Part shown: positions 1 to 39,568 of the stretch, in pieces | Position numbering within the stretch: position 1 is the stretch's first letter | How the letters are laid out: the number at the start of each line of letters is the position of its first letter | IMG/VR virus record: IMGVR_UViG_3300050821_006249 | Span: 1-39,568 of that record | Source: a virus | Direction: 5' to 3' (one strand) | Length of the DNA stretch: 39,568 nucleotides | Made by a program: the position numbers and the translations under genes | Notes under the pieces: generated by a model | Seen by the model: only the letters and a program-made list of their open reading frames with translations | The model's database searches: none | What the model was told of the DNA's origin: nothing

Positions 1-97
1 TCGCAAGTAAGTGTCTGCACACGTTGGTCTGCTGGTTGGAAAGCTGCAACTAGACCATTTGTGGTAACTGCACGAGGCGGAAGGTCGAAAGTGACAC
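1..97. repeat. Left copy of 97-bp terminal direct repeat (circular closure)
   Basis: These 97 bases are identical to 39472-39568. Joining the two copies puts the coat protein gene in one uninterrupted frame of 449 codons across the junction. The simplest reading is the overlap left when a circular molecule is assembled as a linear contig, giving a circle of about 39,471 bp. Headful-packaging P22-like phages are circularly permuted, which also yields circular assemblies. A real fixed terminal repeat is less likely because it would fall inside the coat gene. Confidence 0.93.
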
Positions 98-245
98 TTG
101 AGCCCAAATTTGTCGGGATCTTATCGAAATCTTTAAAACGAGTATTACTGGTAGAAACAAAGCAGCATAAATTTAAAAGTAATCCAAGTGACGAACGTTG
201 ATATGTTTCTACTTGTTGTAAAATATTCTGGGCAAAAACAGGCAT
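1..245 (-). CDS. Major capsid (coat) protein, N-terminal part
   Basis: This is the start of the coat gene whose main part is 38370-39568. The ATG is at 245-243 and is preceded by AGGAG about 8 bases upstream. Reading down to base 1 and continuing at 39471 stays in frame, giving 448 residues in total beginning MPVFAQNILQQVETYQRSS. P22 coat protein is 430 residues, so the length suits the family. The gene follows the scaffold gene after a 57-base gap, the usual scaffold-then-coat order. Confidence 0.85.
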   Translation of the reverse strand, partial: MPVFAQNILQQVETYQRSSLGLLLNLCCFVSTSNTRFKDFDKIPTNLGSSVTFDLPPRAVTTNGLVAAFQPADQRVQTLTC

Positions 246-302
246 TGTGATGCTCCTAACTATTAGTCCTTAAATAGTCGGATAACCAATGTGTTTTACG
301 GA

Positions 303-1007
303 TTAAGCTTTATATTTTTTCCTAAAGTCTGAAACCGTCAACTCACCGCTATCCGTTCCGGCGTTAGAAGGTTTCAAATGATTTAATGGCTCATTAGGAG
401 ATCGGAAATTAGAAGCTTGCTGATTAGTCTTAATGGAATCAGATAAGCGTTGCATTTCCTTGATAGCAAGTTTGGGTGATTTACGTGATAATTCCTCAAG
501 ATTAACCATTTTTATAGGGTTTTTCGCAAGTTCGTACATCACATCTGCGGTATTATCGACGAACGTTGCTAAATGCACTGTGGCGCCGAAATTTTTTAAA
601 TCCACATCACCTAAAACATTATCAAAATCTTGATACTTGCCTTTACCTGCATCTAGTCGACTCGCGAATTCATTGACAATTCGATTGGCATCCTGCCGCT
701 CGCTTTGCTGTCTTTGTTCTTCAATCCAATCATTCCTTGATTGTTGAATTCTTTCGCCAACTATCTTTTGTACCTCTTCGGCTGTCATTCCATTAGTGCT
801 AGTCTGTTGCGTTCCTTGCGGTTGCGCTTGAGCGCGTTTATAGCGTTCAACAGCTTCATGCTTTGCAGCGCCAACTAGATCATTAACTTCTGACTGCTTT
901 AAAAGTTTTTCTTCGCTAGCTACCTGTGAAGGCGCCTGATACGAAGATGTTACAGGTGCAGCAGAGACATCCTGACTCTGAGCCTCTCCATTTGCTATTT
1001 CAGTCAT
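303..1007 (-). CDS. Putative scaffold protein
   Basis: 234 residues, highly polar and predicted mostly helical, with Gln-rich coiled-coil-like stretches (residues about 40-110) and a short basic C-terminus (FRKKYKA). This matches internal scaffold proteins, which bind coat subunits through a basic helical tail and leave the head before packaging. I start at 1007 because GGGAG sits 5-6 bases upstream; an in-frame ATG at 1067 would add 20 residues without a better ribosome site. It lies immediately before the coat gene, as in P22 (gp8-gp5). Function is inferred from position and composition. Confidence 0.72.
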   Translation of the reverse strand: MTEIANGEAQSQDVSAAPVTSSYQAPSQVASEEKLLKQSEVNDLVGAAKHEAVERYKRAQAQPQGTQQTSTNGMTAEEVQKIVGERIQQSRNDWIEEQRQQSERQDANRIVNEFASRLDAGKGKYQDFDNVLGDVDLKNFGATVHLATFVDNTADVMYELAKNPIKMVNLEELSRKSPKLAIKEMQRLSDSIKTNQQASNFRSPNEPLNHLKPSNAGTDSGELTVSDFRKKYKA

Positions 1008-1116
1008 ATTACTCCCTTCGACTATTAACCCCGTCACGGTATGCCTTGATTGACAAGTTTCAGCCATTTATCCCGTATGGCTACGTAGAATTTACATTAA
1101 TATATGCGCATAAATA

Positions 1117-1145
1117 TTGCAAAAATAAGTATTAAGATTTATTAT
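1117..1145 (+). promoter_or_regulatory. Putative sigma-70 promoter for the AlpA-like gene
   Basis: TTGCAA at 1117-1122 and TATTAT at 1140-1145 are separated by 17 bases. This lies about 40 bases upstream of the plus-strand gene at 1187. The region 1008-1186 separates divergent genes; I found no equally good minus-strand promoter for the scaffold gene. Confidence 0.5.
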
Positions 1146-1186
1146 TAATTACTAAGGAATAACAATTTTACAAAGGAATAGTAAAG

Positions 1187-1387
1187 ATGATGGAATTATT
1201 AGGTAAAAAATTTATTAACGAAAAAGAAGCATCACAACGATATGATTACTCACCGTATTGGTTTAGAAAGCAAAGATTAAATAAAAAAGAACCTAAATTT
1301 GTTAAGTCTGCTGGCACAGGAAAAATTTACTATCCAGTTGATGAAACCGATAAATGGTTTAGAGATAAAATGGAAATGCAAATTTAA
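1187..1387 (+). CDS. AlpA/excisionase-like small DNA-binding protein
   Basis: 66 residues. A segment KEASQRYDYSPYWFRKQR followed by IYYPVDETDKWF is the typical layout of AlpA/MerR-like winged helix proteins: a helix-turn-helix, then a basic wing and a Tyr/Trp-containing helix. Such proteins act as excisionases or transcription regulators. The start has AAAGGA 9 bases upstream; ATG codons are doubled (1187 and 1190). It is the only plus-strand gene in this late region and has its own candidate promoter. No integrase is visible, so a regulatory role (for example on late genes) is as likely as excision. Confidence 0.65.
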   Translation: MMELLGKKFINEKEASQRYDYSPYWFRKQRLNKKEPKFVKSAGTGKIYYPVDETDKWFRDKMEMQI

Positions 1388-1519
1388 AAATAACTTGGTC
1401 AATGAGCAGGTTAATCGGACTAATTTTATTCGGGCTTCTATTGTAATCACAATCGGTTATTTGGAAATTATCAATTAAATTTTCTCATATTATGAGTTCA
1501 TTGATAAATGCTCCAATAG

Positions 1520-1592
1520 CATTTGTGTTTGGACTCGAACCAAAAACACTCTCATTATTAGTGAGAAGCTCTACCCATTGAGCTACACATTT
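1520..1592 (-). tRNA. tRNA-Ile(AAT)-like gene with imperfect acceptor stem
   Basis: On the minus strand 73 bases fold as a tRNA: D arm GCTC/GAGC with a GGG-containing loop, anticodon stem TCTCA/TGAGA with loop CTAATAA (anticodon AAT), 5-base variable loop, and T arm TTTGG/CCAAA with canonical loop TTCGAGT. The acceptor pairs at positions 1 and 4-7, but positions 2-71 and 3-70 are A-A mismatches. The 3' acceptor strand can instead form a hairpin with the bases just beyond it (1506-1524). CCA is not encoded. An AAT anticodon is very unusual in bacteria, where Ile normally uses GAT. It could be a decaying tRNA or a tRNA fragment kept for another reason. Confidence 0.6.
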
Positions 1593-1622
1593 AATACCCC
1601 TTTACTGTGAGGTACAGGCAAC

Positions 1623-1638
1623 GTAATTGGCCAATTAC
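1623..1638. repeat. Perfect 16-bp palindrome
   Basis: GTAATTGGCCAATTAC is fully self-complementary. It sits in the non-coding stretch 1388-1692 between the tRNA-like gene and the end of the DIP1984-like gene. A second hairpin AAGGC/GCCTT follows at about 1647-1664. The stretch has no credible reading frame. Protein binding site or transcription end signal are both possible. Confidence 0.45.
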
Positions 1639-1692
1639 TTAGGATTAAGGCTCCCAGCGGCCTTTCCCATTCGCCCCAAGTTATTTTTGAAC

Positions 1693-1995
1693 TCATTTAG
1701 CTTTAAAATCTTCCATTACAGTAGAATCAACTGTTACTTCACTTGTCCAGTTAGCTTGTTGGATAGCGGCATCAATTAAACGTAATTGACGTGCGTGCCA
1801 GTCAAATTCTTCTGTCACTTGAGAAACATTTAACTTTGGATAATTAGCATCAACATTCTCTATTCCTTCGGTAATTTTTACACGTTGGGCACGAACTTCA
1901 TAATATAATTGGTTTTCTTTGAATTTTTTTAATAATTCGACTTTTGCTGCTAATTCTTTGCGCCTTAATAAAGCTTCTGCTAATTTTACGTTCAT
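1693..1995 (-). CDS. DIP1984-like (septicolysin-like) family protein
   Basis: 100 residues. The start, MNVKLAEALLRRKELAAKVE, matches the DIP1984 family, whose members begin with KLAEAL.R++L and form a helical protein. The family usually runs about 150 residues and ends with conserved Asn-Thr and Arg-Asp segments; this copy ends after ANWTSEVTVDSTVMEDFKAK and looks like a shortened version. The start follows AAGGAG. The biochemical role of the family is not known to me. It is the last gene of the packaging-arm operon. Confidence 0.55.
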   Translation of the reverse strand: MNVKLAEALLRRKELAAKVELLKKFKENQLYYEVRAQRVKITEGIENVDANYPKLNVSQVTEEFDWHARQLRLIDAAIQQANWTSEVTVDSTVMEDFKAK

Positions 1996-2055
1996 TTTAA
2001 TTGCCTCTCCTTTTTAAGAAAGGCAATTGTATATTATTTTATATAATTATCAAAA

Positions 2056-2958
2056 TTATATAGCAATAGTAGTCCAGAAAACATTAATAGTACTAACACC
2101 CGGGTCAACGTTAAATGTAAGAGTCAAAGCACCAGCGGAAGTATGACATTGAGTTATAAAAGAATCGTTAGTTACAATATTAGGAGTTGCAACAGCTACA
2201 GACGCAGCCGTCATACCAGTAACAGGAATTAAATAAGATGTAGCACCACCTGGTATTGCTAGATCAAGTATTGTATGTAAAGCAGCGCCAGAATCTTGGA
2301 TAGTCCCTGTTATATCGGAAAAAATAGGAAAATCGCCAACTATAGTTGCACCATTTACACTAGCAATTTTAGGTAATGCAGCATTAGAAGGTGTAATTCC
2401 ACTGTCTGCCAAACTACCGTTAACATCTGCAAAAGTAGCAAAGTCATTAACAACATAAGCCCCTGTGACAGAAGCCACAGTTGGGTCTGCTGGATTTGAA
2501 GCAGCTTTAGCAGCAGCCGTCCCAATCACACCGCCATCGCCTAGTGTACCGACATTATCGGTATAAGCTGCCATATGTCCGGATGTCACAGCAGCATTCA
2601 TCATAGCAACTTTTGTTTTTGCAGGATTGGTCGGAGAGTAGCCGTTATCTTTTAGACCCCCTTCATTATTAGAAAATATCGCAAAATCACCATTGATAGT
2701 TGGCAATAATACTGTTGAGTCTGTTGCTTGAAGAGTAATGACACCAGTCGAAGAAAATACAGGCGTGAAAAATCCTCGTCCTCCATTATAAGAAACAAGA
2801 AGGACATCAGTTGATAGAATAGTGTTACCTTCTAAATTGGTATTGTTTATGTAATTTGCAGCAGTAATAGTTGCTAGAGTATCAGTAGATAACATTGAGC
2901 GAACGACAGGGGTAACATCCGTTTGCCCTGCAAAAGTAGGGTATAGAATATATGACAT
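2056..2958 (-). CDS. Tail fibre/appendage-like protein with internal repeats
   Basis: 300 residues, Gly/Ala/Thr/Ser-rich, with three or four copies of a motif of the form DFxxFxDxxGxxxDSG followed by SNxAxxKxAxxxGA (near residues 90, 130, 175 and 210). The C-terminal 75 residues are beta-type and end in NVFWTTIAI. The same repeat and a related N-terminus occur in the 450-aa fibre protein at 27161-28513, so the two are paralogues. It probably forms a trimeric beta-structured virion appendage. It is unusual in lying beside the portal gene, away from the other fibre genes. Confidence 0.55.
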   Translation of the reverse strand: MSYILYPTFAGQTDVTPVVRSMLSTDTLATITAANYINNTNLEGNTILSTDVLLVSYNGGRGFFTPVFSSTGVITLQATDSTVLLPTINGDFAIFSNNEGGLKDNGYSPTNPAKTKVAMMNAAVTSGHMAAYTDNVGTLGDGGVIGTAAAKAASNPADPTVASVTGAYVVNDFATFADVNGSLADSGITPSNAALPKIASVNGATIVGDFPIFSDITGTIQDSGAALHTILDLAIPGGATSYLIPVTGMTAASVAVATPNIVTNDSFITQCHTSAGALTLTFNVDPGVSTINVFWTTIAI

Positions 2959-3001
2959 TTTGAATATCCTTATTCAAAAGATTAATAAAATTTACTATGA
3001 T

Positions 3002-3184
3002 TTATGCCTTTCTTGGCGTCATAGTTGAATCATTTCTTTTCCAGTGTGCCATTTCTCGTGGCGCATTGTTCATTTTACCGCCTTGACCTTCTTTTTTGTT
3101 GTTGCGTTGTAACAAACGTTCGATGCCATCACCACCACTTTTAACACCGCCCATTTTTTCTTTTTTCATGCTTTCCATTTTCAT
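3002..3184 (-). CDS. Small basic hypothetical protein
   Basis: 60 residues, rich in Lys, Met and Gly (starts MKMESMKKEKMGG, ends STMTPRKA). The start at 3184 has GGAG 8 bases upstream; an ATG at 3208 lacks one. Not recognised. It belongs to a cluster of three small basic genes after the portal gene, a position that often holds minor head components. Confidence 0.5.
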   Translation of the reverse strand: MKMESMKKEKMGGVKSGGDGIERLLQRNNKKEGQGGKMNNAPREMAHWKRNDSTMTPRKA

Positions 3185-3248
3185 TGCTATAACTCCATTT
3201 AAAAACAATTGTTGATGTTATTACATTAAACCAGTTTGATTATATTTA

Positions 3249-3479
3249 CTACCCATCTAATCCTATATGATATTCTTTGCAATCTTTTAATGTCCTACCT
3301 ATCGTAATGTTCTTTTCCATCTTCACCTCACGATTGAAGAAAGACCAAAGTTCACCAGTCTCATTAATAGCTACTGTCCACATATGGTCATGTTCTATTC
3401 CGTAATCAGTTAGAAAAAGAGCATATCCTTTTCCTTTAGGCGTAACGACAGGGAGTTGCGGGTTAAGTTGAATAATCAT
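3249..3479 (-). CDS. Hypothetical protein
   Basis: 76 residues beginning MIIQLNPQLPVVTPKGKGYA. The pattern (promoter-proximal beta strands, YGIEHDHMWTVAINETGELW, then RTLK) resembles small phage proteins with a compact beta fold, but I cannot assign a family. Its ATG overlaps the previous stop as ATGA, so it is probably translated by coupling. Confidence 0.6.
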   Translation of the reverse strand: MIIQLNPQLPVVTPKGKGYALFLTDYGIEHDHMWTVAINETGELWSFFNREVKMEKNITIGRTLKDCKEYHIGLDG

Positions 3480-3649
3480 TTCTTTTTCCCCTTGGCAGCC
3501 CAATTAGCCATTTTCTTGGCGCCATATTTCTTTCGACCGGCAACAGCCATTACTGCATCAGCACTTTTTTTGCTAAGCCCTTCTTTCTTTTGGATAGCTT
3601 CGGAACCTGCTTTAAATCTAGCACCACTTCCTAATTTAGCTTTTTTCAT
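3476..3649 (-). CDS. Small Lys-rich phage head-region protein
   Basis: 57 residues: MKKAKLGSGARFKAGSE, then a helix and AGRKKYGAKKMANWAAKGKKK. Many phages carry a protein of this size with the same start and the same RKKYGxKKmxxxAxKGkk ending next to portal or head genes; the role is not established, but DNA or capsid-interior contact is plausible given about 30 percent basic residues. The start at 3649 has GGAG 7-8 bases upstream; a longer frame back to 3880 overlaps the neighbour and lacks a ribosome site. Confidence 0.68.
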   Translation of the reverse strand: MKKAKLGSGARFKAGSEAIQKKEGLSKKSADAVMAVAGRKKYGAKKMANWAAKGKKK

Positions 3650-3695
3650 CACATTTCTCCTTGCTTGAGCAATCAATTGGTTAACTTCTTCCTGG

Positions 3696-3902
3696 CTAAA
3701 CCTTCTTTCCTCTTGGTTTAAATTGCTTTTTTTCGGTCTTAGTAAGTGGCTTATCCACTCTTTTATTGAGTGCAATAGATTTGCCAATGTTTTTCGAGCT
3801 TTTATCGCCATATCCATATTCTTTAGCCTTTTTAGTCTTTTTGGCTGCATATTTTGCTGAGCCAGTTGGGTTTTTAACATTCATTTTACGCTGTACTTGC
3901 AT
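3696..3902 (-). CDS. Basic hypothetical protein
   Basis: 68 residues, strongly basic (MQVQRKMNVKNPTGSAKYAA, ends KPRGKKV), with many Lys and few acidic residues. The start follows AAGGAG by 8 bases and overlaps the end of the portal gene by 17 bases. Not recognised; composition suggests nucleic-acid contact. It and the 57-aa protein after it may be minor virion components. Confidence 0.55.
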   Translation of the reverse strand: MQVQRKMNVKNPTGSAKYAAKKTKKAKEYGYGDKSSKNIGKSIALNKRVDKPLTKTEKKQFKPRGKKV

Positions 3903-6000
3903 TGCGATTTTCTCCTTTTGGTCTACGGGCTTCTTTCAGTTTATGATGAGTCTCAATAGCACTCATCATGTGTTGATGTCGTTGGTTGTCCCATGCTAGT
4001 TTCATGTCAACTTTCTTTGAAAATATCTCGGCTTCTGCTTTTAAGCGCTGTACTTCATTAGTATCGCGAGACATAACAGCATCGGATATGACTTTCATTT
4101 CATCTTGTTTCAGTTTAGCCATGTCTTTTGCAAACTGTGCTTGTTCTGATTGTGTACGTTGTTGCAATTTCGCCATTTCAATTTGGTTCTTAATCACATC
4201 TGGATTATTTTCCTGACCTTCTTGCTGTGCTTTTTGTTTCGCTGCTTCCATTTCTTTTAGCCAATCCTCAGCCATGATCTTTAATTGATCTATTCCTCTG
4301 ATTTCGACATTATCAAGCAATATTGGTAACCCTTTCTGGTTCATAAATTGGTCAAATGTTGGTGATACTTTCATTAAACCAATCATTTGATTTAGTGCCC
4401 TAGACTTTTGAATTTGAAAGGAAACACCTGCTTCAACCTTTACATTAAGTATGTTCGAATCGTAATCAATTGAAGGTGCGCCAGGTTGATTGATCTTTAC
4501 ATAGGATTTTTTACCATCAATTCCCATCACAGGAATACTACGAGGCGTGGTGACATATTTTGGAAATAGGTCTACATAGACTTCAGCTACTCTATTTAGT
4601 CCTTGTAGATAACCAACAATATATGGCATCGCAGCAGAATTGGATTGCGTTGCACCTTCTACGATAGCAATTCCTGATAATTGATTGTCATTTATTCCTA
4701 ATGAAGCATCATATGACCCTAGAATATTTTGAATAAGTGAATCAGTACTTGAAAAAGTTTGCATCAATTCAGGAGGCGCTGGAACGCGTTGTACTTCTCG
4801 AATTGGATTAGGAATAGGTTGATTAGGGTCTTGTTCAAAGAACGCATTAAATACCATATTGGATGGTCTTTGCTGGTTCTTATAGGCAGCTAGGAAATCT
4901 TCTTCTTTTGGCAATGCTTCTTTTGCAATAATAAATTTACTTTGAACGGTATTTTCGATCTCATTAGCTACACAAATACCAGCATAGTTCTTAAGCCTTT
5001 GCGCGCCTTTTGCCTGATAAGTATAAGGACGGGTAAATTGCCTTACATTACCATTCTTAGGAGTCTTTATCATCACAGAATTGCCATCAACAAAGATCAA
5101 TGGAAAGTGTGAGTAATCGGTCTCTTCATACTCTAAGACTTCATCAAGCATACAACGGTAACGGCATATTTTTTCTATTTCAGTCCAGCGCGGTTTACCT
5201 TTCATTACTGGTGGTGGGACAAAATCTTGCCACTCATCAACCATTTTTTTATATTCTTCCATGGTCATAGACTTACCATCTGGAAGTTGTACTATTTTTA
5301 CTCTCTTCTTTTTCTTTTCATAATAATCAACTAATAGAAGTGTTTCAGTATTGTCATTCATGTATGACCAATTAAAACCAGCAAATTGCCGATTAAAATT
5401 GACATTTTTTAATGAAACATCAGGGTATTTTTCTTCGAAATCTTCTTTAGTGTAAGGAAATAACTCAAAACAAAAACGACCATCTCCCTTATGAGAATAA
5501 CGTGCAGTTGTATCAAAACCACATAATGTGGGGTCAAATACTCGGTCAATATTGATGACCTGATTAAAAGACATAGGATTTGCATAGTCAGTGTATACTT
5601 TAAATACACTAAAGCCACCGCTAAGGATGTCTCTATAAACTTGGTAACGGGTATGGTGGTTTTTAGAATCAAAAAGAGCATGTCTTAAATGCGCTTCGAC
5701 TAACTTAATCATCTGAGGATCAGCTAGACTTTCATCTTCTGCGGATACTTCTATCCCTGGTTCTTGCTTAGAGAACTCTCCCAACATGCGGGAGATATAA
5801 GGTTCAGTGATATTAAACTCAAGACTAGGTTTTCCTTGTTCATCGAGTAAGCTAATATCGTCAGCAGTAAGCGAGGAATCGTACGTAAATCGCACGAATT
5901 CATTGAAACGGTCATAGTTTGGTTTAAATGACTCGTAGGTATTTTTAACATTCTTTTTAATGCGCTCAAGCTGGTCTTGATGCGTCTTAGCTACGTCCAT
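3886..6000 (-). CDS. Portal protein, P22-like
   Basis: 704 residues, close to P22 gp1 (725). It would form the dodecameric ring at the head vertex through which DNA is packaged and to which the tail binds. The order matches the family: helical N-terminus, a large mixed central domain with the LLVDYYEKKKKRVKI segment near residue 222, and a long Gln/Lys-rich helical C-terminus (about residues 580-700) corresponding to the barrel. The gene sits directly after the large terminase (18 bases). The start has AAGGAAG 8 bases upstream. No other portal candidate exists in the window. Confidence 0.88.
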   Translation of the reverse strand: MDVAKTHQDQLERIKKNVKNTYESFKPNYDRFNEFVRFTYDSSLTADDISLLDEQGKPSLEFNITEPYISRMLGEFSKQEPGIEVSAEDESLADPQMIKLVEAHLRHALFDSKNHHTRYQVYRDILSGGFSVFKVYTDYANPMSFNQVINIDRVFDPTLCGFDTTARYSHKGDGRFCFELFPYTKEDFEEKYPDVSLKNVNFNRQFAGFNWSYMNDNTETLLLVDYYEKKKKRVKIVQLPDGKSMTMEEYKKMVDEWQDFVPPPVMKGKPRWTEIEKICRYRCMLDEVLEYEETDYSHFPLIFVDGNSVMIKTPKNGNVRQFTRPYTYQAKGAQRLKNYAGICVANEIENTVQSKFIIAKEALPKEEDFLAAYKNQQRPSNMVFNAFFEQDPNQPIPNPIREVQRVPAPPELMQTFSSTDSLIQNILGSYDASLGINDNQLSGIAIVEGATQSNSAAMPYIVGYLQGLNRVAEVYVDLFPKYVTTPRSIPVMGIDGKKSYVKINQPGAPSIDYDSNILNVKVEAGVSFQIQKSRALNQMIGLMKVSPTFDQFMNQKGLPILLDNVEIRGIDQLKIMAEDWLKEMEAAKQKAQQEGQENNPDVIKNQIEMAKLQQRTQSEQAQFAKDMAKLKQDEMKVISDAVMSRDTNEVQRLKAEAEIFSKKVDMKLAWDNQRHQHMMSAIETHHKLKEARRPKGENRNASTA

Positions 6001-6018
6001 GCAGCTACTTCCTTTTTA

Positions 6019-7593
6019 TCAAGTCTTCCCTTTATATGCCTTCTGTCTCAATCTATCGATTTTATGCGAGTGAGACATCATTCTTCTGGCAGTATCATCA
6101 TATTCCTTTTGACGACTTTTCAAGATTGCACTATTTGGCAATGCAAAAGTAAGCGCTAACGCGTCTCCTTCATCAGGACTACGCACACTACGCTTTTTCA
6201 TCTCTTGCTTAGATTCCATTTTGATGCGATCATTATAATCTGTACGATATTTAATACCGCATAAATCAGAGTGCAATGAATCATTATCAGGTATTGTGCA
6301 AGGAAAGTCTAGTAACCACTCTTTCATCAAGCCCCACATTTCAGCGCGCTTATTAAAATAAACCTTTTGATTAAGTGGTGTATTGCTACTATTGACTGCT
6401 ACTACAACATCCTTATGACCTAACTCTACCAATCTATCGTAGATACCGGCGCCTAAACCTCCCACATCGATACACACTTTATCTGGCTGCTCATCAACAA
6501 TAATACGATGGATGATACCTACAACCTCCATTGTGTTTTTTTTCTTATAACTTTGTAGGTTATAAGCAACACGGGTCTTTCTACGTATAATTGATGTTCT
6601 ATCGTCTCCATAACGTGCAGGGTCTACTCCAATGATTAAAGAACCATACGGCTCAGCAATATTACATTTCCTTGCTATCATGACAGTATTAGTAGATAAG
6701 AAATTGTCATCACCGCTTAATTGGAATGCTTCTGTAGGATTGCAAGGATATTCTTGCATGAAAGCTTTTAAACCATCTTGACCTTGAGTAGACAAAGCAA
6801 CGATCTTTGATCTACGCCAAGCTAATTGCTCCGGATATAGGTTATACAATTCGGATAATGATTTTTCCTCTTCGGTTATCTTAAAATCTTCTGGTAGGTC
6901 TTTTTGATATTCTTCTTGCCAATACCATGGCAAGAATATAGGTATAAAATCGGATGCACCAGATTCCGCTAATTGATATTGTTCATGGAAGTAATTTCCT
7001 ACCCCATTCGCTGTCGATTCAATAAATATCTCTGTCCCTCTTTCATCAGGAACCGCTTGCAATATTCCTTTTGCATGACCGGCAGCATTTGGCCAATATC
7101 CTACTTCTGAACCATGCAATAATTGAATAGTAGCAGAACGACCTACGTCTTTATTACCAGCCGTCCCTAATTTATAACCAGAGTCCAATCCTGCAAAGCT
7201 AAGTTCTTTTGCATTACTAGCCTCAATTTGTGGTTGAACAGCAACAGGACAGTATTGATGATAACGTTGTGCCATCTCAAACAGGTTATTTGTAGCATCA
7301 ATGTGATGAGTGAGAATAAAAGCCTGCATACCGCGTTGATGGGTCACAAGCCAATAAAAGCGGCCTTCAATGTAAGTAGAGCATCCTTGCTGGCGTCCTT
7401 TAACAATGATTACCCTTACTTTGCCAGTTTCACGCTTTTGCTGTTCGACTTTATCATTTAAATATCTCTGTATCCTATTAAATACAAGATTACTTATCTC
7501 ACCTGATTTTTTACGCACCTTCAAACACTTCGAAGCATAAAAATCAAAGTTATCTCGTAACCTTATGCGAATCCTTCGTTCTACTGCATCCAT
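6019..7593 (-). CDS. Terminase large subunit (ATPase-nuclease)
   Basis: 524 residues. The packaging motor protein: an N-terminal ATPase and C-terminal RNase H-like nuclease that cuts the concatemer. Visible motifs are a Walker A variant VKGRQQGCST (residues 64-73), the acidic SEVGYW motif (162-167), the coupling motif ESTANG (192-197), and nuclease acidic centres GVDPARYGDD (322-331), CIDVGG (374-379) and DEGDAL (474-479). The length is usual for the family. The ribosome site is weak (GAGAG). The portal follows it. Confidence 0.93.
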   Translation of the reverse strand: MDAVERRIRIRLRDNFDFYASKCLKVRKKSGEISNLVFNRIQRYLNDKVEQQKRETGKVRVIIVKGRQQGCSTYIEGRFYWLVTHQRGMQAFILTHHIDATNNLFEMAQRYHQYCPVAVQPQIEASNAKELSFAGLDSGYKLGTAGNKDVGRSATIQLLHGSEVGYWPNAAGHAKGILQAVPDERGTEIFIESTANGVGNYFHEQYQLAESGASDFIPIFLPWYWQEEYQKDLPEDFKITEEEKSLSELYNLYPEQLAWRRSKIVALSTQGQDGLKAFMQEYPCNPTEAFQLSGDDNFLSTNTVMIARKCNIAEPYGSLIIGVDPARYGDDRTSIIRRKTRVAYNLQSYKKKNTMEVVGIIHRIIVDEQPDKVCIDVGGLGAGIYDRLVELGHKDVVVAVNSSNTPLNQKVYFNKRAEMWGLMKEWLLDFPCTIPDNDSLHSDLCGIKYRTDYNDRIKMESKQEMKKRSVRSPDEGDALALTFALPNSAILKSRQKEYDDTARRMMSHSHKIDRLRQKAYKGKT

Positions 7594-7617
7594 TTGAAAA
7601 CTCTCAATATAAAACCT

Positions 7618-7974
7618 TCATGGTAATTCTGGCAAATACATAAAGTAAGTAATTTTGTTAAGATAACGAGTAATACTAGGAATTTTATTTCTAGCAGATG
7701 AATAAGTTAAAATAGCATATTCTTTTCCATCTGTTACTAAAATAGATTCTTTTTTAGCTTTATATTTACAAAATTCTATCCAATTTTTATCTAATTTTTT
7801 AGGTAATTTAGCCCAATATTTAGGTAAACTAATATTTCTGCATCTACCAAACTTAATAAATGGAATGCTATTGTATAAAATAATAGGAGTTACACCAAAA
7901 TTCTTGCCATCAGTCAAAATAACATCTTTATTATGAGGAGGCCACGAAGAAGATATTGATATCCACTCAATCAT
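7618..7974 (-). CDS. Tandem DUF551-like protein
   Basis: 118 residues with two copies of one motif: EWISISSSWPPHNKDVILTD at the start and NWIEFCKYKAKKESILVTDG near residue 64, each followed by strands and an aromatic-Pro ending (YWAKLP, MYLPELP). This is the W-I-x-V ... P....VL.....W..LP layout of the DUF551 family, small proteins common in phage accessory arrays. Function unknown. A single-unit relative lies at 8345-8611. The start has AGGA 5-6 bases upstream. Confidence 0.65.
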   Translation of the reverse strand: MIEWISISSSWPPHNKDVILTDGKNFGVTPIILYNSIPFIKFGRCRNISLPKYWAKLPKKLDKNWIEFCKYKAKKESILVTDGKEYAILTYSSARNKIPSITRYLNKITYFMYLPELP

Positions 7975-7979
7975 TATTC

Positions 7980-8159
7980 CTACTCATTGAAAATTGTATT
8001 AGCAAGTATTGGAAACGAACCTTCGTAGGCATCAGGACAACTAAGAAAATGAGCCTCTTCCGGATAGAGTTTCAGAGTGCCTTTTCGACACTGACAGCCA
8101 TGCTTCTCATAATTTTCTTTTATTCGTGTATATTCGTCGTCAAGCTTCAATCCAATCAT
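7980..8159 (-). CDS. Small hypothetical protein with Cys pair
   Basis: 59 residues: MIGLKLDDEYTRIKENYEKH, then GCQCRKG, then a hydrophobic end. I found it by reading the gap between listed genes. The ATG overlaps the stop of the upstream gene as ATGA, and its stop lies 6 bases before the next start, which is typical of operonic coupling. Not recognised. Confidence 0.6.
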   Translation of the reverse strand: MIGLKLDDEYTRIKENYEKHGCQCRKGTLKLYPEEAHFLSCPDAYEGSFPILANTIFNE

Positions 8160-8314
8160 CCATTGACCGCCTTATCTATATTATCTTTATCTGGAAAAAA
8201 TTCTTCTAATAAAGTTTCAAAAACTGCTTTTAAAGAAATTTTACTATTTTCTTTGTTTTTAAAACAATCAGGAGTTAAAAAAAAATGGTATAACAGTTTT
8301 GTTCTTCCGTCCAT
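8156..8314 (-). CDS. Small hypothetical protein
   Basis: 52 residues (MDGRTKLLYHFFLTPDCFKN onward), ending IDKAVNG. Its stop overlaps the next ATG. The ribosome site is AGGAG 18 bases upstream, which is distant, so the start is uncertain. Not recognised. A plus-strand frame here (7956-8321) has no ribosome site and is a shadow. Confidence 0.5.
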   Translation of the reverse strand: MDGRTKLLYHFFLTPDCFKNKENSKISLKAVFETLLEEFFPDKDNIDKAVNG

Positions 8315-8344
8315 AGTTTAAACATCCCAAACTCCTTTTGTTGA

Positions 8345-8611
8345 TTAAGTAATTGCGTATTCCTTTTTAATATAATCCTCTGATGGGGAAGGATAAAACT
8401 CAGGCTCTTTCATCCAGTGAGTGACTTTTATAGTTTCAATTCCAAAATTATGTTTACTATCAATAAAACACCAATTCCTTTCCATATAACTAAAATAAGC
8501 AAAATAATAACAAATTTCATCTTTGAAAATAGCTCTAACAATAACTTTTAAAAACTCAGGTGGCATGTACTCATTAACATCTATCCAGGTGGCTTGAGGA
8601 TTAATCATCAT
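8345..8611 (-). CDS. DUF551-like protein
   Basis: 88 residues. ATWIDVNEYMPPEFLKVIVR at the start and VTHWMKEPEFYP near the end fit the DUF551 layout (W-I-x-V near the N-terminus, strands, then a THW.P motif). Function unknown. It overlaps the upstream gene by 11 bases; GGAG lies just ahead of two adjacent ATGs (8611 and 8608). Confidence 0.65.
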   Translation of the reverse strand: MMINPQATWIDVNEYMPPEFLKVIVRAIFKDEICYYFAYFSYMERNWCFIDSKHNFGIETIKVTHWMKEPEFYPSPSEDYIKKEYAIT

Positions 8612-8732
8612 GATTCTCCAACATTTCATTTAATACTTTCGTAAACTCATGCGATGGGTCTTTTTGATTAGATAGTAATTTCTGATAAAAATCTGAGATA
8701 ACATTCTCAAATTCAGTGTCTTTTTCAGGCAT
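8601..8732 (-). CDS. Small acidic hypothetical protein
   Basis: 43 residues beginning MPEKDTEFENVISDFYQKLL and ending in ENHDD; predicted helical. Its ATG overlaps the stop of the 340-aa gene as TAATG, and a GGAG lies about 12 bases upstream. Not recognised. Confidence 0.55.
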   Translation of the reverse strand: MPEKDTEFENVISDFYQKLLSNQKDPSHEFTKVLNEMLENHDD

Positions 8733-9754
8733 TATGGAAAGCTCCTATAGTTCCAATGCTCTATTGCTCTTTCTTTACTATCTCTTTCACCACTATCTGA
8801 ACCACACTTTGGACATCTAATATAATAAGAATAATCATGCATTGGATTTTGAGTAATATAACAATCCTCACACCGACAGAACGGACAAGGCAGCAGTTTT
8901 GGTTCTTTATCTTTCTCTAAATTTTTTAATACTATTTCAGACATCCATTTGAAAAATGGTTTTTGCTCACTTTTATAAAATTTTTCCTTTTTAACTAGCT
9001 TTTTTAGATGCTTAACGTTTATATTTACATCATCTACAGTGGCAATTGTTGTACCATGTTCCATCACTGTAATTTTATTAATAGTTCCTTTGAACCCATT
9101 TAAATATCTTAATTCTTCACAATCGCAATTAGATTGCTTGAAGATAACACGATCTCCCACCTTAAACTCAATCTTTTTCTTAACTAACTTTTTAAGGTGA
9201 TCGGTATTTATAATAAATGCTTCCAGTTTTGCAAATCCTGAATGCCAATCATCAATTAAAACTTCTGCTAATTCTCCTTTATGAGTTAAATCTACTATAC
9301 GTCCTTTTTTTCCTATCATAGAACCACCTTTGAGGATAACTCTATCATTGATATTGAACTGAGGTTTTTTCTTTACTAGCTTTTTTACATACTGACATTT
9401 AGATTTTCGATAATTAATGGGAAAAAATCCATAATGTCCTTCATCGAACTCCACATAATAGTCTTGACCGTGATAATTATTATGCAAAATAGTACCTTTC
9501 TGTTTTTTACCATCTATTTGAATAACACACCTATCGCCCACTTCAAATTTAATAGGCTTCTTCACAAGCTTTCGGCATTGTTGTGAATGTATCCATTCCT
9601 CATGTGAAGATATTCCACGAAAATTATCAAACCTTATTTTCAATAAAATTGTATCTTTTTGAGAAGCGCCATCTTCTACAACTTTTCCTCTCAATGGTTC
9701 ATTAGACATAAATGAAGCATAAACATTAACTCTATCCCCTATTTTGAAATACAT
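8732..9754 (-). CDS. Four tandem KOW/SH3-like repeats fused to a Lar-like zinc ribbon
   Basis: 340 residues. Four units of about 63 residues (1-66, 67-129, 130-193, 194-256) each begin with a [FK].[IV][GN]DRV motif, continue as beta strands, and end in (K/R)KLVKK. This is the pattern of small SH3-like barrels (KOW or Mib-herc2-like). After a linker, residues 285-340 form a zinc ribbon with Cys290, Cys293, Cys314 and Cys317 followed by AIEHWNYRS, the ending of Lar (restriction alleviation) proteins. I know no described protein with this architecture. Binding of nucleic acid or a host enzyme is inference. TAATG coupling on both sides. Confidence 0.7.
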   Translation of the reverse strand: MYFKIGDRVNVYASFMSNEPLRGKVVEDGASQKDTILLKIRFDNFRGISSHEEWIHSQQCRKLVKKPIKFEVGDRCVIQIDGKKQKGTILHNNYHGQDYYVEFDEGHYGFFPINYRKSKCQYVKKLVKKKPQFNINDRVILKGGSMIGKKGRIVDLTHKGELAEVLIDDWHSGFAKLEAFIINTDHLKKLVKKKIEFKVGDRVIFKQSNCDCEELRYLNGFKGTINKITVMEHGTTIATVDDVNINVKHLKKLVKKEKFYKSEQKPFFKWMSEIVLKNLEKDKEPKLLPCPFCRCEDCYITQNPMHDYSYYIRCPKCGSDSGERDSKERAIEHWNYRSFP

Positions 9755-9963
9755 TACTTTTTCTCCTTTTCTATTATCTTTATCAACGGTGATTCAACAA
9801 TCTCATGTATAAAATCATCATTATCAACCTGGATTCTTAATAACTGAAATGATGGCTCATCCTCTACTATATGAGGACGCTCTAAACGTTCTATAACAGT
9901 TCCTGTATATTCTTTATCATCTCCCTGCCAGATATAGGAAACTCTATCACCTACTTTGAACAT
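9754..9963 (-). CDS. Single KOW/SH3-like domain protein
   Basis: 69 residues beginning MFKVGDRVSYIWQGDDKEYT, with strands and a Lys-rich end (IKIIEKEKK). It is a single copy of the unit repeated four times in the next gene, and is translationally coupled to it by TAATG. This suggests growth of the larger gene by duplication of such a unit. Confidence 0.62.
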   Translation of the reverse strand: MFKVGDRVSYIWQGDDKEYTGTVIERLERPHIVEDEPSFQLLRIQVDNDDFIHEIVESPLIKIIEKEKK

Positions 9964-9973
9964 GATTCTTCCT

Positions 9974-10171
9974 CTAAACTATCTTTTGTGGATAATATAT
10001 GTTATGTAACATTTCAATAATCCCTTCTTTGAAAACTTTGCATACTGAATCAAAATCTTGTAAAGCATCTTCATGAATAAGTAAATATGAAGACTTATTA
10101 TTTATTTCCATCTCAATTCTAATATGGTCACCTTGAAATTTATATCCTTTTAATTTAAAATTCTTAATCAT
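9974..10171 (-). CDS. Hypothetical protein
   Basis: 65 residues (MIKNFKLKGYKFQGDHIRIE onward), alternating strands then a helix with an Asp/Lys-rich face, ending YPQKIV. Overlaps the upstream gene by ATGA. Resembles in layout the 88-aa neighbour at 10562-10828 (strands followed by a helix), but I cannot name a family. Confidence 0.55.
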   Translation of the reverse strand: MIKNFKLKGYKFQGDHIRIEMEINNKSSYLLIHEDALQDFDSVCKVFKEGIIEMLHNIYYPQKIV

Positions 10172-10374
10172 TTTCTACTATTCCACGATCGTATGAGCCA
10201 TTCTTTGTTGTAATTATTTAATAGATGAACTGCTGTTTGAATAGAGCAGTGATTGCTAATGCATTTTATTTGGATTGTTTCTTTAGTTGCAGAAACATCA
10301 AAAATTATCTTTGCATCACTAAGGCAGCATGGACATGGTAGTAATAAAATATCTGATTTATCTTCAATATTCAT
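10168..10374 (-). CDS. Lar-like zinc ribbon protein
   Basis: 68 residues. LLLPCPCCLSDAKI near residue 10, a second Cys pair around residues 38-43, and an ending WLIRSWNSR match the Lar (restriction alleviation) family layout: CPxC, C..C, then [AE]...WN.R. Lar of the Rac prophage modulates the EcoKI type I system; a role against host restriction is inference. Coupled by ATGA with its neighbours. Confidence 0.62.
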   Translation of the reverse strand: MNIEDKSDILLLPCPCCLSDAKIIFDVSATKETIQIKCISNHCSIQTAVHLLNNYNKEWLIRSWNSRK

Positions 10375-10562
10375 TAATATACCCTCATACTATAATTTTC
10401 TATTAGCATTTTTTCATTTATTTTTTTTGGTAAAACAGTAGTAATCTTACATTCATAACAAGTTATTATTCTTATAAAATAAGAATTTCGTTTTTGCAGA
10501 AAAGCTAAGTTTCCACAAAGTGGACATGGCAAAATATGATCTTTTTTATCACCGATAGTCAT
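10374..10562 (-). CDS. Small zinc ribbon protein, Lar-like
   Basis: 62 residues with HILPCPLCGNLAFLQKRN near residue 9 and TCYEC near residue 34: two Cys pairs for one zinc. It is shorter at the end than its neighbour at 10168 and lacks the WN.R ending. It is the third zinc ribbon of this type in the cluster. Confidence 0.58.
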   Translation of the reverse strand: MTIGDKKDHILPCPLCGNLAFLQKRNSYFIRIITCYECKITTVLPKKINEKMLIENYSMRVY

Positions 10563-10828
10563 TATACATCCTTAATTTTACCGAATGATTCATCTCCAAG
10601 ATGAATCATTACTGCTTCACGTTCAATTTTTTCCTGTTCTTCTTTATCGTAAGTGCAAACATAATCAATCATTTCACATAATGTTTGCTTTAAATATTTT
10701 GAATTTGATAGATTTAATTGAAGATGATTAAAATCAATAGATGCTGATCTCCACTCAGTTTTTATCTTTATGGAAATTTCACCTTTAATAACAGGAGATA
10801 TTGTATTCCATATTTTAAAATATTTCAT
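10562..10828 (-). CDS. Hypothetical protein
   Basis: 88 residues: MKYFKIWNTISPVIKGEISI, then strands and a helix (LKQTLCEMIDYVCTYDKEEQ). Overlaps the genes on both sides by ATGA. Not recognised. Confidence 0.58.
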   Translation of the reverse strand: MKYFKIWNTISPVIKGEISIKIKTEWRSASIDFNHLQLNLSNSKYLKQTLCEMIDYVCTYDKEEQEKIEREAVMIHLGDESFGKIKDV

Positions 10829-10977
10829 TCTACTTCCTTAACATCAAACCCTATGCACTCTCTATCATGCTCAGCCTTGTATTGGTTTATCTCTGCTCTT
10901 GAAATGGAATAGCCTAATGTCAGGCTAGCCACGACAAAGCTAACTGTCATTATTAGTGTAAACTTTAGATTGCTCAT
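10825..10977 (-). CDS. Small single-span membrane protein
   Basis: 50 residues, found by reading the gap. MSNLKFTLIMTVSFVVASLT provides an N-terminal hydrophobic segment (about residues 5-22), followed by a soluble tail (INQYKAEHDRECIGFDVKEVE). AAGGA lies 8 bases before the ATG; the stop overlaps the next start. It overlaps the upstream gene by 38 bases. Inner-membrane anchored peptide of unknown role. Confidence 0.55.
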   Translation of the reverse strand: MSNLKFTLIMTVSFVVASLTLGYSISRAEINQYKAEHDRECIGFDVKEVE

Positions 10978-11167
10978 TTGATTCATCCTTGAATTTGTCA
11001 GTTAAATGACGAAAATCATAAATAATATAAGTTAAAGTGTTTATTAATTTTCCTCTAAATTCAATTTCAGGGTTATTAGTAAAAGCATTTAGAAATATAT
11101 CAGTTATCTTTTCAAAACAGGCGAATACTGCATCTCTATAACCACTTTCATAATCTTTAGACGGCAT
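10940..11167 (-). CDS. Hypothetical helical protein
   Basis: 75 residues. MPSKDYESGYRDAVFACFEK followed by helices and an Asn/Ser-rich tail. The start resembles that of the plus-strand 64-aa protein at 13138 (KxEYECGVEDGIKFA), suggesting a shared small family with a [YE]..G..D motif. No function known. Confidence 0.52.
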   Translation of the reverse strand: MPSKDYESGYRDAVFACFEKITDIFLNAFTNNPEIEFRGKLINTLTYIIYDFRHLTDKFKDESNEQSKVYTNNDS

Positions 11168-11181
11168 TAGTCATATTCCAC

Positions 11182-11388
11182 TTAAATAGTAAAGAAAAAA
11201 TTAAACACACTGAATGCTAACTGGATGCCGAAATAAAGCATCATAATTATACATAGCCATTTTAATAGTTTCGTAGACATCAAATAACGCTCAATATAGT
11301 AATCATTAATTTTTTTGCGAAGCTGATGATCTTGTACTAATTTTTCAGCTTCTCTTTTCTCTACTTCATTTTTATCAATTTCATTCAT
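11182..11388 (-). CDS. Membrane-anchored small protein
   Basis: 68 residues. A charged N-terminal helix (MNEIDKNEVEKREAEKLVQD) is followed by one hydrophobic segment near residues 43-66 (LLKWLCIIMMLYFGIQLAF). The start at 11388 has AAGGA 7 bases upstream; an in-frame ATG at 11409 lacks a site. Not recognised; with no holin found, single-span proteins like this are candidates only by elimination. Confidence 0.55.
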   Translation of the reverse strand: MNEIDKNEVEKREAEKLVQDHQLRKKINDYYIERYLMSTKLLKWLCIIMMLYFGIQLAFSVFNFFFTI

Positions 11389-11398
11389 ATAATTTTCC

Positions 11399-11860
11399 TT
11401 AATCTTCAAAACCCTTCAACTCTTTAATTGCCTGTTCATGCAATGTTAAAGTAGTTTCGTTTTGAATGCGATCGCCATAGATACGTGGTTCCAATCTAGC
11501 AGCTACCCATTTTCTAGTGTCAATTCTTAACCGTGAACGATTAACATGCTCATTGTTACAAACTAATTTACCGTTATCATTTACAATATTATCATTTGTT
11601 GTATCATCAGAAATATCTAGCATTTGATCTACTAATAATTCAACTTGATCTCTTTTAGCTTTTCGATACATATCGCCGAAAGATGGTATTTTTATGCGCC
11701 ATTCGTATATAGTTTGATGACAAGGCCAGTGAGGATAACTTTTACAAAGTCGTTGTAATCCTTTATCAGAAGTAGAAAGTTTTAAGCAAATTTCTTCGCC
11801 TAACTCTTGTGTATAGTCAGCAGAAACAGGAGGCCTTCCAATACGATTAGATGTCGTCAT
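11399..11860 (-). CDS. Terminase small subunit
   Basis: 153 residues. The DNA-recognition partner of the large terminase. GRPPVSADYTQELGEEICLK leads into helix-turn-helix-like helices (QTIYEWRIKIPSF), and the segment RLRIDTRKWVAARLEPRIYG near residue 120 is characteristic of the Sf6-type small terminase family. Start at 11860 has GGAGG 7-8 bases upstream and overlaps the preceding gene by 14 bases; the longer frame from 11908 lacks a site. The large terminase lies almost 4 kb downstream, separated by small accessory genes, where the two are usually adjacent. Confidence 0.82.
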   Translation of the reverse strand: MTTSNRIGRPPVSADYTQELGEEICLKLSTSDKGLQRLCKSYPHWPCHQTIYEWRIKIPSFGDMYRKAKRDQVELLVDQMLDISDDTTNDNIVNDNGKLVCNNEHVNRSRLRIDTRKWVAARLEPRIYGDRIQNETTLTLHEQAIKELKGFED

Positions 11861-12059
11861 CAATAATTCCTCCGCTTCGTTTTTTATATTTTCTTTTCGG
11901 TTGGTCAATCATTTCGTTTACTTGTTCATCGCTGAATTCGTGATGATGCACGTAAATTTCGACTTTGCCTGTTCCTTCACAGCTAGGACAATTTTTAACG
12001 ATACGATTTTCATCAATCAATTTACCGCCTCCTAGACAAGGCTTGCATTTCTGTAGCAT
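11847..12059 (-). CDS. DnaJ-type zinc finger protein
   Basis: 70 residues. KCKPCLGGGKLI and KNCPSCEGTGKVEI are two CxxC-x-GxG motifs as in the DnaJ cysteine-rich domain, so one zinc site. A basic tail with PKRKYKKRSGG follows. First gene of the minus-strand packaging operon, coupled to the small terminase by overlap. Similar mini-DnaJ zinc proteins are common in phages; function not established. Confidence 0.68.
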   Translation of the reverse strand: MLQKCKPCLGGGKLIDENRIVKNCPSCEGTGKVEIYVHHHEFSDEQVNEMIDQPKRKYKKRSGGIIDDDI

Positions 12060-12088
12060 TTTATCTAATCCTCATGATTTGATTATTA

Positions 12089-12116
12089 ATTATACATTAA
12101 TCTGCTAGAAAGTGAA
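12089..12116 (-). promoter_or_regulatory. Putative sigma-70 promoter of the packaging operon
   Basis: On the minus strand TTCACT (12116-12111) and a perfect TATAAT (12094-12089) are 16 bases apart, with the first gene start 30 bases downstream. It is divergent from the plus-strand promoter at 12164. Confidence 0.6.
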
Positions 12117-12163
12117 GCTTTTACGTTATTATCACGAAATATCAATAAATATTATGAAATAGC

Positions 12164-12192
12164 TTGCATGTCGTCGCATTGCGCTGTACACT
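12164..12192 (+). promoter_or_regulatory. Putative sigma-70 promoter of the 12225-14152 operon
   Basis: TTGCAT at 12164-12169 and TACACT at 12187-12192, 17 bases apart, 32 bases upstream of the first gene. Eight short plus-strand genes follow with small gaps or overlaps. Confidence 0.55.
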
Positions 12193-12224
12193 GCAATTAT
12201 AGGATAACTAAAGGAGATAGAAAA

Positions 12225-12437
12225 ATGTCTGATTTAGCAGACAAATTAACAAGAAAAGCCTTTGACGCGATGATTTCAGCAGGGTATGAAATAATACCTT
12301 TTAACTGGGAAAAATTAGAAGAAGAAAGTTGTTACCGAGCTAAGGTAATAGGAGGGTGGATATTTCATACTAAAGTAGGTAGCGGAACATCATGCTTTAT
12401 TCCAGACCCTACTCATAAATGGATAGTTAATTTTTAA
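12225..12437 (+). CDS. Hypothetical protein
   Basis: 70 residues: MSDLADKLTRKAFDAMISAG, then YEIIPFNWEKLEEESCYRA and a strand-rich end (WIFHTKVGSGTSCFIPDPTH). AAGGAGAT lies 6 bases before this ATG; the frame extends upstream to 12168 but that part overlaps the promoter. Not recognised. Confidence 0.6.
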   Translation: MSDLADKLTRKAFDAMISAGYEIIPFNWEKLEEESCYRAKVIGGWIFHTKVGSGTSCFIPDPTHKWIVNF

Positions 12438-12451
12438 AAGGAGATATGAAT

Positions 12452-12748
12452 ATGCGCAAGATAACAAAAGCAACATTTAAAAGCTTCATCAAAAAAAATA
12501 GAGATAAGTTACATATCAAAATTACAGGTATTCTTAACCCAATTGAGGATGGAATGGATTTCAAAAAATCAGAATTTGAGCCAGCAAAATCTATAAATAA
12601 ATATTTAGATTATACATTAGGAATAGAAGGCATATATCTTGTAGATTTCAGAAGAGGAAATTACTTTAAGCCTTACAAAGATGATAATTTCACAGGCATA
12701 GAAGTATCAAATTGCTGCACTTATTTTACTGTTGCTGTACCCAATTAA
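12452..12748 (+). CDS. Hypothetical protein
   Basis: 98 residues: MRKITKATFKSFIKKNRDKL, then strands with several Asp/Lys and a CCTYFTVAVPN end. I chose the ATG at 12452 because AAGGAG is 8 bases upstream; the ATG at 12446 is too close to it. Not recognised. Confidence 0.6.
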   Translation: MRKITKATFKSFIKKNRDKLHIKITGILNPIEDGMDFKKSEFEPAKSINKYLDYTLGIEGIYLVDFRRGNYFKPYKDDNFTGIEVSNCCTYFTVAVPN

Positions 12749-12760
12749 GGAGATATAAAA

Positions 12761-12934
12761 ATGAGAACGAAGGAAATTTCAAAGAAGAAAACTAGCATTA
12801 AGAAAAAGGCTAAGGATGAGCTAATTAAGAAACTACCGCGTATTAGTTTTTTAGCGCCACATACAATAACAGTATTAACACCATCTGAGTTTTTACACAG
12901 ACTACAATTTCAGAATTTTAACTTTAAATTTTAA
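12761..12934 (+). CDS. Small basic hypothetical protein
   Basis: 57 residues, found by reading the gap. MRTKEISKKKTSIKKKAKDE is Lys-rich, followed by LPRISFLAPHTITVLTPSEF. AAGGAGAT lies 6 bases before the ATG, the same ribosome site as the two genes upstream. Not recognised. Confidence 0.6.
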   Translation: MRTKEISKKKTSIKKKAKDELIKKLPRISFLAPHTITVLTPSEFLHRLQFQNFNFKF

Positions 12935-12945
12935 TGAGGCTATCC

Positions 12946-13134
12946 ATGCAAACCAAACGAGAGTTACCCAAGAAGCGAGTCAGAAGATATAAAGAACTTC
13001 ATTTAACAATGAATGATAAAACACAATCTCAATTACAAGAAATAACTCAAGCTGAACAAGTAAATAAAAGTGAACTATTTAGAAATTTAATAGATCATTA
13101 TTATCACTATGTATTTAAGAAGGATGAAAAGTAA
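12946..13134 (+). CDS. Putative ribbon-helix-helix DNA-binding protein
   Basis: 62 residues. A basic start is followed by KELHLTMNDKTQSQLQEITQ and KSELFRNLIDHYYH: one short strand and two helices, as in CopG/Arc-type dimers. GAGG lies 6 bases before the ATG at 12946; an ATG at 12934 has no site. It may regulate its own operon, but I see no clear palindrome at the 12164 promoter. Confidence 0.6.
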   Translation: MQTKRELPKKRVRRYKELHLTMNDKTQSQLQEITQAEQVNKSELFRNLIDHYYHYVFKKDEK

Positions 13135-13137
13135 TAT

Positions 13138-13332
13138 ATGCCAAAAGTCAAAACAGAATATGAGTGTGGTGTAGAGGATGGTATAAAATTTGCTTCTTAT
13201 GACATTTTATCAAATCTTTTAGAATTCACTGATAAAAATGAATTCATGCGGATAAATAAAGGTAATGTCAAATACCTTCTTAAGAACTTCAATAAAGTAG
13301 AATTTGAAAAGCTTAATGATGAGGATAAATAA
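13138..13332 (+). CDS. Hypothetical helical protein
   Basis: 64 residues: MPKVKTEYECGVEDGIKFAS followed by two helices. Resembles the 75-aa protein at 10940-11167 in its first 25 residues. Three bases separate it from the upstream stop. Function unknown. Confidence 0.52.
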   Translation: MPKVKTEYECGVEDGIKFASYDILSNLLEFTDKNEFMRINKGNVKYLLKNFNKVEFEKLNDEDK

Positions 13333-13334
13333 TC

Positions 13335-13751
13335 ATGCTCCCCTTAGAAGATCAAGTATGCTCGTTAGAACATGCTAAATATTTTGATGAAATTGGCATT
13401 AATAAAGGAAGTTTATTTGTATATGAATATTATAGTGATGAAGCTTATCGTGTAGAATATGCTCTAATATCACCAACTCCTCATTCATTGAATAAATTAA
13501 AAAGATACTCAGCCTTCACTGTAGCTGAACTTGGAGAGATGCTTCCTTCAATATTTAATGGCTCTCCATTAGAAATATTGAAAGGACATGATTTCGGCGA
13601 AATAAAACCTATGTATTGTGCAAGATATTATAATGCTGGAATAATTGGTATTCCAGATCATAATATAGCAAATGCTTGTGCTAAAATGCTTATCCACCTT
13701 ATCGAAACTAAACTCATAACCGTAGAGGGAATCAACAAATGTCTCGCTTAG
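13335..13751 (+). CDS. Conserved phage hypothetical protein
   Basis: 138 residues. The segment YSAFTVAELGEMLPSIFNGS near residue 58 and the C-terminal ANACAKMLIHLIETKLIT resemble a protein seen in many phages and prophages (AxTVAELGEMLP, then a DA.A.ml..L.e.g.l end). Its function is not known to me. GAGGA lies about 10 bases upstream of the start. Confidence 0.6.
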   Translation: MLPLEDQVCSLEHAKYFDEIGINKGSLFVYEYYSDEAYRVEYALISPTPHSLNKLKRYSAFTVAELGEMLPSIFNGSPLEILKGHDFGEIKPMYCARYYNAGIIGIPDHNIANACAKMLIHLIETKLITVEGINKCLA

Positions 13752-13987
13752 CGGTATTCTGCTTATCATTACCTCCACTAATTATATTTTTTTATTTTCT
13801 TTCTAAAATTGATAAGAGAATAACTAAATGGGAAATTACTCATGCGCTTATAGTCTCTTTACTTTTACCAAACGCTATTGGTAATTATTTTCTCGCGAAA
13901 CAGAACATGACTGATTCACTTTATTGGATGATAATTTATTTGGTTTTTTGTAATTTCGTTAGTCTTAAACTTCCAAAGGATAAATAA
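13739..13987 (+). CDS. Two- or three-span membrane protein
   Basis: 82 residues. Hydrophobic segments at about 4-22 (LAVFCLSLPPLIIFFYF), 38-54 and 60-76 suggest an inner-membrane protein. It overlaps the upstream gene by 13 bases. Size and spans are compatible with a holin, but nothing specific shows it. Confidence 0.5.
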   Translation: MSRLAVFCLSLPPLIIFFYFLSKIDKRITKWEITHALIVSLLLPNAIGNYFLAKQNMTDSLYWMIIYLVFCNFVSLKLPKDK

Positions 13988-14152
13988 ATGCTTTTAATCG
14001 GAATATGTTTAACTATTAATGTGACTATAATTATATTTGTATTGCATTTTATACATAAAACAATAGGGCTTGTTTACGATGAATTAACCAATATAGAAAG
14101 TGTTTTAAGAGATATTGAAATCGAAATTAAAAAAAATAGATATTTGAAGTAA
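13988..14152 (+). CDS. Small membrane-anchored protein with coiled tail
   Basis: 54 residues, found by reading the gap. MLLIGICLTINVTIIIFVLH is a membrane span, followed by DELTNIESVLRDIEIEIKKN, a short coiled coil. AAAGGA precedes the ATG. The N-terminal anchor with a helical tail is a shape seen in small i-spanins, but at 54 residues this is only a suggestion. It converges with the nuclease gene, with 2 bases between stops. Confidence 0.5.
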   Translation: MLLIGICLTINVTIIIFVLHFIHKTIGLVYDELTNIESVLRDIEIEIKKNRYLK

Positions 14153-14154
14153 AA

Positions 14155-14523
14155 TCACAAATACCCTCTCATATAATCCTGAATGATCTTTACGCATTGC
14201 TGATAGCCGAAACCTACTTCTGCTACATACCCTAATTCACGCATTTTATTTAGCCATTCACTTTGTGAAGTAGTTAGCTTCCCTCCTATTTTCTTTATCT
14301 CAAGCCAAAGACCGGCATATTCATAGATAGGATAAGGGATAAATAAGTCACTAACGCCTTTGCGTAATCCTAGCCGTTTTAGCTTCTTACCGTAGTATAC
14401 CGATCTCTTACCTTCATTGGGGATGTGAATCGCAATGTCTCTAAGCAATGGTTGATAGGCTATCCAGTCCATTAGCGCTAGATGCTCTTGCTCTTCGGTT
14501 GGCATCGTCTTTGTATTTCGCAT
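14155..14523 (-). CDS. VRR-NUC domain nuclease
   Basis: 122 residues from the chosen ATG (AAGG 9 bases upstream; ATGs at 14532 and 14529 are closer to it). A stand-alone PD-(D/E)XK nuclease of the VRR-NUC family: an early Glu in EEQEHLALMDW, HIPNEGKRS, then GVSDLFIPYP, LWLEIKKIGGKLTTSQ with the E-x-K pair, and the conserved Gln and YGY/VGFGY end. Such proteins act on DNA junctions or flaps and often sit beside phage replication genes, as here. Confidence 0.82.
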   Translation of the reverse strand: MRNTKTMPTEEQEHLALMDWIAYQPLLRDIAIHIPNEGKRSVYYGKKLKRLGLRKGVSDLFIPYPIYEYAGLWLEIKKIGGKLTTSQSEWLNKMRELGYVAEVGFGYQQCVKIIQDYMRGYL

Positions 14524-14620
14524 TGACATCATCCTTGATATTATAGCTATAAAGTGATTTCAGTAATTCTAGTGCTTCTTCCCTGTCTGCGAGATTGACA
14601 GTTTTTCTTCTATGTTCCAT
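14441..14620 (-). CDS. Small hypothetical protein overlapping two genes
   Basis: 59 residues from the ATG at 14620: MEHRRKTVNLADREEALELL, then a polar end rich in Asp, Ala and Ser. It overlaps the upstream gene by 11 bases and the nuclease gene by about 80. The frame extends back to 14683 with no better site. The large overlap makes it less certain than its neighbours. Confidence 0.4.
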   Translation of the reverse strand: MEHRRKTVNLADREEALELLKSLYSYNIKDDVNAKYKDDANRRARASSANGLDSLSTIA

Positions 14621-14990
14621 GTAGAACGTTCCCGTGGTAACCCTGTAATTTTTTATATATATCTCCCAGCGCTGCCTTGGCAACTTCTGGATTGCCTTTT
14701 TCTTGCTGAGCGGTGTAATTGATATGAGGTACTAAATTTTCCTTAGCATAGCGCCAGAACTCTATTTGATGGGGTGGTATCGCTGCTGGGTCTTGCGCTG
14801 CACGTTTGAGGTATTTGAGGGTATTTCGAATTTGATCGTAGGTAAGGCCATCTAAGGCACTTTGCCATGCTGCTTTGGAAAAAACGATTGCATGTGGTTT
14901 TTCTAGGTTCTTAGTCCACCTTTCGCCGTAGAATTCAGCCATACAGATAAAAAGCTTATCTACCCAATCCATTGGTATATCGTTTGCCAT
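14610..14990 (-). CDS. Putative replication protein P-like (helicase loader type)
   Basis: 126 residues. The pattern VDKLFICMAEFYGERWTKNL, AWQSALDGLTYDQIRNTLKY and AIPPHQIEFWRYAKE matches phage replication proteins of the lambda P-like group (F..M.. .YG..W, then W...L.GLT..QI..aL, then PP....F...C/A). In other phages these bring the host helicase to the origin. Location next to the initiator region agrees. Family call is from pattern memory. Confidence 0.58.
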   Translation of the reverse strand: MANDIPMDWVDKLFICMAEFYGERWTKNLEKPHAIVFSKAAWQSALDGLTYDQIRNTLKYLKRAAQDPAAIPPHQIEFWRYAKENLVPHINYTAQQEKGNPEVAKAALGDIYKKLQGYHGNVLHGT

Positions 14991-15066
14991 TTCTCATCCA
15001 AGAGAAAAAATGGCCAATATAAGGAGATACTGGCCTAATTTAAGGAAATTGAATATATGCACTGTT

Positions 15067-15095
15067 ATTGTATAGGAAGTACATAAAGAAGTCAA
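15067..15095 (-). promoter_or_regulatory. Strong putative promoter for the P-like/nuclease genes
   Basis: On the minus strand TTGACT (15095-15090) and TACAAT (15072-15067) are separated by 17 bases, about 75 bases upstream of the gene at 14990. The leader can form a hairpin from TGGCCA/TGGCC at 15011-15035. Confidence 0.65.
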
Positions 15096-15097
15096 TA

Positions 15098-15343
15098 CTA
15101 TCTATTTTTTAGATTATGAAGAGATTCACGATGCGTTTTCATGGCTTCATCAAAAATTCTCTGTTTATCTTCCTGCTTTATTATTTGTAGCGCAGCAGTA
15201 GTACAAGTATATTTCATAAAATCAGAAATAGATTGGTCACATAAATTAGCGGCTCTTTCTATTAAAGCTTTATTAGCTTTACCTAATCCTACTTCTACTA
15301 TTTCTATTCGTTTGTCTTTTTTCATAGTTTTTAGATTATACAT
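15098..15343 (-). CDS. Ribbon-helix-helix antitoxin-like protein (DUF1778-type)
   Basis: 81 residues. KANKALIERAANLCDQSISD FMK-type spacing (residues 22-45) resembles the DUF1778/TacA antitoxin core, where a ribbon-helix-helix is followed by a helical tail that would block a GNAT toxin. No GNAT toxin gene follows; the next gene is the replication P-like one. AGGAAAG precedes the ATG at 15343; the ATG at 15325 is an alternative. It could act as a regulator of the replicon. Confidence 0.55.
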   Translation of the reverse strand: MYNLKTMKKDKRIEIVEVGLGKANKALIERAANLCDQSISDFMKYTCTTAALQIIKQEDKQRIFDEAMKTHRESLHNLKNR

Positions 15344-15408
15344 AAAAAAAGCTCTTTCCTATATCTAGTAATAATCTTTTAGTTATCTCTTAGTGCTTTA
15401 GAAGGGTG

Positions 15409-15583
15409 ACTTATTAGGGTAAGTGTGAACACTTATTTTGGAATAACTTGTGGATAACGTAATTTCGATAAAAACAGTAAATCTTCTAGGAAAAATAAAG
15501 AGATATTTGATTTAATTTTATACAGAATTTTGCAGTAGACAAAAGGAGGGCGTGGGGGTTTACCCTAGATTTAAAAATTAGGC
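15409..15583. other. Putative replication origin downstream of repA
   Basis: Non-coding region just beyond the repA stop. It holds a perfect DnaA box (TTATCCACA on the minus strand) at 15449-15457, the palindrome AAGTGTGAACACTT at 15421-15434, an inverted pair AGGGTAA (about 15415-15421) and TTACCCT (15558-15564), and an A/T-rich stretch (15460-15535). In IncFII-type plasmids oriR lies downstream of repA, begins with a DnaA box and is bound by cis-acting RepA. The arrangement matches; origin activity is inference. No tandem iterons were seen. Confidence 0.6.
15449..15457 (-). promoter_or_regulatory. Consensus DnaA box
   Basis: Reads TTATCCACA on the minus strand, the E. coli DnaA box consensus, about 127 bases beyond the repA stop in a non-coding region. 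Confidence 0.65.
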
Positions 15584-16546
15584 TTAAGATGGAAGAGGGC
15601 GCTTGATAACCAGTGGTTCTTGGCATGTTAAACGAGGGTCATTCTTTATTCTGTGTAGCTCGGCGTCCGATAGCATTTTATGGCGCATGCGCTCGATTGG
15701 TTTATTAGGTGCCTTATAAGCTTTATAGGAGGGTTTCATTTTACTGAATAGATCGGCTATTTCATTGGTTGCTGTTGCATGAGCTTTTCGTTGTTCTTTT
15801 GATCTAATAGGCTTAGGGGTATGTTGTCGTAGCCTTTGCATGTATCTATCTCGCAATTCCTGATCTCGATCATGTATCTCTTTAGCCTTGGCGCGTCCTT
15901 TCAGAAATTCCTCTTCTAGCCCTAGCATCGTGAATATTTTAGGGGTTAGACGAATAATCATTTTAACTGTTTTGTTATGTTCATTTACTATTTTATCGAC
16001 GACACAAATATCCTGGGCTTTTAATATGGCTATCATGCGTTTCTGGCGCCAGGGGGTTAATCTAGTGGCATTTCTTAGGTTAGTGTAATCGTGGTACACC
16101 GTTTCGTTACGGTTGTTGACCATCCCATAGGCCATAGTATAGACGTTGAGTCCATAGATAAGAGCATGGAGAGTAAGCGATAAAGCTCCTTCAACAGCTT
16201 CTGATCGTCTTTTTCGGCTACGTTTATGATTTTGATTACAGAATAAGGGGCGCAGTCCTGGGTATAGCTGCATATCGTTGCGGAAATCAATGGCATCGGA
16301 CAATCGGCGCCGGCTTTCTGCAATGATATAAGGTTGTCTTTTAGACGTTTTATGAAAGATGGGCTTTCGCAAGTTATTTTTATCATGCCCACATCGATTT
16401 CCTTTCGATAAATTTTCTCTTTTTCCCTCTTGCATTGTAAGACAAATGCTATTATCATTCTTCCTGTTGTTAAATTTTAAGTGACCGCTTGTTATGTTCC
16501 CGTGCAAGGAGTTGACATTACAAGCGGGTTCCATCCCGATTTTCAT
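15584..16546 (-). CDS. repA: Plasmid-type replication initiator, RepA (IncFII-like)
   Basis: 320 residues. A basic N-terminus is followed by a core with KRSRKRRSEAVEGALSLTLH (109-128), winged-helix-like segments (TRLTPWRQKRMIAILKAQDI, 161-180; KMIIRLTPKIFTMLGL) and a long charged helical tail with many Arg. Order and spacing resemble the IncFII RepA proteins (R..rAi.aLlqgl.....T...L.ItRatRal..L...Gli....t..iTf...f...l). The start is an ATGA overlap with a 12-codon leader, and a DnaA-box region lies downstream: both are features of IncFII-type control. Residues 1-60 look unlike the family, so a later start is possible. Confidence 0.6.
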   Translation of the reverse strand: MKIGMEPACNVNSLHGNITSGHLKFNNRKNDNSICLTMQEGKRENLSKGNRCGHDKNNLRKPIFHKTSKRQPYIIAESRRRLSDAIDFRNDMQLYPGLRPLFCNQNHKRSRKRRSEAVEGALSLTLHALIYGLNVYTMAYGMVNNRNETVYHDYTNLRNATRLTPWRQKRMIAILKAQDICVVDKIVNEHNKTVKMIIRLTPKIFTMLGLEEEFLKGRAKAKEIHDRDQELRDRYMQRLRQHTPKPIRSKEQRKAHATATNEIADLFSKMKPSYKAYKAPNKPIERMRHKMLSDAELHRIKNDPRLTCQEPLVIKRPLPS

Positions 16547-16581
16547 AGATTATCTCTTTTCGTGGCTATCCGTAGCCGCAT
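16543..16581 (-). CDS. Twelve-residue repA leader peptide (tap-like)
   Basis: ATG at 16581 gives MRLRIATKRDNL and a TGA that overlaps the repA ATG as ATGA. A hairpin GGCTA/TAGCC with a 4-base loop (16564-16577) lies within it, ahead of the weak repA ribosome site AGAGAT. In IncFII plasmids translation of the short tap frame opens a structure over the repA start and its stop overlaps repA in the same way. The leader's own ribosome site is weak. Confidence 0.5.
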   Translation of the reverse strand: MRLRIATKRDNL

Positions 16582-16602
16582 CTTTTTAAGTTAATAATTC
16601 AT

Positions 16603-16679
16603 CGTAACAAGTTGGATTATCCAACCGGCTGAAAGGTTCTTTTAAGACCTCTCTATACGCCTTATAGAAGGTTGTTACG
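16603..16679 (-). ncRNA. Cloverleaf-forming repA leader or antisense RNA region
   Basis: Four perfect or near-perfect helices fill 77 bases: closing stem CGTAACAA (16603-16610) with TTGTTACG (16672-16679), hairpin GTTGGAT/ATCCAAC (16611-16625), hairpin AGGTTCT/AGACCT (16634-16650) and hairpin TCTATA/TATAGA (16652-16668). The total length and three arms match a tRNA cloverleaf, but on the minus strand the T-arm position has a 5-base loop ATAAT without the TTC motif. It lies 22 bases upstream of the leader peptide, where copy-number RNAs sit in RepA replicons. It could be transcribed from either strand. Confidence 0.55.
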
Positions 16680-16931
16680 CTCTTCTGGAAGAAAAATACT
16701 GCTCTCTCCCAATAAAAAAATCAATTAGCATATTTTTTGCCTACCTACTTGACTTTTCTATTAGTTTTTCCCAGCACGGCTTTAGAGTATTCACTAAAAT
16801 AATTTAAAGGACACTTCTTGGCTTAGCTTGCCATACTCATGTTTGCGATCCTCAAACAGGTTCGCCGGGAAAGAAAGTAGGGTAGGATAAATAAATAGGG
16901 GTTGCAAGTGGGGAAGAGTGAAATATATGTG
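16680..16931. other. Non-coding spacer between repA leader and regulator gene
   Basis: About 250 bases with no credible reading frame. TTGACT at 16749-16754 on the plus strand is a good -35 but I see no matching -10. GGAGAGAGCAGTATTTTTC on the minus strand could be part of a repA promoter. A short frame on the minus strand (16794-17027) lacks a ribosome site. Confidence 0.5.
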
Positions 16932-16960
16932 TTGTTTATATTTTTTACTTTCTTTACAAT
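16932..16960 (+). promoter_or_regulatory. Regulator promoter overlapped by operator 1
   Basis: TTGTTT (16932-16937) and TACAAT (16955-16960) with a 17-base spacer. The -10 lies inside the palindrome at 16952-16967, so a protein bound there would block RNA polymerase. The regulator gene follows at 16998. Confidence 0.6.
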
Positions 16961-16967
16961 TGTAAAG
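16952..16967. promoter_or_regulatory. Operator 1, 16-bp palindrome
   Basis: CTTTACAATTGTAAAG is fully self-complementary. A near copy, CTTTACATTTGTAAAG, lies at 17233-17248 on the other side of the regulator gene. The two differ only at one central base. Confidence 0.75.
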
Positions 16968-16997
16968 AGTTATTTCATTTCTAATAGGAAAGCAATA

Positions 16998-17213
16998 GTG
17001 ATAAGCCAAAAAATGCCTTTTAAGCAAAAAAAAATATTCTCATGTCGTCTTAGACCTGAGATTTTTAAGAAAATTAAATCAATTTCTAAAAAAATTAATA
17101 AATCATCGAAGTTTAAATTTTCTCAAGCTGATATAGTAGAATTGTCTATCTGTATGATAGAAAATGAAAAAGTTGATAAATTAATCGGTATTTATACGGA
17201 AAGTTTGCGATGA
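16998..17213 (+). CDS. Ribbon-helix-helix-like transcription regulator
   Basis: 71 residues from the GTG at 16998, which has AGGAAAG 6 bases upstream; the next in-frame ATG is 17013. KKIFSCRLRPEIFKKIKSIS gives a short strand and helix, then SQADIVELSICMIENEKVDK gives a second helix: the layout of a MetJ/Arc/CopG-type DNA-binding dimer. Its gene is bracketed by two copies of one palindromic operator, one over its own promoter and one before the recombination operon, as expected for an autoregulated early-gene repressor. Function is inferred from this arrangement. Confidence 0.6.
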   Translation: MISQKMPFKQKKIFSCRLRPEIFKKIKSISKKINKSSKFKFSQADIVELSICMIENEKVDKLIGIYTESLR

Positions 17214-17232
17214 AATTTTTATTTAAAAAAAG

Positions 17233-17248
17233 CTTTACATTTGTAAAG
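17233..17248. promoter_or_regulatory. Operator 2, palindrome before the early operon
   Basis: CTTTACATTTGTAAAG, 7-base arms with a 2-base centre, matching operator 1. It includes a possible -35 (TTTACA, 17234-17239) with AACAAT at 17257-17262 17 bases later. Confidence 0.72.
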
Positions 17249-17268
17249 TGATATGAAACAATAGGTCA

Positions 17269-17299
17269 TATCAAGGTGAGGCGCGAACCCACCTTGATA
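17269..17299 (+). promoter_or_regulatory. Leader hairpin of the early operon
   Basis: TATCAAGGTG and CACCTTGATA form a perfect 10-bp stem around an 11-base loop (AGGCGCGAACC). No run of T follows, so it is not a standard terminator. It lies in the untranslated leader between operator 2 and the gene at 17341 and may be an RNA stability or protein-binding element. Confidence 0.5.
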
Positions 17300-17340
17300 C
17301 TAACTTACAATGCTATTAACCTTTGCAGGAGTCCTTAACA

Positions 17341-17550
17341 ATGGAAGCTAAAGAGATATTACCAAAAGATCCGATAGATAAGCAAGTATATCAATATATC
17401 TTTGCTATACTTAATATACTAGCGGAAGTGGAAAATGAGGTAACTAAGTCAGCAAATGTATTTGACGATTTATTTATCGGTAAATTACATGCCATTAGTG
17501 TATATGGCGAAAAGGCAGTAGAACTTATTAACTCCAAGGAAGGAGAATAA
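17341..17550 (+). CDS. Hypothetical helical protein
   Basis: 69 residues: MEAKEILPKDPIDKQVYQYI, then a helix and FDDLFIGKLHAISVYGEKAV. AGGAG lies 9 bases before the ATG at 17341; the frame upstream to 17323 crosses this site. First gene of the early operon. Not recognised. Confidence 0.6.
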   Translation: MEAKEILPKDPIDKQVYQYIFAILNILAEVENEVTKSANVFDDLFIGKLHAISVYGEKAVELINSKEGE

Positions 17551-17551
17551 C

Positions 17552-17974
17552 ATGATAAAGACAATACCTGATATTTTCAGAAACCCTCGTATCACCAATT
17601 TAATCAATGCTCAAATAGATTATGGCTATAAATCTTATAGCGCTTTAGATTCTATTGATAAAGAGTTAATCACTGCTGAATGTATCGCATTACTTGGCAA
17701 CGATGCTAGTGAATGTATTACAGACGCAGCCTCTCTCGACAATATTCTTTGTGATTTATCTATTTATCTTAAAAAAACTGATAACGAAGCTAAATATGAT
17801 CTCATAGATAGTTTACGAAATCACGCTACTAAAATCTATGAAGATAAGCTCGAACTATTGTTTCAGGAATTAATCATAGAGCGTAAACATGAGATAAATG
17901 CCGAATATCATTATGCCCATGGTCATCATCATCAAATAGATAGAGATACAGGGGAAATGTCATGGTCATATTAA
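17552..17974 (+). CDS. Hypothetical protein with His-rich segment
   Basis: 140 residues, helical (MIKTIPDIFRNPRITNLINA onward), with a His-rich stretch HYAHGHHHQIDRDTGEMSWSY at the end. AAGGAGAATAAC precedes the ATG. Not recognised; similar small helical proteins precede exonuclease genes in other phages. Confidence 0.62.
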   Translation: MIKTIPDIFRNPRITNLINAQIDYGYKSYSALDSIDKELITAECIALLGNDASECITDAASLDNILCDLSIYLKKTDNEAKYDLIDSLRNHATKIYEDKLELLFQELIIERKHEINAEYHYAHGHHHQIDRDTGEMSWSY

Positions 17975-18045
17975 AGAATATTCTAGGTCTTACACTAGTA
18001 TTTATCATGTTTTTAATTTGTTTCATTCAAATTAGTTATTTATAG
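17962..18045 (+). CDS. Very small membrane peptide
   Basis: 27 residues, MVILKNILGLTLVFIMFLIC then FIQISYL: one hydrophobic span and almost nothing else. GGGG lies 7 bases upstream and the frame overlaps the previous gene by 13 bases. It stops 12 bases before the exonuclease gene. Real expression is uncertain. Confidence 0.42.
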   Translation: MVILKNILGLTLVFIMFLICFIQISYL

Positions 18046-18057
18046 GGAGGATTTATC

Positions 18058-18861
18058 ATGACTCCAGGAATTTATGATATCGAAAACGAAGATTATCACA
18101 ATTCAGAGGGTTTAAGTAGAAGTGCTTTAATGAAGTTTAAGATTTCACCTTTGCATTATTGGAGCGAATATAAAAAAGAAGGGCGGAAAAAAGAAACTAA
18201 TACACCAGCTTTAATACTAGGAAATGCTGTGCATACCTATATTTTACAGCCAGAAGAATTTGACGAATATTATTGTGTATCAGAAAAACCAGATCAAAGA
18301 ACGACAAAAGGTAAAGAAGATTGGGCAGAAATACAACATAATAATAGAGGTAAAATTATTATCTCAACCGCAGTTTATGAAGAAGTACAGAAATTAGGAA
18401 GGGCTTTTTTAACTCATGAGCTTGCTAAGAAATTTCTAGTAGGCGTTCAGGTAGAAAAGTCTGTTTTCTGGAAAGATAGTAAAACTAATATTCTATGCAA
18501 AGCTCGTCCTGATATTTGGCTACAGAATATAATTGCAGATATAAAAACAACTAATGATGCGTCACCGCGGTCATTTCAACGAGATATAATGAAATATGGT
18601 TATCATATCCAGGCAGCAATGGTGCAAGATGGTATCTATCATGTCACTAAAAAGATGATAGAAACTTTTGTTTTTATTGCTATTGAAAAGGAGGAACCTT
18701 ATGCTATCGGCATTTATGAATTAGACAAGGAATCAATTCAAAAGGGTCGGGAAGAGTATAAGGCATTGTTAGATGATTACATTCCTTATCAAGATAAAGA
18801 TGTCAAAATATGGCCTGGATATAAACCAACTGTAATTTCACTACCAGCTTATTATTACTAG
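18058..18861 (+). CDS. PD-(D/E)XK exonuclease, RecE/DUF3799-like
   Basis: 267 residues. Digests one strand of double-stranded ends for single-strand annealing recombination. YHNSEGLSRSALMKFKISPL is the usual N-terminus, GNAVHT (residues 55-60) supplies the conserved His, Glu133 follows, then the core ARPDIW (149-154) and ADIKTT (160-165; D..K), and HIQAAMVQDG (183-192) with the conserved Gln. The length is typical. The annealing protein follows after one gene, forming a Red-like pair. GGGAGG precedes the start. Confidence 0.85.
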   Translation: MTPGIYDIENEDYHNSEGLSRSALMKFKISPLHYWSEYKKEGRKKETNTPALILGNAVHTYILQPEEFDEYYCVSEKPDQRTTKGKEDWAEIQHNNRGKIIISTAVYEEVQKLGRAFLTHELAKKFLVGVQVEKSVFWKDSKTNILCKARPDIWLQNIIADIKTTNDASPRSFQRDIMKYGYHIQAAMVQDGIYHVTKKMIETFVFIAIEKEEPYAIGIYELDKESIQKGREEYKALLDDYIPYQDKDVKIWPGYKPTVISLPAYYY

Positions 18862-18870
18862 GAGATTAAT

Positions 18871-19284
18871 ATGAGTGAATTGAATGAACAGACGGTAAAA
18901 GAGATAGATGATATGTGTTCATCTCTTGAAAAAGGTAAAGAAAGCATAGAAAAAAGATTTAAGTCAATTTTAGAGGAATTTATTAATGATTCATGGAATA
19001 ACTTTGATGATTATTTGCAAAATTATTCAAGATATGAATATGAAAGAATGGTCAGAAGAGATGTTGATGAAACTATAGAAGGATTGTTATCAGGTGATAC
19101 TAAATGGCTAAAGATGCAAAATATTATATCTGAGCATACCTGGGAAAAAGTTCAAAAAATAAGGTTAGCTATATGGGAAACAGCTGGCGGCGAAATTGCT
19201 AATTCAATAATTTTTTCTTTAAAAGAAGAAGTTGAAGATTTGAAGAAGAAATTAAAATGGTATAGTGAATCACGTAGTTATTAA
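18871..19284 (+). CDS. Hypothetical helical protein
   Basis: 137 residues, charged and helical (MSELNEQTVKEIDDMCSSLE; ends LKKKLKWYSESRSY). AGGAG precedes the start. It sits between the exonuclease and annealing protein genes, so it may be accessory to recombination, but nothing in the sequence shows this. Confidence 0.62.
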   Translation: MSELNEQTVKEIDDMCSSLEKGKESIEKRFKSILEEFINDSWNNFDDYLQNYSRYEYERMVRRDVDETIEGLLSGDTKWLKMQNIISEHTWEKVQKIRLAIWETAGGEIANSIIFSLKEEVEDLKKKLKWYSESRSY

Positions 19285-19299
19285 ATAGGAGAGTAAATA

Positions 19300-20082
19300 A
19301 TGTCAGAAGTCATGATTCAAGATACAGGGATACATGCTAGAGCCGAATTAGATGTGCAAATTACGACAGCAAAAGCCTATCCTAGAAAAGTAAATGATTT
19401 TATTAATAAAGCAATTGAGCTTGCAACACTCGATCAAGATACAGCAGCATCATGTATTTATTGTTTAGTAAGAAATGGAAAGGATGGAAAATCAGAAATC
19501 AAAGGTGGTTCGATTAGACTTGCTGAGATTGCAGCTACTTGTTGGGGTAATATTCATGCAGCAACTCGTATTATCGGCAACGATGGGAAATTCATCACTG
19601 CTCAAGGTGTTGCATGGGATTTGGAAAATAATGTCAAAATAGGAACAGAAGTTAAACGCCGTATAACGAGCAAAGATGGAAGAACTTATTCTGATGATAT
19701 GCAAATGACTACAGGTAATGCAGCAGCAGCTATTGCACTTAGAAACGCCATCTTTAAAGTAGTTCCAAAAGCATTGGTAGATCGTGTTTATGAGGCAGCC
19801 GTTAAATTTGCTGTAGGCGATCATAAAACTATCGATTCTAAAAGAAAAATTATCTTTGAAAGATTCAATAAAATGGGTATTGAGAATAAAAAAATATTGG
19901 GATTCTATGGTAAAACCTCATTAGAGGAATTTGACGCGAATGATATAGCTGAGTTGATTGGTATCGGCACCTCTATTAAAGAGGGAATATTATCAATTGA
20001 TAAAGCTTTTTCTATGGAATTATTAGAGGAAAATAGTCAAAATACCGAGGAAAAGATCAACGGTCTTTTGGATAATAAATAA
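19300..20082 (+). CDS. Putative single-strand annealing protein
   Basis: 260 residues. GGSIRLAEIAATCWGN (about 67-82), a beta-rich centre with VAWDLENNVKIGTEVKRRIT, and DDMQMTTGNAAAAIALRNAI followed by VPKALVDRVYEAA form a conserved protein found beside YqaJ/RecE-type exonucleases in many phages. I infer that it anneals complementary strands, by that association; I do not recognise a standard RecT, Erf or Redbeta signature. The last 50 residues are variable. AGGAG precedes the ATG. Confidence 0.6.
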   Translation: MSEVMIQDTGIHARAELDVQITTAKAYPRKVNDFINKAIELATLDQDTAASCIYCLVRNGKDGKSEIKGGSIRLAEIAATCWGNIHAATRIIGNDGKFITAQGVAWDLENNVKIGTEVKRRITSKDGRTYSDDMQMTTGNAAAAIALRNAIFKVVPKALVDRVYEAAVKFAVGDHKTIDSKRKIIFERFNKMGIENKKILGFYGKTSLEEFDANDIAELIGIGTSIKEGILSIDKAFSMELLEENSQNTEEKINGLLDNK

Positions 20083-20095
20083 TAAGGAGATTAAT

Positions 20096-20227
20096 ATGGG
20101 AGATAATAAGGATATTTACCCTTTTCAATGTAATGATAGATGCGAATTTTGCGGTGAAATACATTCGGCTAATGTAGAATGCCGAGATTCAGAAGGTGAG
20201 CCGATAGATGAGATGTTTTTTGATTGA
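20096..20227 (+). CDS. Small zinc-binding protein
   Basis: 43 residues, found by reading the gap. MGDNKDIYPFQCNDRCEFCG, then EIHSANVEC: four Cys plus a His could bind one zinc. AAGGAG lies 6-7 bases before the ATG. Last protein gene before the RNA locus. Confidence 0.58.
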   Translation: MGDNKDIYPFQCNDRCEFCGEIHSANVECRDSEGEPIDEMFFD

Positions 20228-20239
20228 TCGATTAATTAT

Positions 20240-20386
20240 GGAGCTATCGGCGTGGACAGTGACACGCGGGATGACTCTCAGCCGTATCGTGGGCTTCGAG
20301 TTAATCGTTGACTGCAAGTGAATCAACATATTATGTCAATGAAACAGGTAGCAGATACGAGTCAGTGCAATTCTGGCATAGCTCCA
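20240..20386 (+). ncRNA. tRNA-like folded element A
   Basis: 147 bases closed by a perfect 8-bp stem GGAGCTAT/ATAGCTCC followed by A, like an acceptor stem and discriminator. Next is hairpin GCGTG/CACGC with loop GACAGTGA (20250-20267), where a D arm would be. Just before the closing strand is hairpin GTCAG/CTGGC with loop TGCAATT (20361-20377), where a T arm would be. The middle 90 bases contain GTTGA/TCAAC and CGTATC/GATACG pairs but no anticodon arm that I can place. The loops recur in element C. Confidence 0.6.
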
Positions 20387-20457
20387 AAGAGTGCAGGGTT
20401 TAATTATACCCGTATTACCAGCCGCCGGTATGGTGCATAAAACCGGCAAAGAATCAT

Positions 20458-20530
20458 TGGCACGTAGCAAAGCGGTAATGCAGCACCCTGTTAAGGTGCT
20501 TATGCGTAGGTTCGAGTCCTACCGTGCCAG
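20458..20530 (+). tRNA. tRNA-Asn(GTT)
   Basis: Perfect cloverleaf of 73 bases: acceptor TGGCACG/CGTGCCA with discriminator G, anticodon stem GCACC/GGTGC with loop CTGTTAA (anticodon GTT), T arm GTAGG/CCTAC with loop TTCGAGT. CCA is not encoded. A hairpin GCCGGT/ACCGGC lies just upstream (20424-20447). It would serve the AAT/AAC codons, frequent in this AT-rich genome. Confidence 0.95.
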
Positions 20531-20542
20531 AATAAATTGAAA

Positions 20543-20625
20543 GGATGAGTGGGTGAGGGGTTAAAACCGGCAGACTGTAAATCTGTTCTCCGCGGAGTAC
20601 GCTAGTTCGAATCTAGCCTCATCCA
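20543..20625 (+). tRNA. tRNA-Tyr(GTA)
   Basis: Class II tRNA of 83 bases with acceptor GGATGAG/CTCATCC and discriminator A, anticodon stem CAGA/TCTG with loop CTGTAAA (anticodon GTA), a long variable arm around CTCCGCGGAG, and T arm GCTAG/CTAGC with loop TTCGAAT. CCA is not encoded. It follows tRNA-Asn after 12 bases, the shared spacer AATAAATTGAAA suggesting one transcript. Confidence 0.95.
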
Positions 20626-20744
20626 GAATAAATTATGGTAATAAGTGCGGTTCAATTCCGTATTAGCTACGTTCGAATCGTAGGCTCTGGGCATCGTCTT
20701 AGGGGTTTTAGCGAAATGGTATCCTGCTTATTACCAAGAATTAT

Positions 20745-20907
20745 GGTAACTGTAGCTCGAAAAGATAGGTGTCATAGTAGTCGCCTAATCGAAGAGTCTC
20801 TCATATTGCAGAAATGCGAGGTCTTGTGGCAAGGTTAGATAATGACCCCTTATCAGCCATACAAGGCTAACGAGAGAGGTTGGAGGTGCAATTCCTCTCA
20901 GTTACCG
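20745..20907 (+). ncRNA. tRNA-like folded element B
   Basis: 163 bases closed by 8-bp stem GGTAACTG/CAGTTACC. The closing strand is preceded by a hairpin with a TGCAATT loop (GAGG/CCTC, extendable to GAGAGG/CCTCTC by an alternative pairing). Inner helices include AGGTG/CGCCT (20767-20786) and CTTGT-GGC with GCC-AT-ACAAG. It lacks the GACAGTGA loop of elements A and C. Confidence 0.5.
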
Positions 20908-21049
20908 CGGAATATAGTTTATATAAACGTTTTGAGGATACGTATAATCCTCCCTGACGCCCTGACTATGAAAGTCCCGTAGAATTACGGAAACACCGCT
21001 TGATAGTTTTATGGCGCCGAAGAATATCAGGAAAAATATAAGCTATATA

Positions 21050-21155
21050 CCGATAGCAGCGCTGACAGTGAAGCCCGCAATATCGCGATATGTGGTCGTT
21101 GGATTGCCTGTCATAGGAAGAACAACGATAGTGAGTGCAATTCTCACCTATTGGT
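21050..21155 (+). ncRNA. tRNA-like folded element C
   Basis: 106 bases fold completely into a multibranch: closing stem CCGATAG/CTATTGG (one G-T), hairpin GCT/AGC with loop GACAGTGA (21061-21074), hairpin CCGC-ATAT/ATAT-GTGG (21075-21095), stem TCGTTG/CAACGA (21096-21128) with inner CC/GG, and hairpin GTGAG/CTCAC with loop TGCAATT (21131-21147). This is the outline of a class II tRNA, but the arm in the anticodon position has a CGCG tip and no 7-base loop. Confidence 0.6.
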
Positions 21156-21324
21156 AATTATTAACTTGAGTCATAGCAAGTATAGCCTATGAATAGCAGC
21201 GTAGCTAAGTTTCATCCTAGAAGATGATAGCGTGAATGAGGTGCGGTTTGACCATAAGCAAGACACCAAGGAATATGCATCAATGCAATGGCAGGCGAAA
21301 GCCGAGAATTTTGAGGTGATAAAA

Positions 21325-21432
21325 ATGTGCGAAGAAGATAATTATTTTTGGTATGGAATTATTTTTATAATAACGTTTTTATTATTTACAATAGCTGTAC
21401 TAGCAGTTTTATCTGCATTGTTTTTAAATTAA
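21325..21432 (+). CDS. Small membrane protein
   Basis: 35 residues: MCEEDNYFWYGIIFIITFLL and a continuing hydrophobic end, one span. GAGGTG lies 6-7 bases before the ATG at 21325. A longer frame from 21232 runs back into the structured RNA and has no ribosome site. Confidence 0.55.
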   Translation: MCEEDNYFWYGIIFIITFLLFTIAVLAVLSALFLN

Positions 21433-21453
21433 AATATATAAGGAAACAAAAAA

Positions 21454-21894
21454 ATGGAATATTTACAAGATAGAGAGCCTACTGTTAAAGATCATGCAAT
21501 TACAGGTGTTGTGGTAACAATAGCTATTTTATTAATACTATCAGCAATTGTTGGTTCATTATTTGGAATAGGTGCATTAATTGCAGAATATAATGTATGG
21601 AGTTCGGGACTTGCAGGCGAAGCACAATTAAAACAAGCTGAATGGAATAGAAAAATAGTTGTAAGAGAAGCAGATGCAAAAAAAGAAGCTGCAACTTTAC
21701 TTGCAGAAGCAGAAGTAGAACGAGCAAAAGGTGTGGCAACAGCTAATAAGATAATAGGTGATAGTTTGAAAAATAATGAAGAATATCTTAGATATCTCTG
21801 GATAGATTCATTACAATCAACTAAAGATCAAATTATTTATGTGCCAACAGAAGGTAACCTTCCAATATTAGAAGCTAGCAGACTTAAAAAATAA
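21454..21894 (+). CDS. Membrane-anchored Band-7/SPFH tail-like protein
   Basis: 146 residues. One membrane span at about 18-42 (ITGVVVTIAILLILSAIVGS) is followed by an Ala/Glu-rich coiled coil, EWNRKIVVREADAKKEAATL and AEAEVERAKGVATANKIIGD, and the ending YLRYLWIDSL ... IIYVPTEGNLPILEA. These two parts match the C-terminal region of prohibitin/HflK-type SPFH proteins, but the globular SPFH domain itself is absent. Such proteins form large inner-membrane assemblies around FtsH in bacteria. A role in blocking or borrowing that assembly is inference. Confidence 0.65.
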   Translation: MEYLQDREPTVKDHAITGVVVTIAILLILSAIVGSLFGIGALIAEYNVWSSGLAGEAQLKQAEWNRKIVVREADAKKEAATLLAEAEVERAKGVATANKIIGDSLKNNEEYLRYLWIDSLQSTKDQIIYVPTEGNLPILEASRLKK

Positions 21895-21903
21895 AGGACT
21901 CTC

Positions 21904-22338
21904 ATGAAAGACATAATGGAATTAGGTAAAGAAATTTCAAAAAAGATACATACTTTGTATTATCAAGAGATGGATGATTTAATATCAAATAATGATTTAA
22001 CAGGCCATGAGACTTTTGACTTAATTATTGATATTTGTATAAGGACTACTTTTTCTATATTTCATAGTTTGCCTGTGTTTTTTCCAGAAGTTAAATTTAC
22101 TAAAGAGCAAACAGACGATATAAGAAAAGAAATTATAGATTTTCTTGAAAGTAATTTAGTAGGATTAGAAAACGCTAGCCAAATTCCGATAACAAGTGAA
22201 CAGATAAAAGAGATAGAAGAAAAAGGTTTTGCTATGGTAGAGTTACCAAATGGAGAAACAAAGAGGATAGAGCAAAAAGACATTTTAATAACCAAACAAG
22301 ATGTCGGCAAGCTAAAGAATTTTAAAACTTTAAACTAA
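21904..22338 (+). CDS. Helical protein, possible member of the small paralogue family
   Basis: 144 residues. Residues 1-100 are helical with a central DIMELGKEISKKIH...FDLIIDICIRTTFSIFHSL, similar in layout to the four ~95-aa proteins at 22758-23966 (helix, F-D, hydrophobic helix, charged helix with paired E). The last 40 residues (GFAMVELPNGETKRIEQKDI) add a beta-type tail not present in the others. Function unknown. Confidence 0.58.
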   Translation: MKDIMELGKEISKKIHTLYYQEMDDLISNNDLTGHETFDLIIDICIRTTFSIFHSLPVFFPEVKFTKEQTDDIRKEIIDFLESNLVGLENASQIPITSEQIKEIEEKGFAMVELPNGETKRIEQKDILITKQDVGKLKNFKTLN

Positions 22339-22350
22339 AAGGACTTAATC

Positions 22351-22758
22351 ATGTTAAAGGAACTAACAGCAATATCATTGCTAGGATTATCATTAGTGTC
22401 ATGCGAGACTTCACATAAAGAAACTGTTAAAACGGCGACACCTGCAACCACACAACAAAACACAATAACGCTCACAGAGAGCGTAGCAAATGAAATAAAA
22501 GAAGTTGTTAAAACAATAGAAGCAACTGGCTTTATAGCAGATATGCAAGATAATAAAGCTAAGTTAATTCATTACGGCATCACTCAGCAGGAGATGGAAT
22601 ATGCACAGATCATTTACTTAGTAATAGAAGGATTCGAATTACTAATGCAAGTGACTGACGCATATAAGAATCAAAATACAGTGAAGATCATGTATCACGA
22701 AGATCCAAAATGTCTTAATGATTATTATATGTTAGATCAAATTGAGGTATTGGCCTAA
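22351..22758 (+). CDS. Lipoprotein
   Basis: 135 residues. MLKELTAISLLGLSLVSCET is a signal peptide with lipobox LVSC (Cys at residue 18), so it should be lipidated and exported. A Thr-rich linker and a helical domain (VANEIKEVVKTIEATG onward) follow. Phage lipoproteins commonly block superinfection or act as outer-membrane spanin partners; no specific match was seen. Confidence 0.66.
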   Translation: MLKELTAISLLGLSLVSCETSHKETVKTATPATTQQNTITLTESVANEIKEVVKTIEATGFIADMQDNKAKLIHYGITQQEMEYAQIIYLVIEGFELLMQVTDAYKNQNTVKIMYHEDPKCLNDYYMLDQIEVLA

Positions 22759-23042
22759 TGAATGAAAAAAAATCTGCTTCTATTAATAAAATGTCTGATT
22801 TTCTTCAAGATGAAATGAAAAAATATCTTGATAATAATGAAAAATTATTTAAAGATGCTGCTGATTTTTTTATGATTATTGAATCAATAACCGTTACTTT
22901 TTTCATAAGAAATTTATACAAAATATTATTTTCCTGTCATCTTCCAAAAGATGAGATTGAAGATTATTTAGAAAACGTATTTAAAAAGTGCAAAAAAATA
23001 ATTATAGAAGAATTAGAAAGAGATAAGGAAACAAACCACTAA
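22758..23042 (+). CDS. Small helical paralogue 1
   Basis: 94 residues (MNEKKSASINKMSDFLQDEM onward). Shared layout with the next three genes: a charged first helix, then a [FL].+.I..i+..F+I hydrophobic core (here FFMIIESITVTFFIRNLYKI) and an acidic final helix (KKCKKIIIEELERDK). It starts by TAATG overlap with the lipoprotein gene. Function unknown. Confidence 0.6.
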   Translation: MNEKKSASINKMSDFLQDEMKKYLDNNEKLFKDAADFFMIIESITVTFFIRNLYKILFSCHLPKDEIEDYLENVFKKCKKIIIEELERDKETNH

Positions 23043-23344
23043 TGAATAAAATGAATAAAGAGCAAATAGCTTTTACAAGCGAATGTATAAATGCAATGTG
23101 GGATGTATATAAGAAATATGTACTGCTTTCCCCGCATCTATTTGATGAAAAAGTATTTTTATTTGATTTTTTTGCGTCTGTAGCTACTACTATTTTTATT
23201 AGAATCATGAACCATGCGTTGGAAAATATAGTTAAACCAGAAGATTTAATAGAAAAAAATATAAAAGTAATATTAAGCGAAGTATTTAAAGAAATGGAAG
23301 GTGTAATTATTGGAGAAGTTTGTAAGGAAAAAAAGAGTGACTAA
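23042..23344 (+). CDS. Small helical paralogue 2
   Basis: 100 residues (MNKMNKEQIAFTSECINAMW onward). The core FLFDFFASVATTIFIRIMNH parallels paralogue 1's FFMIIESITVTFFIRNLYKI, and the tail EVFKEMEGVIIGEVCKEKKS matches in charge and spacing. Coupled to paralogue 1 by TAATG. It retains the TxFFIR/TxxIFIR signature most clearly. Confidence 0.62.
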   Translation: MNKMNKEQIAFTSECINAMWDVYKKYVLLSPHLFDEKVFLFDFFASVATTIFIRIMNHALENIVKPEDLIEKNIKVILSEVFKEMEGVIIGEVCKEKKSD

Positions 23345-23621
23345 AGAGCAATTAGAATTATCAAGAAATACAGTATATGAACTTTTTAATATTTTAAAAA
23401 AACGTACCATGCTAGCTAAATTTTTATTTACTGAAAGTAATATTATGGAATTTATAGAACCTGTATTAATTAATCTTGCTGTTCAATTTATGGTAAATTG
23501 TATTTGGCAATCTAAAGAATTTGAAAATAAGGAAAAAGAGCAAATTGATAAAAATGTTAAATTATTTTGTAACACACTAGAAAATGGCATATTAGAAGAA
23601 TTATACAAAAAGAGAAAATGA
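23337..23621 (+). CDS. Small helical paralogue 3 (GTG start)
   Basis: 94 residues from the GTG at 23337, chosen because AAGGA lies 9 bases upstream and because VTKEQLELSRNTVYELFNIL then lines up with paralogue 2 (MNKEQIAFTSECINAMWDVY). Core IEPVLINLAVQFMVNCIW; tail LFCNTLENGILEELYKKRK. It overlaps paralogue 2 by 8 bases. Confidence 0.58.
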   Translation: MTKEQLELSRNTVYELFNILKKRTMLAKFLFTESNIMEFIEPVLINLAVQFMVNCIWQSKEFENKEKEQIDKNVKLFCNTLENGILEELYKKRK

Positions 23622-23632
23622 TGAACTTAAGT

Positions 23633-23662
23633 AATTACCGATAAATATTATTATCGGTAATT
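23633..23662 (+). terminator. AT-rich hairpin between paralogues 3 and 4
   Basis: AATTACCGAT (23633-23642) and ATCGGTAATT (23653-23662) form a perfect 10-bp stem with a 10-base A/T loop. The following TTAATATAC is not a clean T run, so it may be a weak terminator or a processing/stability hairpin in the early transcript. Confidence 0.42.
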
Positions 23663-23684
23663 TAATATACAGAGGAAATTGATA

Positions 23685-23966
23685 ATGAAAGATGAATTTA
23701 AAGAGTTAACAAAAAAATTAAATAGCAAGCTTGTAGAAACCACTGTTAATTTTATTAAAGAAAATGTTAAAGAAGATAAAGAAATATACTTAAATGATTT
23801 TCTAAATTTAATATTAAGCTCTCATATTTCCTCTATATATAATAATTTATTGCATTTAACAGAAATGTTTGAAGCTCCACAAGAACCTATTGATATTTTA
23901 ATGAATAAAATACTTTTCTCAATAGAAGATTTTGATCTTATTGAATATAAAGGAGATAAACATTAA
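23685..23966 (+). CDS. Small helical paralogue 4
   Basis: 93 residues (MKDEFKELTKKLNSKLVETT onward). Core YLNDFLNLILSSHISSIYNN and acidic end follow the same plan as paralogues 1-3, but it is the most divergent. AGAGGAAA precedes the ATG. Its stop overlaps the RtcB start as TAATG. Confidence 0.58.
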   Translation: MKDEFKELTKKLNSKLVETTVNFIKENVKEDKEIYLNDFLNLILSSHISSIYNNLLHLTEMFEAPQEPIDILMNKILFSIEDFDLIEYKGDKH

Positions 23967-25192
23967 TGCGCGTATTTGAAGGAAAAAATGTCCCAATAAA
24001 AGCTTGGATAGATTATGTTGATATTGAAGATCAAGCTCTTCAACAACTCGTTAATTTATCAAGTATGCCATTTATATATAAGCATGTTGCAGCGATGCCA
24101 GATGTTCACTGGGGAATGGGTGCTACTATCGGAAGCGTTATAGCTACTGAAAAAGCTATTATTCCTGCTGCGGTTGGTGTTGATATTGGTTGCGGCATGA
24201 TGGCTGTTAAAACACCTTTAAATGCTAATGATTTACCAGATAATCTTTTTGATATTCGATCAAAAATAGAAGCTGCCGTTCCTCACGGTAGAACTAATCA
24301 AGGTGGTGATGGTGATAGAGGTGCTTGGCATAATATACATCCATTAGGTGAATTAAGTTTTCTATTGATGAAAGAAGAATACGAATCAATAATAGAAAAA
24401 TATCCTTTATTAAAACCAAAGAAAAACCCTGCTCATCATTTAGGTACGCTTGGGACTGGTAATCATTTTATAGAAATATGTTTAGATCAAAATCAAGATG
24501 TATGGGTAATGCTTCATAGTGGAAGTAGAGGAATTGGTAATAAAATAGGAGTTTTTTTCATTAGTAAGGCAAAAGAAGAAATGCAAAAATACTATATAGA
24601 TAAACATATATCCGATATAGACTTATCTTATCTAGTAGAACATACAGAAATTTTTGATGATTATATAAAAGCTGTTAATTGGGCGCAAAAGTTTGCATTC
24701 GAAAATAGAGTTATAATGATGAGTAATATTATTGGGATTTTATCAGAAAGTTTTCCTGATAAAATTTTTGAATATCATACATTTGAAACAGCAATAAATT
24801 GTCATCACAACTATGTTGAGAAAGAAAGACACTTCGGTAAAAATGTATGGCTTACCCGTAAAGGTGCTGTTAGAGCCAGAAAAGATGATTTAGGTATTAT
24901 ACCTGGTTCCATGGGTGCAAAAAGCTTTATAGTTAGAGGTAAAGGAAATTTAGAAAGTTTTCATTCATGTTCTCATGGAGCGGGTCGTTCAATGGGTCGT
25001 AATGAAGCTAAAAAGCGTTTTACATTAGAAGATCATATAAAAGCCACAGAAGGCGTTGAATGCAGAAAAGATCAAGATGTTATTGATGAAACACCAATGG
25101 CTTATAAAGATATCGATAATGTAATGAAATCTCAAGAGGATTTAGTTGATATTATCTATACATTAAAGCAAGTTGTTTGTATAAAGGGGTAA
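23966..25192 (+). CDS. rtcB: RNA-splicing ligase RtcB
   Basis: 408 residues, exactly the length of E. coli RtcB. Joins 2',3'-cyclic phosphate (or 3'-phosphate) and 5'-OH RNA ends using GTP and Mn2+. Visible motifs: PDVHWGMG (45-52), VDIGCGM with metal-binding Cys76 (72-78), GTGNHFIE with His167, LHSGSRGIG with His184, CHHNYVE (279-285), IIPGSMG, and CSHGAGRSMGR whose His337 matches the guanylylated His of E. coli RtcB. No intein or gap. A plausible job is re-joining tRNAs cut by host anticodon nucleases. Confidence 0.93.
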   Translation: MRVFEGKNVPIKAWIDYVDIEDQALQQLVNLSSMPFIYKHVAAMPDVHWGMGATIGSVIATEKAIIPAAVGVDIGCGMMAVKTPLNANDLPDNLFDIRSKIEAAVPHGRTNQGGDGDRGAWHNIHPLGELSFLLMKEEYESIIEKYPLLKPKKNPAHHLGTLGTGNHFIEICLDQNQDVWVMLHSGSRGIGNKIGVFFISKAKEEMQKYYIDKHISDIDLSYLVEHTEIFDDYIKAVNWAQKFAFENRVIMMSNIIGILSESFPDKIFEYHTFETAINCHHNYVEKERHFGKNVWLTRKGAVRARKDDLGIIPGSMGAKSFIVRGKGNLESFHSCSHGAGRSMGRNEAKKRFTLEDHIKATEGVECRKDQDVIDETPMAYKDIDNVMKSQEDLVDIIYTLKQVVCIKG

Positions 25193-25194
25193 TT

Positions 25195-25443
25195 ATGAAA
25201 CCAATAGTTGATTATTTTAAATTTTTGATTAGTCCAACGGGTATTTTACTTTGGATAGCTGGATGCTTAATGTGTTTTGGATTTGGTTATAAAGTAGGAT
25301 TAGGAATAAGTGGGATTATAATCTATACAGGTGTAATTATATTTCACTTAATTGATTCATTTCAGAGTGAACTTATATTCAGTTGCTTAAAAGACGTTTT
25401 ACGAGAAGGTTATGAAACAGGAAAAAAAGATAACGAACGGTAA
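25195..25443 (+). CDS. Two-span membrane protein
   Basis: 82 residues. MKPIVDYFKFLISPTGILLW leads into two hydrophobic segments (about 15-33 and 37-56), then a helical charged tail (ELIFSCLKDVLREGYETGKK). AAGGGG precedes the ATG at 25195, 2 bases after the RtcB stop. Not recognised. Small spans and a charged tail are compatible with several lysis or exclusion proteins. Confidence 0.55.
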   Translation: MKPIVDYFKFLISPTGILLWIAGCLMCFGFGYKVGLGISGIIIYTGVIIFHLIDSFQSELIFSCLKDVLREGYETGKKDNER

Positions 25444-25484
25444 ATATGGCCTGTAATTCGTCTTAGCGGCCATTAGGAAAGTAT

Positions 25485-25619
25485 ATGAAATTTTTTATAT
25501 TTATTTTAATTTTAACTATGTTTTGTGTTTATTTATCCTCATGTAGTCAAGATGATAAAAATTGCAAGACAGAAAAAATCGGTCATGTAGTTGAGATAGG
25601 AACGCATTGCTTTGATTAA
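25485..25619 (+). CDS. Small lipoprotein
   Basis: 44 residues, found by reading the gap. MKFFIFILILTMFCVYLSSC has a signal peptide and lipobox LSSC; the mature part, SQDDKNCKTEKIGHVVEIGTHCFD, has two more Cys. AGGAAAG precedes the start. Size resembles Rz1-type outer-membrane spanins, but the Pro-rich tail typical of Rz1 is missing. A superinfection lipoprotein is also possible. Confidence 0.58.
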   Translation: MKFFIFILILTMFCVYLSSCSQDDKNCKTEKIGHVVEIGTHCFD

Positions 25620-25628
25620 GGAAAACAT

Positions 25629-25895
25629 ATGACCCTAAAAGAAAAAAGATTAGCAGTAATGTTTTGCGCTCCATTATCAGAATATCCTGAGAAACCAGAG
25701 GATTATTCTAAGTCTGAGTTAATTGATTGTCCTACATGCAATAAGCCAATGTGGTTTTCAGAAAAGAAAAAAAATTGGATGGAAATTAGTATAAAAAATG
25801 GAATGGAAATACTACTTGAATGTTTCATTTGCTTTAAGAAACGAGTTGAAAAAAATCCTGAATTATATAGCGATCATGTGAGAATAAACATCTAA
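25629..25895 (+). CDS. Zinc ribbon protein
   Basis: 88 residues. IDCPTCNKPMWFSEKKK near residue 32 and LECFICFKKR near residue 63 give two CxxC pairs, so one zinc site. The N-terminal 30 residues are Pro/Lys-rich. AAGGAAAAC precedes the ATG. Function unknown. Confidence 0.62.
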   Translation: MTLKEKRLAVMFCAPLSEYPEKPEDYSKSELIDCPTCNKPMWFSEKKKNWMEISIKNGMEILLECFICFKKRVEKNPELYSDHVRINI

Positions 25896-25905
25896 TGGAG
25901 AAATC

Positions 25906-26103
25906 ATGCTTATAACAAAAGAAAATCGTATACAAATACTTAAAGAGTTATTAACTGATCTTGAAGATTTAAAATATAATTATCGCGAAGCTTCTCCAGC
26001 TTGGATACTTATTGTAGCGGCACAAGGCCATCTTCAATCAATCAAGCATCTTGAGAAGGATACTACTTTTGATGATGAAACTTTAGGAGTTAAAAGCGAA
26101 TAA
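25906..26103 (+). CDS. Hypothetical helical protein
   Basis: 65 residues (MLITKENRIQILKELLTDLE, then REASPAWILIVAAQGHLQSI and an acidic end). GGAG 6-7 bases upstream. Not recognised. Confidence 0.58.
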   Translation: MLITKENRIQILKELLTDLEDLKYNYREASPAWILIVAAQGHLQSIKHLEKDTTFDDETLGVKSE

Positions 26104-26105
26104 AT

Positions 26106-26447
26106 ATGGTTGAATTTAAAGAAGGCACTTATATTTTAGGATATTGGTATGGTAGTAGCAATAATGATTATTATTCTATCATAGCAACAAAATACGATAA
26201 TGAATGGCAAATAACTTTAAATTTTAGCTATAATAATGGAGAAGAAAAAAGACAATATGTAGCTACACAACCTGAATCTGATTTTAATGAAGAAAAAATT
26301 TTAAAATTTATTGATGAAATGTTAAATTCATCAATAATGCCAATACCATATGAATACACAGATCATTTTTTAGTACATGGAGACTTTGGTAAATTCATGG
26401 AAATAGTAAAGACAAAAGATTATCTTAATATAAAGGAAGTTAATTAA
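26106..26447 (+). CDS. Hypothetical beta-rich protein
   Basis: 113 residues. MVEFKEGTYILGYWYGSSNN and following segments alternate strands with Tyr/Trp, then a helix and a Lys-rich end. Only a weak ribosome site is present; the start follows the upstream stop by 2 bases, so translation is probably coupled. Not recognised. Confidence 0.58.
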   Translation: MVEFKEGTYILGYWYGSSNNDYYSIIATKYDNEWQITLNFSYNNGEEKRQYVATQPESDFNEEKILKFIDEMLNSSIMPIPYEYTDHFLVHGDFGKFMEIVKTKDYLNIKEVN

Positions 26448-26671
26448 TGACTGAAAAATCAATAGTACTGCATATTTTAGAATTAGATGAAGAAAGGAAA
26501 ACATTAATAGGTCATATACATAGCTATTCTGTATCAAGTGTAAATTTAAAACGTTACGAAGAAATACAAGCTGAACTACGACAAATTGAAAAAATGTGGA
26601 ATTCAGCTTATCCTATTTATTTAGAAGAACTAAACCCTTCTCCTAGCATAAATTCCACCGCAAGCAGTTAA
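26447..26671 (+). CDS. Hypothetical helical protein at operon end
   Basis: 74 residues (MTEKSIVLHILELDEERKTL then a coiled helix with HIHSYSVSSVNLKRYEEIQA, Ser-rich end). AAGGAAG precedes the start; TAATG overlap with the upstream stop. Its last 42 bases overlap, tail to tail, the minus-strand tail gene ending at 26630, so the early and late operons collide here. Confidence 0.55.
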   Translation: MTEKSIVLHILELDEERKTLIGHIHSYSVSSVNLKRYEEIQAELRQIEKMWNSAYPIYLEELNPSPSINSTASS

Positions 26672-27148
26672 AGTGCTTACTGCAAAAGCAGAAGTAACCG
26701 ACAAGTAAAATGTTGCAGGACTTGCCAATAGTAAATTAAATGAAGGAACACAGAACCCAACCGAGCTACTATTAGTAATCGTGCCACTTATTCCTAATGA
26801 TGAAATCAAAGAAGAATCAGGCATTGTAGCTGATGTAGAGTTTATCCATCCAGCAAGAAATGTAAATGTCGTTCCTGTTCCGCCAATAAAAGAAACATTA
26901 CCCCAGATGTCCCAATTACCCGCAGTAAGAGCAATACTAGTAATATCTGCTGGTGTAGCAGTCGTTAAGCTGATTGCGCTACCTGATGCTATTACACTTG
27001 AAATTATTTCACCAACATTTCCAGCAGAAATAGCAGAAGTTGACCCTACTATAACAGGTTGATTAATAGTAGGTTGATTAGCACCTACGAAATTACCAGT
27101 TCCGGTTGAACCAAACAATTGTGTATTTAAAGCATTGGCTATTGTCAT
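26630..27148 (-). CDS. Virion appendage protein (short)
   Basis: 172 residues, low in charge and rich in Ser/Thr/Gly, beta-type. The N-terminus MTIANALNTQLFGSTGTGNF resembles a virion-anchoring segment of phage tail-tip proteins, and the end ACGGIYARRRV resembles the basic ending of small phage decoration or fibre proteins. Last gene of the tail operon. No catalytic motif seen. Confidence 0.5.
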   Translation of the reverse strand: MTIANALNTQLFGSTGTGNFVGANQPTINQPVIVGSTSAISAGNVGEIISSVIASGSAISLTTATPADITSIALTAGNWDIWGNVSFIGGTGTTFTFLAGWINSTSATMPDSSLISSLGISGTITNSSSVGFCVPSFNLLLASPATFYLSVTSAFAVSTLTACGGIYARRRV

Positions 27149-27160
27149 TTTAAATTCCTT

Positions 27161-28513
27161 TTAAAAATTGCTGATTCTATTCCCTTCAAAGAAAGTATTT
27201 CCTCTATTGGTATCGATAAATTGGTCTATAGTTCCGGAATTTGATTGATTTACCCATCCTTCTATATAATCAGTAGTACCATTAAATAGAATTAAAGCAG
27301 AAGCACTCGGAATACCAGGATTTGGTCCTTGAATCAATTGTATAGAGTTATAAAAAGTAGTTTCATTGAAATAAGCACTAATATTCAATGTAGTCTCAGG
27401 TACAGCATCTGCTGTTAAAGTTAATTGTACGTGTATGTTATAAAGACCTGGATAAGTTGGAGTAAATCTAAAATTTGTCACATCGTCATAACAATCACCT
27501 TGATTAAAATTAATTACATTAAATGGTACTTTTGTAATTACATTGGATGCTAATGTAGTAGATAAATTAGTATTAGCAGAAAAACTTATTGGTTGTAATT
27601 TTTGCCACATTACATGCCAATTTATTCCATCTGTATAAAGTCTACAACCTTCATTTGCACCATATATGAGAAGCGATTGACCATCTATTGTTCCCGACTG
27701 AGGAATAATTGTAACAAGTGCATTGCTAGTCGGTATAAACATAAAATCTACATATTCTCCTGGGATTTGAGTTGGCAATGTAATTGTATAAGGAGTTGCA
27801 CCACTACATACATGCGTTATCGCATAATCAGCAGCAGTAAAAGTTCTCCCTGTCGTCTCAGAAATTCTTGTGAACAAATTAAAATTTGCCTCTTGAAAAT
27901 CAACTATATCACTTAGATTATTAGCAGATTGTAAGAAAAAAGTATCATTTTGAACTGCTGCACTTCCTAGTCCTAAATTAGTCCTAGCTGTTGCTTTCAC
28001 TGGAACATCAGAAAGATTATTAGCGGTCTGTAGAAAATCCCCTACATTGTGAGATGCAGCTGTTCCCAAAGTAGTTCCGCTATCTTGGATAGTACCGTTA
28101 ACGTCTGCATATACTACCGCATGGCCTACTGTCGCTCCTCCATTTTGCATAACAATATTCGTTTTAGCAGGATTAGAAGGCTTTAGGCCAATATCTTGTA
28201 GATCACCACTAGTATTAGCAACTACTGGAACGTCCCCTACTGTAACAGGTAAAATAACACCTGAGCCGGAAGGAATCAGACTAGTAAGCTGAGTATCATT
28301 AGAGTTAAATACAAAAGTCCCTAATAAATTTGGACTATAAAAAATATCAAAGAAGTCGCTAGCTAGAAATGTATATCCTTCAGCTTGAGCAGGTGCTAAA
28401 AAGTTAGGTGCTGTTATCTGTGCAAAAGTAGCATTTGTTACTATTTTTACCCTTCTTGGATTGACATTTATCTGTCCAGCCGTATCTGTCGTAATTGACA
28501 TTGTGATGTTCAT
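27161..28513 (-). CDS. Tail fibre/receptor-binding protein with C1q-like end
   Basis: 450 residues from the ATG at 28513, with AAGGAAG upstream; the frame extends to 28585 inside the preceding gene. N-terminus and the repeat motif with [AF]VxxxDVNGTIQDSG and SNPAKTNIVMQNG are shared with the 300-aa protein at 2056. Two copies of (F)LQxANNLSDxxx follow (about 190 and 225). The last 140 residues (SANTNLSTTLASNVITKVPF, then FTPTYPGLYNIHVQLTLT) have the strand order of a C1q/TNF-like jelly roll, a fold that forms trimeric tips. Confidence 0.62.
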   Translation of the reverse strand: MNITMSITTDTAGQINVNPRRVKIVTNATFAQITAPNFLAPAQAEGYTFLASDFFDIFYSPNLLGTFVFNSNDTQLTSLIPSGSGVILPVTVGDVPVVANTSGDLQDIGLKPSNPAKTNIVMQNGGATVGHAVVYADVNGTIQDSGTTLGTAASHNVGDFLQTANNLSDVPVKATARTNLGLGSAAVQNDTFFLQSANNLSDIVDFQEANFNLFTRISETTGRTFTAADYAITHVCSGATPYTITLPTQIPGEYVDFMFIPTSNALVTIIPQSGTIDGQSLLIYGANEGCRLYTDGINWHVMWQKLQPISFSANTNLSTTLASNVITKVPFNVINFNQGDCYDDVTNFRFTPTYPGLYNIHVQLTLTADAVPETTLNISAYFNETTFYNSIQLIQGPNPGIPSASALILFNGTTDYIEGWVNQSNSGTIDQFIDTNRGNTFFEGNRISNF

Positions 28514-28539
28514 TTTTATCTTCCTTGATAAATTTAAAT

Positions 28540-29010
28540 TTAAAAAATAGTGATGTTGCCTTGTGGCGCTCCTAGCGCTATCCATGTAGTACTTGTAGCT
28601 GCACCAAATAATAATATAGAGTCGTATCGGTTTGTGGATTCTATAAAACCACCCGCTCCAGGCGTTGTACTATTTGAACCTATGATAATGTTCTGACCTG
28701 CATTTTGGGCAATATGCCATCCACCAGAACCAAAACCTTGCACATAAATAAAAGTAGAAAATGCAAAAGATAGAGGTAATGTAAAAACCACTTGTGAAGA
28801 GCTATTAGCCATATAACCATTATTTGCTACCATAGCTTGTGGTGTGGTAATGGTATTGTGCCAAGTAATATTATTTATACTACTTAAAAATAATGTTTGT
28901 ATCTGTTGCAAAGTTTCTTGACTAGAAATACCACCTTGCACAGCGCAAATGACATCACTTAGTGTTGCACTTGGAACAGTTGGTAATTGTGAAAATTTTT
29001 CTTTTGCCAT
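28540..29010 (-). CDS. Tail tip/fibre protein
   Basis: 156 residues. MAKEKFSQLPTVPSATLSDV at the start is a common virion-attachment segment. The centre, LPLSFAFSTFIYVQGFGSGGWHIAQNAGQN and GAGGFIESTNRYDSILLFGA, resembles a repeated structural domain found in tail fibres of other phages. No enzyme motif. It is separated by 23 bases from the next gene at 29034. Confidence 0.58.
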   Translation of the reverse strand: MAKEKFSQLPTVPSATLSDVICAVQGGISSQETLQQIQTLFLSSINNITWHNTITTPQAMVANNGYMANSSSQVVFTLPLSFAFSTFIYVQGFGSGGWHIAQNAGQNIIIGSNSTTPGAGGFIESTNRYDSILLFGAATSTTWIALGAPQGNITIF

Positions 29011-29033
29011 TTTTTAACATCCTTGTTAAAAGT

Positions 29034-29387
29034 TTAATTTCCAATAGCGTATAGTGAAACGCCAAAATCAGCCGTAGTGCTATCTGTAACAAAGCTTAAT
29101 GTATCACCTGCATAAACAGTACGTGCTGGCGGATTTAGTATTGATAAAGTAGCGCCAATTGTGCCAGTAGGTATAGTTGCAGTTGTATTTCTTGCGACCC
29201 ATACATTAGTGCCTGTACCAACACTAAAAAGAGCAATATAGGTTGAAGAGTCAGAAGGAACTGTTATAGATTGCGCTACTCCACTCGCTAAAGTTACTTT
29301 GAAATTAGTATCTGAAAATTGAGGAGCATTTAAAGATGTTACCGGATAACCCTGTACATCTCTTCCTAGATTTAATTTGGTTGTCAT
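29034..29387 (-). CDS. Virion protein (small, beta-rich)
   Basis: 117 residues, MTTKLNLGRDVQGYPVTSLN then Thr/Ser/Val-rich strands (SVGTGTNVWVARNTTATIPT). Typical small structural protein of the tail-tip region. AAGGATATAAATT precedes the ATG, the ribosome site shared by most genes in this operon. Confidence 0.55.
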   Translation of the reverse strand: MTTKLNLGRDVQGYPVTSLNAPQFSDTNFKVTLASGVAQSITVPSDSSTYIALFSVGTGTNVWVARNTTATIPTGTIGATLSILNPPARTVYAGDTLSFVTDSTTADFGVSLYAIGN

Positions 29388-29398
29388 AATTTATATCC

Positions 29399-31030
29399 TT
29401 ATAATTTAAGAAACATATTTGTATAGAATGTTGGATTCTGAATATTCATAAATGTTTGGCTAGTATAACTATTTATAGTTCCTGTAATATTTGATGATGT
29501 ACAATTGCCTCCTACTGCTGCTGCTGTACCTGGATTTAATGTTACAAATAGTCCATTTGCAGGCGAATTATGAGCATGATCTGGTATTTCATTTAATGCG
29601 ATTGCGTGTTGCTCATTACCGCTTGTTTGACCGAGTGCCCAATTCGTACCTGTATTATTTCCTGAACTTGGCGTACCAATAGATGCTATTAATCTTCCTA
29701 ATGTTTTGGTTAAACTTAATTGCCTATTAGCCGTAAAATCTGTCATAGCATTAGCACCATAACCAACTGGCGCACCACCACTCGTAAACATCGGTGCATT
29801 AGTAGCGCCTACTGCATTCCAGATTAAATTAAACAAAGGCCATGTATCGATATTTGCACGCGTTGTCGAATTTGAACTTACATTACCAATAGTACCATCA
29901 TTTAATCCTACCCAACCAAAAGGAGAGAATGAATTTAAACTCATTCTATAATCACCAGTTCTAAAACCATTAATGATTGGATCTATTTGATCATATGTCT
30001 GAAAAGAGTTAGTCGGAACGACATTACTTAAAAAGTTACTTGGTAAACAAAAGTTAATATCGCATGTAACAGCGACTGGATAATTTATTTGTAAATATAA
30101 AGCATCATCACCAGTACCGCTTAAAGTTAATCCAGCAGCAGAAGGAAAAACAAAAGGTATAACAAATTTTTCCCAAGAATTATTTAAAGTGATTGTTTCC
30201 AAAACAATGGGTGCAGGCTGAGAAATAGCCCCAGTTCCTAGAAACTGTAAAATTGATATTGTTAAGGTATTATTTGTATTTCCTGTTACATTTTGAGCTT
30301 GTAATGTAATAGTTGCCGGTACATTTTCTAATGTCTTAATATGGTATGAAATTGGTATTTGTATATACTTGGAAGTCTCCCCTACTTGAGCAGCACTACA
30401 ATCAAAATTTAAGTACACTTCTGGTGTAATATCATTTACTAATGGGTCATTTCCCAATCCAAATGGTATAAAAGTGATATTATCAGTAGCACCATTTATA
30501 TTTTTAATAAACCTTACATCAGGCATACTAAAACCGTCATGCTGACTGGGTGCAATAACAGTGTTTGTTAAATTAGTTACATTGATGCTTCCTACATTTC
30601 TCCAAAATACATTATTTACTATCTGATTTTGTAGTGTTGATACATTTGCTGCATTTTCTCCATTATCGCCAATAAAAGGGAAATTTTCACGAGTAAATTG
30701 TGGAACGCCTAAACTATTGGTGACAGTAACATAATAAGGCTGAGATATATTTGAATCATCCTCATCAAACGGATAATAGTAAGGAATGACATCATTACCG
30801 CTATTATCTTGAATAGTACCTACAGCGCTAAGCGTTAATGGATTTGGCAACGGTACATACGTATAAGCGCCAGGGCTTCCTGTTTGCTCATACACATTCT
30901 TAAAAACAGTCCTAGCGGTATCTTCATAAAAAGTCACAATACCAGCAGACAAAGGGGTACCAAAGTCTTTATCGACAAAATAATCTTGTAGCATCGGAGC
31001 CGCTATCAATAGCTCTGGGTTAATCGGCAT
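29399..31030 (-). CDS. Tail fibre with collar-like C-terminal domain
   Basis: 543 residues. The N-terminal 120 residues (PELLIAAPMLQDYFVDKDFG, VTFYEDTARTVFKNVYEQ) look like a tail-needle or fibre-attachment module. The middle is a beta-rich region (about 130-340). From about 365 the sequence FSPFGWVGLNDGTIGN, TWPLFNLIWNAVG and EQHAIALNEIPDHAHN matches the phage Tail Collar layout, in which LxxNExPxHxHn is the usual mark. Likely receptor-contacting fibre. Confidence 0.72.
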   Translation of the reverse strand: MPINPELLIAAPMLQDYFVDKDFGTPLSAGIVTFYEDTARTVFKNVYEQTGSPGAYTYVPLPNPLTLSAVGTIQDNSGNDVIPYYYPFDEDDSNISQPYYVTVTNSLGVPQFTRENFPFIGDNGENAANVSTLQNQIVNNVFWRNVGSINVTNLTNTVIAPSQHDGFSMPDVRFIKNINGATDNITFIPFGLGNDPLVNDITPEVYLNFDCSAAQVGETSKYIQIPISYHIKTLENVPATITLQAQNVTGNTNNTLTISILQFLGTGAISQPAPIVLETITLNNSWEKFVIPFVFPSAAGLTLSGTGDDALYLQINYPVAVTCDINFCLPSNFLSNVVPTNSFQTYDQIDPIINGFRTGDYRMSLNSFSPFGWVGLNDGTIGNVSSNSTTRANIDTWPLFNLIWNAVGATNAPMFTSGGAPVGYGANAMTDFTANRQLSLTKTLGRLIASIGTPSSGNNTGTNWALGQTSGNEQHAIALNEIPDHAHNSPANGLFVTLNPGTAAAVGGNCTSSNITGTINSYTSQTFMNIQNPTFYTNMFLKL

Positions 31031-31063
31031 TTCTTAAAATCCTTTTTAATATTGATTTTCATA

Positions 31064-33049
31064 TTACTCTTCCTGAGTAGTATTAAAATTATTGAATAAT
31101 TTATTTGTACCTTGTTGAGTTATTTGAGACAAAATACTAGCTAATCTTAATGATTTTTCATTATTACTCTTCATTTTAGCTATTGTTTCAAACTCTTTAT
31201 TCCATGCAGGATTTGTTATTAATTCAACAGCAGCTTTATCATAAGTACCGCCTGTTAAGTTCTTAATCAAATCCATCGCATCTTGTTTCCAACCTCCTCT
31301 ACCTTCTGACATGCTTGTTTTTGCTAACTGTGTAGCTGTTCTAGCAGTTTCAGAAGAAATAAGGTTCTTAAATACTTTTCTCATATCAGATAACTTTTCC
31401 TGGGCGCCTGGTATTCCATCAACAGCCTGATAGAATTGATTATAATCTTGGTCATTTTTCAATATCTTCTTATAGAAATTATAACCACCTTCTCCGCCTA
31501 TTCTGATTCTTCTTTCCATTTCATTTTTGATTATTCCACGCCAAGCAGAAGGGTCATAACTTTCTATTTCTTTCTTTATTTTCTTCAAAACATTTATATC
31601 TGTTTGTTTTGGTTCAAATATCATTTCAGGTATATTTTTTATATTAGTATCAGTTATCCTTGCTATTTTACCAATATGGCTATTTTCAAGTCTTTCAATA
31701 GGTCTGGAACCTTCCTCAAACATTGCTCTAGCTTTGGCATAATCTTTACTAAAAGTATCAGTTTTTTCAACCAATTTATTTTTTGAATCAGTTAAAACTC
31801 TAGCTCTATCATAGTCTTGATTTACAATGGCTTTATTAATATCAGCATCTATTTTTCTTTTAGCAACATCTAAAACTTTAATGCTATGAGAATCATAATC
31901 TTTTAATTCGGCCATATATGCTGGATCAGTTTTTGCAGCATGAATAGCATTTTCAATAGTTTTATCAGATTCCATTAAATGTTTTAATTGAGTTGGCGCT
32001 ATCTTTTTTTGATAAGCTATCTGATATATTGGCTCTACAGCTTGTTGTAAGGCTTCTTTTTTAGATGAAATTGCTTGTTGAGCTGCTTTTCTAATTCTAT
32101 CGCTCATTAAATTATCAGTTGGATTAATCTGTTTCAAAAGATCAGAAATAGCTCTATTCTCTGTATTTAATCTACCTTGAGATTTATTATATAAAAGTTC
32201 CGCTCCTTCTTCTGAACGTCCTATTTTACCTTGTGCCTTTCCAGCTAGCGGACTTCCTGAAGCTTCAGCAGGTGTAATATAAGACAACCCTAATCGTTTA
32301 GAAGCTTCCAAAGAAGGTTGAACTTCTGATTCATTAACACCTTTTAACATATTACTAGCGACTAGTTGATTAACGCCTTTTCCACGTGTAGCTAAAAGAG
32401 CCCCAATAGAGGCGCCCCCAATTTCAGGAATATTACTTTCAGTGCCAGTAGCTTTTTTTACACCATATCCCGCTGCCAAACCTAAAAGGCTAGCAGCTAT
32501 TGCTCGTATTTTAGGATTAGATGATTTTGCCATCATTACGAGAGGAGTAAGAGCCCCACTTATTCCGGCTCCAAGAGTTCCTTGCTCTAAAGCATTTACA
32601 CCTGCATTTTCATTTTTATCTAAACTACCACTAATACCTCCACTTCCTGCGCCTAGAATGCTTTGCTTTCCTACTTCTCCACCATATCCTGCTAAGGCTT
32701 TTTTAATTCCAGATAAGCCATTACCGCCTAATGCTTTAGCTGCCTTACCTATATAAGGTAAGCTTTCGGCGCCAAGACGTAACCCAGCTAAAGCCTCTCC
32801 TCCTAATCCATAAAACAGAGATTGAATTGGCAATGACTGGAATTGTTGTTTAGGACTCATATCACTAATACCAGTTGATATCTGTTTAGACATTAAATCA
32901 GGAATGCGAAACGCATCATCATTTGCTGATTTTGACGGTTGAGGCTTCATAGGAAACTGAGAATTAATAGCAGTTTCTATCTCTTCTGGCGTAGCATCAT
33001 CCGGAAATTCATGTTTTTCATTATTTTCTAATCTAACTATCTGCGTCAT
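31064..33049 (-). CDS. Internal virion/ejection protein
   Basis: 661 residues from the ATG at 33049, where TAATG overlaps the upstream stop; the frame extends to 33088 inside that gene. N-terminal RLENNEKHEFPDDATPEEIE is shared with many phage internal core and ejection proteins. Residues 85-240 are Gly/Ala-rich and hydrophobic, compatible with membrane insertion; the rest is long helices. It matches the place of P22 gp16 (last of the ejection trio). No clear transglycosylase motif was found. Confidence 0.65.
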   Translation of the reverse strand: MTQIVRLENNEKHEFPDDATPEEIETAINSQFPMKPQPSKSANDDAFRIPDLMSKQISTGISDMSPKQQFQSLPIQSLFYGLGGEALAGLRLGAESLPYIGKAAKALGGNGLSGIKKALAGYGGEVGKQSILGAGSGGISGSLDKNENAGVNALEQGTLGAGISGALTPLVMMAKSSNPKIRAIAASLLGLAAGYGVKKATGTESNIPEIGGASIGALLATRGKGVNQLVASNMLKGVNESEVQPSLEASKRLGLSYITPAEASGSPLAGKAQGKIGRSEEGAELLYNKSQGRLNTENRAISDLLKQINPTDNLMSDRIRKAAQQAISSKKEALQQAVEPIYQIAYQKKIAPTQLKHLMESDKTIENAIHAAKTDPAYMAELKDYDSHSIKVLDVAKRKIDADINKAIVNQDYDRARVLTDSKNKLVEKTDTFSKDYAKARAMFEEGSRPIERLENSHIGKIARITDTNIKNIPEMIFEPKQTDINVLKKIKKEIESYDPSAWRGIIKNEMERRIRIGGEGGYNFYKKILKNDQDYNQFYQAVDGIPGAQEKLSDMRKVFKNLISSETARTATQLAKTSMSEGRGGWKQDAMDLIKNLTGGTYDKAAVELITNPAWNKEFETIAKMKSNNEKSLRLASILSQITQQGTNKLFNNFNTTQEE

Positions 33050-34215
33050 TATTCTTTCACCAATTTTCCTTCTGCATTTCTTGTCCATCTAGCAGTGACA
33101 GTTTGTTCTGGTTTATTCCCATTCATAGCACCTTGAACTGAATCAGTTAATTCCTTCTTATTATTATTTCCTTGATTAGTAACGCTACTAGCCCCTATTT
33201 TCACATTTTTACGAGCTTCTAATGCTTTTCCTAAAGCTTCTAAAAAGAACCTATTTGCTTCTGCGCGGGCTGTATAACTTAATTTAGGATATTGTGCGTC
33301 AATTCGTTGTTGGCCAAGATTCATCAACTCTTCTGTTGTAGTAACCCCAGGCTGTCCCATCGCTAATTTAATTTCATTCTGAGAAAGCTCATATTGCAAT
33401 TGTTGAGAGGCAATGAATTTACCAAGTCTTTTTTGCGATGTTTCGTCAGATTTAAAAGTATCTAAAATTTGATCTGGTGATTTACTAAAGTAAGTGGTTC
33501 CATAAGGTTTTAATCCTTCTTGGGCATATTTACTTAAAACATTCAGTTCTGCTTCTCCTTGATTTGATCTTATCCCCTGAGTAATCACTGGTGCTGTTGT
33601 AGTTCCTTTTACTACTCTATCCAACGAAGCTTGTGCAGCAGGAGATAATTTATTCAATTTAGTTCCATCACTTAAAGTATCGCCTCCTTGTGCTAAGACA
33701 TTTCCCGCTTCATAAATTTGTTCTTGGGTTTGTAATTGTGGGTTATCTTTAGCAACTAAGCTTTGATAAAATAACTGTTCTTTCCCACCTACCCCTAAAC
33801 CACCTCTTCCACCCATGTTATAGCTATTAATCTGAGCTTTGGTTAAATCAGGATACATTTCGTTTTTAAGGCTTAATTCTTTAGCTTTTAATGGAGTCAA
33901 TGTATTCGTTTCATTCGCAGAAGCTAATTGATTAGCAGTCTGTCCTCTTTCAAGGCCAAATTTTGTCGTATATTCTTCAGGGGTATATTGATTGACTATT
34001 TCTTGAAATTTATTAGCTAATAATGCCTTTGATAAGTCAGCTTTAGCTTTTTCACCAACATAAGGCAATTCAGCTTTAGCTTTCATGTTCTCTAATTCTT
34101 TTGATAAATTATTAGTAAAAGAGCTATATAGATCGCTACCTGCTTGTATACCCATCAAACGAGGGTTAGCTTGTTGAAATGATAATGGCTGAATAAAAGG
34201 TAAATTAATAGGCAT
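33049..34215 (-). CDS. Ejection protein, P22 gp20-position
   Basis: 388 residues, Gln/Asn/Lys-rich and mostly helical (MPINLPFIQPLSFQQANPRL at the start), with a Gly-rich patch near 135-145. No similarity to enzymes. It sits between a gp7-like and a gp16-like gene, the order of the P22 ejection cluster (7-20-16). TAATG overlaps at both ends. Confidence 0.6.
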   Translation of the reverse strand: MPINLPFIQPLSFQQANPRLMGIQAGSDLYSSFTNNLSKELENMKAKAELPYVGEKAKADLSKALLANKFQEIVNQYTPEEYTTKFGLERGQTANQLASANETNTLTPLKAKELSLKNEMYPDLTKAQINSYNMGGRGGLGVGGKEQLFYQSLVAKDNPQLQTQEQIYEAGNVLAQGGDTLSDGTKLNKLSPAAQASLDRVVKGTTTAPVITQGIRSNQGEAELNVLSKYAQEGLKPYGTTYFSKSPDQILDTFKSDETSQKRLGKFIASQQLQYELSQNEIKLAMGQPGVTTTEELMNLGQQRIDAQYPKLSYTARAEANRFFLEALGKALEARKNVKIGASSVTNQGNNNKKELTDSVQGAMNGNKPEQTVTARWTRNAEGKLVKE

Positions 34216-34847
34216 TATGCTAACCCCGTTCCTGAAAATGCTTTAAGTGCATTTCCAATCAGTCCATATTTAAAACCTTGTTCACCTAATTCATTCATAT
34301 TTTGATTAGCAGCGCCTGAATAGGCTAATTGCCCTTGAGCGCCCAGATTATTCCCAATATCTGTAGCATATTCATTGGATGCGTTATAACCCATATCATT
34401 AAGATGACTTTTCCCTGTTAATCCTGTTTGATAGGCACCTAAAGCATTGTTAAGCCAATCACCATAGCTTGAACTCGCAAGTTTTGAGACTAAATCAGCT
34501 ATTTGTTGTTCATGTTGAGGAGAACCGGCCATTCCGCCAGCTGCTGCTGCATGTCCTGCCGCTTGTTCTGCCTGTTGACGTGCAAATTCATAACCAGGAG
34601 AAGAATGAAATCCTTCTCCTACTTTATTGATAAATTCACCAGGGTTATTAGTGAGATTCCCGTATTGTCCTTCTAAGTCTCCAAGAGAACGTTTACCCGC
34701 ATCCATATAAGGCTGATAATATGGTTTTATTTCACCAGGTATTTTATTGAAATAAGGCATAGCACTTTTCGATGGGTCTTCATAATCGTTCCCCATCAAT
34801 AAACCCGCTGCTGGTGAAAAAAATTTCAAATAATCTGTCGAATTCAT
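34215..34847 (-). CDS. DNA transfer/ejection protein, P22 gp7-like
   Basis: 210 residues. FHSSPGYEFARQQAEQAAGH and SPQHEQQIADLVSKLASSSY, with Ala/Gly-rich helices (GNNLGAQGQLAYSGAANQNM), are marks of the DNA-injection protein family that includes P22 gp7. AAGGGA precedes the start. Packaged in the head and released into the cell with the DNA; it is usually processed at the N-terminus. Confidence 0.68.
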   Translation of the reverse strand: MNSTDYLKFFSPAAGLLMGNDYEDPSKSAMPYFNKIPGEIKPYYQPYMDAGKRSLGDLEGQYGNLTNNPGEFINKVGEGFHSSPGYEFARQQAEQAAGHAAAAGGMAGSPQHEQQIADLVSKLASSSYGDWLNNALGAYQTGLTGKSHLNDMGYNASNEYATDIGNNLGAQGQLAYSGAANQNMNELGEQGFKYGLIGNALKAFSGTGLA

Positions 34848-34861
34848 TTAAAAAATCCCTT

Positions 34862-35164
34862 TTAAGTTAAAGTAAACGTCTTCCAGACATTCACACCACC
34901 TACTATAACATTTCCTTTAAATAGATTGTTAGTTGAGTCATATAAAATTCGTCCCGTAGACTGAGTACCCGTTAACAATGCGATATTACTTGCCGATTGT
35001 TGAGGAGCTGCTAATCCTTCTGGACTATAGTTACTCTGTAAAGCTTGAGTATTGTCCTCAAAATACTTTTTCCATAAAGGAGTTATCTCGCCGTTTTCGT
35101 CGACAAGTTTAGAATCCCTTGGTATATCAGGAAAAAGCGCATTTTGTTTTTTACCAGTAATCAT
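34862..35164 (-). CDS. Small virion-associated protein
   Basis: 100 residues. ALFPDIPRDSKLVDENGEIT PLW and SNIALLTGTQSTGRILYDST look like an attachment peptide followed by a beta-hairpin end. The gene overlaps gp10-like by ATGA. Small fibre or needle accessory subunits have this form; the P22 needle gp26 occupies a similar place but is longer (233), and no coiled coil is seen here. Confidence 0.48.
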   Translation of the reverse strand: MITGKKQNALFPDIPRDSKLVDENGEITPLWKKYFEDNTQALQSNYSPEGLAAPQQSASNIALLTGTQSTGRILYDSTNNLFKGNVIVGGVNVWKTFTLT

Positions 35165-36801
35165 TGTCTTATATTCACTATTCCGTCAGTTGCTACAAAA
35201 CGTCCAAAACCCCAAAACCTAAATTGAAAAACTAAATCATTACATGCACCTAATTGCCACCATTGAAGTTTATTTTTTCTTAGCCCAATAGGATTTAATA
35301 CATAAGGTTCATAACTGCTAAATGTCTCACCGCCATCAGTAGAGATTGACATATCAACACGTGGAGTTAGCGATACAATATTATCTTGTTCGGCAATAAG
35401 AAAAAATGATTCGCTATCACTTTGCTCACTAATAAGTAGCTGACCATCTTCTGTCTCTAGTAATTCACCATCTTCCGTATTTAAGAATATTTCACTACCT
35501 TCTGTAATTAAAATTTCACCGTCCTCAGTAATTAGAAAAATATTTCCTAAATCTGAAAACTGATAATTAGTCGTTCCCTGTTCAATCGTAAAACCCGCAT
35601 CAGTTGCAACAAAATATTCTTGGCTTGGCAATCTAATATTTCTACAAGTTCTTATCCTTGGTATTTCTTCGCCATCATAAGTATTAAATGCAGTATCAAA
35701 AGAATATAAGTTACCGTTATTTTTACTTACGAAGTAATATTGATTATTAAAAAATGCTACTGAATTAGCTATAAAATAATTTACATTCTCATCAGAAGCA
35801 AAATATATTTTTTGATTATTAAAATCATAGAACAGAGAAAAATTATCAGTATAAAAATTAATGTGATAAAACAAATGACCATCTTGTCGATAGATAAATG
35901 CTTGAGAGTCAGCAGGATTTTTCAATTGAGAAAATAAATAATCAATACCGTCTGTTGTTATTTTCTGTGGCGCATCTCCCTTTGTATACATGATTACCGG
36001 ACCGGCCTTTTCATTAATGGCAAGCCACACCACAATTTCATCTGTATAAGCAATTGTAGCTGGATTTAAGCATCCATAATCAATGCTATAAGAAGAACTA
36101 CGTTGATAAGGAAATAATTGATACCCGACATCATACCAAGGCTCAGTAACAGTTGAGCCTAATACCATTATCATATTGCCGCGGCTTGGAACCCTAACAA
36201 CTCCTTGTACATTATCAGGTTTGGTTTGCAACAAACCAACGCTAGAAGCAGTAGCAGGCCACGTAGTCCCGTCATTCTGCCCCGATAACCTCCATGTATT
36301 AGTGCCAGTCGCCGCGGCTATAAAATAGGTATCGTGAAAAGTAATATAGCCAGGAATAAAATCAGGTGTAGATATAGCTTGAAATGCTGGTGTTAAAGTT
36401 GCGTCATAAATATAAATCGATGTTCCATCAGAAATACATATTTGAGGTTTATTATTCTCAGCAATATAAACAACACCAGTTGATGTAAATAATTCACCTA
36501 TTTGTGTTACTGATGTATCAATCGACATTTGAGTATCAAAATCAAAAAATATATCAATCAGATAAACTTTATTATCAAAAACAGCTACCATTTTTCCCAG
36601 TTTAGTACTCGTATATAAAGCACGGCCAACAAGTCCAATATTAGGAATAGCTTTTTGATAACCTGCATATGGCACCATCCAATCATCAGACATGAACATA
36701 TTGTAAGTTTTCTCAATCGATATTTTCGGATATCGACCAAATGTAGAAGAACCTACAACATTGATTGGAACGGCGCGAGATGTTGGAGAGCGTGCTATCA
36801 T
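35161..36801 (-). CDS. Packaged-DNA stabilisation protein, P22 gp10-like
   Basis: 546 residues, longer than P22 gp10 (472). It would plug the tail channel between gp4 ring and needle. NMFMSDDWMVPYAGYQKAIP then KLGKMVAVFDNKVYLID at the start and the ending DGGETFSSYEPYVLNPIGLR then WQLGACNDLVFQFRFW match the family's blade repeats. An acidic insert of repeats TEDGEIL, TEGSEIF, TEDGELL, TEDGQLL occupies about 420-468. TAATG links it to the gp4-like gene. Confidence 0.72.
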   Translation of the reverse strand: MIARSPTSRAVPINVVGSSTFGRYPKISIEKTYNMFMSDDWMVPYAGYQKAIPNIGLVGRALYTSTKLGKMVAVFDNKVYLIDIFFDFDTQMSIDTSVTQIGELFTSTGVVYIAENNKPQICISDGTSIYIYDATLTPAFQAISTPDFIPGYITFHDTYFIAAATGTNTWRLSGQNDGTTWPATASSVGLLQTKPDNVQGVVRVPSRGNMIMVLGSTVTEPWYDVGYQLFPYQRSSSYSIDYGCLNPATIAYTDEIVVWLAINEKAGPVIMYTKGDAPQKITTDGIDYLFSQLKNPADSQAFIYRQDGHLFYHINFYTDNFSLFYDFNNQKIYFASDENVNYFIANSVAFFNNQYYFVSKNNGNLYSFDTAFNTYDGEEIPRIRTCRNIRLPSQEYFVATDAGFTIEQGTTNYQFSDLGNIFLITEDGEILITEGSEIFLNTEDGELLETEDGQLLISEQSDSESFFLIAEQDNIVSLTPRVDMSISTDGGETFSSYEPYVLNPIGLRKNKLQWWQLGACNDLVFQFRFWGFGRFVATDGIVNIRQ

Positions 36802-37505
36802 TATGCAGGTCTCCAGCCACGTCCAATATTCACATCACCCCAGTTAATCCCTGTGCCTTGTACTAATATTGATGATTTTCTTACAGAAAGATCAGGAGGA
36901 CTGACATACATTAAAGTACGTCTCATGGAGTCTAATCTTTTTTGTGATTGAGGATTAAAGTTAATTGAATATTCAGAACACATATAATTTGCAAGTGCAT
37001 ATCTAAGATATTCGATATAAGCAGTATCATAGGTAAGCGACATATCTTGTTGTAGAGTCACATCTTGCAACGCAAATTTCCCCATTATTTTAATAGGAAA
37101 ATTTCCAGAAGGAAGAAAGTACATATAAATAGTGCCTCCTCCAACTCCTCTGTTGAAATACCAACTAAAAGGAAGTGAAGCAACATTATCTACACGACTA
37201 GTGCCAAAATAAGCTGATCTTGGCACGTATTGTGTTGAATATCGAACAACATCAATGTTGAATGTTAACGATTCGACATCATATAAATTAGGAATGAAAT
37301 AGGATTCTTGATTTGTAACGGCTGGAAATTCAAAATAAGTCCAATATGGAATTAAAGTAGTGTCAACTGCTTCCCAATCTAATAAAGCATTAAGAAGATA
37401 CAAACCGTCATTAATTTGTGCGCCACCAACGGTTTGTAATCCCCTAGAGACAATACCCGAAAGATACCATGAACGAGTTATCAATGTTTGTGCTGTATAC
37501 GGCAT
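36801..37505 (-). CDS. Tail accessory factor, P22 gp4-like
   Basis: 234 residues. First tail ring bound to the portal. MPYTAQTLITRSWYLSGIVS starts a helical region, GLYLLNALLDWEAVDTTLIP continues it, and strands plus YDTAYIEYLRYALANYMCSE follow; these are the marks of the family. It is longer than P22 gp4 (166), with the extra length in the middle. AAAGGT precedes the start. Confidence 0.75.
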   Translation of the reverse strand: MPYTAQTLITRSWYLSGIVSRGLQTVGGAQINDGLYLLNALLDWEAVDTTLIPYWTYFEFPAVTNQESYFIPNLYDVESLTFNIDVVRYSTQYVPRSAYFGTSRVDNVASLPFSWYFNRGVGGGTIYMYFLPSGNFPIKIMGKFALQDVTLQQDMSLTYDTAYIEYLRYALANYMCSEYSINFNPQSQKRLDSMRRTLMYVSPPDLSVRKSSILVQGTGINWGDVNIGRGWRPA

Positions 37506-37544
37506 TTTTTGAATACCTTTCCATAGTACTAACTTTCCATTCCA

Positions 37545-38306
37545 TTAAAGATACAAATTAAAGCCTGCAACATCAATTGCAACAGTACCTGCTGAAACTT
37601 TATAGTTAATAGTAGGTGCTTTAACATTTAACTGAGCTAATACAAGGTCATAATTTTCAGTATTAGCAACACCAGTTGCAACCGGCGCAATAATAGTTAT
37701 TGCATCTCCTACTGAGTTAAACCCTTGCATATTTAATATGTCACCAGCAGCAGCAGCACTAAATATACTATTGATTGTGACTGGCAAATTATTAATAGGA
37801 GGCACTAAAGTCGTCAACACAACAGGCGCATAAGTGGTAGAAGCACCAGCGGTTACTGCTGTTGCAATCGGGGCATCATAAGTGAACAATAAATCTGCTC
37901 CCACCCCAGAGTAATACCCAGGATAAAAATGAGTAGCACCATTAGAAGCCCAATAGCCAATTAAACGAAAAGAATCGTAATCAAATGGCATTAAAGGAGA
38001 TGAATTTGATGCAAGCGTTAACATTGCTGCGGGAACTTGGAAATTCCTAGAATCAGCAATCATGTAAATTGCATACATGGTTGATGCGGCAAATGTACCG
38101 GTATCAAGTCCATTTACACCATTTACAGCGGCATTTAATAAAATAACAGCATTAGAAACGATATCGATCGTATCATTTGAATCTCTGCATTGACCAGCAG
38201 AAATATCAATAATAGTATTTGGAGTGGTTGCATCATTAGAAAGAATCAAACCATTCTTATAAATCAACGGTAACGAATAAACTGGATCATTCTGTATAGC
38301 GGTCAT
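37545..38306 (-). CDS. Virion structural protein of unknown role
   Basis: 253 residues, low charge and beta-rich. MTAIQNDPVYSLPLIYKNGL at the start, CRDSNDTIDI near 40, and alternating strands up to VAGFNLYL. It lies between the coat gene (beyond a terminator) and the gp4-like gene, where some P22-like phages carry decoration or head-completion proteins. AAAGGATATTAAC precedes the ATG. Confidence 0.58.
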   Translation of the reverse strand: MTAIQNDPVYSLPLIYKNGLILSNDATTPNTIIDISAGQCRDSNDTIDIVSNAVILLNAAVNGVNGLDTGTFAASTMYAIYMIADSRNFQVPAAMLTLASNSSPLMPFDYDSFRLIGYWASNGATHFYPGYYSGVGADLLFTYDAPIATAVTAGASTTYAPVVLTTLVPPINNLPVTINSIFSAAAAGDILNMQGFNSVGDAITIIAPVATGVANTENYDLVLAQLNVKAPTINYKVSAGTVAIDVAGFNLYL

Positions 38307-38337
38307 GTTAATATCCTTTTAATCTTTAATTTTAAAA

Positions 38338-38360
38338 AGAGGGTCAGCTATTGACCCTCT
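38338..38360 (-). terminator. Rho-independent terminator after the coat gene
   Basis: On the minus strand AGAGGGTCA and TGACCCTCT form a perfect 9-bp stem with a 5-base loop (ATAGC), followed by TTTTT (38337 down to 38333 region). It stands between coat and the next virion gene and probably lets only part of the transcripts continue, keeping coat in excess. Confidence 0.82.
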
Positions 38361-38369
38361 ATCCATTAA

Positions 38370-39568
38370 TTAACCTTGAGACAATGGGATGATATATCGC
38401 ATTGAATATTCAGGTACGACTGTGGAACCCCACGTTGCATCATAGATTAGACCTGTTTGGTTTTGTCCGAAGAGAGAACCATAAGTTAATCGCAATGAAA
38501 CGCCAGTTTCTGGGTCATATTCATTAGCAGTATCAAAAGGTCTTTGTTCTGGTAATTGAGGTAATGCAACATAGAACGCATCGCCACCTACGATCAGACC
38601 TGCACGATGGGATGGCAAACCTTTGACTTGCATACCAGCTTGTATAGTTTGATTTAGGTTCTGAGAATTACCACCAGCCCAATTTAATGGAGGAAAAATA
38701 CTAATCGTAACATTTCCAGCATTATCAGAAGCAGCATTTGCAGTCGCTCTAAATTGAACGTGATTAGCGCTGACAAAGTGACCGATAAATGTCAGATAAC
38801 GCATATTAGCGAAACCTGTTACACCATCTTGGAAGCTAAATAAGTCCCCAGAAAGAACAGCATTAGGGTCATTATGAACAGATGCGCCGCTAAAAGTGAT
38901 CTGAGTAACATTCTGGCCTGTTGGGTCATTAGTACTTACTACAGTCAAAGTATCTGCATTGTTTCCAGTATCACCTGAAATATGAATTGGCAATAAGTTA
39001 GATTGGTAATAGCTAACTAAAGGCGTACCAAAGTCACCTACTTCCCAAGACATTGCGATATCATCGTTTCTGCGTGGAACAAATTGATTTAAACCACTAC
39101 CAACGATTCCAGGGATAACAGTATCTGGTAGATAGATTTTCATACCAGTAGATACGGCACCGTAGTTTTTGAATAACATGACTGACTGTGCTAACTGTTG
39201 GTAACTAGTCAATGCAGTCACACCATCACCGAAAAATCGATATGGGCCGGATTCCGTATGCAATGCGCCAGTAGGGAAAGTTTGACCGTTTTGGTCAATT
39301 CCCATCACAGGAACAGAGCTAGTTGCATTCAAAGCAATATTACCTTCAATGTTATTAGCTAGTTCTTCCATGAAGGACTTACCAAAAACACGCATGTAAT
39401 CTTCTTCACCTTTCTCTAAGTTGAAGATACGTTGCTGTGAAGTAACGGTGTAGGAACTATTACCTGCTTGATCGCAAGTAAGTGTCTGCACACGTTGGTC
39501 TGCTGGTTGGAAAGCTGCAACTAGACCATTTGTGGTAACTGCACGAGGCGGAAGGTCGAAAGTGACAC
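38370..39568 (-). CDS. Major capsid (coat) protein, P22-like, main part
   Basis: Main part of the 448-aa coat protein that forms the icosahedral shell; the first 82 codons lie at 1-245 across the circular join, and 39472-39568 duplicates 1-97. The assignment rests on length, on position between scaffold and gp4-like genes, and on a central segment rich in small and beta-type residues (a run beginning TLTVVSTNDPTGQN) like the P22 coat family's inserted domain. A strong hairpin terminator follows the stop codon, consistent with high expression. I see no other candidate for coat protein in the window. Family identity is by gene order and composition, not alignment. Confidence 0.82.
   Translation of the reverse strand, partial: VTFDLPPRAVTTNGLVAAFQPADQRVQTLTCDQAGNSSYTVTSQQRIFNLEKGEEDYMRVFGKSFMEELANNIEGNIALNATSSVPVMGIDQNGQTFPTGALHTESGPYRFFGDGVTALTSYQQLAQSVMLFKNYGAVSTGMKIYLPDTVIPGIVGSGLNQFVPRRNDDIAMSWEVGDFGTPLVSYYQSNLLPIHISGDTGNNADTLTVVSTNDPTGQNVTQITFSGASVHNDPNAVLSGDLFSFQDGVTGFANMRYLTFIGHFVSANHVQFRATANAASDNAGNVTISIFPPLNWAGGNSQNLNQTIQAGMQVKGLPSHRAGLIVGGDAFYVALPQLPEQRPFDTANEYDPETGVSLRLTYGSLFGQNQTGLIYDATWGSTVVPEYSMRYIIPLSQG
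39472..39568. repeat. Right copy of 97-bp terminal direct repeat
   Basis: Exact duplicate of 1-97, lying inside the 5' third of the minus-strand coat protein gene. It should be counted once when the circle is closed. Confidence 0.93.

Follow-up and report, generated by a model that had tools for sequence, protein, structure and literature searches.

Four SH3/KOW-like repeats fused to a Lar-type zinc ribbon in a phage protein: a possible binding arm for nucleic acid or host machinery

What could a phage gain from placing a small zinc ribbon of the Lar family at the end of a long array of repeats? This question is raised by a single gene (8732-9754, minus strand) of the virus record IMGVR_UViG_3300050821_006249, which was analyzed over its whole length of 39,568 bases (referred to as the window). 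The first 97 bases of the window are identical to its last 97, and it is therefore probably a complete genome. This uncultured tailed phage encodes a P22-like portal, a large and a small terminase, and head-closure genes. A gammaproteobacterial host is suggested, since the nearest cultured relatives of the large terminase belong to a Pseudoalteromonas phage (51% identity) and a Vibrio phage (46%). The gene in question sits among small minus-strand ORFs in the stretch that separates the small terminase (11399-11908) from the large terminase (6019-7593). It is preceded by AGGAG, and its ATG overlaps the stop of the preceding ORF as TAATG. The encoded protein of 340 residues was divided by ORF reading and profiles into four SH3/KOW-like repeats, a linker, and a Lar ribbon, and profiles, structure prediction, and fold search agree on this fusion, which the original prediction had proposed from the letters alone.

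The repeats are 63 to 66 residues long (about 64) and follow each other directly on the minus strand as residues 1-66 (repeat 1, 9557-9754), 67-129 (repeat 2, 9368-9556), 130-193 (repeat 3, 9176-9367), and 194-256 (repeat 4, 8987-9175). Their kinship was assessed by leaving out one window repeat at a time and scoring it with a profile of the other eight, five of which come from a homologue on another viral contig (L083, described below), with 1000 shuffled sequences as the control. The left-out repeats reached 19.6 to 40.1 bits, compared to 10.5 to 11.9 bits for the best shuffles (20.8 versus 11.9 for repeat 1, 19.6 versus 11.2 for repeat 2, 31.6 versus 10.7 for repeat 3, and 40.1 versus 10.5 for repeat 4), and the kinship of the four is thus beyond chance. 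The profile of the five L083 repeats alone also retrieved the window ORF among 11,205 ORFs (E 6e-8). When the repeat ends were included, all pairs of the four were significantly similar, while the cores alone were mostly not, indicating that the similarity is concentrated at the ends and that the cores have diverged. All four repeats close with KLVKK, as originally described; the expected start of GDRV or NDRV holds for three of them (GDRV, NDRV, and GDRV in repeats 1, 3, and 4), with repeat 2 starting GDRC.

The SH3-like fold assumed for the repeats was borne out by structure prediction. Repeat 3, modeled with the nine repeats as alignment, gave five strands at a pLDDT of 88 and a pTM of 0.73, and the predicted models display a five-stranded SH3-like or KOW barrel with a 3-10 turn before the last strand. 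In the full-length model (mean pLDDT 70), all four repeats have a similar, barrel-type strand order with a short turn ahead of the last strand, and the linker of about 28 residues (257-285, 8900-8986, minus strand) contains a low-confidence predicted helix (265-278). The pTM of this model was 0.30, and the mutual placement of the domains is therefore not fixed by it. In a Foldseek search with the model of repeat 3, NusG ranked first (E 2.4e-4). VIA returned a Z of 10.1 to Thermotoga NusG over 56 of the 64 residues, at 1.6 A, and a Z of 9.9 to Spt5 KOW domains, although many rows were tied and this small fold is common. Searched against solved structures, the whole model found Spt5 KOW arrays first (E 3.6e-10) at TM-scores of about 0.13-0.16 (query length), which are low because the relative domain placement is not fixed; the Tudor arrays of SETDB1 and Spindlin were matched as well, and among viral structure models several tailed-phage proteins matched the whole model. 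On the sequence level, the KOW motif PF00467 scored 12.4 bits (cut-off 22.3), a Pfam scan of the protein at E up to 5 held no NGN domain match, and a PDB sequence search with the repeats returned nothing better than E above 0.1. In 299 Pseudomonadota, the repeat profile matched only two kinds of domain, the C-terminus of a UvrD-type helicase (E about 7e-4 to 8e-4) and a beta domain of the MscS type (E 5.7e-4), both names being assigned by eye, and we take both to be SH3/Tudor-like or Sm-like folds.

Lar proteins are common in phages. Here, the C-terminal 55 residues (286-340, 8735-8899, minus strand) exceed the cut-offs of both Lar models, with 45.9 bits for PF14354 (cut-off 28.6) and 40.6 bits for TIGR03655 (cut-off 39.6), and they are matched by phrog_599 (E 6e-13). 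The translation contains both CPxC knuckles (C290/C293 and C314/C317) and, at W334-N-Y-R337, the WN.R ending that had been noted before. The score for the RalR equivalog (NF007260) was 22.9 bits, far under the cut-off of 113. RalR, a Lar-family protein of the Rac prophage, was the only one with a tested activity in the literature found, which is sparse on Lar function; it is reported to cleave DNA in vitro (PMC4147584). The Ral protein of phage lambda is discussed in a review on restriction (PMC12707154).

Two stand-alone Lar-like ribbons lie upstream of the main gene on the same strand, one of 68 residues (10168-10374; phrog_599 E 5e-7; PF14354 E 2e-4, under the cut-off) and one of 62 residues (10374-10562; PF14354 E 2e-5, 25.2 bits, just under the cut-off of 28.6), so that three Lar-type ribbons are packed into about 2 kb of this phage. 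Directly upstream, an ORF of 69 residues (9754-9963, minus strand) had been regarded as a free single repeat unit. The ORF exists, and its stop and the main gene's start overlap in the TAATG; its kinship to the repeats is weak (11.0-13.0 bits versus 10.5-11.9 bits for shuffles), and with a pI of 4.8 and no KLVKK, this acidic protein is a possible divergent unit at most. Just downstream of the main gene, a DUF551 protein is encoded (8345-8629, minus strand; PF04448 26.5 bits, cut-off 22), and the ORF 7618-7974 more weakly matches phrog_924, a PHROG that this DUF551 protein matches, too. A 70-residue protein with CxxC pairs (11847-12059, minus strand) is encoded across the start of the small terminase ORF; it resembles the central zinc domain of DnaJ and that of Anti-TRAP, with scores under the Pfam cut-offs. 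Elsewhere, this 39.6-kb podovirus-like genome encodes an RtcB-type RNA ligase (23966-25192, plus strand; phrog_1075 E 1.6e-144) and an Exonuclease VIII-like protein (18058-18861, plus strand; phrog_412 E 8e-75).

The architecture had been called undescribed, and within the collections searched this held. By tblastn, neither 50,697 phage records nor 72,556 plasmids contained a second example of the array combined with Lar, and no other fusion was present among the ORFs read at 80 viral Lar loci (2 unparsed) or in the best-scoring matches of 398 Pseudomonadota genomes. Within the viral Lar survey, the repeats precede Lar only in a copy identical to the window protein. An alignment scan returned no Lar-array homologue, and the repeat profile had no match in 151 genomes of a second phylum, a result that carries no weight for lack of a positive control. 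When viral contigs were scanned with a degenerate DNA pattern of the repeat junctions, L083 was the only new true array. A looser pattern gave 50 stretches, all of which, except L002 and L083, belong to one long family resembling B-family DNA polymerase and were rejected; a third pattern had no matches, and junction-pattern matches in genome contigs were unrelated proteins as judged by eye. Since fixed spacing is required, such pattern scans may miss relatives. The L002 contig is identical to the window over 8,611 nt including the repeat-Lar gene, and it therefore represents the same phage and no independent support.

The L083 contig (IMGVR_UViG_3300010401_000017), by comparison, encodes a homologue of 426 residues (L083:441-1721, minus strand; blastp E 2e-16, 33% identity over 258 residues). 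Its repeats resemble those of the window, with junctions of KLVKK, KLRKK, or KLIKK, but they are five in number and are followed by another C-terminal region without a Pfam match instead of Lar. While the window has a P22-like portal, genes of L083 resemble tail sheath and baseplate genes by eye, and the contig would thus stem from a different phage of the contractile-tailed type. Because a different type of phage seems to carry a homologous array with another C-terminus, these sequences suggest that phages pass the array among one another and that its C-terminal parts can be swapped. By tblastn, the phage collection contained no match to the L083 protein up to an E of 5, and when viral contigs were scanned with this protein, only L083 itself and L002 came back. 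A 67-residue ORF near the five-repeat protein (L083 4486-4689, minus strand) resembles the carbon-storage regulator CsrA by eye.

With a pI of 9.27 and a net charge of +18, the 340-residue protein is basic, which favors contact with nucleic acid, while each repeat is near neutral once its closing KLVKK is removed. From the kinship of the repeats, their predicted fold, this charge, and the homologue, we infer a phage accessory protein in which the array serves as a multivalent binding arm for nucleic acid or host machinery and carries the Lar ribbon, a tentative reading to which we assign a probability of roughly 0.4. Through avidity, the barrels would hold on to nucleic acid or a nucleic-acid machine, with the KLVKK of their last strands carrying the bulk of the positive charge. 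The C-terminus would be an exchangeable effector, Lar in the window phage and a different region in the phage of L083, and the array would keep the ribbon at its site of action, on DNA or on a host complex, plausibly helping the phage genome that enters the cell to withstand a host nuclease. A version tethered in this way would give a handle on the site at which Lar works, and it would also show that KOW-like arrays are traded among phages as targeting modules. KLVKK could, however, be a structural strand instead of a binding surface, and just two phage lineages are known to carry the array. RNA, DNA, proteins, and peptides are all ligands of KOW and SH3-like folds. The fold alone does not decide the ligand, because KOW4 of Spt5 binds nucleic acids and KOW6-7 showed no such binding (PMC6076269). 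A more far-reaching version, in which a mobile KOW-like array, common to unrelated tailed phages, forms a class of adaptors with exchangeable effectors and delivers Lar to the transcribing polymerase or the entering genome, we hold to be unlikely.

The binding partner may also be sought more narrowly in the transcription or translation machinery, with the barrels docking on RNA polymerase, Rho, or ribosome partners as KOW domains of NusG and Spt5 or the C-terminal domains of UvrD do, and Lar adding an extra contact. NusG and Spt5 are indeed the top structural matches for the single repeat and the whole array, and a UvrD-type C-terminus is among the best profile matches, but the missing NusG N-terminal domain, the occurrence of this fold in many proteins of other function, and a possible preference of Foldseek for any solved tandem array leave this as a possible, though not a probable, explanation. 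A scaffold gathering host or phage proteins or peptides, as Tudor or SH3 domains do, would fit the matches to the SETDB1 and Spindlin arrays as well as the near-neutral repeat cores; considering that NusG and Spt5 rank higher and that no known ligand motif was identified, it seems unlikely. Somewhat further from the data lies a nuclease delivered by the repeats to host or competitor DNA. The DNase activity reported for RalR and the weak similarity of the C-terminus to the RalR model would speak for it, yet given the distance of that score from the cut-off, we regard this option as quite improbable.

Least convincing are two further readings. The original prediction had proposed a multi-site decoy for a host restriction or defense enzyme, an idea to which repeated units capable of binding several enzyme copies and the anti-restriction connotation of the Lar name lend some appeal. 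However, the only link of the main gene to restriction is this family name, no PADLOC defense model matched, and the charge points the other way: DNA-mimic antirestriction proteins of the Ocr and ArdA type are strongly acidic, the opposite of the basic protein found here. The decoy is thus without support and very improbable. Equally remote is a drifting accessory gene whose array and ribbon have no selected joint function. It would agree with the finding of the gene in one population only and with the lack of detection of the repeat protein in 78 other TerL-related loci, many of them short fragments, but not with an intact frame of 340 residues, both Cys pairs, the WNxR, and four conserved repeat ends. 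The binding arm that carries Lar thus remains our preferred reading.

Compared to known systems, the exact combination of a KOW-like array with Lar was not found elsewhere, and its parts belong to known kinds. Distant tandem SH3-like proteins are present in cultured phages; those of Pseudomonas phage ventosus have two or three GDxV-type units each (E about 2e-4 to 3e-4 in a small set and 2e-3 to 3e-3 in a larger set), and one of them exceeds the Ribosomal_L21e cut-off. CNR37_00110 of this phage (332 residues, 'putative ribosomal protein L21e') shares tandem GDxV-type SH3-like units with the window array, but its sequence similarity is very weak, and it has neither KLVKK nor Lar. In another ventosus protein (L283 35058-35828, plus strand), two such units precede a region with weak similarity to MazG (12.9 bits, cut-off 22), which may be a parallel case in which the units are fused to a different domain. 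With the Lar family of restriction alleviation proteins (TIGR03655 and PF14354, including RalR), the ribbon has the Cys pairs and the WNxR in common. Viral Lar proteins in the survey were mostly small or had Lar near the N-terminus, whereas Lar follows 285 residues here; L234 and L208 have long N-terminal parts, too, but of another sequence than the window repeats. Finally, although the main gene has no NGN domain, no identified Spt4 partner, and no sequence-level KOW membership, its repeats share their predicted barrel with the tandem KOW domains of Spt5 (DSIF) and the KOW domain of NusG, the best solved matches for the array and the single repeat.

Follow-up and report, generated by a model that had tools for sequence, protein, structure and literature searches.

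P22-type virions classically belong to integrating temperate phages; these phages use headful packaging, and their genomes assemble as circles regardless. In replicons, control of copy number typically involves an elaborate leader. A description of metagenomic phage-plasmids that carry partition genes appeared in 2015 (PMC4490671). Because they have integrases, four Aeromonas phages, 3, 32, 59.1 and Asp37, have been considered likely to be able to lysogenize (PMC5539321), and Aeromonas phage Ahp2, which has an integrase and a ParA-like protein, has been reported as lytic, with no lysogen detected by PCR among ten resistant colonies of one strain (PMC8001559). In a limited search of open-licence papers, we found no report of an IncFII-related replicon in a phage with a P22-type virion.

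Here, we analyzed a virus record of 39,568 nt (IMG/VR IMGVR_UViG_3300050821_006249; the whole stretch is hereafter called the window), for which a preliminary description had proposed a P22-type phage carrying an IncFII-like plasmid replicon. As judged from its sequence, the window does combine a P22-type phage lacking an integrase with a real plasmid-type theta replicon (Table 1). It is plausible, and in our view rather probable, that this phage is a phage-plasmid, persisting as a free plasmid in its bacterium.

Table 1. Features of the replicon, its surroundings and the virion module in the window
Feature	Position	Strand	Basis
P22-type portal protein	3886..6000	-	PF16510 E 3.8e-89; phrog_156
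VRR-NUC nuclease	14155..14532	-	same neighbourhood in G001/G002
Small helical protein, candidate helicase loader, conserved beside the origin	14610..14990	-	weak phrog_109 P-like loader match, E 0.034
TacA1-like ribbon-helix-helix (RHH) protein, past the origin	15098..15343	-	PF08681 E 9e-6, above cut-off
Origin direct repeats TAAGTG (15430-15435) and TAAGTC (15408-15413), spaced 22 nt	15408..15435	-	sequence and family motif
Perfect DnaA box TTATCCACA, 127 nt past the repA stop	15449..15457	-	sequence
repA-like winged-helix replication initiator, 320 aa	15584..16546	-	ORF, alignment to relatives from plasmids and phages, AlphaFold
12-codon leader ORF MRLRIATKRDNL, stop TGA overlapping the repA ATG (ATGA)	16543..16581	-	sequence
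Intrinsic-terminator-like hairpin and T run, antisense to the repA leader	16562..16589	+	1 found against 1.4 expected from shuffles
Folded leader, a three-way junction with closing stem CGUAACA/UGUUACG	16603..16679	-	z = -2.8 (16595-16690)
Perfect palindrome CTTTACAATTGTAAAG ahead of the 17013 gene	16952..16967		sequence
Small basic protein, RHH-like by eye, divergent from repA	17013..17213	+	no Pfam match
Matching near-palindrome CTTTACATTTGTAAAG after the 17013 gene	17233..17248		sequence
Major coat protein, 448 aa; most of the gene, which continues over the join to position 245	38370..39568	-	phrog_283 major head protein

Virion module and distribution of its relatives

The assignment to P22-type phages was supported by the portal protein, by an Sf6-type TerS and by the closure protein; the closure and ejection proteins matched phage head-closure and ejection families. 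It did not extend to the coat as a member of the Pfam P22 coat family, since no match to PF11651 was obtained. Relatives of this coat were present in at least 162 IMG/VR contigs, the near-complete ones being 35-40 kb long, and none occurred in the named-phage and plasmid collections. The coat profile had no match in 369 genomes sampled from the class of P. aquae, in a search that had no positive control. One record of the same coat family (G053, L209; IMG/VR 2651869649), which from the form of its name may be an isolate genome, has bacterial-looking genes at its left end and may reveal the host.

Among 35 sizeable records surveyed as virion relatives, a tyrosine integrase was found in one, a resolvase-type recombinase in three and neither in 31. 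RepA was identified in three and ParA above the cut-off in two. The window itself had no tyrosine or resolvase-type recombinase, in agreement with the preliminary description, which had also noted that relatives found only as integrated prophages would speak against a phage-plasmid; the single integrase among 35 records does not show such a pattern. The remaining two records with RepA, G001 and G002, had the virion module, RepA (32-34% identity), the adjacent loader-like gene (52-56%) and the origin in common with the window; in G001, ParA and a basic protein of small size were also encoded upstream of repA.

The absence of integrase in a closed circle had been taken to indicate a phage-plasmid. 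Only the first part of that argument holds. The ends of the window are identical over 97 bp and the coat gene is open across the end-to-end join; however, headful phages assemble as circles, and end repeats recurred in 6 of 12 related contigs at a constant 127 bp, with the look of an assembler overlap. Because of these two facts the closed circle is uninformative and was rejected as plasmid evidence; the 97-bp terminal repeat may also be an assembler overlap.

Several other genes of the window were observed. A full-length RtcB RNA ligase (23966-25192, +; PF01139 E 2e-126), also present in the virion relative G054 (54%), could serve in tRNA repair against host nucleases. There is a tRNA-Asn/Tyr/Leu cluster (20457-20692), and a lone tRNA-Ile with anticodon AAT (1519-1592, -) lies apart from the other phage tRNAs. 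A protein with repeated KKLVKK-like segments has a Lar-like restriction-alleviation C-terminus (8732-9754, -).

The RepA-like protein belongs to a widespread plasmid family

The 320-aa protein had no direct match to replication families in Pfam, NCBIfam or PHROG. It did match a Photobacterium plasmid protein, from which a family could be built. The Photobacterium member matched 144 plasmid records, mostly of Pseudomonas and Burkholderia and also of Nitrosococcus, Aeromonas, Vibrio and others, and further members were found in phages. The GN-CGH and R..RSE..E stretches were invariant across 14 aligned members. Public records name two members RepA and label most of the family 'hypothetical protein'; recognizing the family would therefore help to flag overlooked phage-plasmids. 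The window protein is a member of this broad initiator family.

Structural comparison was less specific. The AlphaFold model had a confident core (residues ~70-245) with a helix-turn-helix and a wing, and the fold search returned generic winged helices, which is undiagnostic because proteins of MarR type and of RNA polymerase III equalled the initiator entries 4pql and 4pt7 (Z ~7.5). The top viral fold match was a nameless protein (A0A219YAM3, E 2e-8). Searching the sequences of solved structures with the RepA and IncFII profiles gave no meaningful match, and a broad RepA pattern scan was unproductive, the family alignment being too divergent.

In the phylogenetic tree, which is small and divergent and whose root was untested, the three P22-type RepAs formed a clade (support 0.998) adjacent to RepAs of Vibrionaceae (0.98), of which two are on plasmids and one is on a genome contig. 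The RepAs of Aeromonas myophages and of the Pseudomonas phage PARCL1pr group were placed in other branches. The tree fits more than one transfer of the family between plasmids and phages, and the occurrence of P22-type, other long-tailed and myophage members in different branches suggests that phages took it up more than once.

Origin, leader and neighbouring genes

The region downstream of repA resembles an origin. Two DnaA boxes were found in the whole window on both strands (0.39 expected), and the TAAGTG and TAAGTC repeats, the latter a variant of the family motif, lie 149 and 171 nt past the repA stop. A perfect DnaA box lay behind repA in 8 of 20 family members, and 12 of 20 had pairs of TTAAGT/TAAGTG spaced by 19-24 nt, whereas in 300 shuffles of the whole 20-member set never more than one member had either motif. 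Thus, the origin motifs are common to plasmid and phage members of the family, far above shuffled sequences.

The short leader ORF ends on the start of repA. This overlap alone is weak evidence because 8 of the 95 ORFs of the window (~8%) have an ATG-started upstream frame ending in NTGA, several of these frames being long ordinary genes. A short leader overlapping repA in this way recurred in plasmids of Photobacterium (L002, TTGA) and Methylocaldum (L105, ATGA), and in a Vibrio plasmid (L108) a CTGA overlap is readable if a CTG start is assumed. The leader fold was more stable than most shuffled sequences, only 1 of 200 being as stable. The hairpin antisense to the leader, which on the minus strand reads as a hairpin within the leader ORF, could mark where an antisense RNA ends (its 3' end). 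Terminator-like sites were at chance frequency, and promoter-like sites did not exceed chance. In summary, the initiator, overlapping leader, folded leader and downstream DnaA box of the preliminary description could all be recovered, at the places and in the order that it gave.

With respect to the neighbouring genes, the loader-like protein was 43% identical in G046, another virion relative, and its structure prediction, made with no alignment, was of low confidence. No toxin partner was recognized for the TacA1-like protein. The motif CTTTACAwTTGTAAAG had only two copies in the window, which flank the gene of the small basic protein, and from this arrangement the gene and its palindromes could form an autorepressor or a partition-like site. 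Neither ParA nor a recognizable CI-type repressor was found in the window.

Possible role of the replicon in the phage life cycle

We propose that this module contains the origin and controls DNA replication in a P22-type phage, probably a temperate one. Translation of RepA would be coupled to the leader peptide, the leader ribosome ending on the repA start codon. Directly past its gene, RepA would bind the TAAGTG repeats, and with host DnaA at the box next to them it would open the origin, from which theta replication would start. Loading of the host helicase may be aided by the small protein encoded nearby. The module would stand in for the O-type initiator apparently present in sampled virion relatives, and most likely it would also allow the genome to be maintained as a circular plasmid of low copy number rather than by integration.

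Both a virion gene set and a plasmid replication gene, the combination that characterizes a phage-plasmid, are present in the window. Persistence as a plasmid is further favored by the wide occurrence of the family on plasmids, the lack of integrase, a circular plasmid record of A. veronii and ParA in G001, the nearest phage relative, as well as in other RepA phages (Aeromonas phage 3, PARCL1pr, G003, G005, G006 and G007, with a ParA-like protein in Ahp2). On the other hand, the window has neither ParA nor a recognized repressor, its TacA1-like protein has no recognized toxin, and the same kind of replicon is also found in phages reported as lytic (Ahp2). No extrachromosomal relative of the virion was present in the plasmid collection or among the 369 sampled genomes, and the source is a metagenomic contig. 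On balance, we regard the window as likely to be a phage-plasmid or a phage with the equipment of one.

Alternatively, RepA might be an initiator of the lytic phase only, exchanged for O in a phage that has no plasmid stage and is either virulent or integrated in some other way, which we consider possible although doubtful. Four sampled virion relatives had other winged-helix, O-type initiator candidates (by eye), two of them with a loader-like gene, and G046 retained the loader and VRR-NUC neighbours beside a different initiator candidate and an integrase; the window without ParA and Ahp2 without detectable lysogens (PMC8001559) also agree with such a role. However, ParA accompanies this RepA in G001, whose virion is of the same type, members of the family occur widely on plasmids, integrases are missing from nearly all virion relatives, and the elaborate leader is of a kind generally known from copy-number control.

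Turning back to persistence as a plasmid, we tentatively suggest, as a conjecture that may well prove wrong, that this widespread, uncultivated lineage (at least 162 contigs) consists generally of integrase-free extrachromosomal prophages, one branch of which took a Vibrionaceae-related plasmid replicon in place of the O initiator. If this is true, a single copy-controlled plasmid origin may therefore serve both plasmid upkeep and lytic growth. A P22-type virion is now linked to a plasmid-type replicon, which raises the question of whether a plasmid initiator can serve stable inheritance and lytic growth alike.

Relationship to IncFII and IncI replicons

The replicon had been called IncFII-like. 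The order of its parts and a remote profile homology justify this wording, whereas membership in IncFII was not upheld. When the RepA family profile was aligned with seven IncFII/IncI/IncL-type RepAs (hhalign), a score of 48 (P 7.5e-6) was obtained, compared with 11-19 for 20 column-shuffled controls, 16 for a reversed one and 14-28 for TrfA and O-like proteins; the profile comparison that had been recommended for the 320-aa protein thus revealed remote homology of its family to IncFII RepA. This homology rests on the family because the window protein alone was below significance against the IncFII RepA profile. PF02387 (IncFII_repA) had no match in the window at E ≤1 and none in ten relatives at 0.1, which means little because the model barely recognizes real IncFII/IncI RepAs (22-32 bits, with a cut-off of 22.9). 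On these comparisons, the window RepA is best regarded as a separate family, distant kin of IncFII RepA, that is IncFII-like in architecture and no IncFII member.

The IncFII and IncI (ColIb-P9) plasmid replicons are among the closest known systems. Their leader is coupled to repA, as is proposed for the window, and they resemble it in a RepA with remote profile homology and in a downstream DnaA box at a similar distance past the repA stop (167 nt in the IncI plasmid ColIb-P9, versus 127 nt in the window). Unlike ColIb-P9, the window has a RepA of a separate family and virion genes around the replicon. The TTAAGTG repeats are a trait of the RepA family and none were seen in ColIb-P9, whereas the UUGGCGG/CCGCCA leader elements of ColIb-P9 are absent from the window. 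It is very unlikely that the window acquired a true IncFII replicon from a plasmid of enterobacteria, with an RNA pseudoknot and a CopA/Inc-type antisense RNA as its controls. Its parts do follow the same order, a terminator-like site is present on the antisense strand of the leader, and the UUGGCGG and CCGCCA motifs are kept in the Photobacterium (L002) and Vibrio (L108) plasmid relatives; but the IncI-type pseudoknot elements UUGGCG, CGCCAA, CCGCC and GGCGG are all missing from the window leader, promoter-like sites are no commoner than chance, and PF02387 is silent, although this model scores real IncFII/IncI RepAs only close to its cut-off. That the protein is a winged-helix regulator beside coincidental origin-like features is hardly credible: MarR-type proteins fit its fold as well as initiators do, but the origin motifs recur behind the gene across a family with members on many plasmids, two of them annotated as RepA.

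Comparison with known phages and phage-related plasmids

The P22-type Pseudoalteromonas phage H6/1 is similar to the window in its portal, Sf6-type TerS, gp10-like closure protein and TerL (51% identical). Unlike H6/1, the window has a plasmid-type replicon, and its coat has no detected sequence relation to the P22-type coat of H6/1, the two being not alignable by hhalign. RepA phages in public records include Aeromonas phages 3, 32, 59.1, Asp37, Ahp2 and AhyVDH1 and Pseudomonas phage PARCL1pr. Their RepAs are of the same family as that of the window and are annotated as hypothetical, and DnaA boxes and/or TTAAGT-type repeats lay downstream in all three examples examined. Unlike the window, they comprise myophages and a genome that encodes an HK97-type protease, three of them are placed elsewhere in the tree, and an integrase is present in PARCL1pr, 3, 32, 59.1, Asp37 and Ahp2, with none annotated in the region of AhyVDH1 viewed. 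Finally, a 38.9-kb A. veronii record (NZ_CP121813) differs from the window in its long-tailed-phage tail tube and tail assembly genes and in a RepA that is only ~21% identical; like the window, it combines a RepA of this family with phage structural genes, here in a circular plasmid record that also carries ParA.

Follow-up and report, generated by a model that had tools for sequence, protein, structure and literature searches.

Constant tRNA-like ends around a hypervariable insert define a family of non-decoding RNAs in uncultured phages

Two elements, W1 and W3, in a viral DNA record of 39,568 bp are members of an RNA family that Rfam does not contain; this record was analyzed over its whole length and is called the window below. 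The family is well supported, with 91 distinct sequences in 86 loci, nearly all from IMG/VR phage contigs, and many uncultured bacterial viruses encode this previously uncatalogued RNA. Its members are non-decoding tRNA mimics, in which constant tRNA-like ends and a probable elbow surround a variable stretch that replaces the decoding arm. The favored reading of their function, to which a probability of roughly 0.45 is assigned, is that the tRNA-like handle matures and protects a fast-evolving RNA cargo that acts on the host.

The window includes genes for a P22-like portal, a terminase, exonuclease VIII, and RtcB. On its plus strand, W1, tRNA-Asn, tRNA-Tyr, a possible fourth unit (W4), W2, and W3 follow one another in an array, bounded upstream by a 43-aa ORF that ends at 20227, just 5' of W1. 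The sequence-only reading had described three tRNA-like elements around two normal tRNAs. The two tRNAs were recognized by both ARAGORN and Rfam as canonical tRNA-Asn (GTT; 20457-20531) and tRNA-Tyr (GTA; 20543-20625), and they score 58-63 bits with the Rfam tRNA model. The RtcB RNA ligase gene (23966-25192, plus strand; PF01139, E 2.4e-128; phrog_1075, E 1.6e-144) is located about 3 kb downstream of the array. Its product is 72% identical to the RtcB of the phage contig L004, which also bears family elements; only these two of 24 contigs encode RtcB, and it is thus not a partner of the RNA family. The region 20230-21330 was scanned with a descriptor that requires a 5-bp stem with a T-type loop of 7 nt, directly adjacent to a 7-bp closing stem. 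Nine overlapping calls were obtained, nearly all at W1, W2, W3, and the real tRNAs, while 300 dinucleotide shuffles gave a mean of 0.007. The bare TGCAATT loop is not rare, as RRTGCAATTYY was found 3 times and 13 of 100 shuffles equaled that number. The significance of the elements comes from the hairpin together with the closing stem, and from their relatives, not from the TGCAATT motif alone. The locus consists of distinct units of tRNA size arranged in an array, and two of these are ordinary tRNAs.

The common plan proposed for the three elements was found in each of them, with the original boundaries right to within 1-2 nt: a closing stem of 8 bp and a 5-bp stem capped by the loop TGCAATT. 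The D-arm-like loop GACAGTGA, assigned to two of them, is seen in the outer two, W1 and W3. W1 (20240-20386, plus strand) is a full member, with an acceptor formed by GGAGCTAT (20240-20247) and ATAGCTCC (20378-20385), a linker CG (20248-20249), the D-arm GCGTG-GACAGTGA-CACGC (20250-20267; loop 20255-20262), an insert (20268-20360), the T-arm GTCAG-TGCAATT-CTGGC (20361-20377; loop 20366-20372), and a discriminator-like A at 20386. It is preceded by TTAT (20236-20239), which fits the family leader consensus and places the predicted RNase P cleavage after T-1. W3 (21049-21156, plus strand), also a full member, pairs ACCGATAG (21049-21056) with CTATTGGT (21148-21155). Its linker is CA, its D-arm (21059-21076; loop GACAGTGA at 21064-21071) contains one C-C mismatch, and its insert (21077-21130) holds the helix GTCGTTG/CAACGAT and ends in an A (21130) that precedes the T-stem. 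The T-arm GTGAG-TGCAATT-CTCAC (21131-21147) and an A at 21156 complete it.

W2 (20745-20907, plus strand) is divergent. Its acceptor, GGTAACTG (20745-20752) with CAGTTACC (20899-20906), and its T-arm GGAGG-TGCAATT-CCTCT (20882-20898) are evident from the sequence and the descriptor scan, and the GACAGTGA D-arm is missing. The family model sees only its T-arm, weakly (11.4 bits, E 0.26), and W2 is related to the family by plan only, that is, by acceptor and T-arm. Relative to shuffles, the fold z-scores are strongly negative for W1 (-3.46) and W2 (-3.49) and moderately so for W3 (-1.59). W4 (20637-20736, plus strand), not listed in the sequence-only reading, has a 9-bp closing stem of GGTAATAAG (20637-20645) and CTTATTACC (20727-20735) followed by A, a TTAT leader like that of W1, and an unexceptional fold (z -0.62). 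Its stem encloses two T-type hairpins (TTCAATT and TTCGAAT) and then a D-loop-like GAAATGGTAT; this order, with the T-arm ahead of the D-arm, resembles that of a circularly permuted tRNA. An ARAGORN call of tRNA-Leu(CAA) at 20623-20692 cuts across W4, has no Rfam support, and is probably spurious.

Relatives were collected in several ways. Loci L002, L003, and L004 were reached via protein neighbors of the window, and several elements built in this way occur in L004. A DNA pattern joining both loops (GTGGACAGTGACAC ... TGCAATT) matched 21 IMG/VR loci and a second such pattern 23, while a D-arm-only pattern matched 77 and a D-stem-free pattern 47; these counts rest on loop-based patterns, and members with other loops are under-sampled. 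A stricter early pattern built on W3 gave zero matches. Exact scanning across species genomes of bacteria and archaea (84,980 in all) yielded just 2 matches, one of them on a contig with phage genes common to the window; the family is therefore essentially viral. Among INPHARED isolates, no member was found when W1-W3, the consensus 5' end, and two elements served as blastn queries. Two matches in named phages were discarded as chance, namely L188 from an Erwinia phage and one in Salmonella phage 7t3 that falls within a CDS. The elements stand alone in dozens of phage contigs, where each has a leader, a stem, and an end of its own, and many family phages carry second or third copies according to the covariance model described below. 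In L116 (minus strand, 6275-7260), three elements are adjacent and one is a truncated near-copy of another, an apparent duplication and decay inside one phage.

All three helices covary strongly. In 38 shells (the ends with the insert removed), 98.4% of cells are paired, a percentage inflated by the selection of the aligned elements for pairing. The double changes are not inflated in this way: 136 cells changed on both sides versus 32.3 in 500 shuffles, none of which reached 136, and sliding the partners yielded no more than 21. Since most patterns fix part of the D-stem, the test was repeated on 19 D-stem-varied sequences, where double changes were seen at all 8 pairs of the acceptor, all 5 of the D-stem, and 4 of the 5 in the T-stem. 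Covariation in related phages had been named as the check on the proposed stems, and these changes on both sides support them. Three further tests are free of the selection for pairing. A covariance model trained on 42 elements, with the window and L004 left out, recovers W1 (66.8 bits, E 3.1e-17) and W3 (58.2 bits, E 9.3e-15), and in 983 kb of DNA from 79 unrelated viral loci it has no match with an E value under 0.09. In the D-arm-only search, about 31 of 39 sites show a T-type arm abutting a matching acceptor, mostly with TGCAATT, and several of the remaining sites have a T-arm with an interrupted loop. Finally, the L003 phage, chosen by protein similarity only, bears a member at E 4e-18.

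The family plan comprises an 8-bp acceptor, CG (77 of 91 elements), a 5-bp D-arm with an 8-nt loop, an insert of 29-270 nt, A (96% of elements), a 5-bp T-arm with a 7-nt loop, and the 3' strand of the acceptor. Since no nucleotide separates the T-arm from the acceptor, a continuous 13-bp stack of acceptor and T-stem is possible. The T-loop is TGCAATT in 78 elements, TGTAATT in 4, TGCGATT in 3, and other sequences in a few. Members in L156 (7284-7410), L157 (4748-4915), L168 (361-468), and L132 (2192-2287) show insertions of up to tens of nucleotides in the T-loop, between TG and AATT.

An anticodon arm with a 5-bp stem and a 7-nt loop follows the D-arm in 1 of 85 inserts, versus 0.6 in shuffles, and none of the 85 has such an arm with U33 and R37. 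The 85 distinct inserts share no common motif. In 55 of 84 inserts, versus 21.7 in shuffles, the place of a variable arm is taken by a helix that ends 1-3 nt 5' of the T-stem. Compensatory changes can be read directly from the insert sequences of L088 and L091 (CCTTG-GAAA-CAAGG versus GCATA-GAAA-TATGC), and helices are also kept by compensatory change in the insert pairs L109/L155, L115/L192, and L119/L172. As a class, the inserts fold hardly better than flanking DNA (mean fold z -0.57 versus -0.41, p 0.095), and part of the insert may therefore be a passive spacer. An H-type pseudoknot common to the inserts was not significant (p 0.09). An antisense-guide role was rejected, as the longest complementarity of inserts to their own locus was 9.56 versus 9.70 in shuffles.

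The tRNA elbow involves a contact of G18 with pseudouridine 55 and the pair G19-C56. The corresponding positions of GACAGTGA and TGCAATT would yield A18-G55 and G19-C56; G55 cannot become pseudouridine. The D- and T-loops are highly conserved across the family. Among canonical tRNAs in the collected loci, U55 goes with a D-loop GG in 110 of 111, while five tRNA calls with G55, four of them clear tRNAs, have CAG in the D-arm region. A natural altered elbow of this kind, with a TGC T-loop and a CAG D-arm, is found in L043 (4895-8518) in ordinary phage tRNAs for Cys, Thr, Leu, and Val. Within the family, compensated variants are GACAACGA with TGTAATT (A19-U56) in L132 (1906-2031) and CACGGTGA with TTCGACT (G18-U55) in L107 (4364-4465). 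The sequence-only reading had suggested a possible elbow of tRNA type, with TGC where TTC is usual. The G55 tRNAs and the in-family variants support it, and the two loops likely form an elbow with A18-G55 replacing G18-U55. It is not proven, because each compensated variant is a single case, L171 is an exception in which the T-loop TTCAATT goes with GACAGTGA, and G19-U56 would result in the four members with U56.

The ends of the elements resemble those of tRNA genes. Over 85 distinct elements, the leader shows T at -4 (59%), T at -3 (58%), A at -2 (64%), and T at -1 (66%), giving the consensus TTAT before G1. CCA is found one base after the stem (N-CCA) in 8 of 91 elements and directly after it in 4 of 91, against a background of about 1; most members lack an encoded CCA. 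Canonical tRNAs lie within 200 nt of 10 of the 91 elements, where 1.0 was expected. GTTTAT separates the successive units of arrays such as those of L115 and L181, which are composed of a family element, a tRNA, and additional CCA-ended units. The TTAT|G leader, the occasional CCA, and the nearby tRNAs suggest tRNA-style maturation, as judged from sequence. In L100 (4498-4904), a tRNA gene is interrupted by about 330 nt in an intron-like manner, and its terminal CCA lies a few bases 5' of a family element.

Other types of CCA-ended units were also observed. A second RNA with conserved ends consists of TTTAT|GGCCGACGATACT, a variable insert, and GGGAAAATAGGCC|NCCA, 50-112 nt in all. It is present in L002, L004, L088, L096, L108, L137, L181, L187, L192, and L199-L239, and often adjoins the main family. 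A scan with its 5' end only gave 48 loci. Of 41 distinct sites, 22 possess the strict 3' module including CCA, and in several others the module is present but for the final A. A third type, GGCTCTCGATG ... GATGTAGAGAGCC ACCA, occurs in L092 (7372-7481) and L098 (1032-1149; minus-strand coordinates) and in L101 (2761-2870). Its closing stem shows a compensatory change, GGCTTTC/GAAAGCC, in L098.

Constant ends and elbow around a changing but structured middle make a handle with cargo the simplest reading. Host RNase P would cut at TTAT|G, the 3' end would be trimmed, and CCA would be added where it is not already encoded, so that separate stable RNAs are released from a polycistronic phage transcript. 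In tRNA-Sec, an 8-bp acceptor weakens the binding to EF-Tu about 100-fold (PMC7609411). Family RNAs should therefore mature like tRNAs yet avoid translation, and the 8-bp acceptor and the missing anticodon arm would together keep them out of it. The tRNA-like shell would serve for maturation and stability, and the insert would be a fast-evolving cargo that probably binds a host factor in phage-host conflict. No recurring protein partner was found, as the neighbors within 6 kb cluster as general phage genes in at most 11 of 86 loci; the host factor is accordingly a guess.

A serious rival, although itself rather unlikely, is that the shell is the active part and works as a tRNA decoy. It would occupy host enzymes that recognize the tRNA elbow or acceptor, such as a defense anticodon nuclease or a processing or modifying enzyme; without an anticodon it could not be cut, and the insert would merely replace the anticodon arm. 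This agrees with the lack of that arm, with the constancy of the D- and T-arms, with the location beside phage tRNAs, and with the RtcB repair ligase encoded by the window and L004, and a decoy-like suggestion has been published for YrlA (PMC7790460). The inserts, however, have compensatory changes of their own and an enriched helix, neither of which a mere spacer would be expected to show; as mimicry, the unusual elbow and the 8-bp acceptor are poor, and RtcB is limited to 2 of 24 contigs. The tRNA-like ends, and CCA in some members, would also suit a charged or uncharged molecule entering the ribosome as tmRNA does. Such a role is improbable: the acceptor is freely variable at all 8 pairs, which leaves no common synthetase identity there, no Rfam tmRNA match was found in the window or 12 family loci, the 13-bp acceptor domain disfavors EF-Tu (PMC7609411), and the inserts have no common motif that could be a tag.

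The remaining alternatives have very low probability. One is that the inserts are introns of interrupted tRNA genes, removed by cleavage and RtcB ligation, in favor of which is the tRNA-splicing ligase encoded 3 kb away; against this stand the presence of RtcB in only 2 of 24 contigs, the lack of an anticodon arm at the canonical place and of a conserved splice motif, and the 8-bp acceptors. Slimmer still is the chance that the elements are fragments of one large ornate RNA of the GOLLD/ROOL type across the kilobase, a home considered in the sequence-only reading. The location in a phage tRNA cluster and the long non-coding stretch speak for it. Against it, Rfam gave no match other than tRNA, the GOLLD model was silent in 12 family contigs as in its control genomes, and most contigs have single stand-alone elements. 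The same slim chance is given to a relative of the bacterial Y RNA YrlA working with a Ro60-like protein. YrlA mimics tRNA too and is encoded near rtcB in bacteria (PMC7790460), but no TROVE (Ro60-like) protein was detected in 24 contigs, with a control genome positive in this search, and the YrlA model (RF02553) gave two sub-threshold matches in 12 contigs and none at an element.

Beyond the handle-with-cargo reading of this one family, it is possible, if doubtful, that the tRNA-like shell is a general phage scaffold, whose host-processed ends present a hypervariable RNA that is renewed in an arms race with bacterial defense. If so, the several unrelated shell types of an array (the family, GGCCGACGATACT...GGGAAAATAGGCC-NCCA, and others) would constitute a new class of phage RNA armoury. 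With dozens of independent covarying examples with exact ends, the maturation and the question of shell versus insert become testable. The family also displays an altered elbow, A18-G55, with natural compensated variants. Because tRNA finders and Rfam miss the family, phage annotation overlooks it.

The search against known RNAs that had been proposed for GOLLD, ROOL, and all families was run, and gave tRNA only. This whole-library Rfam cmscan, which covers ROOL and tmRNA, included the window and 12 family loci, and permissive scans added sub-threshold matches only. At W1, W2, and W3, Rfam tRNA (RF00005) has no match above the gathering threshold; canonical tRNA has a 7-bp acceptor, while the family has 8 covarying acceptor pairs, and the T-stem is 5 bp in both. 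GOLLD (RF02032) gave no match in the window or in 12 family contigs, with control genomes silent as well. GOLLD and ROOL are phage RNAs of unresolved function near tRNA islands (PMC12286853); they are single large RNAs, many GOLLD being >800 nt, while the family units are about 80-320 nt. A new class was the other possibility raised in the sequence-only reading, and it is supported by the absence from Rfam and the strong covariation. No description of the family was found in the open-access literature, though one may exist elsewhere.

YrlA is a non-coding RNA with a tRNA-like domain, as are the family RNAs, and shows no sequence-structure match to them. Bacterial tRNA-Sec, with which allo-tRNAs and other non-canonical tRNAs are grouped as a near comparison, shares the 8-bp acceptor, the 5-bp T-stem, their sum of 13 bp, and a long variable-arm-like helix (PMC7609411). 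The family differs from it in having no anticodon arm (hence no UCA), a 5-bp D-stem with an 8-nt loop, an altered elbow, and a freely variable acceptor. The family also has a likeness to the TMERs of gammaherpesviruses, in which a viral tRNA-like part is the processing handle for another RNA. TMERs belong to a eukaryotic virus and carry their cargo downstream of the tRNA, not inside it, and no homology is implied.

The nearest kind are the species 1 and 2 RNAs of phage T4 (rnaC and rnaD), which share the niche, a similar size, and a T-arm or CCA end, without homology. It has long been recognized that phage tRNA clusters include stable RNAs of this kind, which are not tRNAs and are still unexplained. 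The T4 RNAs are non-decoding, 119-139 nt in length, and annotated beside tRNA genes, as in the family. They are largely conserved over hundreds of T4-like phages, while the family has a hypervariable middle; they also have a canonical T-loop TTCGAAT, no GACAGTGA D-arm, and a weak closing stem, and the family model has no match in the T4 region with rnaC and rnaD. rnaD ends in GCACCA. The 3' end of rnaC (L195, 905-1047) is composed of a hairpin, A, and the T-arm CCGGG-TTCGAAT-CCCGG, in the same order as in the family, and comparison of rnaC with the family plan could help to explain the species 1 RNA.

Follow-up and report, generated by a model that had tools for sequence, protein, structure and literature searches.

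A candidate family of tRNA-like RNAs with variable inserts in uncultured bacterial viruses

The DNA analysed here (the window) comprises the 39,568 nucleotides of IMG/VR virus record IMGVR_UViG_3300050821_006249. Positions 20230 to 21330 form a 1.1 kb RNA island with coding genes on either side, in which an ordinary tRNA-Asn (GTT, 20457-20531, plus strand) and an ordinary tRNA-Tyr (GTA, 20543-20625, plus strand) lie together with three tRNA-like elements, here called C, B and A, and a fourth acceptor-closed unit, all on the plus strand. In each of the three elements, 8-9 pairs formed a closing stem that resembles an acceptor. Element C (20240-20385) consists of an acceptor stem formed by GGAGCTAT (20240-20247) and ATAGCTCC (20378-20385), a D-arm (20250-20267, loop 20255-20262), an insert (20268-20360) and a T-arm (20361-20377, loop 20366-20372). 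It folded as the first-pass annotation had described (-52.8 kcal/mol, z -3.6), and its insert contains a candidate pseudoknot (20283-20359, plus strand) based on the direct complementarity of CGTATC (20283-20288) and GATACG (20354-20359); no close relative of this insert was found. Element B (20745-20906) has the acceptor GGTAACTG/CAGTTACC, a hairpin that enlarges its D-loop region and the T-arm GGAGG-TGCAATT-CCTCT, and the MFE of the region 20730-20915 gave a z of -2.6. Element A (21049-21155), with the acceptor ACCGATAG/CTATTGGT, a D-loop at 21064-21071, a 54 nt insert and a T-arm at 21131-21147 (loop 21136-21142), folded more weakly when taken alone (z -1.25).

The fourth unit (20636-20736) is closed by the 12 pairs of TGGTAATAAGTG/TGCTTATTACCA, has the ATTATGG leader in common and contains two T-arm-like hairpins. 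In the island, chance alone readily produced stems of at least seven pairs (31 observed, 20-34 after shuffling), so the support for this unit comes from the length of its 12-pair stem and from the leader. ARAGORN reported an overlapping tRNA-Leu at 20623-20692, where Rfam recognised no tRNA, and this call is probably a misreading of the fourth unit. Between B and A, ATATAGTTTATAT (from 20912) and ATATAAGCTATAT (to 21048) could form 13 complementary pairs, perhaps corresponding to another RNA.

The first-pass annotation had proposed that C and A carry identical loops on different stems. Both loops were found at the positions given, GACAGTGA at 20255-20262 in C and 21064-21071 in A, its only two copies in the window, and TGCAATT in both elements, while the stems were indeed GCGTG/CACGC and GTCAG/CTGGC in C and GCT/AGC and GTGAG/CTCAC in A. 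T54, C56 and A58 were kept, with G at position 55. The sequence GTGCAATTC, which contains TGCAATT, occurred in the window at 20365, 20886 and 21135 only; the copy at 20886 is part of element B, showing that the T-loop of C and A is also present in B. Loops of 7-8 bases were not rare by themselves (chance mean 16.7 for TGCAATT and 0.74 for GACAGTGA), whereas loops and stems taken together were: a descriptor combining acceptor, D-arm and T-arm scored 59 for C and 54 for A, the best of 300 dinucleotide shuffles of the island reaching 43.

The annotation had made its reading depend on the loop pair being more frequent in phages than chance would allow, and the reading held when this was examined in 2.9 million IMG/VR viral contigs. 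A scan with both loops matched 119 loci, and among these about 45 elements were clear. The arms were then searched separately in order to avoid circularity. The D-arm 18-mer GCGTGGACAGTGACACGC alone matched 79 viral loci. Nearly all of these continued downstream with a 5 bp T-arm whose loop resembled TGCAATT, and directly after it with bases complementary, as an acceptor, to those preceding the D-arm; the query contained neither this T-arm nor this acceptor. Conversely, the T-arm 18-mer AGCCGGTGCAATTCCGGC alone matched 69 loci, most of them with D-arm and acceptor, so that each arm recovered the other one together with a complementary acceptor. The descriptor retrieved 122 distinct elements and none from reversed or complement-only sequence, and a broader version gave 191 raw matches against one. 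Under the strict definition the family comprised 145 distinct elements, whose acceptors represented at least 86 sequences. All 145 had acceptor stem, D-arm and T-arm at tRNA spacing, with the anticodon arm replaced by an insert of 29-270 nt that usually differed from element to element. These elements make up a large and widespread class of predicted small RNAs in uncultured bacterial viruses, apparently undescribed.

In an alignment of 54 elements from which the insert had been removed (tRNA numbering applies to columns 1-22, through the last base of the D-loop), standard pairs occupied 99.4% of the cells and double-sided changes were found in 17 of 18 pairs. The covariation score was 0.768, compared with 0.175 after shuffling and 0.07-0.10 with slid partners, and the T-stem pair G53-C61 was invariant (54/54). 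As the descriptor demands acceptor pairing, the covariation of the acceptor is partly built in, and the counts on null sequence are the better guard. Secondary structure and covariation also gave an elbow and a coaxial acceptor/T stack of about 12-13 bp, a trait of RNase P and RNase Z substrates. The 3' register of the acceptor was ambiguous (7 or 8 pairs); CCA was encoded in only 19 of the 145 elements, with no clear relation to the CCA state of the tRNAs nearby. Judged from these alignments, the chassis of acceptor stem, D-arm, T-arm and elbow is almost certainly kept.

In the tRNA elbow, base 19 pairs with 56, and base 18 inserts into the T-loop, where it contacts base 55 (PMC4810234). Column 18 of the elements is the fourth base of the D-loop, that is, the second A of GACAGTGA, two places before its T, and column 19 is the G that follows this A. 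The D-loop GACAGTGA accompanied the TGC T-loop and GACGGTGA accompanied TTC. Since one element at locus L006 with GG at positions 18-19 had a TTC loop, we scanned for GG D-arms leaving the T-loop free. Among D-arm-seeded elements, A18 occurred with G55 in 59 and with U55 in two, and G18 with U55 in 26 and never with G55 (Fisher 4e-20, a value uncorrected for kinship that overstates independence because the elements are related). Across the 145 distinct elements, the 18 x 55 pair had the highest mutual information between D-loop and T-loop (0.575 bits, the next being 0.24), in agreement with the proposed selection on a tertiary contact between the two loops; A18/G55 was found in 110, G18/U55 in 27 and A18 with U55 in four. 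In contrast, the suggestion that G55 contacts the T of GACAGTGA did not survive: in 10 of 122 elements this T gave way to C or A while G55 stayed unchanged, and its mutual information with position 55 was 0.03 bits in the 145 elements. The comparison thus supports a D-loop/T-loop contact in which the base that covaries with G55 is this A and not the T, A18/G55 standing in for G18/U55, with G19-C56 as in tRNA.

The 18/55 link was strong, yet not strict. Two elements with nearly identical inserts (L014 with U55 and L193 with G55) both had A18, a GAAGGAA D-loop occurred with G55 at three loci, and both 18/55 forms were found within one phage contig at L006 and at L255. The 19-56 pair (columns 19 and 35) was standard in 54 of 54 rows, being almost always G19-C56 and A19-U56 in L130, L156 and L239, while two elements with A19 kept C56 (L240 and L241). 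At three further loci (L158, 7293; L159, 4757; L220, after 2050) inserted sequence enlarged the T-loop or the D-loop and the loop ends were kept, those of L158 and L159 being TG..AATT.

The inserts were 29 to about 270 nt long (median 85.5) and had no arm in common. Most were unrelated to one another and without common sequence, and a few recurred: insert family i (GGAAGCAAC..AGCTGAGCCTTCTCCCCAGTGGAT..TTCAGCAAAACTGGA) was carried on five different acceptors, and the acceptor GCAATCG bore many different inserts. In insert families iii, iv and vi, changes on both sides left the pairing of the predicted helices intact, no cell being broken, and conserved loops were present in inserts recurring across phages. 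The stability of 158 inserts did not significantly exceed that of controls (mean z -0.51 against -0.30, p 0.17), a weak test, since it used nested MFE folding, which ignores pseudoknots, and several inserts, that of C included, seem to be pseudoknotted.

An internal T-arm motif was found in 9 of 169 inserts and in none of the shuffled ones (examples are L264, L029, L031, L248 and L254); L264 (10186-10315) and L029 (2647-2771) also had a nested acceptor-like stem, that is, a tRNA-like structure within a tRNA-like structure. Three unrelated contigs (L125, L167 and L184) carried inserts of 240-270 nt with a common core around GGCTGGAAAACGCCATAGGCGTG, which had no match in Rfam.

No Rfam 15 family, GOLLD and ROOL included, matched the elements at gathering or permissive E-values, and the tRNA matches near them were ordinary adjoining tRNAs, such as the one at 2558-2640 of L029, which ends before the element. 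BLAST with chassis or insert queries found no element in 50,697 records of isolate phages; leads in MT837589, MT835496 and Sphingomonas phage Carli were read and contained no element. In a collection of bacterial genomes the exact 20-base D-arm occurred in six stretches, three of which were elements: one on a Legionella contig with portal and terminase genes, one on a Planctomycetota contig with phage-like genes and one on a Chloroflexi contig. The bacterial matches thus look viral, two of the three true ones lying on phage-like contigs, and a two-form D-arm pattern gave nothing further in samples of 143, 398 and 294 genomes. No account of the class turned up in the PMC papers searched; subscription papers and most preprints lay outside this search, so that an earlier description is possible.

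The elements were intergenic and lay on the same strand as the upstream gene in 40 of 52 cases and as the downstream gene in 42 of 52. A tRNA was found within 1 kb of 13 of 96 elements, always on the same strand. The flanking genes were varied, ordinary phage genes (portal, terminase, single-strand binding protein, methyltransferase, Tad2-like), and no partner gene common to the flanks was found. The window encodes an RtcB-type RNA ligase (23966-25192, phrog_1075) about 3 kb from the island, and an association with RtcB was rejected, as none was present in 50 element-bearing or 50 control records. Two or more matches were found in 21 of 164 loci, a few of these being nested readings or tRNAs. 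On two huge-phage contigs, units stood in rows (L289, 11067-11918; L239, 2193-3147) with a constant acceptor GGATCGG/CCGATCC and different D-loops and inserts. At L004, a gene 56% identical to the window's counterpart beside the island was followed about 1 kb downstream by an array of acceptor-closed units with GTTTATG spacers.

Like canonical tRNA (RF00005), the elements have a 7-8 bp acceptor, a two-base linker, a D-arm, a 5 bp T-stem, the invariant G53-C61, U54/C56/A58 and the 19-56 pair, and they sit sometimes inside tRNA clusters. Unlike tRNA, they have a 29-270 nt variable insert in the place of the anticodon arm (5 bp, 7 nt loop) and a 5 bp D-stem, most of them have A18/G55 and not G18/U55, and they fall below the RF00005 gathering cut-off. 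GOLLD and ROOL, structured ncRNAs associated with phages and often near tRNAs, resemble the elements in these respects but are far larger. The closest system is the engineered tRNA scaffold (PMC3753655), a man-made construct that retains acceptor stem, D-arm and T-arm and takes up a chosen RNA in the position of the anticodon arm, allowing this RNA to be expressed in E. coli in a protected form; the elements differ from it in being natural, viral and arrayed, with the elbow pair swapped in most. Viral tRNA-like structures and mascRNA/menRNA mimic tRNA to recruit RNase P or other tRNA enzymes (PMC4810234, PMC11693755), but none of them forms, as the elements do, a separate phage gene with a hypervariable insert.

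On balance, we favour reading A, B and C as members of a phage ncRNA family of natural tRNA scaffolds carrying structured hypervariable inserts. The sequence comparisons that point to it are the chassis, the covarying helices, the elbow, the tandem arrays, the gene orientation and the presence of one insert on different acceptors. The elbow is recognised by RNase P, RNase Z and the ribosomal L1 stalk (PMC4810234). Host tRNA-maturation enzymes would cut out and protect the units, RNase P and RNase Z reading the elbow, and CCA would be added or encoded at the 3' end; processing of this tRNA type is likely. Because the elements keep what RNase P, RNase Z and CCA-adding enzymes read and have replaced what translation needs, and because the laboratory scaffold is the closest parallel, we infer that the tRNA shape may serve to release and stabilise structured RNAs. 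Activity would reside in the insert, which would most likely act as a decoy for, or a regulator of, a variable host target, although such an effector role on a target that varies between hosts can be put forward only tentatively. The fact that the inserts are variable, arrayed and found in otherwise dissimilar phages may suggest host-specific targets, for example defence systems. A broader scheme is conceivable with similar reserve, namely modular RNA delivery in phages of many uncultured hosts, with arrays of tRNA-shaped cassettes of several classes, having acceptor-like stems and TTTATG leader spacers and matured by host enzymes, each of which would release a different RNA against host defence or RNA-binding proteins.

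The chassis itself could instead be the effector, acting as a decoy for a host tRNA-binding factor (RNase P, the ribosomal E-site/L1 stalk, or a tRNA-modifying or tRNA-cleaving defence enzyme), with the insert as a filler that acts sterically or against degradation. Conservation resides in the chassis, the 19-56 pair kept in every row belongs to the surface that RNase P, T-box and L1 stalk recognise, and the inserts are unlike in almost all elements. However, a filler would not need to recur with double-sided changes, as in families iii, iv and vi, or with conserved loops, and single arrays hold several units with different inserts, so we regard this alternative as unlikely. It is less likely still that the units punctuate processing, marking RNase P and RNase Z cuts between transcripts as mitochondrial tRNAs do: their intergenic position, the strand shared with neighbouring genes and the same-strand tRNAs nearby would agree with this, but a plain tRNA would suffice, with no need for long, variable, structured inserts or for consecutive units.

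tmRNA has a tRNA-like end with a long insert where the anticodon arm would be, and lacks a paired D-stem. The elements share this general layout, and their inserts might accordingly have a translation-related role of their own, but they keep a 5 bp paired D-stem and their inserts are hypervariable, without common sequence and mostly shorter. The tmRNA covariance model gave no significant match to the elements at permissive E-values, the sole trace being a 16.8-bit piece (E 0.3, gathering score 84) near the L281 element, which makes a tmRNA-like RNA very improbable. The idea that the elements are decaying phage tRNAs with random insertions could appeal to their occurrence among tRNAs and to the tRNA pieces (T-arm motif) in some inserts, but it is contradicted by the covariation; the constraint on helices, loops, elbow pairs and spacing and the double-sided changes within inserts leave it hardly any credibility.

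If the scaffold reading is right, the engineered tRNA scaffold would have an equivalent in nature, and the elements would form a phage RNA class of considerable size that is invisible to tRNA finders and Rfam. The replacement of G18/U55 by A18/G55 would be an experiment of nature on the D/T-loop contacts that the tRNA elbow requires, and the hypervariable inserts could be drawn on directly for candidate phage RNAs with possible targets among host functions.

A second RNA unit was also observed, with conserved ends TTTATGGCC[GA]ACGATACT ... GGGAAAATAGGCC[AG]CCA and a variable middle (L004, 3397-3458). It was present near elements at L061, L062, L066, L071, L087, L103, L124, L131, L138, L220 and L240 as well, in some loci 6 nt ahead of the tRNA-like element, and may be another class of CCA-ended cassette. 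Finally, acceptor-closed units ending in N-CCA followed by GTTTATG, without an evident T-arm, were found between the two elements of L079 (minus strand), at 3466-3516 of L004, upstream in L062 and L202, and upstream of the element in L200; among them is GCCAATAG..CTATTGGC-ACCA, a mini unit some 50 nt long.
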